Shown piece by piece: positions 1-46,163 of a stretch of DNA of 46,163 nucleotides. Origin of the DNA: an uncultured Bacilli bacterium. GTDB lineage: Bacteria; Bacillota_I; Bacilli_A; RF39; UBA660. The stretch is taken from contig CALVJB010000007.1 of assembly GCA_944332025.1 (NCBI GenBank), positions 1-46,163 on the forward strand, written 5' to 3'. The position numbers and the translations under genes are program-made. The notes under the pieces were generated by a model that made no database searches, had not been told where the DNA came from, and saw only the letters and a program-made list of their open reading frames with translations. Within the stretch, counting starts at the first letter, position 1; each line of letters starts with the position of its first letter.

Positions 1-306
1 GTCTATTATGTTAAAAATGGAGATAGTTTTGTATTCAGAATGCAATTTAGTGAAGAATTAAAAACTGCTCCTACAGTTAAAGTTGGAGGAATGGAAGTTC
101 CAATGACTTTAAATGAGAAGTTCCTTAATAACGAAGGAAAATACATTTATGAAGGAACTGTTAATATTACAGAAGATTCTAAATTAGATCAAGGTAGATT
201 AGGAATTGTTTTATCTAATGTAATTGATATGGCAGGAAATGAATCTACTGATAAAGTTGTACTTAATCAAACACCTACAAGTAATGGTAGAGTAGCTGTT
301 TATGAT
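1..306 (+). repeat. Long-period internal repeat, copy 1
   Basis: Bases 1-306 and 1606-1911 encode almost the same 102 residues (from VYYVKNGDSF to GRVA-x-YD). The period is exactly 1605 bp (535 codons). Most differences are single-base changes. This implies duplication of a block of several Ig-like domains rather than of one domain. Confidence 0.85.
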
Positions 307-2814
307 AAAACAGCACCTAGTGCAACTAAAGTACAAATTATAAATAATAGTAATCCTGATAGTGATTATATTAAAAATGGTGAGACAGTTAGAGTAAGAG
401 TAACATTTAGCGAGAAGTTAGCTACTGCACCAGTACTTACTATTGGAAACTATACTGCAACTTTTGAAAATGTAGGTGATGGAAAAGGAAATGACCTATA
501 TAGTGCAGATATAACAATAAAAGAAGACGAAAGTGAATTAACAGAAGGTAAAATTGCCTTTAAAATATCAGGATATACTGATTTAGCAGGAAATCCTGGT
601 AATGAAGTGACAGAAAGTGTTGTTAAGTCAAATATTACATATGATAGAACAGCCCCAGTTTATAGATCTTTAGGTATTTATGGTGGTGAACAACATAATA
701 ATGCCTGGTATGTTACTAATGGTGATAAGGTTTATATAAATGTTCACTTTAATGAAAAATTAGCTGTTAGTCCATATGTAAAAGTTAATGGTAAAGATGT
801 TTTTCAATATGGTAATCCTGTAGAAAAAGAAACTGATGATGGTGAAAAATATTATATTTACTCAAAAGTATACAAAGTTAACGAAACAGATGGGAAATTA
901 AGCTTTGAGATTTATGGATATGCTGATGCAGCAGGTAATATTGGTAAAACATTAACTGCTACTGATACAAAAATAGGTGCTCAAAATGGTAATATAATAG
1001 TTGATAATACAATTCCAGTATTAAACTTCAATAATGGATTTATTACATCAGGATATACTGTTGAAGCTACAGATGATAATTTTGCATATATGACAGTACA
1101 ATATTATGATGGGCGTGGAACTGAAACTATCGAGAGTAATACATTTACTTTAGATAAAGAAGGAGATAATACACGTTATAATATTAAAGCCTATGATAAA
1201 GCTGGTAATGTTTCTGAATATAGAGATATTTACCTAGATACTGAAAATCCAGTTGTTGGAGGAACTGCTATCAATGGCGGTAAAGAAGTATCAGTTGAAA
1301 ACAACGGTACTTATCAAGAAGTAACTTTAAATATCAGTGATGGTAGTTTAAAGAAAGTATCTTTAGTAAAAGAAGATGGTACTGAAGAAGTACTTGAAAC
1401 TTATAAAGATAATTATAAAAATACAAAAATAACATTTGAAAAGAAATATACTGAAGAAGGAACTTATACAATTAAAGCAGTTGATAGAAATAATAATGAA
1501 TCAACTATTACCTTTACAATTGATAAGACTCCTGCTACTAGAGTATATTCAACATTAGACTTTGATAAATCTGGTAAACAATATTATGAAGTGGATAAAG
1601 AAAAAGTCTATTATGTAAAAAATGGAGATAGTTTTGTATTTAGAATGCAATTTAGTGAAGCATTAAAAACTGCTCCTACAGTAAAAGTTGGTGGAATGAA
1701 AGTTCCAATGACTTTAAATGAAAAATTCCTTAATAATGAAGGTAAATATATTTATGAAGGAACTGTTAATATTACTGAAGAGGCTAAATTAAGTCAAGGT
1801 AGATTAGAAATTGTTTTATCTAATGTAGTTGATATGGCAGGTAATGAATCTACTGATGGAGTAGTACTTAATCAAACACCTACAAGTAATGGTAGAGTAG
1901 CTATTTATGATGTTACTTCTCCAGGTCCAACAATATTAGGAATTACAGGTTTCTTTAATGAAACTGAAGATGCTCATTATATTACATATGGGCAAAAAGT
2001 AAGAGTATTAACTTACTATAAAGAAAAATTATCAGTTAATCCTATTGTTAAAATAGGTAATAAAGAGTTTGAAACATATTATACAGAAGATAGTTCTGAT
2101 CTTGAAAATGGTGTTTATGCATATTATGCAGATATTGCTATTACTGAAGATTTAGGATTAAATGAAGGTGAGATTCCATTTACTGTATATGGTCATAAAG
2201 ATTTAGCTGGTAATGAAGGTAGAGCTTATACAAATGCAGATATTACTTATAATGAAAATGATAAGTATGAAAATAGATTTGATAAAGTAATAATTGATAA
2301 AACTGATCCAACTGCTACTATAACTTATAATACAGTTGATCCTACTAATCATTCTGTTGTTGCAACATTAACTGCTTCAGAAGAAGTTAAAATATTAAAT
2401 GATGGTACTTGGAATCCAGAAGATGGATATGGACTTGAATTTAAAAAATCATATCCTGAAAATAATATTCAAACTGTAACAATTGAAGATAAAGCTGGTA
2501 ATCAAAACACAGTAGAAGTTGTAATAAACAATATTGATAAAGAAGCCCCAGAGTTAGTTATTGATACAATAGTTGATGGTGTTTCTAATACTGAAAATCC
2601 TCAAATTCATGCAACTGATACTAATGAATTTAATATTTCAGTTAAATTAAATGGAAAAGAAGTTAGAAACGATAAAGCTTCTTTAAATGAAAATGGTATT
2701 TATTCAAGTTGGTTTGGTATTGACCATATGAAAGATGGTAGTTATGAAGTAACTGCAACTGATAGTTTAGGAAATTCTACAACAATTAGCTTTGAGCTTA
2801 ATCGTTCTGAATAA
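1..2814 (+). CDS. Ig-like repeat surface protein, 3' end (5' partial)
   Basis: The frame is already open at base 1, so the true start lies upstream; 937 residues are visible before the TAA. The protein is a string of roughly 100-residue beta-sandwich repeats. Each has a Tyr-x-Lys-Asn-Gly-Asp/Glu entry, a Phe-Ser/Asn-Glu-Lys/Ala-Leu strand, a DxAGN motif and a final D-x-T-x-P linker (for example near residues 74-82 and 100-105). This is the pattern of bacterial Ig-like adhesin or cell-surface proteins. Residues 1-102 recur almost unchanged about 535 residues later. No LPxTG motif, membrane anchor or YG repeat is seen at the C-terminus, which ends ELNRSE, so attachment to the cell is unexplained unless the missing N-terminal part provides it. 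A role in adhesion is inferred from architecture only. Confidence 0.85.
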   Translation, partial: VYYVKNGDSFVFRMQFSEELKTAPTVKVGGMEVPMTLNEKFLNNEGKYIYEGTVNITEDSKLDQGRLGIVLSNVIDMAGNESTDKVVLNQTPTSNGRVAVYDKTAPSATKVQIINNSNPDSDYIKNGETVRVRVTFSEKLATAPVLTIGNYTATFENVGDGKGNDLYSADITIKEDESELTEGKIAFKISGYTDLAGNPGNEVTESVVKSNITYDRTAPVYRSLGIYGGEQHNNAWYVTNGDKVYINVHFNEKLAVSPYVKVNGKDVFQYGNPVEKETDDGEKYYIYSKVYKVNETDGKLSFEIYGYADAAGNIGKTLTATDTKIGAQNGNIIVDNTIPVLNFNNGFITSGYTVEATDDNFAYMTVQYYDGRGTETIESNTFTLDKEGDNTRYNIKAYDKAGNVSEYRDIYLDTENPVVGGTAINGGKEVSVENNGTYQEVTLNISDGSLKKVSLVKEDGTEEVLETYKDNYKNTKITFEKKYTEEGTYTIKAVDRNNNESTITFTIDKTPATRVYSTLDFDKSGKQYYEVDKEKVYYVKNGDSFVFRMQFSEALKTAPTVKVGGMKVPMTLNEKFLNNEGKYIYEGTVNITEEAKLSQGRLEIVLSNVVDMAGNESTDGVVLNQTPTSNGRVAIYDVTSPGPTILGITGFFNETEDAHYITYGQKVRVLTYYKEKLSVNPIVKIGNKEFETYYTEDSSDLENGVYAYYADIAITEDLGLNEGEIPFTVYGHKDLAGNEGRAYTNADITYNENDKYENRFDKVIIDKTDPTATITYNTVDPTNHSVVATLTASEEVKILNDGTWNPEDGYGLEFKKSYPENNIQTVTIEDKAGNQNTVEVVINNIDKEAPELVIDTIVDGVSNTENPQIHATDTNEFNISVKLNGKEVRNDKASLNENGIYSSWFGIDHMKDGSYEVTATDSLGNSTTISFELNRSE
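1606..1911 (+). repeat. Long-period internal repeat, copy 2
   Basis: Second copy of the segment at 1-306, within the same reading frame. It differs by a few substitutions such as Glu/Ala after QFSE and Asp/Glu in the NITE segment. Confidence 0.85.
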
Positions 2815-2845
2815 AGTTATTAGTAATTAGTTTCAGATTAACAAT

Positions 2846-2870
2846 AAAGAGTCACAATGACTCTTTTTTT
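2846..2870 (+). terminator. Rho-independent terminator of the Ig-repeat gene
   Basis: Arms AAAGAGTCA (2846-2854) and TGACTCTTT (2858-2866) enclose a 3-nt loop and run into a T tract to 2870. It lies 32 bp after the stop codon. Confidence 0.85.
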
Positions 2871-2891
2871 CAAAAAAGATACGTTTTACTC

Positions 2892-2920
2892 TTGTACTGC
2901 AAATTATTACATGATACTAT
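2892..2920 (+). promoter_or_regulatory. Promoter of the small membrane-peptide cassette
   Basis: TTGTAC (2892-2897), a 17-nt spacer and TACTAT (2915-2920), with an extended -10 TG at 2912-2913. The predicted start, about seven bases downstream, coincides with the first base of the long-range pairing arm at 2927. Confidence 0.55.
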
Positions 2921-2926
2921 ATTTAT

Positions 2927-3127
2927 ATAGCATTTAATAACTAATCATAGGGCGACTTAATTTCTTATGTTTAAGAAAGGGGAGCATACTATGAATGAAG
3001 AAGTAAATAAAAGTAAAATAGAAATAATAACAGAATTTATTTTTTCTATTATTACTCTTATTTTAACAGCATTAATATTTGTATTAATTCTTTTTAAATA
3101 GTGTTTAATAGAGTTATTAGATGCTAT
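2927..3127 (+). other. Long-range inverted repeat closing the small mRNA
   Basis: Bases 2927-2942 (ATAGCATTTAATAACT) can pair with 3112-3127 (AGTTATTAGATGCTAT) over 16 contiguous positions, with one G-U wobble. The 3' arm runs into five T residues. The paired ends exactly bracket the leader and the 36-codon gene. Confidence 0.7.
2991..3101 (+). CDS. 36-residue single-membrane-helix peptide, type I toxin-like
   Basis: An ATG at 2991 opens 36 codons ending TAG. The peptide has a short charged N-terminus (MNEEVNKSK), then about 22 hydrophobic residues rich in Ile, Leu and Phe, and ends in Phe-Lys. A strong ribosome site (AAGGGGAG, 2977-2984) lies 6 bases before the ATG. A 7-bp hairpin (2961-2967 with 2972-2978, loop TGTT) abuts and partly covers that site. 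The predicted mRNA 5' end (2927-2942) can pair with bases 3112-3127 just after the stop codon. Short hydrophobic peptide, masked ribosome site and 5'-3' closure are hallmarks of type I toxin mRNAs. No family match is recognised and no convincing antisense promoter was found, so the toxin role is inference. It could instead be an ordinary small membrane protein. Confidence 0.55.
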   Translation: MNEEVNKSKIEIITEFIFSIITLILTALIFVLILFK

Positions 3128-3156
3128 TTTTCTATTGTAAAATAATGACTAGATAC

Positions 3157-3185
3157 TTGACGAATATTATTACTAATGATAAATT
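3157..3185 (+). promoter_or_regulatory. Promoter of the bacterial PH gene
   Basis: TTGACG (3157-3162), a 17-nt spacer and TAAATT (3180-3185). It lies about 33 bp upstream of the ATG at 3218, which has an AGAGGTG ribosome site. Confidence 0.6.
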
Positions 3186-3217
3186 TTAAGTAATGAAAAT
3201 AAAATAGAGGTGTTAAT

Positions 3218-3610
3218 ATGGCGTATATTAAATTTAAAGAATTATCTAAATATTTTGATTTTAAAGAAGAGATTGCAACTGATAAATTACCGGATTATGC
3301 TAGGGAATATGTTAGTAGTAAAGAGACTATTTTAGGTAGTTATAAAAATAGTAAGGATTATGCTGTTTTTACAGATAAAAAAATGATTTTATTTGATAGA
3401 GATACCCTTGCTGTCTATTATAAAAAAATACATATCTTTCCTTATACATCAATATCTAGTAGTGCTATTAACTTTAAACCTGGTAAAGTAGAACTCCTTT
3501 TTAGCTTCGATAGTGGATATCAGTTACATATTAACTTTATTGAAATGAATCATGATAAAAAAGAAAAACTTAAGAGTATATATAAAATAATGATGGAAAC
3601 TAAGCTTTAA
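3218..3610 (+). CDS. Bacterial PH-domain protein (bPH/YokE-like)
   Basis: A 130-residue soluble protein without signal peptide or membrane segment. The central pattern, a strand containing AVFTDKKMILFDRDT followed by alternating short beta strands and a C-terminal amphipathic helix, is that of bacterial pleckstrin-homology-like proteins (bPH_1/YokE type). The function of these proteins is largely unknown; some respond to cell-envelope stress. The ATG at 3218 is preceded by AGAGGTG at normal spacing. A weak hairpin overlapping the stop codon (AAGCT 3602-3606 with AGCTT 3615-3619, then Ts) may end the transcript. Its own promoter separates it from the preceding peptide cassette. Confidence 0.7.
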   Translation: MAYIKFKELSKYFDFKEEIATDKLPDYAREYVSSKETILGSYKNSKDYAVFTDKKMILFDRDTLAVYYKKIHIFPYTSISSSAINFKPGKVELLFSFDSGYQLHINFIEMNHDKKEKLKSIYKIMMETKL

Positions 3611-3671
3611 AAATAGCTTTTTTTCTTTTACTATGATATAGTAATACATGATGTGAAAAGGTGGTGTTTCT

Positions 3672-6600
3672 ATGACTGATGAGTTATTAAGATATGTTAA
3701 ACAAAGTGATTTAGATAAAGGAATAAAATATGATAATAGAAAGGTTAGATATGTTGGTAGTTATCAGGATTTAGGTTATACTACTAATCGTTTTATTGTG
3801 TCTTCTGAACATACATTAAAATCATATATAGTAACAGTAGAAGTTGATAGTGATGATAAAGAAATATCAGATATAACTTGTACTTGTCCTCAATTTACTT
3901 TAACAGATTCATGTAAACATGTCGCTGCAGTACTTACTAAATTTCAAGGAGAATATTTTCTATTCGATGAAAAAGAACATAATAACATTCTTGCTTCTGT
4001 TTTACTAAATGAATTAAAGAGAACTTCTCTTGATAAAAACATTGTTAAAAAAGAAGCAAGAGTTATTCCTTATTTAAAATTTGAAAGCTATTATAATTAT
4101 TATAGTTACTATGATAGTGAATCTTTTGAATTAAGATTTAAAGTGGGTACTAATAAACTTTATATGTTAGGTACTAAAGTTAATGCTTTTATAGATAGAT
4201 ATCGTAATGGAGGAGAAGTTAAGTTTGGTAAAGAGTTTGTATTTAGTAATAAAGAATACTATTTTAATAGTGAAAGTAAAAGATTAATAAACTTTATAGA
4301 ACTTGCATACTCAAGACTTTATAGATATGATTCATACTTAGTACCTACTAAAACAAGTTTAGATGACTTATTTTCTATAGTTGATAGTATTTATGTAGAA
4401 GGATTTAATATTAATAGAGAATTACCTGTTGTTAATCATTTGCCATTTACTTTTAAAATTATTAAAGAAGATGATAATCATATCTTAAAGATAGATTATG
4501 ATTTAACAAAGTTAAAGAAGTTAACTAATGATTATAGTTACTTAATAGATAAGAATGGTATTTATAGACTAAATGAAAAAGAAACTATACTTGCTAGTAA
4601 TATTATGGAAGAAGGGGTAGATAGTTTAACTTTCTCTGATAAGAATTTTAAAGGCTTTAAAGATTATGTAATTCCTAGTATAAAAGATAAAGTAGAACTT
4701 GATGAATCAGTAGATGATTTAGTTATAGTTAAGACTCCTTCTGTAAAGTTATATTTTGATATATTAGAACTATATATAGAATGTAAAATTATCTTTACTT
4801 ATGGTGATATAGAGGTAAATTATTTAGATAAAGATAATAGTAATGTTGTTAGAGATAAAGAGTTTGAGCGAAGTGTCTTCTTAGAACTTACTAAGTATGG
4901 TTTTGATAGTGAACTTAAACTTTATGATATAGATGAAGTAGGTTATTTTTTAGAAAATGGGATAGATGAGTTAACTGATACTTATGAAGTATTTACTAGT
5001 GAGAAGTTAAAGAATACAAGTTTAATTAAGAAAGTAAAAGGTTCAACATCTTTTAGTATAGGACATGATAATATCTTAAATTATGAATTTAAACTTGATA
5101 ATGTAAGTCCTAGTGAGTTGGATGATATCTTTTTAAATCTAAAGAATAAGAAGAAGTACTATAGATTAAAAAGTGGTGATATCTTAGATTTATTAGATCC
5201 ATCTATTAAAGAGTTAGAAGAATTAAAAGAAGATTTTGATTTAGATGAAGAGAAGGGTGAAATACCTAAGTTTAGAGCATTGTATCTAGATAGTTTAAGA
5301 AGTAAAAATAGATTTATTAAGACTAATAACTTGTTTGATAAGTTTGTTAATAATTTTAAAGAATATAAGAATGCAGATATTAAATTTACTAAAGATGAAG
5401 ATAAACTACTTAGACCTTATCAAAAAGATGGTGTTAAATGGCTTTATAACCTATATAAATGTGGTTTAGGTGGTATACTTGCTGATGAGATGGGACTTGG
5501 TAAGAGTTTACAAACTATCATCTTTATTCAAAGAGTATTAGAAGAAGATAGTAATGCTAAAATATTAATAGTTTGTCCTACCGCTTTAGTCTATAACTGG
5601 GATAATGAGTTTAAAAAGTTTAGTGATGATATTAAAAGAAGTATCTTTGTAGGATTAAAGAAAGAAAGACATAAGAAGTTAGGTTGGTATGAAGGTAATG
5701 TTTATATTACTAGTTATGGATTACTTAGAGAAGATTTGGATATCTATAAAGAGATGAACTTTAAAGTTATGATTATAGATGAAGCCCAAAATATTAAGAA
5801 TCCAACTGCTATGTTAACTAAAGCTGTTAAGAGTATTAATAGTGAAGTTAAACTTGCTTTAACAGGAACTCCTATTGAAAATTCTATTCTAGAGTTATGG
5901 AGTATCTTTGACTATATAATGCCTGGTTTTCTTGCTAATAAATCTAAATTTAGTGAGAAATATAAAATAGGTGAAGACTTTGATGATGATACTAACCTAA
6001 CATTAAGTAAGCTTAGAAATCAGGTTAAGCCATTTATTTTAAGACGTAAGAAAAATGAAGTACTTAAAGATTTACCTGATAAGTTAGAGAATAATATTTA
6101 TATAGATTTAAGTGATGAAGAAAAGAAGATATATGCTGCTTTAGTTAAAGAAACTAAAGAAGAAATGGAAGAGTTAGTAAGTGCAGGCTTTACTAAGAAT
6201 AAGATGCAGATACTTACACTTTTAACTAGACTTAGACAAGTATGTATAGATCCTAAGATTATCTTTGATAACTTTAATAAAACATCATCTAAAATAGAAC
6301 ATTTAACAGATGTAGTTAAAGAGGCAGTGGCTAATGGACATAAAATACTTTTATTTACTAGTTTTAGAACTGCTTTAAATATTGTAAAAGATAGTCTTGA
6401 GAAAGAAGGTATTACTAGTTATGTTATAGATGGTTCTGTTAGTAGTAAGAAACGTCAAGAATTAGTAGATAAGTTTAATACTGATGATACTAATATCTTC
6501 TTAATTATGTTAAAAAGTGGTGGTACAGGACTTAACCTTACTAGTGCCGATATTGTAATTCATTTAGATTTATGGTGGAATCCTCAAGCAGAGAATCAAG

Positions 6601-6815
6601 CGACTGATAGAGCCCATAGAATAGGTCAAAAAAATACTGTAGAAGTTATTAAATTAATTACTAAAGGTACTATTGAAGAAAAGATACTCGATTTACAAGC
6701 TAAGAAGAAGATACTTAGCGATAAGTTAATAGAAAATGATGGTGATGAGTATAAGAGTTTCCAAAACTTATCTGTTGATGATATTAGGGAATTATTAAAA
6801 TTTAATAATGAATAG
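3672..6815 (+). CDS. SWIM zinc-finger SNF2-family helicase
   Basis: A 1047-residue Snf2-type ATP-dependent DNA translocase. It begins with a SWIM zinc finger, C70-x-C72-x8-C81-x-H83. A long central region (about 100-560) corresponds to the bacterial SNF2-associated domain. The motor follows: Walker A DEMGLGKS near residues 605-612, the DEAQ box at 703-706, LTGTPIEN a little further on, and the C-terminal helicase lobe with DRAHRIGQ near 978-985. This domain order is typical of the Firmicute SWIM/SNF2 helicases, and the length is normal. Its role is presumably chromatin or nucleoprotein remodelling or repair; the exact substrate is unknown. The start has an AAGGTGG ribosome site. The next gene follows after 11 bp, so they are probably cotranscribed. 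Confidence 0.93.
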   Translation: MTDELLRYVKQSDLDKGIKYDNRKVRYVGSYQDLGYTTNRFIVSSEHTLKSYIVTVEVDSDDKEISDITCTCPQFTLTDSCKHVAAVLTKFQGEYFLFDEKEHNNILASVLLNELKRTSLDKNIVKKEARVIPYLKFESYYNYYSYYDSESFELRFKVGTNKLYMLGTKVNAFIDRYRNGGEVKFGKEFVFSNKEYYFNSESKRLINFIELAYSRLYRYDSYLVPTKTSLDDLFSIVDSIYVEGFNINRELPVVNHLPFTFKIIKEDDNHILKIDYDLTKLKKLTNDYSYLIDKNGIYRLNEKETILASNIMEEGVDSLTFSDKNFKGFKDYVIPSIKDKVELDESVDDLVIVKTPSVKLYFDILELYIECKIIFTYGDIEVNYLDKDNSNVVRDKEFERSVFLELTKYGFDSELKLYDIDEVGYFLENGIDELTDTYEVFTSEKLKNTSLIKKVKGSTSFSIGHDNILNYEFKLDNVSPSELDDIFLNLKNKKKYYRLKSGDILDLLDPSIKELEELKEDFDLDEEKGEIPKFRALYLDSLRSKNRFIKTNNLFDKFVNNFKEYKNADIKFTKDEDKLLRPYQKDGVKWLYNLYKCGLGGILADEMGLGKSLQTIIFIQRVLEEDSNAKILIVCPTALVYNWDNEFKKFSDDIKRSIFVGLKKERHKKLGWYEGNVYITSYGLLREDLDIYKEMNFKVMIIDEAQNIKNPTAMLTKAVKSINSEVKLALTGTPIENSILELWSIFDYIMPGFLANKSKFSEKYKIGEDFDDDTNLTLSKLRNQVKPFILRRKKNEVLKDLPDKLENNIYIDLSDEEKKIYAALVKETKEEMEELVSAGFTKNKMQILTLLTRLRQVCIDPKIIFDNFNKTSSKIEHLTDVVKEAVANGHKILLFTSFRTALNIVKDSLEKEGITSYVIDGSVSSKKRQELVDKFNTDDTNIFLIMLKSGGTGLNLTSADIVIHLDLWWNPQAENQATDRAHRIGQKNTVEVIKLITKGTIEEKILDLQAKKKILSDKLIENDGDEYKSFQNLSVDDIRELLKFNNE

Positions 6816-6826
6816 AAAGGGTAGTT

Positions 6827-7279
6827 ATGATAAGAATTTGTTTTGTGTGCCAAGGTAATATTTGTAGAAGTACTATGGCAGAGTATGTATTTAAAGATTT
6901 AGTTAAAAAAGAAGGATTAGAGAAAGAGTTTTTAATAGAATCACGTGGTGTTATTGCAGATGTTGGTAGTGATATACATCCTGGTACTAAGAGTATGTTA
7001 GATAAGTATAATATTCCATATAGTAAACATATCGCAACTCAGTTAGAGAAAAATGATTATGATAAATATGATTACTTTATAGGCATGGATAATTATAATG
7101 TTATATCTATGAAGAAGATATTTGGTACTGATAAGAAAGTATACAAATTATTAGATTTTACTAAAGATGATAAAGAAATAGATGATCCTTGGTATACACA
7201 TAATTTTAATATTACTTATGAGGAGATAGATAAAGGATGTAGGGCATTACTTAAATATATAAAGTGTAAAGATAAGTAA
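6827..7279 (+). CDS. Low-molecular-weight protein tyrosine phosphatase
   Basis: A 150-residue cytosolic phosphatase with the P-loop C8-Q-G-N-I-C-R14-S at the N-terminus (C-x5-R; Cys8 is the predicted nucleophile, Arg14 binds phosphate). The general-acid loop is DDPWYT at 119-124. The DPWYT form and the following TYEEIDKGC fit the classical LMW-PTP type better than the arginine-phosphatase (YwlE) type. The ribosome site AGAAAGGG precedes the ATG. It follows the SNF2 helicase by 11 bp, and transcription ends at a strong hairpin overlapping its stop codon. The substrate is unknown; the family dephosphorylates bacterial tyrosine kinases and related proteins. Confidence 0.9.
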   Translation: MIRICFVCQGNICRSTMAEYVFKDLVKKEGLEKEFLIESRGVIADVGSDIHPGTKSMLDKYNIPYSKHIATQLEKNDYDKYDYFIGMDNYNVISMKKIFGTDKKVYKLLDFTKDDKEIDDPWYTHNFNITYEEIDKGCRALLKYIKCKDK

Positions 7280-7299
7280 ACTTTACACTTTTTCTTTTT
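7261..7299 (+). terminator. Terminator after the phosphatase gene
   Basis: An 11-bp perfect stem (AAAGTGTAAAG at 7261-7271 with CTTTACACTTT at 7281-7291) with a 9-nt loop, followed by a T-rich tail. The stop codon of the phosphatase lies in the loop. Confidence 0.9.
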
Positions 7300-7333
7300 A
7301 GTTTGTGTTAAACTTAAACTAGAGGTGATTAAA

Positions 7334-8359
7334 ATGCGTGCAGTTGCATTAAAAGGAAAAAGAGAATTTGAATTAAAAGCGATAGAGGAACCTATTATTG
7401 ATAATGAAAACGTTATTATTAAAGTATTAAAAGCTGGTATATGTGGTTCTGATTTACATTATTTTGAGATAGGAGAACCTAATGGTTTAATTATGGGACA
7501 TGAATTTTGTGGAGAAGTGATAGACCCAGGAAATAGAAGTGATTTAAAAGTAGGAGATAGAGTTACGGCTTTACCTATTTCTCCATGTGGAGCTTGTCCT
7601 GCTTGTTTAAGTGGTAATCCACAGTATTGTAAGAGTACTTGGACACATGCAGTAGGGCTTTCTTTAGATAATCCTGGGGCTTTGGGAGAGATGATTAAAG
7701 TTAGAAGTGATATGGTTTTAAAAGTACCAGATAATGTTAGTGATGAAGAAGCTGCTATGGTTGAACCTACAGCCGTTGCTCTACATGGAATACATCTTGC
7801 AGATGTTAAAGTAGGTTCTAAAGTATTAGTAATTGGTGGAGGAATTATAGGGTTACTTAGTGCCATGTTTGCTAAAAAAGAAGGAGCTAGTTTTGTTGCA
7901 GTTTCTGAAACTAATCCTAAAAGAGGAGAGAAAGCTTTAAGTTTAGGAGTTGCTGATAAGTATTATGATGCTAAAGATGAAAATATGCTTAATGAGATTA
8001 TGTCTGATACTAATGGTGGATTTGATATAGTAATAGAGTGTTGTGGTAATGATAGTGCAGTTACTTCATCTCTAGTTACAGTTAGACCAGGTGGTATAGT
8101 TGTATTAGTAGGTGTTGCAACTGGACCTATTAATATACCAACAGTGGTAGCAGTTATGAATGAGTTAACTGTTAAAGGTGCTATCGCTTATACTAAAGAA
8201 GAGTTTAAAATGTGTTTAGATTTAATTAATAATAACCAAATAGATATTATGTCTTTTGTTGATGATATAGTAAGTTATGATGAAGTAGAGAATGCTTATC
8301 TTAGATTAACAAGTGGTAATGATGGAGCGGTTAAGATATTAGTTAGTCCTGATAAATAA
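7334..8359 (+). CDS. Zinc-dependent medium-chain dehydrogenase (sorbitol/threonine dehydrogenase-like)
   Basis: A 341-residue NAD(P)-dependent MDR-family dehydrogenase. Catalytic zinc ligands are visible as Cys37 (GICGSD) and His56-Glu57 (GHEFCGE). The structural zinc lobe has Cys85, Cys88, Cys91 and Cys99. A Rossmann motif GGGIIG lies near residues 168-173. The sequence resembles sorbitol/xylitol or threonine dehydrogenases, but the substrate cannot be fixed. I chose the ATG at 7334 because AGAGGTG (7321-7327) is at the right distance; a GTG at 7325 lies inside that ribosome site. It stands alone, between a terminator upstream and the deoD leader downstream. Confidence 0.88.
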   Translation: MRAVALKGKREFELKAIEEPIIDNENVIIKVLKAGICGSDLHYFEIGEPNGLIMGHEFCGEVIDPGNRSDLKVGDRVTALPISPCGACPACLSGNPQYCKSTWTHAVGLSLDNPGALGEMIKVRSDMVLKVPDNVSDEEAAMVEPTAVALHGIHLADVKVGSKVLVIGGGIIGLLSAMFAKKEGASFVAVSETNPKRGEKALSLGVADKYYDAKDENMLNEIMSDTNGGFDIVIECCGNDSAVTSSLVTVRPGGIVVLVGVATGPINIPTVVAVMNELTVKGAIAYTKEEFKMCLDLINNNQIDIMSFVDDIVSYDEVENAYLRLTSGNDGAVKILVSPDK

Positions 8360-8421
8360 AACTTTACAAATATATTTAACATGTTAAGACTTTTTAACTT
8401 CCTTTTTTAAGTTAATTAAGT

Positions 8422-8487
8422 TATAATTTTAATAGGAAGTGTTAATAATAAGATTATAAAAAGTTAACATTTTTATAGTCTTTTTTT
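8422..8487 (+). promoter_or_regulatory. deoD leader: promoter -10, anti-terminator and intrinsic terminator
   Basis: A TATAAT (8422-8427, poor -35) would start a leader of about 65 nt. A strong terminator sits immediately before the deoD ribosome site: stem 8450-8462 with 8470-8482 (13 pairs, one G-U), then Ts to 8487. Bases 8437-8445 (AAGTGTTAA) can instead pair with the terminator loop and 3' arm around 8466-8474. The two structures are mutually exclusive, as in attenuators or riboswitch expression platforms. No known ligand-binding consensus is recognised. The hairpin could simply be a boundary terminator. Confidence 0.5.
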
Positions 8488-8500
8488 AAGGAGGATTATT

Positions 8501-9214
8501 ATGACAGCACATATTGAAAGTAAAAAAGAAGATATCGCCGAAGTGGTTCTTATGCCAGGAGATCCATTACGTGCAAAATATATTGCCGAGAATTTCTTAA
8601 CTGATTATAAATTAGTTAATAAAGTTAGAAATATGTTTGGTTATACTGGTTATTATAAAGGAAAAAGAGTAACAGTCTTTGCCTCAGGTATGGGTATTCC
8701 TAGTATAGGAATATATTCTTATGAATTATATAAATTTTATGATGTAAAGAAAATAATTCGGATTGGTACTAGTGGCTCTTTTAATAAAAATATTAAAGTC
8801 CTAGATGTTGTTTTATCTAGTGGGGCTTATTGTAAAAGTTATTTTGACCAATTATTTGATGGTAATGATATTAACTTTATTAAATCAAGTGAGTCTTTAA
8901 ATGAAAAAATTAAAACAGTTGCAGATAATAAGAATATTCCTTTAAAAATTGGTAAGACTATTACTAGTGATGTGTTTGATTTATATAGTAGTTCAATGGA
9001 AAAGTTTAAATCTAATTATCCAGAAGAAGATTATCTTGCTGTAGAGATGGAAGCTTTTGGACTATTTTATATGGCTAATAGACTAGGAAGGGAAGCATCA
9101 TGTTTAATGACTGTTGTAGATTCTTTCTATGATGAAAAAAGTCTAACTAGTGAAGAGAGGGAACAGTCACTAAATGAAATGATTACAATTGCATTAGAAT
9201 CAGTGCTTATATAG
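8501..9214 (+). CDS. deoD: Purine nucleoside phosphorylase, DeoD type
   Basis: A 237-residue enzyme of normal length for hexameric PNP. It cleaves purine (deoxy)ribonucleosides with phosphate to base plus (deoxy)ribose 1-phosphate in nucleoside salvage. Diagnostic segments are MPGDPLRA (18-25), GTSGSF (89-94, phosphate and nucleoside site) and VEMEAFGLF near 181-189, where the VEME motif binds the ribose. The ATG at 8501 is preceded by a perfect AAGGAGG. A terminator sits directly upstream, so expression probably depends on read-through or anti-termination. It is followed after 16 bp by ymfF, though the functions are unrelated. Confidence 0.95.
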   Translation: MTAHIESKKEDIAEVVLMPGDPLRAKYIAENFLTDYKLVNKVRNMFGYTGYYKGKRVTVFASGMGIPSIGIYSYELYKFYDVKKIIRIGTSGSFNKNIKVLDVVLSSGAYCKSYFDQLFDGNDINFIKSSESLNEKIKTVADNKNIPLKIGKTITSDVFDLYSSSMEKFKSNYPEEDYLAVEMEAFGLFYMANRLGREASCLMTVVDSFYDEKSLTSEEREQSLNEMITIALESVLI

Positions 9215-9230
9215 AAAGGTAAGGTGTAGT

Positions 9231-10502
9231 ATGAATTATGTAAAGAAAGAAATAGGTGCCTATAATCTTCATATAATAAAAACTAATCTTTATAAGACTA
9301 TTACTGTTAAGATATTTTTTAGAGAAAAAGCAGAAAAAGAAAATATTACGAAACGTAATTTCTTAAGTCGTATTATGATGCTTGGTAGTAATGACTATAA
9401 AACTAAAGTAGAACTTACTAAAGCTGAACAAGACTTATATGCTGCTAATATCTCTAGTACTAATAGAAGAATAGGTAATTATCTAGATACAGGTATTAGT
9501 CTAAAAGTATTACATGATAAATATACTGAAGAAGGTAACTTTGAGAAGAGTTTAGATTTATTAGATTCTTTAATCTTTAATCCTAAAGTTACTAATAAAG
9601 CTTTTGATGAGATAGACTTTAATACTGTTTATGAAGAATATAAAGCAGATCTTAATAGTTTAGTTGAAAATAAAATGACTTATGCTTTAATCAAAGGATT
9701 AGAAGCGACAGATAGTAAAAGTGTTATAAGCTATAGAGGTATTGGTTATATAGAAGATTTAGAGAAAATTACTAAAGAAAATTTATATGATTATTATTTA
9801 GAAGTGATAAAACATAACTTTGTTGATATCTTTGTTTTAGGAGATGTAGATGAAGATTATATTACAAATGTTATAAGAGAAAAGTTTAAGATAAATACCT
9901 TTAAAAAACAACCTATAAAAGCTTTAGTAGAAGTGACAAAAACTTCTAGAACAAAAATAGTTAAAGAAAAAACATCAGCAGAACAAGATAACTTAATAAT
10001 GACATTATCTCTTAATAACTTAACAGACTATGAAAGAAATTATCCTCTTTCTTTATATAATGCTATACTTGGTGGAGGTTCAGAGTCTTTATTATTTAGT
10101 GAAGTTAGAGAAAAAAACTCTCTTGCTTATTATGTAAGTAGTACTCCTAATAAATTAGATAATTTAATTATTATTAGAGGAGGAATTACTAAAGATAAGA
10201 GTATGGATGCCGTTAATATTGTTAAAAAGATTTTAAAAGACTTAGAAGCAGGTAAAATAGATGATGATAGAATTGAAAAAGCGAAAGAGTACTATACTAG
10301 TGCGATTGATGATATAATAGAAAGTCCTTTTCAAATTATAGAGAGTTACTATATGATAGAATTACTTGGAGTAGATGATATTGAAACTAAACGTAAGAAA
10401 ATGTTAAAAGTAACTAAAGATGAAATCATCGCTGTTGCTAAAAAAGTTAAAATAAATACTGTTTATATTCTAGAAGGAAGTGATGATAATGGAGAAAATT
10501 GA
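9231..10502 (+). CDS. ymfF: M16-family peptidase-like protein YmfF (non-catalytic partner)
   Basis: A 423-residue M16 metallopeptidase homologue. The HxxEH zinc motif is absent from the N-terminal half, where the region around residues 30-45 reads REKAEKENITKR. The conserved C-terminal M16 segment (LGGGSESLLFSEVREKNSLAYYVSS) is intact. In Bacilli the ymfF-ymfH pair encodes one inactive and one active M16 subunit, and current annotation links it to EF-P 5-aminopentanol modification. The next gene encodes the active partner and overlaps this one by 14 bp, so a heterodimer is likely. It starts 16 bp after deoD. It stops at TGA. Confidence 0.85.
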   Translation: MNYVKKEIGAYNLHIIKTNLYKTITVKIFFREKAEKENITKRNFLSRIMMLGSNDYKTKVELTKAEQDLYAANISSTNRRIGNYLDTGISLKVLHDKYTEEGNFEKSLDLLDSLIFNPKVTNKAFDEIDFNTVYEEYKADLNSLVENKMTYALIKGLEATDSKSVISYRGIGYIEDLEKITKENLYDYYLEVIKHNFVDIFVLGDVDEDYITNVIREKFKINTFKKQPIKALVEVTKTSRTKIVKEKTSAEQDNLIMTLSLNNLTDYERNYPLSLYNAILGGGSESLLFSEVREKNSLAYYVSSTPNKLDNLIIIRGGITKDKSMDAVNIVKKILKDLEAGKIDDDRIEKAKEYYTSAIDDIIESPFQIIESYYMIELLGVDDIETKRKKMLKVTKDEIIAVAKKVKINTVYILEGSDDNGEN

Positions 10503-11793
10503 ACTAAAAAATGTAGATAAAACTATCTATAGAGAAGTTTTAGATAATGGTTTAGAAATTATTATTATTCCTAATAATGAATTTAGTAAAAAGAAAAACT
10601 ATTATTTTAATTATGGTACTTATTATGGGGCTTTTATTAATGAGTTTGTACCTAAAGGTATGAGTAAAATGACTTTTTTTCCTAGTGGTATCGCTCATTT
10701 CTTAGAACATAAAATGTTTGAAAGTAAAGATGGTATAAAACCTTTTGATTTCTATGCTAAAACAGGTAGTTATGTTAATGCTTTTACTAGTTATAAAAAT
10801 ACTTGTTATGTTGTAACTGGTAATAAGAAGATGAAAGAAAACTTAGAATATTTATTAACATTTGTTAATAGTCCATACTTTACAGATGAAAATGTAAAAA
10901 AAGAACAAGGGATAATCTGTGAAGAAGCAGCGATGAATGATGATAGTCCTGACTATCTTGCTTATAAAACTATCAATAAGAATCTTTATAAAGTATCTCC
11001 TTATAATACTCCTATATTAGGAACAGTAGAGAGTATTAAAAAAATTACTAAAGATAATTTATATAAATGTTATAACACATTCTATCGTCCTAGTAATATG
11101 TTTTTAGTAGTAGGAGGAGCGGTAGATCCTGATGAAGTTGTAAAGATTACTACTAGTGTATTAGCAAGATTTAATTTAGAACGTGATGATACTATTAAGT
11201 TAAAGCATTATAAGGAACCAGTTAAAGTAGTTAAAGATTATGAAGAGATAAAAAAAGATGTAAAAGTAGAAAAGCTTGCTATTGGTTTTAAAATGGATAA
11301 AGATAAGTTTCCTATTAAAAATAAAGTAACTTTAGACTTATACCTTAATATGTTAGTATCTTTATGTTTTGGAGCAAGTTCAGATTTTAGAGAAATGATA
11401 AGAAAAAGACATTTAGTTAGTAGAAGTGGTTATTATTTTCAAGATATAGGTAATGTTATTACTTTCATGATAGAAGCAGATGTACTAAATTATCCAGTTT
11501 ATTTAAAAGAGTTAGAAAACTATCTTAATAATTTAAATGTTTTAGAAGAAGATTTAGAAAGAATAAAGAAAGTATGGATATCTAGTGAAGTAATTAAAAG
11601 TGATTATGCTGATAGTATTGTAGATACTGTAGTAGATGATTTAATTAACTATCATAAGGTTATTACTAACTATGTAGAGCTTATTAAGAATATGAATATT
11701 ACAACAATGAGAGAAGTTATTAATAGTTTAGATTTTACTAATAAAGCGATTGTTAGAGTAATAAGTGAAAATAATCCTTTACAAAATGATTAA
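10489..11793 (+). CDS. ymfH: M16-family zinc metallopeptidase YmfH
   Basis: A 434-residue M16 peptidase with an intact zinc site: H70-F-L-E73-H74 and a downstream glutamate near 145 (CEEAAMNDD). It is the catalytic counterpart of the preceding YmfF-like subunit. I prefer the ATG at 10489 because AGAAGGAAG (10472-10480) is 8 bases away. An ATG at 10483 and a GTG at 10480 in the same frame are too close to or inside the ribosome site. The start overlaps the ymfF stop, which suggests translational coupling. The promoter of rplS lies in the last 16 bases of this gene and just beyond it. Confidence 0.88.
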   Translation: MEKIELKNVDKTIYREVLDNGLEIIIIPNNEFSKKKNYYFNYGTYYGAFINEFVPKGMSKMTFFPSGIAHFLEHKMFESKDGIKPFDFYAKTGSYVNAFTSYKNTCYVVTGNKKMKENLEYLLTFVNSPYFTDENVKKEQGIICEEAAMNDDSPDYLAYKTINKNLYKVSPYNTPILGTVESIKKITKDNLYKCYNTFYRPSNMFLVVGGAVDPDEVVKITTSVLARFNLERDDTIKLKHYKEPVKVVKDYEEIKKDVKVEKLAIGFKMDKDKFPIKNKVTLDLYLNMLVSLCFGASSDFREMIRKRHLVSRSGYYFQDIGNVITFMIEADVLNYPVYLKELENYLNNLNVLEEDLERIKKVWISSEVIKSDYADSIVDTVVDDLINYHKVITNYVELIKNMNITTMREVINSLDFTNKAIVRVISENNPLQND

Positions 11794-11807
11794 TACTATG
11801 ATATAAT
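11778..11807 (+). promoter_or_regulatory. rplS promoter
   Basis: TTTACA (11778-11783), an 18-nt spacer and consensus TATAAT (11802-11807). The -35 lies inside the 3' end of ymfH. Confidence 0.75.
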
Positions 11808-11813
11808 TAAAAC

Positions 11814-11880
11814 CGTCAAAAAAAATGTTCCGCTGGCTCTTTAGTTATGAGCATTGGTTATAGGTAAAGGAGGATCTTAT
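11814..11880 (+). ncRNA. Ribosomal protein L19 leader (autoregulatory 5' UTR)
   Basis: The untranslated leader of rplS contains TGTTCCGCTG, a small hairpin GCTC/GAGC and then GCATTGG, ending at the AAAGGAGG ribosome site. This arrangement resembles the Firmicute L19 leader family as I remember it; I could not run a covariance model. Such leaders let free L19 repress its own synthesis. Confidence 0.55.
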
Positions 11881-12228
11881 ATGAACGTAATTGACAAAAT
11901 TAATGAAAAACAAATTAATAAGAACATTCCTGAGTTTAGAGTTGGAGATACTGTTCGTGTTGACGTTAAGATTATCGAAGGTAAACGTGAAAGAATCCAA
12001 GCTTTTGAAGGAATTGTAATCGCTCGTCGTGGTGGTAGTGTTAGTGAAACATTTACAGTTCGTAAAATGAGTAGCGGTGTAGGTGTTGAAAGAACATTCC
12101 CAATTCATTCACCTAAGATTGCAGGTATTACAGTCTTAAGACATGGTAAAGTAAGACGTGCTAAACTAGGAAATGTTTTAAGAAATAGTAAAGGTCAATA
12201 TCGTATTAAAGAAAGAGGACAACAATAG
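11881..12228 (+). CDS. rplS: 50S ribosomal protein L19
   Basis: A 115-residue ribosomal protein. It sits at the 30S-50S interface of the ribosome. Characteristic L19 stretches are [13 protein letters not shown] near residues 21-33, [12 protein letters not shown] and the ending segment [11 protein letters not shown]. The true start is the ATG at 11881, six bases after AAAGGAGG; upstream in-frame codons belong to the leader. Codon use is more GC-tolerant (CGT for arginine), as expected of a highly expressed gene. A terminator overlaps the stop codon, so rplS is monocistronic. Confidence 0.97.
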
Positions 12229-12239
12229 TTCTCTTTTTT
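12212..12239 (+). terminator. rplS terminator
   Basis: AAAGAGGAC (12212-12220) pairs with GTTCTCTTT (12228-12236) with one G-U pair, and a T run follows. It overlaps the last codons and the stop of rplS. Confidence 0.85.
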
Positions 12240-12294
12240 CTTTTCTTAACATTAAATTAGATGTATAATATTAATGTGTTAGAAAGGATTAGAT

Positions 12295-12801
12295 ATGAAA
12301 GAGAAAATTAAACCATTTTTACCATATATAATTATTATTGCAGTAGTCTTATTTATAAAAGCTTTTATAGTTACTCCTATTAAAGTAAATGGAGAGTCTA
12401 TGTATCCTACACTTGAAGAAGGAGATATTATGATTTTGAATAAGACTGCTTATTACTTTAATGAACCTAAAAGATTTGATATAGTTGTAGTAGATATGCC
12501 TAATGAATATTTAATTAAAAGAGTTATAGGACTTCCTGGTGAACATATAGAATATAAGGATAAAACTTTATATGTAGATGGAAAAGAAGTTAAAGAGAAT
12601 TTTAAACATGGTAAAACTGATGACTTTAACATAGAAGAATTAGGTAGTGATACTGTTCCAGAAGACTCTTATTTAGTTATGGGAGATAATAGAGCAAATT
12701 CTTTAGATAGTAGAGAGTTAGGCTTTATGAAAGAAGAACAATTACTTGGTAGAACTAGTCTAATTATTTTACCGTTTAATAGAATAGGTAATGCTAAATA
12801 A
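12295..12801 (+). CDS. lepB: Signal peptidase I
   Basis: A 168-residue type I signal peptidase with one N-terminal membrane helix (about residues 9-26) and an extracytoplasmic catalytic domain. The nucleophile is Ser35 in GESMYPTL, and the general base is Lys75 in IKRVIGLPGE. The GDNRANSLDSRELG box is at 130-143. This Ser-Lys dyad enzyme removes signal peptides from secreted proteins such as the two YG-repeat proteins at the end of the window. The length is normal for the Gram-positive SipS class. A TATAAT at 12264-12269 and the ribosome site AGAAAGGA precede the ATG. The next gene is convergent and ends 3 bp downstream. Confidence 0.95.
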   Translation: MKEKIKPFLPYIIIIAVVLFIKAFIVTPIKVNGESMYPTLEEGDIMILNKTAYYFNEPKRFDIVVVDMPNEYLIKRVIGLPGEHIEYKDKTLYVDGKEVKENFKHGKTDDFNIEELGSDTVPEDSYLVMGDNRANSLDSRELGFMKEEQLLGRTSLIILPFNRIGNAK

Positions 12802-12803
12802 AG

Positions 12804-13721
12804 TTATAACTCTCCATTTAGTAATTTATTATCTAACTCATCTAATATATCAATTATATCAGATGCAAATTCTATATTTTCTCTAAATTCTTTACTAGTA
12901 GATGAATATAGAGTAGAAAAAGCATTTTTTTCTAAAATAGGAATAAAAAATGTATTATTATCAGTAGTAATACGTATCGACATTTCATGACAACTATTTT
13001 TATTTGCAGTAATTCTATTTCTATGATTACTTTTCTTTTCTTCTACAACAATATTATCTAGTAATAATTCATAATTTTTAATATTCTTAATATTATATTT
13101 ATAATGAAATGTTTTCGTATGAAAAACAATCTCATTGTTTAGACCAATACTAATACCAGAAGCAATATCATTTAGATAATAAACACTTGGTATAGTATTA
13201 CATAGTATCTCTAACTTTTTATTAATTTCATTTTCTCTGTAGTTAGAATCTTGAAATAGCTTTATAAATTCTAAAAGTATTTCATTAGATCCATTAATAT
13301 TAAATAACATATTACTAAGTAATATAGTCTTACTTAACATACTATTTTTTATAATTTCTATGGTAAGATCTTGGTAATTATATTTAATATGACCTTCTGT
13401 ATTAATAAGCCATAGATATTTAGTAGTCGCTATAAAGTAAAATTTAATGTTAGTTTTACACTCGGTTGCATAAACACAAGATAATATAAGTTCATCTATT
13501 GGAATAACTCCTCTTAAAATAATTGCATCATTTTCATTTAAATCAGGACATATATCCATAAGTAATTTATAACTTATAGTTAGTTTATTATGTTCAGTAT
13601 GAGAATAATTATAAAATTTAGGAAGTGTGTTCGCTTTATTTAATAATTCTTTATATTTTTCATTTTCTTCTAACTTTTCTTTATACTTATTTTGAACTTG
13701 AGTTAATAATTGTTTAAACAT
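12804..13721 (-). CDS. Uncharacterised 305-residue protein, possibly PH-like
   Basis: No confident family. The protein is soluble, with a charged coiled-coil-like N-terminus (residues 5-35) and two beta-rich parts. The segment around residues 95-115 (YFIATTKYLWLIN) resembles the strand pattern of bacterial PH-like domains, such as the protein at 3218-3610, so a PH fold is possible but unproven. The start is supported by AAAGAGGTGAA before the ATG. A minus-strand promoter (TTTACA at 13772-13777 and TATTAT at 13749-13754 in reverse complement, 17-nt spacing) fits. It is convergent with signal peptidase I, with 2 bp between the stops. Confidence 0.7.
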   Translation of the reverse strand: MFKQLLTQVQNKYKEKLEENEKYKELLNKANTLPKFYNYSHTEHNKLTISYKLLMDICPDLNENDAIILRGVIPIDELILSCVYATECKTNIKFYFIATTKYLWLINTEGHIKYNYQDLTIEIIKNSMLSKTILLSNMLFNINGSNEILLEFIKLFQDSNYRENEINKKLEILCNTIPSVYYLNDIASGISIGLNNEIVFHTKTFHYKYNIKNIKNYELLLDNIVVEEKKSNHRNRITANKNSCHEMSIRITTDNNTFFIPILEKNAFSTLYSSTSKEFRENIEFASDIIDILDELDNKLLNGEL

Positions 13722-13803
13722 ATATTCACCTCTTTAATATTATAAAACATAATAACATATATAATTATTTTTGTAAATTAATGAACTTTAGTAGATATAA
13801 AGA

Positions 13804-13892
13804 TTCTCTTATATACATGATACTTTATATATGGAAGTTACTTTTAGATAAGAGAAAAGTTTTACAATCAGTATTTTCACTGATTGTTTTTT
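13804..13892 (+). ncRNA. Possible short structured RNA ending in a terminator
   Basis: In the 271-bp gap between divergent genes, TTCTCTTAT (13804-13812) pairs perfectly with ATAAGAGAA (13848-13856). A clean terminator follows: ACAATCAGT 13864-13872 with ACTGATTGT 13879-13887, then Ts to 13892. No plus-strand gene lies upstream to need a terminator. A TTGTAA/TATAAA pair (13771/13796) is a weak promoter guess with a long 19-nt spacer. It could be a small RNA or an attenuated leader of the restriction-modification operon. Confidence 0.4.
13864..13892 (+). terminator. Intrinsic terminator upstream of the R-M operon
   Basis: A 9-bp perfect stem with a 6-nt loop and six Ts on the plus strand. It would insulate the restriction-modification cassette from upstream transcription. 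Confidence 0.75.
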
Positions 13893-13911
13893 CTATTTTC
13901 TATGTTATAAT
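13884..13911 (+). promoter_or_regulatory. Promoter of the restriction-modification operon
   Basis: TTGTTT (13884-13889), a 16-nt spacer and TATAAT (13906-13911). The -35 overlaps the 3' arm and T run of the preceding terminator. Confidence 0.5.
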
Positions 13912-13962
13912 TATATAGGGATAATAAGACGAATGTTAATTATCATCAAAAGAAATGGAGGT

Positions 13963-13983
13963 ATGTCAAGTTTTAATGCTTGA
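13963..13983 (+). CDS. Six-codon leader ORF (MSSFNA) before the methyltransferase
   Basis: A ribosome site GGAGGT (13957-13962) leads straight into ATG and a six-codon frame ending TGA. The methyltransferase ATG at 13993 lies 9 bp beyond and has no ribosome site of its own. Translation may therefore be coupled through this mini-ORF. The spacing from GGAGGT to its ATG is very short, so it may not be translated. Confidence 0.3.
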   Translation: MSSFNA

Positions 13984-13992
13984 TTATTAATT

Positions 13993-15297
13993 ATGGAATG
14001 GAATTTTAATGAAAATAGTAAATATAAAATAATATTAGATGGAGTTAAAGAAGAAAGACGTGCTGATATTCATTCTTTTCATAGATATTTTGGTAAACTA
14101 ATACCTGCTATACCAAGAACTTTTATAGAAGAGTTTACTAAAAAGGGAGATACTGTTGGAGATTTATTTTCTGGTTCAGGTACAGTTGCTGTAGAATCTA
14201 AGCTTTTAGGGAGGAATTTTATAGGATTTGAAATTAATCCTTTATCTGCTTTTATATCTAAGGTTAAGACAACAACTTATGATGTTAAGAAGTTAGAAAA
14301 CTTTAATAAAGAAATAGAAGTTAAACTATATGATGATATTTATATTAGTAAATTAAAAAAAGGAAATATACCTTTTTGTGTTAATTTAGATCATTGGTTT
14401 AAACCTAAGGTTATTGAAGATTTATTAGTTATTGAAGCGACTATAAAAGATGTTATTGATAAATCTAAATTATCTTTAAAAGATAAAGAGAGTTATAAAG
14501 ACTTTTATTTTGCAGTTATTTCTAGTATTATTAGAAATGTAAGTAATGCTGATCCTCAACATGTTTTTCCAGGTATAAGTAAAAGAATTAGAAAGTTAGA
14601 GTCTGAAGGAAAAATACATAAAGATGCAAAGAAAACATTTATAAATGCTATTAGAAAAAGAACGAAATATTTTAAAAATTATGAAAATATTGAAAATACA
14701 AATATAGAGATTTTTAATGGAGATTCAGTAAATGATGATTTTTCAAAATATAAAAATACTATAGATCTTTTTGTAACAAATCCTCCTTATATTTCATCTG
14801 TTAGATATATTGAAACAATGAAATTAGAGATGTATTTTTTAGAATATTTAAAAAGTCAAGACGAATATTCTTCTTTAGCAAAAGTTATGGTAGGTAATGA
14901 TAAGGTTGCTAAGAAAGATATAGATGAACATATTTTAACAGATTATTCTTTAATTAATGAGAAGATAGAAGAGTTAAGAAAAATAGATTCTAAACAGGCT
15001 TATATAGTTGCTAAATATTTTATAGATATGGAAAAAGTAATTAAAAATATGTATCTTATGTTAAAAGATAAAGGTAAAGTTGTTGTTAAAATATCAGAGA
15101 GTAATGTAAAGAAGATAAAGATAGATACAGGTAAATTTTTAACACTTATCGCTTTAAATAATGGCTTTAAATTATTAGATGTTTTCTTAGATAAAATTAA
15201 TGATAATAGTAGATCTTTAACAACTGCTAGAAATACTTATAGTGATATTATATTAAATGACAATATTATTATTTGGGAGAAAGATGATAATGAATGA
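13993..15297 (+). CDS. Type II DNA methyltransferase (N4-cytosine or N6-adenine)
   Basis: A 434-residue amino-methyltransferase. The N-terminus has the common HSFHRYFGKLIPAIPR block. The AdoMet-binding motif I is GDLFSGSGT at 56-64, and the catalytic motif IV is N263-P-P-Y266 (DLFVTNPPY). About 200 residues separate the two motifs, leaving room for the target-recognition region. NPPY methylases modify exocyclic amino groups; the target sequence cannot be predicted. It is the first gene of a three-gene cassette. It stops at TGA and overlaps the second methyltransferase, which is followed by an HNH nuclease. A weak or remote ribosome site is unusual and may keep expression low or coupled. Confidence 0.9.
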   Translation: MEWNFNENSKYKIILDGVKEERRADIHSFHRYFGKLIPAIPRTFIEEFTKKGDTVGDLFSGSGTVAVESKLLGRNFIGFEINPLSAFISKVKTTTYDVKKLENFNKEIEVKLYDDIYISKLKKGNIPFCVNLDHWFKPKVIEDLLVIEATIKDVIDKSKLSLKDKESYKDFYFAVISSIIRNVSNADPQHVFPGISKRIRKLESEGKIHKDAKKTFINAIRKRTKYFKNYENIENTNIEIFNGDSVNDDFSKYKNTIDLFVTNPPYISSVRYIETMKLEMYFLEYLKSQDEYSSLAKVMVGNDKVAKKDIDEHILTDYSLINEKIEELRKIDSKQAYIVAKYFIDMEKVIKNMYLMLKDKGKVVVKISESNVKKIKIDTGKFLTLIALNNGFKLLDVFLDKINDNSRSLTTARNTYSDIILNDNIIIWEKDDNE

Positions 15298-16324
15298 TTA
15301 TAAGAAAATAAGAACCATAAGATATATGGGTAATAAAAATAAATTATTAGATTTTATTATTCCAGAAATTAAGAAAATAACTAAAAAGGGAGAAGTAATT
15401 TGTGATTTAATGTCTGGGACTGGGGCAGTTGCTTATGCTTTAAAGAATAGAAATACAGTTTATACAAATGATATTCAGTATTATAGTTATGTAATAACTA
15501 AAGCGATTATAGAAAATAATACTATTAGATTAGATTCAAATACTGCTATAAAAGACTTAAAAGCTAAGTATGAAGAAAATTTAAAATTACGTAAATATAA
15601 TTTCTTTGAAGTTAATTTTTCTGATACTTATTTTTCAAAGGACCAATGTATTGAGATTGATTCTATAAGATATGCAATAGAACAAATAGATAATGAGTAT
15701 AAAAAAGATTTATATTTAACTGCTTTGATGTATGCTATGAGTAAATGTGAATCTACTTCAGGACATTTTGCTCAGTATTTACCAAAAGATCATAAAAGAG
15801 TGGTAGCTCTTAGAAAGAAAAGTATCTTTGATGAGTTTGTTACTAAATGTGATGACTTTAAGGACTTGGTTTTCTCTTCATATCATAATAAGTGTTTTAA
15901 TTTAGATTATAAAGAATTATTTAAATTAGAAGAATTTAAAGATGTATCTTGTGTTTATATAGATACACCATATACAGGAGAACAATATTCAAGATTTTAT
16001 CATGTCTTGGAAACAGTAACAAAGTATGATAATCCAACTCTTGAGTTTAAAGCTAAATATAGAACAGATAGATTTATGTCTAATTTTTCTCTTAGAAGTA
16101 CTGTAAAAGAAGAGTTTAAAAGTATGTTAACTATTCTATCTAAAGAAAATAAAAAAGTAGTACTTAGTTATTCTACTAAAGGTTTAGTTCCTATTGATGA
16201 GTTAGAATTTATCTTTTCAAAAATATTTAAACATGTTAAACTAATTGAAAAGGAGTATAAGCATTCAACACAGGGTAAAGGTGCTATTGATATAAATGAG
16301 GTGTTATTTGTCGCTTATAATTAG
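15290..16324 (+). CDS. DNA adenine methyltransferase (D12-like), second R-M methylase
   Basis: About 344 residues. It begins with RYMGNKNKLLDFI, typical of D12-class adenine methylases. Motif I is CDLMSGTGAVA (38-48). Motif IV is DTPY (225-228), a variant of DPPY, followed by TGEQYSRFYH as in related enzymes. The ATG at 15290 lies 10 bases after GGGAG; the ATG at 15284 is an alternative. It overlaps the first methyltransferase by 8 bp. Two different methylases with one nuclease usually mean an asymmetric site with one enzyme per strand. That is inference from cassette logic, not from the sequence itself. Confidence 0.88.
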   Translation: MNDYKKIRTIRYMGNKNKLLDFIIPEIKKITKKGEVICDLMSGTGAVAYALKNRNTVYTNDIQYYSYVITKAIIENNTIRLDSNTAIKDLKAKYEENLKLRKYNFFEVNFSDTYFSKDQCIEIDSIRYAIEQIDNEYKKDLYLTALMYAMSKCESTSGHFAQYLPKDHKRVVALRKKSIFDEFVTKCDDFKDLVFSSYHNKCFNLDYKELFKLEEFKDVSCVYIDTPYTGEQYSRFYHVLETVTKYDNPTLEFKAKYRTDRFMSNFSLRSTVKEEFKSMLTILSKENKKVVLSYSTKGLVPIDELEFIFSKIFKHVKLIEKEYKHSTQGKGAIDINEVLFVAYN

Positions 16325-16332
16325 GAGGAATT

Positions 16333-17520
16333 ATGAAGAAATATGTATTTATAGATAAAGAGGGGATAGAGTTTAAAAATCTTCTTTCTGGTCCTGCTCA
16401 GATTGGAAGAATTCTAAATTATATTATATATGCGGGAGATGGAATATTAAAACATAGACCAGGTAATCGTAATGATACATTTGCAAATAATATTGGTAGT
16501 GCTTGGTGTATTGAGTTTATGATAGGACTTGGTCTAGTAAGATTAGATTCAATAGTAGATGGTAGTAGTAATGTCTATTATACAAGGTTAACACCTCAAG
16601 GAATGAAGATTTATAATATTTTAGTAGAAAATGCTATAATGCCAGTATTTGAACATAAAAGTAATCCAAAGTATACATTAAAATTTTTAAAAGAGCATAA
16701 TGCCTTAAATATTGTAAATGTCTTTGAAGAAGTCTTTAGACAAACTATTATTTTTAAAGATCTATGTATATTTTTAGATTTAGATAATATAGATACTGAT
16801 GAATTAGTAATGAATAAAGATAAATTTATGGAAGGTATTTTTAGTGAGTTATGTGAATTTTATACTAAGACTCCATATATTAGAAAAGGACATGGGGCAA
16901 GTACTGCTGGTAATAGAGTTCCAAGCTTGTTACAACTATTAGAGTTTTTAAAATATGCATATTGTAAAGATGGAGATGTATACTTTAATATTAGGGCATT
17001 GAAAAAAGGAATATTTAATAAAACTTATAGATTAGATATAACTGAGAGACATTTAATTTCTGAATATGAAAAAGAAGAAAAGATTCTAAATAGACTTGCA
17101 GATAAATATGGAATAGAAGGCAATCGTACAGTTAGTACAAGGGTTCGTTTATCTCAAGCTCAATTAATATTTAAAGAAAGACTAAAAAGAGAATATGGTA
17201 GTTTTTGTTGGTTATGTGGAATAAAAAATGATAATCTATTACTTGCTAGTCATATAAAAGATTCTTCTTTATGTAATATTTATGATAAAGCAAAAAATAA
17301 TAATGGTTTACTTTTATGTGCTCAACATGATAAGTTGTTTGATTCAGGATTGATTTCTTTTGAATATGAGACAGGAAAGGTTATGATTTCTAAGAGTTTA
17401 ACTAAAGATGATAGAAAATTATCTAATATTAGTGAAGATATGAGGTTACAAGATAAATTAATGACTGATGAGCGAAGGAATTTTTTAAAGTGGCATAATG
17501 ATAATAAATTTTTTGATTAG
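16333..17520 (+). CDS. HNH restriction endonuclease
   Basis: 395 residues. The C-terminal nuclease has a zinc-knuckle HNH fold: C292-W-L-C295, then H307 in LASHIKDSS, an NNNGLLLC stretch ending at Cys329, and H332 in AQHDKLFDSG. The first 280 residues have no recognised catalytic motif and presumably hold DNA recognition and dimerisation; a block around residues 15-60 is glycine-rich. It starts 8 bp after the second methylase with a strong AGGAGG. Together the three genes form a complete type II restriction-modification system, probably type IIS-like. A strong terminator follows. Confidence 0.88.
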   Translation: MKKYVFIDKEGIEFKNLLSGPAQIGRILNYIIYAGDGILKHRPGNRNDTFANNIGSAWCIEFMIGLGLVRLDSIVDGSSNVYYTRLTPQGMKIYNILVENAIMPVFEHKSNPKYTLKFLKEHNALNIVNVFEEVFRQTIIFKDLCIFLDLDNIDTDELVMNKDKFMEGIFSELCEFYTKTPYIRKGHGASTAGNRVPSLLQLLEFLKYAYCKDGDVYFNIRALKKGIFNKTYRLDITERHLISEYEKEEKILNRLADKYGIEGNRTVSTRVRLSQAQLIFKERLKREYGSFCWLCGIKNDNLLLASHIKDSSLCNIYDKAKNNNGLLLCAQHDKLFDSGLISFEYETGKVMISKSLTKDDRKLSNISEDMRLQDKLMTDERRNFLKWHNDNKFFD

Positions 17521-17564
17521 AGAAATTGTTGTTAATATAGATAAAATTAGGGTGTTAAAGAGTT

Positions 17565-17602
17565 AAAATGTAAGGGAATGTCTTATTTTCTTACATTTTT
17601 TT
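17565..17602 (+). terminator. Terminator of the R-M operon
   Basis: AAAATGTAAG (17565-17574) pairs with CTTACATTTT (17590-17599), with a T run to 17602. Confidence 0.85.
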
Positions 17603-17612
17603 AAAATAAGTG

Positions 17613-17641
17613 TTGATTTATAGTGCGGCACGTGCTATATT
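17613..17641 (+). promoter_or_regulatory. Promoter with GC-rich palindromic spacer
   Basis: TTGATT (17613-17618), a 17-nt spacer and TATATT (17636-17641). The spacer contains the perfect palindrome GCACGTGC (17628-17635), flanked by TATAG and CTATA arms. A GC-rich palindrome is exceptional in this AT-rich sequence, and its position between -35 and -10 is where a repressor would act. Confidence 0.6.
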
Positions 17642-17662
17642 ATATTTACGAGGTGAAGTGAT

Positions 17663-18154
17663 ATGAATACAATAAAAGAAATAAGAGAAAAGCAGAATCA
17701 GATTATTACTATGATTAATGCAGCTTTTGATGAGATAGTTACAAATATTGAGAAACAAAATTTAAATATTAATCCCTATGAATCTATTTATGAAAGTGTT
17801 TATCCTATTACAAATGTTACTGGTTTTAAAGGAAGAAAGCCTATTGCAGTTACAATAGGTGAGAATAGGATTATTACTCCTACTTGGAAAAGGGTAGTAC
17901 AATCTATATTACAAGAAGTAGTTAAAGACCAAGAAATGAAAAATAAGTTATTTGCATTAAGCGATAAATTATTGGGAAAAGTTAGAAGTAGATTATCTAA
18001 AAAAAAAGATATTATGCATGCTCCTATAGAAATATGTGATGGATTATATATAGAAACTCATTATGATACAGAAACTTTAATGCGTTTATTAGTTCAAGTT
18101 TTAGAAGAATTATCTTATGATTATAGTAATATTAAAATAATAATTAAAAACTAG
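17663..18154 (+). CDS. Uncharacterised protein, first gene of an accessory pair
   Basis: 163 residues, soluble. Residues 1-45 form a helical N-terminus. A central segment GRKPIAVTIGENRIITPTWKRVV (about 57-79) and the C-terminal DGLYIETHYDTETLMRLL...YDYSNIKI are the recognisable blocks. I have seen this block pattern in proteins of phage- and ICE-associated regions of Firmicutes, but know no function. It has its own promoter with a palindromic spacer and a GAGGTG ribosome site. The second unknown gene follows after 30 bp. Placement directly behind a restriction-modification cassette suggests a defence-island role, which is inference only. Confidence 0.75.
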   Translation: MNTIKEIREKQNQIITMINAAFDEIVTNIEKQNLNINPYESIYESVYPITNVTGFKGRKPIAVTIGENRIITPTWKRVVQSILQEVVKDQEMKNKLFALSDKLLGKVRSRLSKKKDIMHAPIEICDGLYIETHYDTETLMRLLVQVLEELSYDYSNIKIIIKN

Positions 18155-18184
18155 TAAATTTATTATCTATTTATGGAGGTAGTG

Positions 18185-18988
18185 ATGGAAGATATTATTG
18201 ATGGAAAAGCTCTAATTAACAATAATATAGAGTTTAAGAATATTTCTAAAAGATTGTTAACAAGTGATTATGATGTTTTTGATGTTAATTTAAAGAGATT
18301 AATTCATTATATAGATAATAATAAATTAATAAGTGATTTTATTAATTCTTGTGTTAGTGAAAATGATCATTTTAATATAGAAGAAGATGTTAAGAAAGTA
18401 GTAGCAGGTTATGGTAATAATATATTTAATAATTTTGTTGAAGAAGAAAAAGAGATTTCATATGTATATCAAATATTAAAATATATTACTAATAATGATA
18501 TATCGTATAGAAAATATAGTATTCCTTATTCTTCTACTAAACAGTTTCAGGATCAAATAGATGGTTTTAATAATAAAATAATATTGCCATTTATTAATGC
18601 TATTAATGATAATTTTCAAAAAAAATATTTTGAAATGATATATAATAAAGATGAGGATTTTAATGTTATTATAAACAGTGAACAGGCAGTATTTACAAAG
18701 AATACTTCTAATATAACTTTGGTAAAAAATAGTTATAATCAACTTACTGATATAATTAATAAGATAAAAAATAATATAACAGATGTTCATGATATACAAT
18801 TACAAGAAGATATAATGGATAATGTTTTAGGGATAGAACAAGAAATAAAAGAAAGTCCTATAAAAAAGGGAAGACTAAAAGCTTTTATGAATGCTTTAAA
18901 TGTAACTTTAACAAAAATAAAGGATGTTACTGAGCTAAGTACTTCTATAATTGAATTAATTAAATATGCTGGTATGTTTATTAATTAG
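18185..18988 (+). CDS. Uncharacterised protein, second gene of the accessory pair
   Basis: 267 residues, rich in Asn, Ile and Lys. The N-terminal 150 residues look largely helical. A short stretch around residues 158-180 (NVIINSEQAVFTKNTSNITLV) resembles the beta segment found after such helical domains in some uncharacterised Firmicute proteins. The rest is helical, with a mildly hydrophobic end and no clear membrane span. The ATG at 18185 follows GGAGGT (18175-18180); an in-frame ATG at 18173 overlaps that site and is unlikely. No catalytic motif is recognised. It is probably cotranscribed with the preceding gene, whose stop is 30 bp upstream. The codon use is even more AT-rich than the neighbours. 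Confidence 0.7.
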   Translation: MEDIIDGKALINNNIEFKNISKRLLTSDYDVFDVNLKRLIHYIDNNKLISDFINSCVSENDHFNIEEDVKKVVAGYGNNIFNNFVEEEKEISYVYQILKYITNNDISYRKYSIPYSSTKQFQDQIDGFNNKIILPFINAINDNFQKKYFEMIYNKDEDFNVIINSEQAVFTKNTSNITLVKNSYNQLTDIINKIKNNITDVHDIQLQEDIMDNVLGIEQEIKESPIKKGRLKAFMNALNVTLTKIKDVTELSTSIIELIKYAGMFIN

Positions 18989-18992
18989 TTTT

Positions 18993-19034
18993 TTAGCACT
19001 CACTATTGACAATTGCTAATTCGAGTGTTATTCT
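18993..19034 (+). promoter_or_regulatory. htpG promoter with degenerate CIRCE (HrcA) operator
   Basis: TTAGCACTC (18993-19001) is a perfect CIRCE left half. After exactly 9 bases comes AATTGCTAA (19011-19019), matching 7 of 9 positions of the right half. A second right-half-like GAGTGTTAT lies at 19023-19031. The promoter TTGACA (19006-19011), 17-nt spacer, TATTCT (19029-19034) is embedded in these elements. HrcA repression of htpG is therefore likely. Confidence 0.7.
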
Positions 19035-19067
19035 ACTTAATGTAAATAAGAAAGAAGAGTGATTAAT

Positions 19068-20945
19068 TTGAAGAAAAAACAATTTAAAGCAGAATCTAAG
19101 AAATTATTAGATTTAATGATTAATTCTATTTATACTAATAAGGAGATATTCTTAAGAGAGTTAATCTCTAATGCAAGTGATGCTATAGATAAACTTTATT
19201 ATGAATCACTTACTAATAAAAATATTAAGGTTAAGAAGAAAGACTTAGAGATTAGACTTATACCTGATAAAGACAATCGTACTTTAACTATTGTTGATAA
19301 TGGTATTGGTATGACTGATGTTGAACTTGAAAATAATTTAGGTACTATCGCTAAGAGTGGTTCAGAGTTATTTAAAGAGAAAATGTCTGATGATAAAAAT
19401 ATGGCTATTATAGGACAGTTTGGTGTAGGTTTCTATTCTAGTTTTATGGTTAGTGATGAAGTAGAAGTTATTAGTAAAGCTTATGACAGTGATAAAGCTT
19501 ATCGTTGGGTATCAAGAGGTGCTGATGGCTACTCTGTCGAGGAAACTGATTATGAAAAGAACGGTACTAAGATTATTCTTCATTTAAAAGAGAATAATGA
19601 AGATAATAATTATGATGAATATTTAGAAGACTATGCTCTAGAAAGATTAGTTAAGAAATATTCTGATTATATCTCTTATCCTATAAAGATGGAAGTAGAG
19701 ACTACTACTAAAAAAGATGATAAAGAAGAGAAAAAAATAGAAGATAAAATACTAAATAGTATGGTTCCTATTTGGAAGAAAGGGAAGAGTAGTGTAAAAG
19801 AAGAAGATTATAATTCATTTTACACAGATAAATTCTATGACTATGAAGCACCTTTAAAAGTAATACGTAGTGAAGTAGAAGGAAGATGTTCATATACAAC
19901 TCTTTTATTTATACCAAGTCATGCTCCATATAATTATTATTCTAAAGATTATGAGAAAGGACTTGAACTTTATTCTAAAGGTGTTCTAATCATGGATAAA
20001 TGTTCTGATCTTTTACCTGATTACTTTAGTTTTGTTAAAGGTGTTGTAGATAGTGAAGATATATCTTTAAATATCTCAAGAGAAGCTCTACAAGATAATT
20101 ATCAAATTAAATCTATCGCTAAAAGCCTTGAATCTAAGATTAAGAAAGAATTAGAGAAAATGCTTAAAGAGACAAGAGAAAACTATGAGAAGTTCTTTAA
20201 AGACTTTGGAATGCAACTTAAAGTAGGTATTTATGAATCTTTCGGTATGGCTAAAGAAACATTACAGGACTTATTGCTTTTCTATTCATCTAAAGAGAAG
20301 AAAATGGTTACACTTTCAGAATATGTTTCTAATATGAGTGAAGATGATAAGACAATTTATTATGCTTGTGGTGAAACTGTTGATAAGATAGATTTATTAC
20401 CTCAAGTTGAAAGTGCTAAAGAAAAGGGAGTAGATATCTTATATTTAACTGATTACTTAGATGAATTTGTCTTTAAAGTAATGATGAATTATAAAGAGAA
20501 AAACTTTGTCAATGTAGCAAGTAGTGATGCTAATTTAGAAAGTGATGAAGAAAAAGAAGAATTAAAGAAAGTTAATCTTGAATATAAAGATATGTTTAAT
20601 AAGATGCATGATGCTTTAAATAATGGTGTTAATGAAGTAGAGTTTACTCATCGTTTAAAGAATCATCCTGTATGTTTAACTAGTAAAGGTGATGTTTCAG
20701 TTGAAATGCAAAAAGTAATGGATGCAATGCCAACTGATACTGGAGTTAAAGCTACTACTGTAATGGAGATTAATGAAGAACATCCTATTGCTAATAAATT
20801 AAAAACTTTATATGAAAATAAAGATTTTGAGACATTAGAAAAATATAGCAAGATACTTTATGCTGAAGCAAGACTTATTGAGGGAATGAGTTTGGATAAT
20901 CCAACTGAGATAAGTAATTTAATTAGTGAGTTACTTGCTAAATAA
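19068..20945 (+). CDS. htpG: Chaperone HtpG (Hsp90)
   Basis: A 625-residue bacterial Hsp90 of usual length. The GHKL ATPase domain shows FLRELISNASDA near residue 29, DNGIGMTD and GTIAKSGS in the next part, and GQFGVGFYSSF near 120. The middle domain has the conserved SLNISREALQ. It is a cytosolic ATP-dependent chaperone. Homology (proteins start M-x-KKxFKxESK) supports a TTG start at 19068, 8-9 bases after AGAAGAG; a GTG at 19059 in the same frame is the alternative. It is monocistronic, with a CIRCE-like operator upstream and a terminator downstream. Confidence 0.95.
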   Translation: MKKKQFKAESKKLLDLMINSIYTNKEIFLRELISNASDAIDKLYYESLTNKNIKVKKKDLEIRLIPDKDNRTLTIVDNGIGMTDVELENNLGTIAKSGSELFKEKMSDDKNMAIIGQFGVGFYSSFMVSDEVEVISKAYDSDKAYRWVSRGADGYSVEETDYEKNGTKIILHLKENNEDNNYDEYLEDYALERLVKKYSDYISYPIKMEVETTTKKDDKEEKKIEDKILNSMVPIWKKGKSSVKEEDYNSFYTDKFYDYEAPLKVIRSEVEGRCSYTTLLFIPSHAPYNYYSKDYEKGLELYSKGVLIMDKCSDLLPDYFSFVKGVVDSEDISLNISREALQDNYQIKSIAKSLESKIKKELEKMLKETRENYEKFFKDFGMQLKVGIYESFGMAKETLQDLLLFYSSKEKKMVTLSEYVSNMSEDDKTIYYACGETVDKIDLLPQVESAKEKGVDILYLTDYLDEFVFKVMMNYKEKNFVNVASSDANLESDEEKEELKKVNLEYKDMFNKMHDALNNGVNEVEFTHRLKNHPVCLTSKGDVSVEMQKVMDAMPTDTGVKATTVMEINEEHPIANKLKTLYENKDFETLEKYSKILYAEARLIEGMSLDNPTEISNLISELLAK

Positions 20946-20983
20946 AAAAGGATAGGTAATTATTAACATTACTTATCCTTTTT
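20945..20983. terminator. Bidirectional terminator between htpG and the convergent gene
   Basis: A 16-bp stem (20945-20960 with 20968-20983, one G-U) with A-rich and T-rich flanks on both strands. It serves htpG on the plus strand. It also overlaps the stop of the minus-strand phosphoglycerol transferase. Confidence 0.85.
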
Positions 20984-22525
20984 ACATGTACTTCCAATAC
21001 ACTCATTATAATATGGAGAATTTTCCATTAGTTTTTTATCAATATAATCATTACCAAGTTCTTCTGATAATGTCTCTTTACAATTAAATAAATTAGTACC
21101 AAGACCTAATCTTTCACCTTTTATTTTAACTCCTAAGGCGGCTAGAGTAGTAGGGTAATAATCAAAGGTTGTAAAACTTCTATTCTTGTTGCATTCAGTA
21201 TTAACTGCTGAATTTATAAAGACATTATATACACTTCTATTATAATTAGAATCAATCTCATCAAAAGAATAAGTATTCATACTTAGATGATCTCCAACTA
21301 ATACAATAGTTGTATTTTCATAGAAATCTTGTTTCTTAATCCACTTAATAAACTCATCTAATTTCTCACTTGAACAGTCTATTGCTGTTAAATATTGGTT
21401 ATCATAAGTATCTTTGCAAGTATTATCAGTATAACCATCAGGAAAATGAGTATCAACTGTTAACATAGTAAAATTAAATGGTTTATCACTTTTAGATATT
21501 TTTGTTAATTCTTCTTTGGCATAATCAAATAACTTTGCATCTTCATAACCCCAAAACACATAATAATCTTCATCTATTATTCCGTCTTCTATAGCAGTAT
21601 AATAGTCAAATTCAGTATAATTACCATGATTTTCAAAGTAGTTTCTTCTTCCTCCAAATGTTAAATCAGAACCTACCATAATATATTGTCTATATCCTTC
21701 TTTTTTTAAGATATCACCTATAGAATATGCTCCTGGAAGAGTAGTACCTGCTTCATATGTACTTACATCATCTTGATTAAAAACAGTTTTTAAAGGAATA
21801 CCTGAAGTATGAGAAACCATAGCAGCCATCGTCCAAGAGGTATTATAAGCCATATGGGCTCCTCCTACTAAGTTATTAGAAGAAAAGTTAATATTATTTT
21901 TGGCAAGCTCTGTTAATTCTGGCATGTAATTAATATCATATGCACCACCGTTTTCTTTATCAGCATAAGTAGATTCCATAGACTCTAGAAATATATATAT
22001 TAAATTTCTTTTTTCTTCAGGGAATTCTAAATCTACATTTTTAGGATTAACATATAGTGTTTCAAAGAAATTAGATTCTATATTATTATATTTAATATAG
22101 TCATATATGTATAAACTACTGGTAACATGATAGGTAGAGTAGATAATTAAACTTACTATAAAGAAAAAACTTATAATCTTATAGAAATTTATTTTTATTG
22201 TTTTACTTTTTATCTTAATTTTTATAAATACTTCTATATTATTAAATAGTTTTGCTATTAAAAAGATAATAATAGTTAGTATTAAAGAAATTAATATACA
22301 ATCTTTAATAAAACTTATAATCATCTCATTGCTAGCAGTACTTACAGAATTAGTTAAAGTAAGTAATATTTGTTCAAAATTATTAATTTGTGCTTTATCT
22401 AAAGCCCAATTTGTACCAAAGATAATAACAAGTGCTAGAAATATTAGAAAATAGTATAAAATGAATTTACTTATTTTTACTTCTTTTTTTACTACTTCTT
22501 TTTTTCTCTTTTTTCTTTTTTTCAT
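20969..22525 (-). CDS. LTA synthase/MdoB-family phosphoglycerol transferase
   Basis: A 518-residue membrane enzyme. A very basic start (MKKRKKRKKE) is followed by about three membrane helices (residues 20-42, 68-92 and 108-132), then an extracytoplasmic sulfatase-fold domain. Visible catalytic features are FLESMES (metal Glu), YNTSWTMAAMVSH (likely Thr nucleophile region) and VGDHLSMN (metal Asp-His). The family transfers glycerol phosphate from phosphatidylglycerol to lipoteichoic acid or periplasmic glucans. The NTSWT form is closer to MdoB/OpgB-like members than to S. aureus LtaS. It overlaps the end of the upstream membrane gene by 59 bp, suggesting one operon. Confidence 0.87.
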   Translation of the reverse strand: MKKRKKRKKEVVKKEVKISKFILYYFLIFLALVIIFGTNWALDKAQINNFEQILLTLTNSVSTASNEMIISFIKDCILISLILTIIIFLIAKLFNNIEVFIKIKIKSKTIKINFYKIISFFFIVSLIIYSTYHVTSSLYIYDYIKYNNIESNFFETLYVNPKNVDLEFPEEKRNLIYIFLESMESTYADKENGGAYDINYMPELTELAKNNINFSSNNLVGGAHMAYNTSWTMAAMVSHTSGIPLKTVFNQDDVSTYEAGTTLPGAYSIGDILKKEGYRQYIMVGSDLTFGGRRNYFENHGNYTEFDYYTAIEDGIIDEDYYVFWGYEDAKLFDYAKEELTKISKSDKPFNFTMLTVDTHFPDGYTDNTCKDTYDNQYLTAIDCSSEKLDEFIKWIKKQDFYENTTIVLVGDHLSMNTYSFDEIDSNYNRSVYNVFINSAVNTECNKNRSFTTFDYYPTTLAALGVKIKGERLGLGTNLFNCKETLSEELGNDYIDKKLMENSPYYNECIGSTCKKDK

Positions 22526-22844
22526 TTTTTACTTTTTTCCTTATCTCTAAATTTATATCTATATTAGCACTTATTACCTTTAATATATATGGTAAGATAA
22601 TAGCGACTATTAGACTAAGCCACATATATTTTAAACAAAAATCATAAGTAAAAGTAGAATTTTGATAATTTAAGGAATTATCACTACTAAAAATATAAAT
22701 AAAAGTATTCATAATCGTTGTGATTAGAAATGTATAAAATAAATACTTTAATACTAAATCACTTGTACTTTTGTTAGTTTTATCTATTCTTTTTTCTATA
22801 AGAATAGAAATACTAGCAGGCATTAACATACATATTAAAAACAT
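22467..22844 (-). CDS. Small membrane protein upstream of the phosphoglycerol transferase
   Basis: 125 residues with three hydrophobic segments (about 1-16, 33-52 and 70-92) and an extremely lysine-rich tail of about 30 residues. No family is recognised. Its last 59 bp overlap the start of the phosphoglycerol transferase in another frame, and both overlapping ends encode Lys/Arg-rich peptides. A minus-strand promoter lies upstream. Its partner suggests a role in anionic cell-wall polymer synthesis, which is guilt by association only. The overlap is longer than usual, so either the tail or the downstream start could be mis-set. Confidence 0.6.
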   Translation of the reverse strand: MFLICMLMPASISILIEKRIDKTNKSTSDLVLKYLFYTFLITTIMNTFIYIFSSDNSLNYQNSTFTYDFCLKYMWLSLIVAIILPYILKVISANIDINLEIRKKVKNEKKKKEKKRSSKKRSKNK

Positions 22845-22875
22845 ATTACCACGTCCTTACTTCTAAATATGTTAT

Positions 22876-22904
22876 ATTATAATAGGAAAATAGAGAAAAT
22901 ACAA
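22876..22904 (-). promoter_or_regulatory. Promoter of the membrane protein/phosphoglycerol transferase operon
   Basis: On the minus strand, TTGTAT (22904-22899), a 17-nt spacer and TATAAT (22881-22876). Confidence 0.65.
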
Positions 22905-22913
22905 TTCTAAATT

Positions 22914-22942
22914 TTGACTTTTGGTATACTTTATGGTATAAT
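22914..22942 (+). promoter_or_regulatory. Promoter of the AbiEii-like gene
   Basis: TTGACT (22914-22919), a 17-nt spacer and TATAAT (22937-22942). It is back to back with the minus-strand promoter and leaves a leader of only about 20 nt. Confidence 0.75.
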
Positions 22943-22968
22943 TTAGCCATCTAAAGGGGATGGTTGAA

Positions 22969-23844
22969 ATGAACGAATTTAAGAACTGTGATAGTTTAAA
23001 GTCATATTTAAATAAAGAATCTAAAAGACTTAATATTAGTATAACCAATGTTTATAATACATTCTTTTCAAGAGATTTACTCTATCGTTTAAGTAAAATA
23101 GATAAAAGTATGGATATAATAGTTAAAGGAAGCTTCGCTCAAGCAGTTCATTTAGGTAAAATAGTTAGACCAATTACTGATATAGATTTAACTAGTACAA
23201 TAGACCATCATGACCCTTTAATTCTTTTAATACATGCTATGTGTGATAAAGAGGGGAATAATGATTTTGATTATAAGTTAAGAGAAGAACCTAGGAGAAC
23301 TAATACAGGTATTATTAAGTTTCCAATCGCTGCTAAGTATGGAAAGATTAATCATCCAATAGGTATAGATTATAGAGAAAATCATCCTTGTATTTATGAG
23401 AAACAATTAAAGTTAGTACCTAAAGTGTTTTCAATGGATGAAGAATACGAAGTAGTAGTACCTTCTATGGAAGAGACTTTAGCAGAGAAATTATGTATTA
23501 TCGCTGAGTCTACTAAGACAGATGTTTTAAATACAAGAACAAAAGACTTCTATGATATTTATCACTTACATGGTGGAGATTATGACTTAGATAAGTTTTC
23601 CTATTATTTTGAAAAGATGCTTCAAGATAGAGGAAAAGTTAGGGATATTTATAGTCTAAATACTGATTATCTTAATAATGATTTTATCGAAAGGCATGAA
23701 AGTGTTTGGGAAAGTAATAAGAGACACTATGAGTTTTTAGATGATGAAGTTGATTTAAAAGGGGCAGTTTATTATACAAAGAGTACTTTAAAAGAGCAGT
23801 TTCAAAGAATAAGACAGGGTAAAAATAAAGTTTATAAGATATAA
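22969..23844 (+). CDS. AbiEii/AbiGii-family nucleotidyltransferase (orphan)
   Basis: A 291-residue nucleotidyltransferase-fold protein. The core shows IVKGSFAQ (51-58), TDIDL with the metal-binding Asp71 and Asp73, and a C-terminal TRTKDFYDIYHL. This set is typical of AbiEii toxins and MenT-like enzymes, which transfer nucleotides to RNA targets such as tRNA. In AbiE systems an AbiEi antitoxin with a winged helix lies immediately upstream; here the upstream gene is divergent and unrelated. The protein is therefore an orphan toxin-like or domesticated enzyme. The ATG at 22969 suits AAGGGG (22954-22959); the ATG at 22960 touches that site. Its own consensus-like promoter is present. Confidence 0.85.
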   Translation: MNEFKNCDSLKSYLNKESKRLNISITNVYNTFFSRDLLYRLSKIDKSMDIIVKGSFAQAVHLGKIVRPITDIDLTSTIDHHDPLILLIHAMCDKEGNNDFDYKLREEPRRTNTGIIKFPIAAKYGKINHPIGIDYRENHPCIYEKQLKLVPKVFSMDEEYEVVVPSMEETLAEKLCIIAESTKTDVLNTRTKDFYDIYHLHGGDYDLDKFSYYFEKMLQDRGKVRDIYSLNTDYLNNDFIERHESVWESNKRHYEFLDDEVDLKGAVYYTKSTLKEQFQRIRQGKNKVYKI

Positions 23845-23877
23845 AATTATTTAGAGTGTGTAATAGTGATGTGGTTT

Positions 23878-23909
23878 CCTCTATACATTTACTCGCTAAT
23901 GTAAAGAGG
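23878..23909 (+). promoter_or_regulatory. Hairpin masking a ribosome site
   Basis: Bases 23878-23889 pair with 23898-23909 (11 of 12 positions, 8-nt loop). The 3' arm contains AAGAGG, which lies about 8 bases before the ATG at 23918. No T run follows, so this is not a terminator. It may be a translational switch for a gene that is now broken. Confidence 0.5.
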
Positions 23910-23917
23910 ACAACAAA

Positions 23918-24237
23918 ATGAAAAAGAGAATTGATTCTTCAAGGTAAGGTATGCTTGGGGATAAAAAAATATTACTATCATTGAAAACTTTATACAAGAT
24001 AAATATAAAGATAATTTACAAGACTTTTTATGTAGTCCTATGAATAGTAAACCTAGAAATAAACTTGAAAAAGTAAACATATTATTAGAATTAGCATTAA
24101 ATATTAAAGTACAGAGATTTATTTGAAACTAAAGAAATGACTGATTATATATTAAACAGCCATACTGTGCAACTAGTGACTTATTTAATTATAAAAGATA
24201 TATTGACATATATACATTTGCGTTATAAACTTAGGTT
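23918..24237 (+). pseudogene. Decayed ORF of unknown family
   Basis: The ATG at 23918 gives only nine codons (MKKRIDSSR) before TAA. Downstream, another frame reads through about 50 codons (including IIENFIQDKYKDNLQDFL and NILLELALNIKVQRFI) before TGA near 24126. Traces continue after further stops (KQPYCATSDLFNYKRYIDIY) to about 24237. Base composition and codon pattern look coding, but no frame is intact. I do not recognise the family. This explains most of the 440-bp gap before the Panacea operon. Confidence 0.45.
24203..24231 (+). promoter_or_regulatory. Promoter of the Panacea operon
   Basis: TTGACA (24203-24208), a 17-nt spacer and TAAACT (24226-24231). A near-palindrome AACTTAGGTT (24229-24238) at the -10 could be an operator. 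Confidence 0.6.
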
Positions 24238-24285
24238 ACAATTATAAAAAAATAATTAATTTGAATATATATTGGAGGTGTGAAT

Positions 24286-24765
24286 ATGAATGTTGCCATT
24301 AATGATATTTATGAAATTGCTAAATGGTTTTTGCATACAGAGCCAATGACTCATAAAAAATTACAAAAGTTATTATATTTTAGTTATGGTATTTATTTAG
24401 CTCAAAATAATAGTGATTCAAACAACCTAAATAATTTCTTATTTAAGAATAAATTTGAAGCATGGGTTCATGGGCCTGTTGATCCTAAAATTTATTCTTT
24501 ATATAAAAATAATGGTGTGAATTTGTTATCAATTGAGAGTGTAGAAAAATTTAATTTTAATCAAGAAGTGATGAATGCATTAAATAAAACAATCGAAATT
24601 TATGGTAAATACAGTGCTGATGAATTAGAAAATATTTCTCATAGTCAACAACCATGGATAAATGCTAGGAAAGGACTATCACCTATAGATGCTTCTAACA
24701 ATTTACTTAAAGATGAAGATATATTTGTAACATTTAAGGAAATATTATTTAATGAATCAGTTTAA
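24286..24765 (+). CDS. Panacea (SocA/DUF4065) antitoxin-domain protein
   Basis: 159 residues. The family signature is clear: AKWFLH near 12-17, THKKLQKLLYFSYGIYL (22-38), FEAWVHGPVDPKIYSLYK (about 58-75) and a final region SHSQQPWINARKG. Panacea (DUF4065) is an antitoxin domain paired with many unrelated toxins, and also occurs in SocA of Caulobacter. No DNA-binding domain is fused to it here. The ATG at 24286 sits six bases after GGAGGTG; the GTG at 24280 lies in the ribosome site. It overlaps the next gene by 14 bp, so that gene is the natural toxin candidate. Confidence 0.87.
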   Translation: MNVAINDIYEIAKWFLHTEPMTHKKLQKLLYFSYGIYLAQNNSDSNNLNNFLFKNKFEAWVHGPVDPKIYSLYKNNGVNLLSIESVEKFNFNQEVMNALNKTIEIYGKYSADELENISHSQQPWINARKGLSPIDASNNLLKDEDIFVTFKEILFNESV

Positions 24766-25288
24766 TAGTGATAATAAAAATATTTGTATAGACTTTTCTC
24801 TTTTTCCGTTTTGTTTTAGATGTGTTAAAACAGAAAACTTTACTAATAAATTAAAAAATGCGAATCAATTCTTTGAAAAATTTAAGAGACTTTTTGAAAC
24901 TGATATACCTGCTTTGATTCAATTTTCTTTTGATAATGTAAAAAAGGAAACAAAAAGTCATTCTCATGCAATTTTAACTGATACAAAAGAATATTCTGTT
25001 GTAATTGATGTTGTAAAAGCTTTATTTAAGTCTTATAAAGGTGATGACTATAGTGATAGAGATTTTGAACTGTTTTTAAATAACAATATTAACGAATATC
25101 ACGTTTGGCAACTTGGTATTAGTAGTGGTATAAGATTATTCGGAATAAGACGGTCAAATGTTTTTTCAGTTCTTTTTATTGATTATCATCATTTGATTTA
25201 CCCTAATAAGAATTATAATCAAGAAAATTATGATATTTACGATTTTTGTCCGATAACTAATTATAAAGGAGGAATCAGTGATGGATAA
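24752..25288 (+). CDS. Putative toxin partner of the Panacea antitoxin
   Basis: 178 residues, no recognised toxin family. The end of the protein (residues about 125-160: WQLGISSGIRLFGIRRSNVFSVLFIDYHHLIYP, in parts) has the strand pattern and Asp-x-His-His found near the C-termini of various small toxin-like or defence-associated proteins. That resemblance is weak and from memory. The gene overlaps the antitoxin by 14 bp and the third gene by 8 bp, so all three are translationally linked. Position immediately after a Panacea gene is the best argument for a toxin role. Other cysteines and histidines are scattered and give no clear active site. Confidence 0.65.
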   Translation: MNQFNSDNKNICIDFSLFPFCFRCVKTENFTNKLKNANQFFEKFKRLFETDIPALIQFSFDNVKKETKSHSHAILTDTKEYSVVIDVVKALFKSYKGDDYSDRDFELFLNNNINEYHVWQLGISSGIRLFGIRRSNVFSVLFIDYHHLIYPNKNYNQENYDIYDFCPITNYKGGISDG

Positions 25289-25589
25289 AAAACAAATATA
25301 TCCACAAAATATTGAAAACTTGTTTAAAAAGATAAACTACATTATTGATAATGAGCAAAATATAGAAAAAATTAAAAATTTAATAAAATGGAAAGAATGG
25401 TATGAGTCATTAAATTATAAATTTGAGTATGTATGTGAAGATAATGAATTTTTAAAAGCATATTATGATAATAATAAATATGCTTTACAGATTTGGTATC
25501 ATGGTACTAAAGTAGATTCAATTGTATTTAATTTAGTAGCGAATTACTATAGTGAGTACGATAACGAAATAACAGAAGTAATAGAATAA
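25281..25589 (+). CDS. Third gene of the Panacea operon, unknown
   Basis: 102 residues, acidic, rich in Tyr, Asn and Lys, soluble, with no recognised family. It starts at ATG 25281, 8 bases after AAAGGAGG (25266-25272), and overlaps the preceding gene by 8 bp; a GTG at 25278 is less well placed. The tight coupling suggests it belongs to the toxin-antitoxin module, either as an accessory factor or as the actual toxin. No terminator directly follows; the next element is the structured RNA promoter about 105 bp downstream. Confidence 0.6.
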   Translation: MDKKQIYPQNIENLFKKINYIIDNEQNIEKIKNLIKWKEWYESLNYKFEYVCEDNEFLKAYYDNNKYALQIWYHGTKVDSIVFNLVANYYSEYDNEITEVIE

Positions 25590-25693
25590 GTTCTAATGTT
25601 ATAGTAGCTAGATATGCTAAAAATGAAAATTTGAGAAATATAGTTAGTAAATTTTTAAGGCTTTGTTTGTAGCTAAAATATAAAAGAATTTTG

Positions 25694-25721
25694 TTTACAA
25701 GATAGTATCTTTTGATATAAT
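25694..25721 (+). promoter_or_regulatory. Promoter of the structured RNA
   Basis: TTTACA (25694-25699), a 16-nt spacer and TATAAT (25716-25721), with an extended -10 TG at 25713-25714. The predicted start is about 25728. Confidence 0.7.
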
Positions 25722-25727
25722 AGTTAT

Positions 25728-25873
25728 TAGAAAAACATGAGGGTGTAAATTATCTTCTTGCACTACGCTTACTATTTACTAGTAAGTTTGAGTAAGGTTA
25801 TATCCTGAAAGAATATATGTAGGTACTGGGAGTCCTACCATGTTACTAAAAAGCTCACGTTACGTGGGCTTTT
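25728..25873 (+). ncRNA. Unidentified multi-helix noncoding RNA
   Basis: A transcript of about 146 nt runs from a good promoter to a terminator and contains no ORF. Predicted helices: P1 AACATG 25734-25739 with CATGTT 25839-25844 (closing stem); P2 GTGTAA 25743-25748 with TTGCAC 25758-25763 (one G-U); P3 CTTACTA 25768-25774 with TAGTAAG 25780-25786; P4 TATAT 25799-25803 with ATATA 25813-25817; P5 GTAGG-ACT 25819-25827 with AGT-CCTAC 25831-25838 (one bulged T). P2 to P5 sit inside P1, giving a multi-branch junction, and a terminator follows. The conserved core sequences of SRP RNA, 6S RNA, tmRNA, T-box or purine riboswitches are not seen. A trans-acting RNA or an unrecognised class is possible. 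Confidence 0.55.
25853..25873. terminator. Bidirectional terminator of the structured RNA and the ABC gene
   Basis: GCTCACG (25853-25859) pairs with CGTGGGC (25863-25869) around TTA. T runs on the plus strand and A runs 5' of the stem allow termination in both directions. Confidence 0.8.
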
Positions 25874-27461
25874 AATCTTCTAAAATCATTTCTTTATCTT
25901 TAAAATAATAATGTTTATTACATATATCTCTTAACTTAGGTCTATGAGTTACAATAATTAAAGTTTTATCGTTTAAGTACTTATTTATCATATCATAAAT
26001 CTTTTCTTCAGATAGAATATCTAAATTAGAAGTTGGTTCATCTAAAATGTATATTTCTTTATCTAAAAGAATTCCTCTAATAATATTTAATCTTTGTTTT
26101 TGACCAGTAGATAGTCTTATACCTTTTTCACCAACTATAGTATCAAGACCATGTTCTAGACTATTAATCCAATCAAGAAGTCCTGCTTGGTTTAGATATT
26201 CATTTAATTTCTTATCACTTATATTTTTACCTAGTAAGAGATTATCTCTAATAGATAAATCAAATAAATCTGTTTCTTGAGAAATATAAGCGACATCTGG
26301 AGCTTTACTGCTTTCTTTACCATTAACTAAATATTTATTATCATCTATCTTATAAAATCTACAGAATAGATTAAGAAAAGTAGATTTACCTTGACCAGAT
26401 TCTCCCATTATACTTACTTTATCTTTTTTATCTACCTTGAAGTAAGGTATATTTATAACATTTTTACTTTTCTTACTATATTTAAACTCTATATCTTTTA
26501 AAGTAATATTATTAAAGTTTTTAAATTTAGGTTGTTTTTCTTCTTCGATTAAAAGTTTTTCTATTTGATTATTAGCAGATTTAAATTTATTAAGATGAGC
26601 GAATAGATTACCGACTCCTCTTAATTCTGTGTTAAGACCACTAAACATAGAAGAGTAGAAAACAATATAACTGAAAACATCATTACCATTTTTCATACTT
26701 ATAAATAAACTTATTAAAAGTATAGCATACATAGTATAAATTAAAGCATTAATCCCATCAACTCTCAAGGATCTATAAACACATATTCTTTTTAAAGGTT
26801 TCTTAATAAGATTGAAACTGCTATTTATTTTATTTAAAACATAATTAAGGGCATCATAGTTTTTGACTACTTTAATATTTTCTATAAAGTCTACACTAAT
26901 AGCATTGTATTTAGCATATTTATCGTTATAATCATTTTGAATTATTACATTAGATTTAGTAATAACAACATTGTAGATTACAATTAAAATAATAAAGATA
27001 ATACAAATAATAAAAATAAAGAAGCTTTGATTGAAAACTTGAATTAAAAATATAGTAATAGCGATGACAAACCCATTTATTGTCATCATTAAATTATCTA
27101 ATAGAATTTGTGTTTCATCACTGACTACATCTATTTGTTTCTTTAAAAAACCAGTATGATTATTATTAAGCTTAGAAAGACTCATGTTACATAGTCTTTT
27201 AAAATAGGCTAGATGTAAATTTTTATGAGTGCTTTCTAAAAATGGTTCTGTTTTTAATTGCCATATTATATTGAAAAGTATTTCTAAAGTTTTAAGAGTA
27301 ATAGTTAAAATTATTAGCATTTTAAATTTATCTAAGGTAAATGGAACAGTTAAATAGACTGATAAAACTACTGGCATTAGATAAAGACATAAATTTTCTA
27401 AAAAAGCATTAAGGAAGCATAATGCATACTTCTTTTTATTTAATATTTTAAATGGATACAT
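25872..27461 (-). CDS. ABC transporter, fused permease and ATPase
   Basis: A 529-residue exporter half-transporter with about six N-terminal membrane helices (residues 10-270) and a C-terminal ATPase. ATPase motifs: Walker A GESGQGKST, signature LSTGQKQRL (the usual LSGGQ changed to LSTGQ), Walker B IYILDEPTSNLD and the H-loop VTHRPK. It would work as a dimer in the membrane, ATP-driven; the substrate is unknown. It follows pyrH by 7 bp on the minus strand and may be cotranscribed with it. It ends in a bidirectional terminator. Confidence 0.88.
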   Translation of the reverse strand: MYPFKILNKKKYALCFLNAFLENLCLYLMPVVLSVYLTVPFTLDKFKMLIILTITLKTLEILFNIIWQLKTEPFLESTHKNLHLAYFKRLCNMSLSKLNNNHTGFLKKQIDVVSDETQILLDNLMMTINGFVIAITIFLIQVFNQSFFIFIICIIFIILIVIYNVVITKSNVIIQNDYNDKYAKYNAISVDFIENIKVVKNYDALNYVLNKINSSFNLIKKPLKRICVYRSLRVDGINALIYTMYAILLISLFISMKNGNDVFSYIVFYSSMFSGLNTELRGVGNLFAHLNKFKSANNQIEKLLIEEEKQPKFKNFNNITLKDIEFKYSKKSKNVINIPYFKVDKKDKVSIMGESGQGKSTFLNLFCRFYKIDDNKYLVNGKESSKAPDVAYISQETDLFDLSIRDNLLLGKNISDKKLNEYLNQAGLLDWINSLEHGLDTIVGEKGIRLSTGQKQRLNIIRGILLDKEIYILDEPTSNLDILSEEKIYDMINKYLNDKTLIIVTHRPKLRDICNKHYYFKDKEMILED

Positions 27462-27468
27462 AATACAC

Positions 27469-28167
27469 CTACTTTACAATAGAACCTATATCATCAGTAA
27501 TAAGAGCTTGTTTTAACATACCAGGTTTATTTATATTGAAGACAATAATAGGAATTGCTTCCTCCATACATAGAGTAATTGCCGTTAAGTCCATTACTTT
27601 TAACTTTTTATTTAATACTTCATTATATGTTGTTTCTTTAATTAATTTAGCATCTTTATACTTTTTAGGATCTTTATCATAAATACCATCTACATTAGTT
27701 GCTTTTACTAAAATATCGGCATTAATCTCTGCTGCTCTTAAAGCTGATGCCGTATCAGTTGAAAAGAATGGGTTACCTGTACCACAACCAAATATTACAA
27801 CTCTACCTTTTTCAAGATGTTTCTCACATTTTTCACGTAGATAGAACTCGGCAACTTTTCTCATTTCAATAGCAGTTTCTACTCTTACTGGAACACCTAT
27901 TTGTCTAAAAGCATCTTGTAAAGCTAGAGCATTCATAGTAGTTGCAAGCATGCCTATATAATCAGATGTTTGTCGCTCCATAAAGTCATTCGCCTTACCG
28001 CGCCAGAAGTTTCCTCCTCCTACAACTATTGCAATAGAAAAGCCCATATCAAGACAATCTTTAACTTCTTTAGCAATTTCTATTACTCTTTCAAAGTCAA
28101 TACCATTATCTTTAGAACCACTTAAAGCTTCTCCTGATAACTTTAATAAAATTCTTTTTTTATTCAT
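27469..28167 (-). CDS. pyrH: UMP kinase
   Basis: A 232-residue amino-acid-kinase-fold enzyme converting UMP to UDP with ATP in pyrimidine nucleotide synthesis. Motifs: KRILLKLSGEALSG (4-17), GGGNFWRG near residue 50, a DTASALRAAEI block and the VDGIYDKDPKKYKDAK substrate segment. The length is normal. The usual neighbours tsf and frr are absent; an ABC exporter follows instead after 7 bp. The gene is divergent from ppdK. The start has a GGAAGTGAG ribosome site. Confidence 0.95.
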   Translation of the reverse strand: MNKKRILLKLSGEALSGSKDNGIDFERVIEIAKEVKDCLDMGFSIAIVVGGGNFWRGKANDFMERQTSDYIGMLATTMNALALQDAFRQIGVPVRVETAIEMRKVAEFYLREKCEKHLEKGRVVIFGCGTGNPFFSTDTASALRAAEINADILVKATNVDGIYDKDPKKYKDAKLIKETTYNEVLNKKLKVMDLTAITLCMEEAIPIIVFNINKPGMLKQALITDDIGSIVK

Positions 28168-28280
28168 AGTCTCACTTCCTTGCTATTAGTATATCATGTC
28201 GTATTTTTAGTAGCAATTTTTTCTTTAAAAAATAAACTATCTTTGTTATACTTGTTTTATAGCGAAAGGATAGTGATTAA

Positions 28281-30899
28281 ATGAAATATGTTTATGCCTT
28301 TAGTGAAGGCAATAAGGATATGAGAGAGTTGTTAGGAGGAAAAGGAGCTAATCTTGCAGAAATGACAAGAATAGGATTACCTGTACCTCGTGGGTTTACT
28401 GTAACAACTGAAGCTTGCTTAAAATACTATAAAGATAATGAAGAGATTAGTGAGGATATTAAAGAAGAAATCTTTAAAGAACTTGCTAATCTTGAAAAGT
28501 TAACTGGTAAGACTATGGGAGATGATAAAAATCCATTATTAGTATCAGTTAGAAGTGGGGCAAGAAGCTCTATGCCAGGAATGATGGATACCATCCTTAA
28601 CCTTGGTATGAATGATGAAGTAGTAGAAACACTTGCAAGACTTACTGATAATAAAAGATTTGCTTATGACTGCTATCGTCGTTTTATTCAAATGTTTGCA
28701 GATGTAGTTATGGGCTTTCCAAAGAGTTCTTTTGAATATTTATTTGAAGATATTAAGAAAGAGAAGAATGTGGAACTTGATACTGATTTAACGGCTGATG
28801 ACTTAGTTGAAGTTGTAGATAGATATAAAGAAGAATATAGAAAACATGCAGGTGAGGAATTCCCACAAGATGCTAAAGTACAACTAATAGAAGCGGTTAA
28901 AGCTGTATTTAGAAGTTGGAATAATGATAGAGCGATTACTTATAGACGTCTTAATGATATTCCAGGAGACTGGGGTACTGCTGTTAATGTTCAAGAGATG
29001 GTTTATGGTAATATGGGTGAAAGCAGTGGTACTGGTGTTGCATTCACTAGAAATCCTGCTACTGGAGAAGCTAAGTTATATGGAGAATATTTAATTAATG
29101 CACAAGGTGAGGATGTAGTTGCAGGTATTAGAACTCCACAGTCTATTGATACTTTAAAAGAAGTTATGCCAGAATGTTATGAAGAGTTTGTTAAGATATG
29201 TAAAACACTAGAAGACCATTATAAAGATATGCAAGATATGGAGTTTACTATTGAAAATGGTAAATTATTTATGCTTCAAACTAGAAGTGGTAAAAGAACG
29301 GCAGAAGCTGCTCTTAGAATTGCTGTAGAACTTGTTAATGAAGGTAAGATAAGTAAAGAAGAAGCGCTTTTAAGAGTAGAACCTAAACAACTAGAACAAT
29401 TATTACATCCTGCTTTTGATAAAGATGCCTTATCTAAAGCGAAAGTTATTGGTAAAGGTTTAGCTGCTTCACCTGGGGCTGCTACAGGACATTTATATTT
29501 TAGTGCCGAAGACGTTATGAAGGCTCATGATGATGGAGTAGAAGATATAATTCTTGCTCGTGAAGAAACATCTCCAGAAGATATTGAAGGTATGAATATT
29601 GCTCGTGGTATTTTAACAGTTAGAGGTGGAATGACTTCCCATGCTGCTGTTGTCGCTCGTGGTATGGGTACTTGTTGTGTATCAGGTTGTTCTGATGTAG
29701 TAGTTGATGTTAATAAGAAAACTTTAACTACTAAAGACGGTAAAGTATTTAAAGAAGGAGACTATATTAGTTTAGATGGTTCAACTGGTAATGTTTATGG
29801 AGAAGAGATAAAAACAGTTCCTGCATCTATTAGTGGAAACTTTGAGACATTCATGAACTGGGCTGATAAGATAGCAGACCTGGAAGTTAGAACTAATGCT
29901 GATAATCCAAGAGATGCTAAAGTTGCAAGAGATTTTGGAGCTAAAGGTATTGGACTTTGCCGTACAGAGCATATGTTCTTTGATAGTGAACGTATATTTA
30001 ACTTTAGAAAGATGATAGTCGCTCCAACTTTAGAAAAACGTGAAGAAGCACTAGATAAGATTTTACCTTATCAAAAAGATGACTTTAAAGAGTTATTTAA
30101 AGTAATGGATGGTTATGAAGTTACTATTAGATTCTTAGATCCACCACTACATGAGTTCTTACCTCATACTGATGATGAGATTAAAGCTCTTGCCAAAGAC
30201 TTAGATATGGACTTTGTTTCTTTAAAGAATAAAGTAGAGTCACTAAAAGAATTTAATCCAATGATGGGTCATCGTGGATGTCGTCTTGCCGTTACTTATC
30301 CTGAGATTGCTGTTATGCAAACAAAAGCTGTTATAAATGCTGCTTTAGAAGTAGAAAAAGAGGGTATTAAAGTAACACCTGAAATTATGATACCTTTAGT
30401 AGGAGATGTTAATGAGTTAAAATATGTTAAGAATATAGTAGTTGAAACAGCTGATGCTATTATTAAAGATAATAACAGTGATTTAAAATATAAAGTAGGT
30501 ACTATGATAGAAATACCAAGAGCAGCTCTTTTAGCAGATAAAATAGCAGAAGAAGCAGAGTTCTTCAGTTTTGGTACTAATGATTTAACCCAAATGACTT
30601 ATGGATTCTCAAGAGATGATGCTTCTAAGTTCTTGAGTGATTACTATGAGAAGAAAATATTTGTAAATGATCCTTTCGCAAGCCTAGATACTGTTGGTGT
30701 AGGTAAGTTAGTAAAAATGGCTGCTGAACTTGGTAGAAGTACAAGAAAAGATATTAAACTTGGAATTTGTGGAGAACATGGAGGAGATCCTAAGAGTATA
30801 GCTTTTTGTCATAAAGTTGGTCTTAACTATGTTTCTTGTAGTCCATTTAGAGTACCTGTGGCAAGACTTGCTGCTGCAAAAGCTAAATTAGAGAATTAA
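28281..30899 (+). CDS. ppdK: Pyruvate, phosphate dikinase
   Basis: An 872-residue enzyme interconverting pyruvate + ATP + Pi and phosphoenolpyruvate + AMP + PPi, often replacing or reversing pyruvate kinase in anaerobes. The N-terminal ATP-grasp domain begins KYVYAFSEG and contains GGKGANLAEM. The phosphohistidine domain has GGMTSHAAVVARGMG, with His454 as the carrier. The C-terminal TIM barrel carries GICGEHGGDPKS, with the catalytic Cys near 830. The length is full for the family. It is transcribed divergently from pyrH, has an AGCGAAAGGA ribosome region and runs almost into a broken gene. Confidence 0.97.
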   Translation: MKYVYAFSEGNKDMRELLGGKGANLAEMTRIGLPVPRGFTVTTEACLKYYKDNEEISEDIKEEIFKELANLEKLTGKTMGDDKNPLLVSVRSGARSSMPGMMDTILNLGMNDEVVETLARLTDNKRFAYDCYRRFIQMFADVVMGFPKSSFEYLFEDIKKEKNVELDTDLTADDLVEVVDRYKEEYRKHAGEEFPQDAKVQLIEAVKAVFRSWNNDRAITYRRLNDIPGDWGTAVNVQEMVYGNMGESSGTGVAFTRNPATGEAKLYGEYLINAQGEDVVAGIRTPQSIDTLKEVMPECYEEFVKICKTLEDHYKDMQDMEFTIENGKLFMLQTRSGKRTAEAALRIAVELVNEGKISKEEALLRVEPKQLEQLLHPAFDKDALSKAKVIGKGLAASPGAATGHLYFSAEDVMKAHDDGVEDIILAREETSPEDIEGMNIARGILTVRGGMTSHAAVVARGMGTCCVSGCSDVVVDVNKKTLTTKDGKVFKEGDYISLDGSTGNVYGEEIKTVPASISGNFETFMNWADKIADLEVRTNADNPRDAKVARDFGAKGIGLCRTEHMFFDSERIFNFRKMIVAPTLEKREEALDKILPYQKDDFKELFKVMDGYEVTIRFLDPPLHEFLPHTDDEIKALAKDLDMDFVSLKNKVESLKEFNPMMGHRGCRLAVTYPEIAVMQTKAVINAALEVEKEGIKVTPEIMIPLVGDVNELKYVKNIVVETADAIIKDNNSDLKYKVGTMIEIPRAALLADKIAEEAEFFSFGTNDLTQMTYGFSRDDASKFLSDYYEKKIFVNDPFASLDTVGVGKLVKMAAELGRSTRKDIKLGICGEHGGDPKSIAFCHKVGLNYVSCSPFRVPVARLAAAKAKLEN

Positions 30900-30900
30900 T

Positions 30901-31337
30901 ATGTCTTTATATGATAGAATGCTTAAATTGCTAATCTAAATAAAGAATTTATTATTAGAAAAGCGATAGAAAATACTAAAAGTGACTTAGATGGATGAGA
31001 TTATGAAAGAATGTGTTTAGTATATAATTGGTATTTATATGAGAATCTAAAAGATATGTCATGTCTTGCTTATATAGTAGATACTGACGATTTAGGATTT
31101 GATTATAAGTATAGATTTGTTTTAGTCCCAGTTGATGATAGTAATTATTATTTAGCAGATTTAACTTATAAACAATTTGGTAAAGATGATGAAGTGCTAA
31201 ATAAGTTATATAATGATGGTTATGAAATGCTAGATAATGAGAAATATAATTATTATCTTAATAAAGTAACTGGTACTAATAAAGATATAACAATTGATGA
31301 AAGCTTATTTATGGAAGCAAAGGGACTTGGTAAATAA
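30901..31337 (+). pseudogene. Broken gene of unknown family (frameshift and in-frame TGA)
   Basis: An ATG at 30901 gives MSLYDRMLKLLI and a stop. A second frame continues the apparent protein (LNKEFIIRKAIENTKSDLDG), meets an in-frame TGA at 30996-30998, and then reads on (DYERMCLVYNWYL...) to the TAA at 31335. The open part from ATG 31011 is 108 residues with no ribosome site of note. The simplest view is one gene of about 145 residues broken by a frameshift and a nonsense mutation. The predicted product is soluble and acidic with no recognised family. The TGA would be Trp in the mycoplasma code, but other genes here argue against that code. Confidence 0.6.
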
Positions 31338-31350
31338 TATCAAGTCTTTT
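31324..31350 (+). terminator. Terminator overlapping the broken gene
   Basis: GACTTGGTA (31324-31332) pairs with TATCAAGTC (31338-31346), 9 bp with one G-U, followed by TTTT. The TAA stop is in the AATAA loop, and the coding arm dictates the C-terminus LGK. Confidence 0.75.
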
Positions 31351-31419
31351 GGTTATTATTTTAACTATAAAAACAGTTATATTTCTTAAACCTACGAATA
31401 TAATATAAATGTATACTTA

Positions 31420-31448
31420 TTGACATTTATGTCAATATATAGTATATT
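31420..31448 (+). promoter_or_regulatory. Promoter of the type III antitoxin RNA
   Basis: TTGACA (31420-31425, consensus), a 17-nt spacer and TATATT (31443-31448). The short inverted repeat TTGACAT/ATGTCAA (31420-31436) overlaps the -35. Confidence 0.85.
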
Positions 31449-31454
31449 ATTATT

Positions 31455-31619
31455 GCATTTAAGAAATGTAATATGTAAATGTTAGCCGCTTATGGATGGT
31501 GCGGGTTATAAATGATTCCAATCGCGAAATGTTAGTCGCTTCCGAGTGGTGCGAGTTATAAATGATCTCGGTCGAAAATGTTTGAAAACTTTATTCTTTT
31601 GAATAAAGTTTTCTTTTTT
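31455..31619 (+). ncRNA. Type III antitoxin RNA (CptI-like), two tandem pseudoknot repeats
   Basis: The RNA carries two direct repeats of 50 nt (31477-31526 and 31527-31575) and a start of a third (AAATGTT, 31576-31582). Each can fold as an H-type pseudoknot. Repeat 1: CCGC 31486-31489 with GCGG 31501-31504, and TGGA 31493-31496 with TCCA 31517-31520. Repeat 2: TCGC 31536-31539 with GCGA 31551-31554, and CCGAG 31542-31546 with CTCGG 31567-31571. Both stems covary between repeats while the connecting bases stay the same. AAAT at each unit border fits the cleavage sites of ToxN-type enzymes. A perfect terminator separates the repeats from the toxin gene, as in known type III loci. Confidence 0.88.
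31584..31619 (+). terminator. Terminator between type III antitoxin and toxin
   Basis: A 13-bp perfect stem (31584-31596 with 31601-31613), a TTTT loop and six Ts. In type III systems this hairpin limits read-through into the toxin gene and keeps antitoxin RNA in excess. Confidence 0.93.
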
Positions 31620-31640
31620 CTAAAAATAGAACTTTTGTAC

Positions 31641-31669
31641 TTGCAAACAAAGTTATAATTTGATATATT
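31641..31669 (+). promoter_or_regulatory. Possible separate toxin promoter
   Basis: TTGCAA (31641-31646), a 17-nt spacer and TATATT (31664-31669), with TG at 31661-31662. It would transcribe the toxin without the antitoxin, which is unusual for type III systems. It may be chance in AT-rich DNA. Confidence 0.35.
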
Positions 31670-31709
31670 TTAGTTACAAGTTATATTTGTTATTGGGGGT
31701 GCTTATAAA

Positions 31710-32180
31710 ATGAAGGTCCAAACAGGATATATTTATCATATAAAAGATGAATTTTTTGATAAGATTAATGACAAAGGTTTAATGATAAATCATGAAAATG
31801 GACGAGCAAGACCTACTTACTTTACGATTAAAGATAAGGATATATTATGGTTTATTCCATTAAGTAGTAAAGTTTCTAAGTATCAACCTATAATAGATAA
31901 AAAGGTTAAGAAATATGGAGATTGTCGTTCTATAATGATAAGAGAAATTGCCGAAAAGAAATCTGTCATATTATTGCAAAATGCTTTTCCTACATTAGAA
32001 AAATATATAGATCATCCACATACAATAAATGGTGCTCCTGCTAGAGTTGCTGATAATTTAAAAGATGAGATTTTACAAAATTTTAATTCATTATTAGCTT
32101 TAAAGAAACAAGGAATTAATTTGTTTTTCACTGATATTGATAAAATAAAAGAAATGATGCATGAAGAACTTGGCAAATAA
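31710..32180 (+). CDS. Type III toxin, ToxN/AbiQ superfamily (CptN-like endoribonuclease)
   Basis: A 156-residue toxin. The family pattern is visible as YIYHIKDEFFD at the start, R34-P35 followed by YFTIKD, and WFIPLSS (47-53). A C-terminal block INLFFTDIDKI lies near 136-146. ToxN-type toxins are Kid/MazF-fold endoribonucleases that cut at A-rich sites and are held inactive by their own RNA pseudoknots. The short 50-nt repeats, only two in number, and sequence resemblance recalled from gut Firmicutes point to the CptIN branch. The ATG at 31710 follows TTGGGGGTG. Known type III systems act in phage abortive infection and plasmid maintenance; that role here is inferred. Confidence 0.87.
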   Translation: MKVQTGYIYHIKDEFFDKINDKGLMINHENGRARPTYFTIKDKDILWFIPLSSKVSKYQPIIDKKVKKYGDCRSIMIREIAEKKSVILLQNAFPTLEKYIDHPHTINGAPARVADNLKDEILQNFNSLLALKKQGINLFFTDIDKIKEMMHEELGK

Positions 32181-32194
32181 TGTCAAGTCTTTTT
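32168..32194 (+). terminator. Terminator overlapping the type III toxin gene
   Basis: ACTTGGCA (32168-32175) pairs with TGTCAAGT (32181-32188), one G-U, with an AATAA loop holding the stop codon and then a T run. It is almost the same sequence as the terminator of the broken gene at 31324-31350. Confidence 0.85.
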
Positions 32195-32257
32195 CTTTTA
32201 ATATTAAACTATTAATATTTGTGGTATACTTTTATTGACATGAAAAGGGGAAGTGTT

Positions 32258-33070
32258 ATGAGTAAGACTACGAGTAAAAAAACAAAAAAGAAAAAGTATA
32301 CTACTAGACTTGAAAAAAATAAAAGAATTTATTATAAAAATAATTCAGTTAAAGATAGTCATAAAAAAAGTAATAATAAACTTATTTTAATTGTTTTAGT
32401 AATTAGTTTGTTTGTTAATGCCTTTTTTTTGTTAAGAGTTAATAATTTAGATTCATCAGTTGATAGTCTAAATACAACTATTGAAGAGAATAAAAAAGAT
32501 TATGAGAAACAGATAGAAACTTTAAAGGAAGATTATACTAATTACTTGTTTTTAGGAGATTCAATTACATATTATTATGATTTAGACAAGTATTATGAAG
32601 GACTACCTGTTGTGAATAGTGGTATATCTGGAGATACTACTGAGGATATATTAAACGATATGACTAATAGAGTATATGTATATAATCCCTCTAAGGTATT
32701 CCTTTTGATTGGTACTAATGATTTGAATTCTAATATTGAAGTAGACGAAGTTATTTCCAATATAGAAAAGATTATTTCAGATATTAATAAAAGAGAACCA
32801 CAAACAGAGATTTATGTAGAAAGTATTTATCCTGTTAATTCGAATACTAACAAAAGAATGGTTGGTAGTAGAAATAATGATGATATTAAAACTATAAATG
32901 AAAGTATTAAGGACTATTGTACTTCAAATAATTATACTTATATAAATATGTATGATCAGTTACTTGATGAAGATGGTAATTTAAAAGAGGAATATAGTGG
33001 TGATGGATTACATCTAAATGGTGATGGTTATAATGTAGTTACAGATGTATTAAAGAATTATTTAGACTAG
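32258..33070 (+). CDS. Membrane-anchored SGNH/GDSL hydrolase
   Basis: 270 residues. A lysine-rich cytoplasmic start is followed by one membrane helix (about residues 45-64) and a coiled-coil-like linker. The extracellular SGNH hydrolase has FLGDSIT with Ser102, a Gly in NSGISGDT, GTND at 152-155 and DGLHLNGDG with Asp249 and His252. The Ser-Asp-His triad is complete. Such enzymes remove acyl groups, often acetyl, from polysaccharides or lipids. The surface-polysaccharide genes that follow make cell-wall glycan a plausible substrate. The ATG at 32258 follows AAAAGGGGAAG; upstream in-frame codons precede the ribosome site. Confidence 0.88.
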   Translation: MSKTTSKKTKKKKYTTRLEKNKRIYYKNNSVKDSHKKSNNKLILIVLVISLFVNAFFLLRVNNLDSSVDSLNTTIEENKKDYEKQIETLKEDYTNYLFLGDSITYYYDLDKYYEGLPVVNSGISGDTTEDILNDMTNRVYVYNPSKVFLLIGTNDLNSNIEVDEVISNIEKIISDINKREPQTEIYVESIYPVNSNTNKRMVGSRNNDDIKTINESIKDYCTSNNYTYINMYDQLLDEDGNLKEEYSGDGLHLNGDGYNVVTDVLKNYLD

Positions 33071-33112
33071 TTATATAATTCATGTTATACTATATGTGTT
33101 AAGGAGAAAAGT

Positions 33113-33565
33113 ATGAAAAAAGATAAGTTAGAATGGTTATTTGATAAAGTATGTAGTATTTTGCATTTAAAGTTTAATGCTAAAACAAGAAAATTATTAA
33201 TTCAAATATTTAAGTTTGGTATTGTTGGAGGTACTGCTTTTGTAATTGACTTTGTTTTTCTTTATATATTTAGAGAATTTTGTCATTTTCCAGTACTTGT
33301 TTCTAATACTTTATCATTTTGTATTTCTGTTATTTATAATTATATTGCAAGTGTTAAGTGGGTATTTGATGTTAATAAAGAAAAAGATGCTAAAAAACAA
33401 TTTATTATTTTTATTATATTTAGTGTTTTAGGACTTATACTTAATAATGCAATTATGTGGATAACAGTAGACTTCTTAAATATTTATTATTTATTTGCTA
33501 AGATAATTGCAACAGCGATAGTTATGATATTTAACTTTGTAACTAGAAAAATATTTTTAGAATAG
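33113..33565 (+). CDS. GtrA-family membrane protein
   Basis: 150 residues with four membrane helices (about 28-48, 55-75, 93-113 and 121-143) and the GtrA pattern FGIVGGTAFVIDFVFLY and LSFCISVIYNYIASVKWVF. GtrA proteins are thought to flip polyprenyl-phosphate-linked sugars across the membrane. The next gene, 9 bp on, is the matching polyprenyl-phosphate glycosyltransferase. The start has AAGGAGA at good spacing. It is 42 bp downstream of the SGNH hydrolase and probably in the same transcript. Confidence 0.9.
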   Translation: MKKDKLEWLFDKVCSILHLKFNAKTRKLLIQIFKFGIVGGTAFVIDFVFLYIFREFCHFPVLVSNTLSFCISVIYNYIASVKWVFDVNKEKDAKKQFIIFIIFSVLGLILNNAIMWITVDFLNIYYLFAKIIATAIVMIFNFVTRKIFLE

Positions 33566-33574
33566 AGGAATATT

Positions 33575-34513
33575 ATGGATAAGATATCAGTTATTGTACC
33601 TTGTTATAATGAAGAAGAGTCGCTACCTATATTTTATAAAGCAATTAAAAAAGTAATTCTAAAGATGAATAATGTTTCTTTTGAAGTTATTTTTATAGAT
33701 GATGGAAGTAGTGATAAGACTCTTTCTATTATTAAAGAATTTTCAAAGAAGGATAAAAATATTAGATATATTTCTTTTTCAAGGAATTTTGGAAAAGAAG
33801 CGGCTATTTATGCTGGGCTTGAATATAGTACTGGAGATTTTCTAACATTACTTGATGCTGATTTACAAGAACCTCCAGAACTTATAGAGAAAATGTATAA
33901 AATTATTACAACAGAAGATGTTGATATAGTTGCTCTTAAGACAGATGCTCATAAAGAATATGGAGTAGTTAGAAGATTTTTTACAAGTTGTTACTATAAA
34001 TTAATATCGAAATTATCTAAAGTAGAGATGGTACCAGGGGCAAGGGATTTTAGACTAATGACAAGACAAGTGGTTGATGCAGTATTAGAATTAAAAGAAT
34101 ATAACCGTTATAGTAAAGGAATATTTAGTTTTGTAGGATTTAAAACTAAATGGTTGACTTATGAAGTTCCTAAAAGAGTAGCAGGTAATAGTAAATGGAG
34201 TTTCTTTAAATTATTTACTTATGCAATTGATGCAATTATAGGGTATTCTACTGTTCCTTTAACAATTGCAGTAATTGTTGGAGTATTATTTTGTTTAATT
34301 GCTTTAATTGCTATTATTTTCATTATTATTAGGACTTTAATATTTGGAGATCCTGTTGCAGGTTGGCCATCTTTAGTATGTATTATGTTTTTCTTGAGTG
34401 GAATTCAACTATTTTGTACTGGAATAAGTGGAGCTTATATTTCTAAAACATATACAGAAGTTAAAGGTAGACCTATTTATATAATTAGAGAAACAGAAAA
34501 TGAGCGAAAATGA
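33575..34513 (+). CDS. Polyprenyl-phosphate glycosyltransferase (GtrB/DPM1-like GT2)
   Basis: 312 residues. The cytoplasmic GT-A domain begins ISVIVPCYNEEESLP, with the nucleotide-binding FIDDGSSDKT and the LDADLQEPPELI metal and substrate motif. Two C-terminal membrane helices (about 230-255 and 267-292) anchor it. The family loads glucose or a similar sugar from a UDP-sugar onto undecaprenyl phosphate. Paired with GtrA it would supply sugar for decorating a wall polymer. The gene stops at TGA inside a run of 10-bp direct repeats. Confidence 0.9.
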   Translation: MDKISVIVPCYNEEESLPIFYKAIKKVILKMNNVSFEVIFIDDGSSDKTLSIIKEFSKKDKNIRYISFSRNFGKEAAIYAGLEYSTGDFLTLLDADLQEPPELIEKMYKIITTEDVDIVALKTDAHKEYGVVRRFFTSCYYKLISKLSKVEMVPGARDFRLMTRQVVDAVLELKEYNRYSKGIFSFVGFKTKWLTYEVPKRVAGNSKWSFFKLFTYAIDAIIGYSTVPLTIAVIVGVLFCLIALIAIIFIIIRTLIFGDPVAGWPSLVCIMFFLSGIQLFCTGISGAYISKTYTEVKGRPIYIIRETENERK

Positions 34514-34583
34514 ACGAAAATGAACGAAAAGTATTAATAAATAAGGAAAAAGTATGGTAAAAATGAACGAAAGTGAACGAAAA
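34501..34583 (+). repeat. 10-bp direct repeats TGAACGAAAA, 3 + 2 copies
   Basis: TGARCGAAAA occurs three times in tandem (34501-34510, 34511-34520, 34521-34530). After 33 bp it occurs twice more (34564-34573 as TGAACGAAAG, and 34574-34583). The first copies overlap the end of the GtrB-like gene. The array ends 49 bp before the start of an AlbA_2-type regulator, so it may be its operator. Confidence 0.8.
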
Positions 34584-34631
34584 GTTGATTTATTAAAATT
34601 ATGATGATATATTTAATGTAAGGTGAATGTT

Positions 34632-35900
34632 ATGAAATATGAAAATGAAAAAATAGAGTTTAAAAGAGAAATAAGTAATTCCTTAGTAAAAGAAGTTATT
34701 GCTTTTTGCAATTCCTCTGGAGGTACTATAATTATTGGATATAATGATGATGGTAGTGTATGTGGTTTAGAAAATGCTAAAGAAGATTTAGATAAAATTA
34801 GTAATAAACTTCATGATAGTATTGAACCAGATATTAGCTTCTTAGTTGCACCAAGAATAGAAAAAGAAGATGGTAAAGACATTATTATCATTGAAGTGTT
34901 ACAAGGAACAAATAAACCTTACTATATTAAATCAAAAGGAATGACAAGTGAAGGTGTTTATATTAGATTAGGTGCTACTAGTCAACCTGCTAATAGAGAT
35001 TCTATTAGGGATATGATTGTAGAATCATCTGGAATTACTTTTGAAAAAAATATTAGTATCAATCAAAATTTAACTTTTATGTATACAGAACGTATTTTTA
35101 AAGAAAAAAATATTGCCTTTGGTATTAGAGAACAAAAGACTTTAGGAATAATTAATGATAAAGATAAATATACAAATTTAGGATTACTATTATCAGATCA
35201 GTGTCCTTATTTAATAAAAATGGCTGTATATAAAGATGGTGTAAAAAAAGAATTTATTGATAGAAAAATAACTAGTGTTGGAAGTGTTTTACAACAATTG
35301 GAAGAAGCTTTAAGTTATTTAAAGTTAAATAATAGAATTAGTGGAAAAATTGAGGGGATGGAAAGAATAGATACTTATGATTACCCAGAAGAAAGTATTA
35401 GAGAAGTTTTATTAAATTGTATTGGACATCGTAATTATGAAATACCAGGTAGTACTATAGTAAATATTTTTACAGATAGAATGGAATTTTTAAGTTTAGG
35501 AGGACTTGTTAAAGGACTAACTCTTGATGATATTAAGTTGGGTATTTCATCGTCTAGAAATCCTAGACTAATAAGTATATTTCATAGATTAGGATTAGTA
35601 GAAGCATATGGCAGTGGTATACCTAGAATGCTTGAGTTATATAGAAATTCTCCTAAGGTACCAGAGATTAAAGTGGCTCCTAACAGTTTTTTAGTAATTT
35701 TACCTAAAATGTCTTTAAAAAAAGAATATATTGAAATTATAGATTATTTAAAAGAAAAAGATTATGCTACTAGAGAAGAAATAGAAAAGATTTTAGGGAT
35801 GAAAAAAGTTGCTACTTTATCTTTGTTAAATGAAATGTTAGATAGAGGTATTATTATAAAACAAGGTAATTCAAGAGATATTATATATAAGTTAAGGTAG
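34632..35900 (+). CDS. AlbA_2-domain ATP-binding regulator with C-terminal winged helix
   Basis: 422 residues. The N-terminal AlbA_2 (divergent AAA_4) domain has EFKREISNSLVKEVIAFCNSSGG and GYNDDG. A central GHKL-like ATPase part follows with REVLLNCIGHRNY and EAYGSGIPRM. The C-terminus looks like a winged helix (YLKEKDYATREEIEKILGM...). Such proteins are putative transcriptional regulators of unknown ligand. I chose the ATG at 34632, 6-7 bases after AAGGTG; a GTG at 34623 is in that site. It interrupts the glycosylation operon and is preceded by direct repeats. No phage or transposon genes flank it. Confidence 0.83.
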   Translation: MKYENEKIEFKREISNSLVKEVIAFCNSSGGTIIIGYNDDGSVCGLENAKEDLDKISNKLHDSIEPDISFLVAPRIEKEDGKDIIIIEVLQGTNKPYYIKSKGMTSEGVYIRLGATSQPANRDSIRDMIVESSGITFEKNISINQNLTFMYTERIFKEKNIAFGIREQKTLGIINDKDKYTNLGLLLSDQCPYLIKMAVYKDGVKKEFIDRKITSVGSVLQQLEEALSYLKLNNRISGKIEGMERIDTYDYPEESIREVLLNCIGHRNYEIPGSTIVNIFTDRMEFLSLGGLVKGLTLDDIKLGISSSRNPRLISIFHRLGLVEAYGSGIPRMLELYRNSPKVPEIKVAPNSFLVILPKMSLKKEYIEIIDYLKEKDYATREEIEKILGMKKVATLSLLNEMLDRGIIIKQGNSRDIIYKLR

Positions 35901-35911
35901 GAAGTGATAGA

Positions 35912-38233
35912 GTGTCTTCTTTTGCTAAGAAAAATATAAGTATAATATGTATGTTGTTTCTTTTAAGTGGTCCTATAATTGATTTTGTAACAGGAGTAAT
36001 GTTACATATTTTTGATATTAGTTTAACTTTAGGACTAGTTTTAAGAATACTTTTTTTATTCTTTATTTTCTATGTTACAACTTTTATTTATAATAAAAAG
36101 AATAATTTAATATACTATGGGATATTTGGTATTTATCTTTTACTCTTTATATTAGGATTAGTTCTTTTTAAAGATAATCCTAATTATTTTAGAGAGATTC
36201 AAAATACATTTAGATTGTTTTATTTTCCATTATTGTTAATATCTTTATTTAGTATAAGAAAAGAGATTAAGATTAGTAATATTAGTTTAGTTATAACTCT
36301 TTGTTTATATTTAATATTAATATTTATACCTCTAGCATTAGGTATAGGTTTTGAAAGCTATGCAATTACTAAAGAAGGAACATTAGGTTTTTATAACTCT
36401 GCTAATGAGATAAGTGCTATTATTGCAATATTAACACCTATTTTATTTATTATTTTTTATGAGAGTAAAAATGTAATCTTTAAGTTATTTATTACCTTTA
36501 TTTATTTTGTAGTTATATTAAGTGTAGGGACAAAAACACCATTACTTGCTTTAATTATAAGTCTTTTTGTTGTATTTATTTATATATTATATAAATCAGT
36601 AGTAGATAAAAAATATCATATAGTAACAACTTTTACTTCTATTATAGTAGCATTATCTTTAGTAGTAATTATAGTCGCTCCAAGAACAAGCTTTTATAAA
36701 AATATAGAAGTACATCTTGATTATTTAAAAGTAGATAATATTTTTGATATCTTTAAAGATGAAAAGTTAGTAGACCATTTTATCTTTAGTCAACGATTAA
36801 CATTTTTGAATAATAAAGAAGAACTTTATTATGATTCTAATATTTATCAAAAATTATTTGGTTTAGGTTATTATGATAATGGTAAAGAGTTAAAAAGTAT
36901 AGAGATGGATTATTTCGATGTTTATTATAATCAAGGTATAGTAGGATTTATCATTTTCTTTGTTCCATATTTATACATTTTAATATCAGTCTTACAAGAA
37001 CGAAATAGTTTTTCATTTAGACAATTAATGTTATATTTCAGTCTTTTCTTAGTAATTGTATTATCATTATTTACAGGTCATATTATAACTGCACCTTCTG
37101 TTAGTCTTATAGTTTGTTTTCTTCTTTTATCGCTTACTAAAAAAGATAAAAAGGAGTTGTTATTTACTGGTGTTAATTTAAATATTGGAGGAATTGAAAA
37201 GTCTTTAGTTAATTTAGTTAATAGAATAGATAAAGATAAATATAGAGTAACAATAATATTAGAAGAAAACTGTGGCGAACTTTTAGAAAAGCTAGATAAA
37301 TCTATAGTAGTAAAAGAGTTTAAGGTTTCTAATAATAGAAATAAAGTTATTAGAAAAGTTATTAATCTATTAAAAAGATGTACATATTCTATCTTTAATT
37401 ATCATACCTATGACTTTAGTTGTTGTTATGCTACTTATAGTTATAGTGGTAATAAAATAACAAGATTATCATCTTTAAATAATTCAATTTATATTCATAG
37501 TGATTATAGTTATATTTATCCTGATTTAGAAGACTTTAGAAGATTCTTTGATACACGTGATATTTATGACTTTAAAACTATATTCTTTGTTTCTAATGAA
37601 TCACGTCATAAATTTACAAAGATATATCCTGGATTAAAGGATAGGTGTTTAGTTTTTAATAACTTTATTAATATTTTAGAAATAGAATCTTTAAGTAATG
37701 AAAAAATCTCTTTAACTAAACCAAGAGGTAAGACTTTATTTGTCTTTGTAGGTAGACTTGATGATGTTTCTAAAAAGTTAGGTAGAGCCTTTAAACTAGT
37801 ATCATCACTTGATAAAGTAATGCTTTGGGTAGTAGGAGATGGACCTAGTAAAGATGATTATATTAAAGAAGTTAAGAAATTAGGTATAGAAGATAAAGTT
37901 GTGTTTGTGGGTTCTAAAATAAATCCTTATCCTTATATTAAAAAGTGCGATTATTTAATATTAACATCTAATTATGAGGGATTTCCTGTTGTTTATTTAG
38001 AAGGACTTGCTTTAAAGAAAAAGTTAATTACTACTATTAAAGTTAGTGATGATGTAATAAAGATTGGTAAAAACTATGGAGAAGTTATACCTACTAATGA
38101 GAAAAAAATGTTAGAACAAGTTAGGGAAATATTAAATAGTAAAGATAAAAAAGATATATCTTTGGATTTAGAAGAGATACAAAATATGAGAATGAAAAAG
38201 TTAGAAACTATCTTTGATGGAGGTGATTTCTAA
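35912..38233 (+). CDS. Fusion of O-antigen polymerase-like membrane protein and GT4 glycosyltransferase
   Basis: 773 residues with a GTG start after AGGAAGTGA. Residues 1-410 contain about ten membrane helices and a large outside loop near 275-340, as in O-antigen ligase/Wzy proteins. From about 416 a GT-B glycosyltransferase begins (LLFTGVNLNIGGIEKSLVNL), with FVGRLDDVSKKLGRA and the donor-site SNYEGFPVVYLEGLA at the end. The two activities are usually separate proteins. The fusion suggests tight coupling of polymer assembly or transfer with sugar addition. The sugars are unknown. The next gene overlaps its stop codon by 1 bp. Confidence 0.83.
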   Translation: MSSFAKKNISIICMLFLLSGPIIDFVTGVMLHIFDISLTLGLVLRILFLFFIFYVTTFIYNKKNNLIYYGIFGIYLLLFILGLVLFKDNPNYFREIQNTFRLFYFPLLLISLFSIRKEIKISNISLVITLCLYLILIFIPLALGIGFESYAITKEGTLGFYNSANEISAIIAILTPILFIIFYESKNVIFKLFITFIYFVVILSVGTKTPLLALIISLFVVFIYILYKSVVDKKYHIVTTFTSIIVALSLVVIIVAPRTSFYKNIEVHLDYLKVDNIFDIFKDEKLVDHFIFSQRLTFLNNKEELYYDSNIYQKLFGLGYYDNGKELKSIEMDYFDVYYNQGIVGFIIFFVPYLYILISVLQERNSFSFRQLMLYFSLFLVIVLSLFTGHIITAPSVSLIVCFLLLSLTKKDKKELLFTGVNLNIGGIEKSLVNLVNRIDKDKYRVTIILEENCGELLEKLDKSIVVKEFKVSNNRNKVIRKVINLLKRCTYSIFNYHTYDFSCCYATYSYSGNKITRLSSLNNSIYIHSDYSYIYPDLEDFRRFFDTRDIYDFKTIFFVSNESRHKFTKIYPGLKDRCLVFNNFINILEIESLSNEKISLTKPRGKTLFVFVGRLDDVSKKLGRAFKLVSSLDKVMLWVVGDGPSKDDYIKEVKKLGIEDKVVFVGSKINPYPYIKKCDYLILTSNYEGFPVVYLEGLALKKKLITTIKVSDDVIKIGKNYGEVIPTNEKKMLEQVREILNSKDKKDISLDLEEIQNMRMKKLETIFDGGDF

Positions 38234-39150
38234 TGAAGAAGCCTAAATTTAGTATTATTGTTCCTGTTTATAATACAGAAAAATATCTAAAAAGATGTTT
38301 AGATAGTATAAAGAGTCAAACTTTTAAAGATTATGAAGTTATCATTGTTAATGATGGTTCTACTGATAATAGTAGTGATATTATTAGTAAATATCCTTAT
38401 AAAGTTATAAATCAAGAAAATCAGGGCTTAAGTATGGCTCGTAATAATGGGGTTAAGGCATCTATTGGAGATTATCTAATCTTTTTAGATAGTGATGATT
38501 ATATAGAAAGGGATTTACTAAAAGAAATAAATAAGTCACTATCCAATAACCCTGATTTAGTAAGATATCAAATAAAAGAAGTATTTGATAATAAAGATGA
38601 TATTAATTATGAAGAGATTCCTTTTGATAATAAAAATGGAGTAGAAGCTTTTAAATTTATTACAAACTATCACTTCGTAGAAAATGCTTGGGCTTATGCC
38701 ATTAAAAGAGAGTTTTATTTAAAAGAGAGGTTTTCTTTTAAGAAGGGTACTTATCATGAAGACTTTGGACTTATACCTTTAGTTATTATTAAATCTAAGA
38801 TAGTAAATAGTATTAATTATGTAGGTTACTGTTATTATCAAAGAGATGGTAGTATTATGAATAGTAGTGATTATTCTAAGACTAAAAAGAAAGTTAAGGA
38901 CTTTTATGATCATTATTTATATCTAACTAAAGAAATAAATAAAACTAAATTAGATAAAACTTACTTTATGAGTTTTATTAGTAATAGTTTAATATTAAAA
39001 ATAACAGAGTTAAAAAGTAAAGATTATAAAGATGCTTTAATTAGATTAAAGAAAGATAAAGTGTTTGATAATTTACTTAATGATAGTTTAGGAAGAAAAA
39101 TTAAAAATATACTTGTAAAAATTAGTCCTAGGCTATATTATAGGAGGTAA
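38233..39150 (+). CDS. Family 2 glycosyltransferase
   Basis: 305 residues. GT-A fold with FSIIVPVYNTEKYLKRCLDS, VNDGSTDNS near 38-46, the DxD motif in FLDSDDYIE and an acceptor-side HEDFG around residue 175. It has no membrane helix. It adds a sugar to a growing glycan; specificity is unknown. The start shares a base with the stop of the preceding fusion gene (TAATG), so the two are translationally coupled. The ribosome site GGAGG lies within the upstream gene. The next glycosyltransferase starts 3 bp after its stop. Confidence 0.9.
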   Translation: MKKPKFSIIVPVYNTEKYLKRCLDSIKSQTFKDYEVIIVNDGSTDNSSDIISKYPYKVINQENQGLSMARNNGVKASIGDYLIFLDSDDYIERDLLKEINKSLSNNPDLVRYQIKEVFDNKDDINYEEIPFDNKNGVEAFKFITNYHFVENAWAYAIKREFYLKERFSFKKGTYHEDFGLIPLVIIKSKIVNSINYVGYCYYQRDGSIMNSSDYSKTKKKVKDFYDHYLYLTKEINKTKLDKTYFMSFISNSLILKITELKSKDYKDALIRLKKDKVFDNLLNDSLGRKIKNILVKISPRLYYRR

Positions 39151-39152
39151 GT

Positions 39153-40097
39153 ATGGTTGATATAAGTATAATAGTACCAATTTATAATGCTAGTAAGTAT
39201 TTAAAGAAATGTTTAGATTCACTAGTTAATCAGACTAAAAAAGAATTAGAGTTTATTCTTATTAATGATGGTTCTACTGATGATAGTGAATCTATTATTA
39301 AAAGTTATAGTGATACTAGAATTAAATATTTTAAAAGAAGTAATCATGGTATAGGTAAGACAAGAAACTTTGGTATTAATAATGCTAGTGGTAAATATAT
39401 TATGTTTTTAGATAGTGATGATTATTTAGAGGAGAATGCTTGTGAAATATTATATAAAAAAATAGATAAAGAAAAGTTAGATGTTGTAGTATGTGATTTT
39501 TATAGAGTAAATAATAATTTTAAAGAAGAAGAGAAAATTATTAGTTTTAAAAATACTTCATTAAAAGATAATCCTAATTTATTATTAAATATTAATCTTG
39601 CTCCTTGGAATAAGATTTATAGAAGTGATTTAATTAAAAATAATAATATAAAATTTATAGAGGATTTAAAATATGAAGATGCTCCTTTTGTAGTATTATC
39701 CTTATTAAAATCAAAGAAGATAGGTAAAGTTGATAAGACTTTAGTTTATTACACTATTCATGAGAAAAGTGAGACTACAGTTAGGGATGAGAGAATCTTT
39801 GATATTATAAAAATAGTTGATATTATTAGAAGTTATTTTAAAGATTATTTTTGGAGTAGAGAAGTTATTGATACTTTGACTATTAAAATATTAGTTAATT
39901 ATAATATACAAGGGAGAAATATAAAAGATAAAGATATTAGAAATAAATTTATTGATGAGACTTTCTCTTATTTAGAGAAAAATATTCCTAATTATAAGAG
40001 TAATATTTACTTTAAAGAAAGAAGTGTGTTAAAATCATTTATAGAAAAGAGTAAGATATTAAGTAAATTATATTGTGATATGTATAGGAGGAAGTAG
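39153..40097 (+). CDS. Family 2 glycosyltransferase
   Basis: 314 residues, paralogous to the preceding enzyme. It starts ISIIVPIYNASKYLKKCLDSL, with INDGSTDDS, FLDSDDYLEENA and an APWNKIYR/KYEDAPF acceptor region. Cytosolic or peripheral. It is tightly packed with the upstream gene (AGGAGGTAAGT ribosome site overlapping that gene's end) and 3 bp from the downstream secreted lysozyme gene. The glycosyltransferases therefore share a transcript with a cell-wall-binding protein. Confidence 0.9.
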   Translation: MVDISIIVPIYNASKYLKKCLDSLVNQTKKELEFILINDGSTDDSESIIKSYSDTRIKYFKRSNHGIGKTRNFGINNASGKYIMFLDSDDYLEENACEILYKKIDKEKLDVVVCDFYRVNNNFKEEEKIISFKNTSLKDNPNLLLNINLAPWNKIYRSDLIKNNNIKFIEDLKYEDAPFVVLSLLKSKKIGKVDKTLVYYTIHEKSETTVRDERIFDIIKIVDIIRSYFKDYFWSREVIDTLTIKILVNYNIQGRNIKDKDIRNKFIDETFSYLEKNIPNYKSNIYFKERSVLKSFIEKSKILSKLYCDMYRRK

Positions 40098-40099
40098 AG

Positions 40100-42907
40100 A
40101 TGAAAAAAAATATTTTTGTATTTATAGTGGCATTGCTTATTATTTGTCCATTAACAGTTAATGCAGAAGATAAATCTAGTGGTTGGGAAATAATAGATGG
40201 AAATTATTATTATTATGACAGTACAGTAGATGATTATTTAAAAGGTTTGCATGAAATAGATGGTAGAAATTATTATTTTAATCCTGAAACAGGAGTAAGA
40301 GCGAAAGACGTAACAGATGTAGATGGAAAAAAGTATTTCTTTGGAATAAACTATGGCTATATGATGTATGGAGAGATAAATTATAACGGTAATACTTATT
40401 ATGCAGATCCTAATACTGGAGAGCTTGCTAGTGGACTTGTAGAAATAAATGGTCTAAGTTATTATTTTGATCCTGAAACAGGAGTAAGAGCGAAAGATGT
40501 AACAGAAGTGGATGGAAAAAAGTATTTCTTTGGAATAAATTATGGTTATATGATGCATGGTGAGATAAACTATAATGGTAATACTTACTATGCAGATCCA
40601 GATACTGGAGAGCTTGCCAGTGGACTTGTAAAAATAGATGGAAGAAACTATTATTTTGATCCAGAGACAAGAGTAAGAGCGAAAGATGTAACTAAAGTAG
40701 GAGATAAATATTACTTTTTTGGAATAAAATATGGTTACATGATGTATGGAGAGATAAACTATAATGGCAAAATTTATTATGCAGATCCAGATACTGGAGA
40801 GCTTGCTAGTGGACTTGTAGAAATAAATGGTCTAAGTTATTATTTTGATCCTGAAACAAGAGTAAGAGCGAAAGATGTAACAGAAGTGGATGGAAAAAAG
40901 TATTTCTTTGGAATAAATTATGGTTATATGATGCATGGAGAAATAAACTATAATGGCAATATATATTATGCAGATCCTGATACTGGAGAGCTTGCCAGTG
41001 GACTTGTAGAAATAAATGGTCTAAGTTATTATTTTGATCCTGAAACAAGGGTAAGAGCGAAAGATGTAACTAAAGTAGGGGATAAATATTACTTTTTTGG
41101 AATAAACTATGGTTATATGATGTATGGTTTTATTTATTATAATGGCAATACTTATTATGCAGATCCTGATACTGGGGAGTTAGCTAGTGGTGTGACTATA
41201 GTAGATAATATACCTTATTTCTTTGGAATTACTAAATTTAAATTAATGTATGGTTTTATTAATTATGAAGGAGATATTTACTATAGTAATGGTGCTGGTG
41301 TTTTACAAGCTGGTTCTATAATAATAGATAATAATTATTACTACTTTGATAAAGCTAGTTATAAATTATTAAGAGATTGGCAAGAAATAGATGGTAAAAA
41401 ATACTATTTTGATCCTCTAACAGGAATTCAAACTAAAGGTTTAACAAAAATTGGTGAAGAGAGTTATTTCTTTGATGAGATAGATGGTTTCTTAATGTAT
41501 GAATGGATAAGTTATAATGGCAATACATATTATGCAGATCCTGACACTGGAGTACTTGCCAGTGGACTTGTAGAAATAGATGGTAGAAACTATTATTTTG
41601 ATCCAGAGACACATATAAGAGCGAAAGATGTAACTAAAGTAGAAGATAAGTATTACTTTTTTGGAATAAATTATGGTTACATGATGTATGGAGAGATAAA
41701 TAATAATGGTAAGGTATATTATGCAGATCCTGATACTGGAGAACTTGCTAGCGGTTTAGTAGAAATGGATGGAGCAAAGTATTATTTTGATCCTGAAACA
41801 AAAGTGCGTGCTAGTGGAGTTACAGAGATAGATGGTAATAGCTATTTCTTTGGAATAAAATATGGAAAAATGCTATATGGTTGGATAGATAATAATGGTA
41901 CATATTATTATGCAGATCCTACGACAGGCATTCTTGTAAGCGGTTTTATAAATATTAGTGGTAGTAACTACTTCTTTGGAATAAATACTAAAAAAATGAT
42001 GACTGGCTGGGTACAGTATCCTAGTAGTACAGGACCATATTATTATTATAATCCTTCTGATGGTAAAGGAGTTACTGGCTGGCAAGATATAAGTGGTTAT
42101 ATGTATTACTTTAATGATAATAATACATTCTTAACTGGTAATCAAACAATAGATGGCAGAGAATATTATTTCTATAATAATGGTCATATGAAAAGTAATT
42201 TTGTCGTTATAGATGGTGTAACATATTATTATTTTGAAGATGGTACAAAAGCTACTGATTGGACTTATATTGCAGGTATTAAATATTTCTTTAATTCTTT
42301 AGGTGATATGATTGGTAAGAATGTAAAAAAGGTTATTGATGTTTCAGAATGGCAAGGGGATATAGATTGGAATACTGTTAAAGAATATGGTGATATAGAT
42401 GGTGTAATACTTAGGATATCTTCAAGTGGTTTGGATAGGGAAGATGCTAAACTTGCTTATAATATATCTGAATTAAAAAGACTTGGGATTCCTTATGGTA
42501 TTTATATTTATAGTTATGCTGAAACAGCAGAAGAAGGAACAGAATATGCTAATTTTACATTAGATAAAATTAGAAAATATAATATGAATCCTACATTGGG
42601 TATCTATTTTGACATTGAAAGTAATAGTTTTACTCAAGATATGAGTACCTATGAGCATGAACAAGTTGTGAGGGCTTTTATGGCAGTTATGAATAATAAT
42701 GGTTATGGTTCCCTTGCTAGAATATATACTTATACAAATTATGCAGAAACTGTTTTAAATTCTGATTATTTAAGAAGTTTAATTACTTGGATTGCACAAT
42801 ATAATAATTATTGTTATTACACAGGTAGTTATAATGCTTGGCAATATTCTTCAAGTGAAACTATTCCTGGCATTAATGGCGATGTAGATGTTAATGTTTG
42901 GTTTTAA
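40100..42907 (+). CDS. Secreted YG-repeat protein with C-terminal GH25 lysozyme domain
   Basis: 935 residues. Signal peptide MKKNIFVFIVALLIICPLTV with probable cleavage after VNA. Residues about 50-740 are glucan/choline-binding-like YG repeats; the best-preserved ones are 63 residues long, with a YYFDPET core and a FFGI-x-YGYMMYG core. The C-terminal GH25 muramidase domain starts near 745 with VIDVSEWQGDIDW and contains YFDIES near 838, giving the acidic catalytic residues; it ends NAWQYSSS and DVNVWF. GH25 enzymes cut the MurNAc-GlcNAc bond of peptidoglycan. The repeats presumably bind the wall polymer made by the upstream glycosyltransferase operon, which it follows by 2 bp. Confidence 0.9.
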   Translation: MKKNIFVFIVALLIICPLTVNAEDKSSGWEIIDGNYYYYDSTVDDYLKGLHEIDGRNYYFNPETGVRAKDVTDVDGKKYFFGINYGYMMYGEINYNGNTYYADPNTGELASGLVEINGLSYYFDPETGVRAKDVTEVDGKKYFFGINYGYMMHGEINYNGNTYYADPDTGELASGLVKIDGRNYYFDPETRVRAKDVTKVGDKYYFFGIKYGYMMYGEINYNGKIYYADPDTGELASGLVEINGLSYYFDPETRVRAKDVTEVDGKKYFFGINYGYMMHGEINYNGNIYYADPDTGELASGLVEINGLSYYFDPETRVRAKDVTKVGDKYYFFGINYGYMMYGFIYYNGNTYYADPDTGELASGVTIVDNIPYFFGITKFKLMYGFINYEGDIYYSNGAGVLQAGSIIIDNNYYYFDKASYKLLRDWQEIDGKKYYFDPLTGIQTKGLTKIGEESYFFDEIDGFLMYEWISYNGNTYYADPDTGVLASGLVEIDGRNYYFDPETHIRAKDVTKVEDKYYFFGINYGYMMYGEINNNGKVYYADPDTGELASGLVEMDGAKYYFDPETKVRASGVTEIDGNSYFFGIKYGKMLYGWIDNNGTYYYADPTTGILVSGFINISGSNYFFGINTKKMMTGWVQYPSSTGPYYYYNPSDGKGVTGWQDISGYMYYFNDNNTFLTGNQTIDGREYYFYNNGHMKSNFVVIDGVTYYYFEDGTKATDWTYIAGIKYFFNSLGDMIGKNVKKVIDVSEWQGDIDWNTVKEYGDIDGVILRISSSGLDREDAKLAYNISELKRLGIPYGIYIYSYAETAEEGTEYANFTLDKIRKYNMNPTLGIYFDIESNSFTQDMSTYEHEQVVRAFMAVMNNNGYGSLARIYTYTNYAETVLNSDYLRSLITWIAQYNNYCYYTGSYNAWQYSSSETIPGINGDVDVNVWF
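40253..41830 (+). repeat. 189-bp (63-codon) tandem repeats
   Basis: Matching points such as GAAATAAATGG occur at 40442, 40820 and 41009, i.e. at multiples of 189 bp. Near-identical blocks (for example GTAAGAGCGAAAGATGTAAC) recur through the region. The repeats are so similar at the DNA level that assembly collapse or recombination is likely. Confidence 0.85.
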
Positions 42908-42908
42908 A

Positions 42909-42949
42909 ACTAGAGTTGTAAAATAATTAGAGTTAACTCTAGTTTTTTT
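42909..42949 (+). terminator. Terminator of the glycosylation/lysozyme operon
   Basis: ACTAGAGTT (42909-42917) pairs with AACTCTAGT (42935-42943), followed by seven Ts. It lies 2 bp after the stop codon. Confidence 0.85.
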
Positions 42950-43041
42950 AATTTTTTATAGAATTTGTTAATATAATATGGTATATTAAATTTGAAATTA
43001 TTTGGCAATAATTTAATGTTAATTAAAGAGGAGGAGTGAAA

Positions 43042-46000
43042 ATGAAAAAAATATTATTTGCAATAATACCTTTATTGCTATTTTTCGCTGTTGATGAGGT
43101 ACAAGCAGCGACAACAATTGATGGGTTCAGGTATGAAATTAATGAGGATAATACAGTAGAAATTACTGGTTATACTCTAAATAATGAAAGTGTATCTATT
43201 CCTAGTGTTATAGATGGTAAAACTGTAACTTCTATTGGGTATATGGCTTTTTACAATAATAAAAGTATTGAGACTGTCACTATTCCTGATACAGTTATAG
43301 AAATAAGTAATAGAGCATTTTATAACTGCACTAATCTTAATGAAGTTAATTTAGGGAAGAAAGTAGAAAAGATAAGGGATTCAGCCTTTGGCTATACTAG
43401 TTTTACATCTATTGTATTACCTGATTCTTTAACTGTTTTAGGAGATAGTGTTTTTGCAGGTAATCATAATTTAACAACTTTGAATATACCTAAAAATCTA
43501 AAGACAATTGTAGGGCTTATGTTTGATAATCCATCTTTGAAGAATATAAATGTAGATAATGAAAATAAATATTATACCTTTTCAGATGGCGTTCTTTTTA
43601 ATAAAGATAAAACAGAATTGGTCGCTTATTTACCTACTAATGATGAAACTAGTTATACCATTCCCTCAACGGTAAAAGAACTAGGTGATGGAGCATTTAG
43701 TCATAATGAACATTTAGTTACTATTGTTATACCAGATTCTGTTGAGACTATAGGACATAGAGTGTTTTATAATTGTACTACCTTAGCAAATATAAATATA
43801 CCTAGTAGTGTTACAGCAATTGGTTCTAGTGTTTTTGTTAATTGTAATTCCTTAGTTGATGTTACAATAGATGGTAATTTTGGTGTTCTTATGTTTAGTT
43901 TTTTTGAAAATTGTGAAAACTTAGAAAGTGTTACTTTTACGGGAGAGATATATAGAACATATTTTGGTGCTTTTAAAAACTGTCCTAAGATAAAAACAAT
44001 TATTTTTGATGGTTTATATGAACTTAGAGAGGATACAATAAAAGATTGTCCTTCTCTAGAAAAAATTCAACTTTCTGATGTTACACAAGTAATAGAAAAA
44101 GGTTTCGCTGATGATGTATCATCTAGTAATCTTGTTCTTGATATACCAGATGGGATGACAGAAAATGGTACTGGATATTATAGACTTTATACTATAACTT
44201 TAGATGGTACATATAATTATGATCAAGCCAATGAAGTTCTTGAAATAGTTAATCGAGAACGTGTAAATGCTGGCCTTTCTGAATTAGTAATGGATGAAGA
44301 CTTAATGAAAGCAGCTAATGAAAGAGCAAGAGAGTTGGCATTACGTTTTTCACATGATAGACCTGATAATTCTGATGGTTTAGATATTCTTAGTAAAGTA
44401 ATGGGAGAAAATATTGCAGCCGGACAATCTACTAGTACATATGTAATGGAGTCTTGGATGAATTCTCCTACGCACAGAAGTAATATTTTAGGTGCTAATT
44501 ATAAATCTATAGGTATAGGTAGTTATACTAATAGTGGTAGAACTTATTGGGTTCAATTGTTTTCAAATGATGATGCTGATAAAGTTAGTACCTTAGATGG
44601 AAAAGAAAGTAAAACAGAAAAAGATAGTTTACTAGCAGCTTTATTTAATTTTGAAATAGGTGGTTTAAGTGAGACTTCCGTAAATAATATTAAAGTAGGT
44701 GAGTCTTTAACTCCATATAGAATCCAAATATATAATATGGGTGCTGAAGGTTGGGCTACTACAGTTTCCTTTGAAGATTTTACATATGAAAGTTCAAATA
44801 AAAGCGTTGCAACCGTAAATAATGGAGTCATTACAGGAATTTCTACAGGTACTGCAACTATTAAAGTTAGTATGGGCAGTTTTAGTAAAGAATATGATGT
44901 TAGGGTATATAATCCAGTTACAGACTTTACTTTACCTAATAGAGTGTTTTTAGAGGTAGGAGATACTACTAAAGTTGATGTTAAATATACTCCAAATAAT
45001 GCTGAAGTTATTTCAGATAGTTGGTATTGTTATGATAAAAGTGTAATAGATATTGATTCAAAGACTGGTATTATTACTGGTAAAAAGGTAGGTAGTGTCT
45101 ATGTTACTTATTATACTGAAGGTGTTACTAAGGGACTTACAGTAACTGTTGTTCCTAAGATTACATATATTAGTTTGAATCAAACAAATATTACTTTAAA
45201 AGAAGGAGAAAGTTTTAAATTAAATGCAACAATTTCACCAAGTTCATATTATGCTACAGTTGATGATTTAGTAACTTGGGAAAGTAGTAATAGTAATATA
45301 GCAAGTGTAAATAATGGAGAAGTTAAAGCTAATAATAGAGGTAAAGTTACAGTCACAGTTACTACTATTGGTGGATTAAAAACTACTTGTAAAGTAAAAG
45401 TTTTACCAGCTAATGCCAATAGTTTCGTTACAAAAGATGATAATAATACATATTATTATGATGAAAATGGAGAAATGGTAACAGGGTGGAAAACCATAGA
45501 AGATAAATTGTATTATTTTAATGAAGATGGAGTTATGTTAAAAGGAATACATAATGTAGAAGGAAATAATTATTTCTTCGGAATAAACTATGGTTATAGG
45601 ATGTATGGTTTCATTAATTATGAAGGTAATACTTACTATGCTGATCCAAAAACAGGTATACTTGCAACAGGTGTTACTGAAGTTGATAATAATAGTTACT
45701 TCTTCGGCATTAATAAATTTGCTATGTTGAAAGGATTTATTAATCATAATGGAGATTATTATTATGCTAATAGTGATGGAAAATTACAAAAGGGTATGAC
45801 GGAGGTAAATGGAGATTACTATTACTTTGGAAGTGATTATAAAGCCAAAAGTGGACTTATAGAAATAGATGGAAGAAACTATTATTTTGATTCTGAGACA
45901 AGAGTAAGAGCGAAAGGTGTAACAGAAGTAGGAGATAAAAAGTATTTCTTCGGAATAAACTATGGTTACATGATGTATGGTGAAATAAACTATAATGGAA

Positions 46001-46163
46001 ATACATATTATGCTAATCCAGATACAGGAGAACTTGCTAGTGGACTTGTAGAAATTGATGGAAGAAACTACTATTTTGATCCTGAAACAAGAGTAAGAGC
46101 GAAAGGTGTAACAGAAGTAGGAGATAAAAAGTATTTCTTCGGAATAAACTATGGTTACATGAT
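43042..46163 (+). CDS. Secreted LRR-CAP-Ig-YG repeat protein (3' partial)
   Basis: The frame runs from ATG 43042 (after GAGGAGTG) to the window end without a stop; 1040 residues are visible. Order: signal peptide ending near QAA (residue 23); BspA-type LRR_5 repeats (about 40-380), with motifs such as VTIPDTVIEISNRAFYNC; a CAP/SCP domain (about 398-515) with the metal or active-site set FSHDRPD, GENIAAG and SPTHRSNIL; two or three Ig-like BIG_2 domains (about 560-790), with SSNKSVATVNNGVITG; then YG repeats from 795 onward. It is probably a wall-bound surface protein. The YG repeats are near-copies of those in the preceding GH25 protein, so both should bind the same wall polymer. Confidence 0.88.
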   Translation, partial: MKKILFAIIPLLLFFAVDEVQAATTIDGFRYEINEDNTVEITGYTLNNESVSIPSVIDGKTVTSIGYMAFYNNKSIETVTIPDTVIEISNRAFYNCTNLNEVNLGKKVEKIRDSAFGYTSFTSIVLPDSLTVLGDSVFAGNHNLTTLNIPKNLKTIVGLMFDNPSLKNINVDNENKYYTFSDGVLFNKDKTELVAYLPTNDETSYTIPSTVKELGDGAFSHNEHLVTIVIPDSVETIGHRVFYNCTTLANINIPSSVTAIGSSVFVNCNSLVDVTIDGNFGVLMFSFFENCENLESVTFTGEIYRTYFGAFKNCPKIKTIIFDGLYELREDTIKDCPSLEKIQLSDVTQVIEKGFADDVSSSNLVLDIPDGMTENGTGYYRLYTITLDGTYNYDQANEVLEIVNRERVNAGLSELVMDEDLMKAANERARELALRFSHDRPDNSDGLDILSKVMGENIAAGQSTSTYVMESWMNSPTHRSNILGANYKSIGIGSYTNSGRTYWVQLFSNDDADKVSTLDGKESKTEKDSLLAALFNFEIGGLSETSVNNIKVGESLTPYRIQIYNMGAEGWATTVSFEDFTYESSNKSVATVNNGVITGISTGTATIKVSMGSFSKEYDVRVYNPVTDFTLPNRVFLEVGDTTKVDVKYTPNNAEVISDSWYCYDKSVIDIDSKTGIITGKKVGSVYVTYYTEGVTKGLTVTVVPKITYISLNQTNITLKEGESFKLNATISPSSYYATVDDLVTWESSNSNIASVNNGEVKANNRGKVTVTVTTIGGLKTTCKVKVLPANANSFVTKDDNNTYYYDENGEMVTGWKTIEDKLYYFNEDGVMLKGIHNVEGNNYFFGINYGYRMYGFINYEGNTYYADPKTGILATGVTEVDNNSYFFGINKFAMLKGFINHNGDYYYANSDGKLQKGMTEVNGDYYYFGSDYKAKSGLIEIDGRNYYFDSETRVRAKGVTEVGDKKYFFGINYGYMMYGEINYNGNTYYANPDTGELASGLVEIDGRNYYFDPETRVRAKGVTEVGDKKYFFGINYGYM
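45862..46163 (+). repeat. 189-bp YG repeats shared with the preceding gene
   Basis: GAAAT-GATGG anchor points at 45862 and 46051 are 189 bp apart. The block with GTAAGAGCGAAAG and GGAATAAACTATGGTTACAT matches units in 40253-41830 almost base for base. Confidence 0.85.

Follow-up and report, generated by a model that had tools for sequence, protein, structure and literature searches.

The window analysed here, a stretch of 46,163 nucleotides, carries between positions 2892 and 3131 a very short gene for a hydrophobic peptide flanked by two complementary arms, and this raises the question of whether the locus is a type I toxin-like cassette whose mRNA is held silent by the pairing of its own two ends, as in hok, and whether an antisense RNA belongs to it. 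The parts of the cassette are as follows, "canonical" referring to the more regular cassettes described further below.

2892-2897, plus strand: weak -35-like TTGTAC, 17 nt 5' of the extended -10 box; only its TTG is conserved in relatives
2912-2920, plus strand: extended -10 promoter TGATACTAT; an identical box precedes most canonical paralogues of the same genome
2927-2942, plus strand: predicted transcript 5' end and 5' closing arm, ATAGCATTTAATAACT / AUAGCAUUUAAUAACU
2945-2994, plus strand: hairpin region over the start codon and part of the Shine-Dalgarno (SD) region; outer stem 2945-2950/2989-2994, inner stem 2961-2967/2972-2978
2950-2955, plus strand: GGGCGA motif, invariant among complete window-type cassettes and positional counterpart of the canonical TTGGGTGA
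2976-2984, plus strand: SD region AAAGGGGAG
2991-3101, plus strand: ORF of 36 codons plus stop; single hydrophobic helix with a charged N-terminus, candidate membrane toxin
3096-3131, plus strand: terminator-like hairpin (3096-3110/3115-3129) and U tail; contains the 3' arm and is mutually exclusive with the closure
3112-3127, plus strand: 3' closing arm, AGTTATTAGATGCTAT / AGUUAUUAGAUGCUAU
3134-3163, minus strand: candidate antisense promoter TCGTCA-18-TACAAT, not supported; overlaps the TTTACA of an earlier, preliminary description

The ORF encodes MNEEVNKSKIEIITEFIFSIITLILTALIFVLILFK, a peptide of 36 residues with a long hydrophobic stretch. Together with the extended -10 box, the arms and the hairpin, it lies where the preliminary description of this locus had placed it, and the predicted transcription start (2927) indeed falls on base 1 of the 5' arm (2927-2942), as had been claimed. 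The same description had noted a second hairpin adjoining and partly covering the ribosome-binding site: the inner hairpin (2961-2967/2972-2978) lies directly beside the SD, and the start codon is additionally covered by a longer stem (2945-2950/2989-2994).

Folding the predicted 205-nt RNA (2927-3131) gave the proposed 16-bp 5'-3' closure, with a minimum free energy of -49 kcal/mol, where shuffled sequences averaged -29.3 kcal/mol (z = -5.73; none of 200 shuffles equalled it). Pairing of the two arms (2927-2942 and 3112-3127) involves 15 Watson-Crick pairs and one G-U pair, and their complementarity score of 33.5 exceeds the 99th percentile (23.5) of 1,000 random places of the same geometry in the window, one of which also scored 33.5 and is probably the closure site itself. 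Since the terminator-like hairpin begins at the stop codon and its 3' half is the 3' closing arm, this arm has two mutually exclusive partners. Forcing the 5' arm to stay unpaired costs the fold about 6 kcal/mol, so that, after release of the RNA, the closure should displace the terminator stem. Predicted 3' truncation of the window mRNA and of the L033 mRNA freed the 5' arm and left the SD hairpin closed, so that 3' trimming alone need not open these mRNAs and a further step (breathing, a standby site or a longer truncation) would be required. In L024-type mRNAs, the SD is predicted to be mostly unpaired even in the closed form.

We then read the sequence upstream of the SNF2-helicase gene in all genomes of the genus (35 genomes) that have this gene. 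At this single chromosomal locus, the cassette is complete in nine copies, eight besides that of the window: the order is cassette-bPH-SNF2 in five genomes (G000, G004, G010, G014 and G028) and cassette-SNF2, with the cassette directly upstream, in four (G025, G029, G023 and G012), the G023 and G012 copies being found only by this reading. A short single-helix hydrophobic peptide is conserved at the locus in eight other genomes; its identity to the window peptide is 89-100% in G028, G004, G010 and G014, and 41-44% in G025, G029 and G001, where it has diverged (44% for G025 and G029). All nine complete copies keep the TGATAC -10 box, the 5' arm GCAT[T/C]TAATA, the GGGCGA motif, the SD, the peptide, the 3' arm TATTAGATGC and the T run, so that both arms are conserved in relatives, as the preliminary description had suggested checking, with some compensatory change. 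In eight of these nine copies, 92.9% of the closure cells are paired, compared to 31-53% for slid controls, and the covariation score is 0.179, compared to a shuffled value of 0.109; the compensatory changes amount to one U-A/A-U swap and one U-G/C-G change, and since 10 of the 16 closure pairs are invariant, covariation among these sequences is thin. A 5'-3' closure of a toxin-like mRNA, the property that marks AapA and hok mRNAs, is here both predicted and covarying. The promoter and 5' UTR are 88-100% identical among orthologues and the upstream flank only 52-77%; between the window and G010, the values are 97-100% for the promoter and 5' UTR and 52% for the 60 bp immediately upstream, and the two substitutions in the G010 5' UTR lie in the loop or convert a U-G pair to U-A.

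Homologous loci with the peptide but without the pairing arms, which the preliminary description had named as evidence against the cassette, exist in two cases, to be set against the nine copies that keep both arms: in G018, the peptide and the 3' arm are present and the 5' part, including the 5' arm, is replaced, and in G001, the ORF is split from its 3' arm by sequence between the inverted repeats TGAGTTTAGGT / ACCTAAACTCA. Both look like rearranged copies, and in G034 and G024 little beyond the 3' arm is left. The insert bounded by TGAGTTTAGGT/ACCTAAACTCA (L021 and L294; C36 of G001) looks like a small mobile element that cuts the cassette. Two other sites upstream of SNF2 (L288 and L304) share TACAGTACCCTGTGAAATTTGA beside a missing or replaced cassette, possibly an insertion element or a CRISPR-like repeat. 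In three SNF2-adjacent cassettes (L291, L298 and L308), GGGCGAU in the 5' UTR can pair with AUCGCUC in the ORF (Ile-Ala-Leu codons); the ORF of the window-type cassette has no AUCGCUC partner for GGGCGAU.

A search of the taxonomic family in which the diverged peptide served as query retrieved peptides like MNKKDFLIFALVIIIFLLLLLLFITLI in a strikingly regular setting, which we refer to as canonical cassettes. Their peptides are helical and about 27 residues long, and a pN/pS of 0.27 indicates purifying selection on the coding part. In an alignment of 57 canonical cassettes (A4), 96% of the cells of the outer closure GGAACATTTAATA / TATTGAATGTTCC are paired, and 8 of its 13 pairs have changed on both sides; a second closure helix, GTTGGGTG..TGCC / GGCAACACTCAAC, is 94% paired. 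For a hairpin that follows the stop codon (CACCTAA/TTAGGTG) the figure is 95%, and 5 of its 8 pairs show compensation. The SD-sequestering hairpin of canonical cassettes is 92-95% paired and also shows compensatory changes. A second set of cassettes came from a search of named genomes with nothing but the 5' arm sequence, the species partly overlapping those of A4: the 3' arm is present in 92 of its 96 ORF-bearing cassettes, followed in 90 of these by a T-rich run, and one U-G wobble is nearly always kept in the closure, at position 7 or 9.

Three cassettes with the usual RNA arms (L148, L186 and L080) encode very different hydrophobic peptides (e.g., MTKRKKALYAIISLLFILIFIILFK), and here the peptides seem to be exchangeable within the RNA frame. 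A further 29 matches to the conserved 5' arm (L100, L104, L115 and 26 others) have no ORF that the filter used could recognise; some of these lie at contig ends, and others may be decayed or encode different toxins. One 5'-arm match in a record titled Bacteroidetes bacterium CTSoil_027 (L142) is possibly due to chance, misbinning or transfer.

On the opposite strand, canonical cassettes have a promoter located downstream of the 3' arm, TTGACA-17-TATGNTATNAT, that fits 60 of 65 cases and has a spacer of 17 in 55; the sites were placed by the -10 pattern and the TTGACA-like -35 emerged nonetheless. In L033, a generic promoter scan found TTGTCA-17-TATTAT with a TG at the same place. A short hairpin at the presumed antisense start keeps its pairing while its stem changes in sequence (CAAG/CTTG, ATGAAG/CTTCAT, TATGCAAG/CTTGCATA or ATGCAG/CTGCAT). 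From these elements, the antisense RNA would be about 110-130 nt long and would end at the CACCTAA hairpin before a T-rich stretch, a terminator according to our own reading that was missing from the output of the generic terminator scan. This RNA would be fully complementary to the 3' UTR of the toxin mRNA, with a predicted duplex energy of about -200 kcal/mol. The canonical paralogues thus combine a promoter, an RNA structure and a putative terminator into what reads, at the sequence level, as a convergent antisense RNA gene. Downstream of many of these cassettes (as at 1355-1380 of L033), the antisense -35 is embedded in an inverted repeat (e.g., AACGACTTGTCAAAAAGTCGTTTTT) with a stem that varies while its pairing is kept; this repeat looks like a terminator acting in both directions, which delimits the cassette and contains the promoter element.

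In contrast to the canonical type, the window type has no canonical-type antisense promoter on the minus strand of 2990-3330 or in its orthologues, although an unusual promoter is conceivable, nor does it have the CACCTAA hairpin that would end an antisense RNA. The preliminary description had proposed that a weak minus-strand TTTACA (3140-3135) could start such an RNA; this could not be upheld, as the motif has no good -10 at the usual spacing and no promoter is kept in G010 and G014.

Family matches were found in 34 of the 35 genomes of the genus (E up to 0.1) and, within a sample of 288 genomes from the order, in 172 (E up to 0.01), those listed being all in the family of the window, and matches in a class-wide sample of 395 genomes (E 1e-4) were confined to that same family. 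Genomes carry up to about 16 copies, and the named records with cassettes come from uncultured gut Bacilli and "Tenericutes", Candidatus Onthousia among them. No relatives were found in the plasmid, phage and IMG/VR collections. The peptides match no Pfam, NCBIfam or PHROG family above cut-off, in line with the initial impression that the peptide belongs to no known family; profile matches to SecE, EssA and DUF5345 fell below cut-offs and look like hydrophobic-composition matches. Rfam covariance models at gathering score gave no match in the window and only tRNAs in 12 related loci. We also discarded weak peptide matches (L002, L015, L018-L020, L022, L023 and L025-L027), which are reading frames of a different repeated locus that does not have the cassette layout, and DNA matches (L005-L010) that look like AT-rich chance. 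In the open-access literature we found no such system; subscription journals were mostly outside the scope of that search, and a prior description is possible.

How does the window cassette relate to the canonical ones? In its own genome, there are 16 profile matches to the canonical family, and those inspected have the full layout, most of them with the TGATACTAT box. When a 5' model built from nine of these paralogues was searched in the 46-kb window, the window cassette was the top match (E 0.013), the next one having an E of 3.1. Window-type and canonical peptides are 26-44% identical. Considering the match to the 5' model, the common order of elements and the related peptides, we regard homology between the two types as likely, the link being of moderate strength. 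The preliminary reading of the locus as a type I toxin-like cassette with a hok-like closure is borne out as far as the closure is conserved at the locus and relatives have a complete type I layout, and not for an antisense RNA in the window itself.

On balance, we consider it fairly probable that the window holds a diverged member of a new type I toxin-like cassette family, whose mRNA would be silenced by closure and whose antisense RNA seems to have been lost. A short mRNA would start at 2927, end at the U tail near 3131 and encode the 36-residue membrane peptide. During transcription, a local hairpin would cover the SD and the start codon; once made, the 3' end would initially fold into the terminator hairpin and afterwards pair with nucleotides 1-16 of the mRNA. 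By analogy with hok and AapA mRNAs, the closed form would be translationally silent, and it would open when the 3' arm is trimmed, so that a membrane-active peptide could be translated. In canonical paralogues, the convergent antisense RNA of about 110-130 nt over the 3' end should destroy the mRNA, probably via RNase III, and in the window type, where the antisense gene seems to have been lost, the closure would be relied on. Of this picture, the anatomy, its conservation and covariation and the antisense promoter of the canonical type come from computation; the start of transcription, the silencing, the processing, the toxicity and the part played by RNase III are inferences.

The window cassette might instead be an ordinary gene for a small non-toxic membrane protein, such as a regulator or an assembly factor of its neighbour, with a closure and a terminator that only stabilise or end the mRNA. 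The lack of an antisense promoter and the nine complete copies at a single locus beside the SNF2 helicase gene would suit such a gene, and the toxicity of the window peptide is something that we infer. Nevertheless, we find this rather unlikely, since the layout and the promoter box match those of paralogues with a full antisense gene, since the peptide resembles type I toxins in its short length, single helix and variability, and since the copy is disrupted or absent at the locus in many relatives, so that the cassette is not a fixed partner of the helicase. Another view, which we judge still less probable, is that of a full type I system whose antisense RNA is made from an unrecognised promoter or supplied in trans by a paralogue, as the convergent antisense layout of the inspected own-genome paralogues might suggest. 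With the canonical antisense promoter model, however, the best minus-strand promoter of the window scores 5.4, and -0.2 in G010 and G014, compared to 11.5-23 for canonical ones; moreover, nine paralogous antisense RNAs are predicted to form duplexes of only -29 to -46 kcal/mol with the window mRNA, compared to about -200 kcal/mol with their own targets, and since these energies fall in the range of shuffled mRNAs, we rejected an action in trans.

Inverted repeats at both ends, many copies per genome and tandem copies are also what one would expect if the arms were the terminal repeats of a small mobile element (MITE) and formed no RNA structure. We rejected this idea, which we find hardly credible, since conservation reaches past the arms into both promoters, G-U pairs are systematic, compensatory changes affect the inner helices too, the 3' arm doubles as a terminator hairpin, and window-type copies stay at one locus. 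Returning to a diverged type I toxin-like cassette silenced by its closure, one can go a step further: since the 5' end of the mRNA has the sequence expected of an antisense to its 3' end, this mRNA can be read as carrying its own "antitoxin" in cis. That the window type is free of a separate antitoxin in this way and makes up, with the canonical paralogues, a new type I family spanning the lineage and built on a fixed RNA chassis whose peptides can be exchanged is a more tentative proposal, to which we give about one chance in three.

Among known systems, hok/Sok of E. coli plasmid R1 and chromosomes has an overlapping leader ORF and a longer peptide than the one studied here. The resemblance lies in the 5'-3' closure and the closed full-length mRNA; unlike in hok/Sok, we noticed no overlapping leader ORF, the antisense RNA lies at the 3' end (canonical type) or is absent (window type), and the shorter peptide has no family match in the profile searches. 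The closed full-length hok mRNA is inert and needs 3' processing, and in AapA of Helicobacter pylori, a long-distance 5'-3' interaction likewise makes the full-length mRNA inert, with metastable hairpins that sequester the SD (PMC6733600). AapA/IsoA is similar in its helical peptide of about 30 residues, its mRNA of about 205-225 nt, its closure and its SD hairpins (PMC6733600). It differs in that IsoA lies opposite the AapA ORF, whereas the canonical antisense RNA lies over the 3' UTR and none was detected for the window type; in addition, it belongs to a different phylum, and no match to a family profile links the peptides.

The CD0977.1/RCd11-type systems of Clostridioides difficile, with membrane peptides of 34-47 residues, convergent antisense RNAs and duplicated copies (PMC7699646), share small membrane peptides, convergent antisense and duplication with the present family; however, those described are prophage-borne and have positively charged tails, whereas the present family was not found in the phage, plasmid and viral collections. 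In type I toxins of B. subtilis, the ribosome-binding site is held by local pairs or a short stem and the antisense RNA acts at the 3' end (PMC6562991). The txpA/RatA and bsrG/SR4 systems of Bacillus subtilis thus resemble the canonical cassettes in their 3'-end antisense and sequestered ribosome-binding site, and differ in the closure found here, in the window type without antisense and in the lack of a peptide family match. The same work assigns mRNA processing to Gram-negative bacteria as their strategy and mentions no closure of this kind for B. subtilis (PMC6562991). Judged from their sequences, the canonical cassettes look like a new type I toxin-antitoxin family that combines a hok/AapA-like closure with a TxpA/BsrG-like 3' antisense. 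If this is true, they join the Gram-negative design, an inactive mRNA activated by processing, with the Gram-positive one, a 3' antisense RNA, and a natural antisense-free subfamily such as that of the window offers a direct test of whether closure alone holds a toxin silent.
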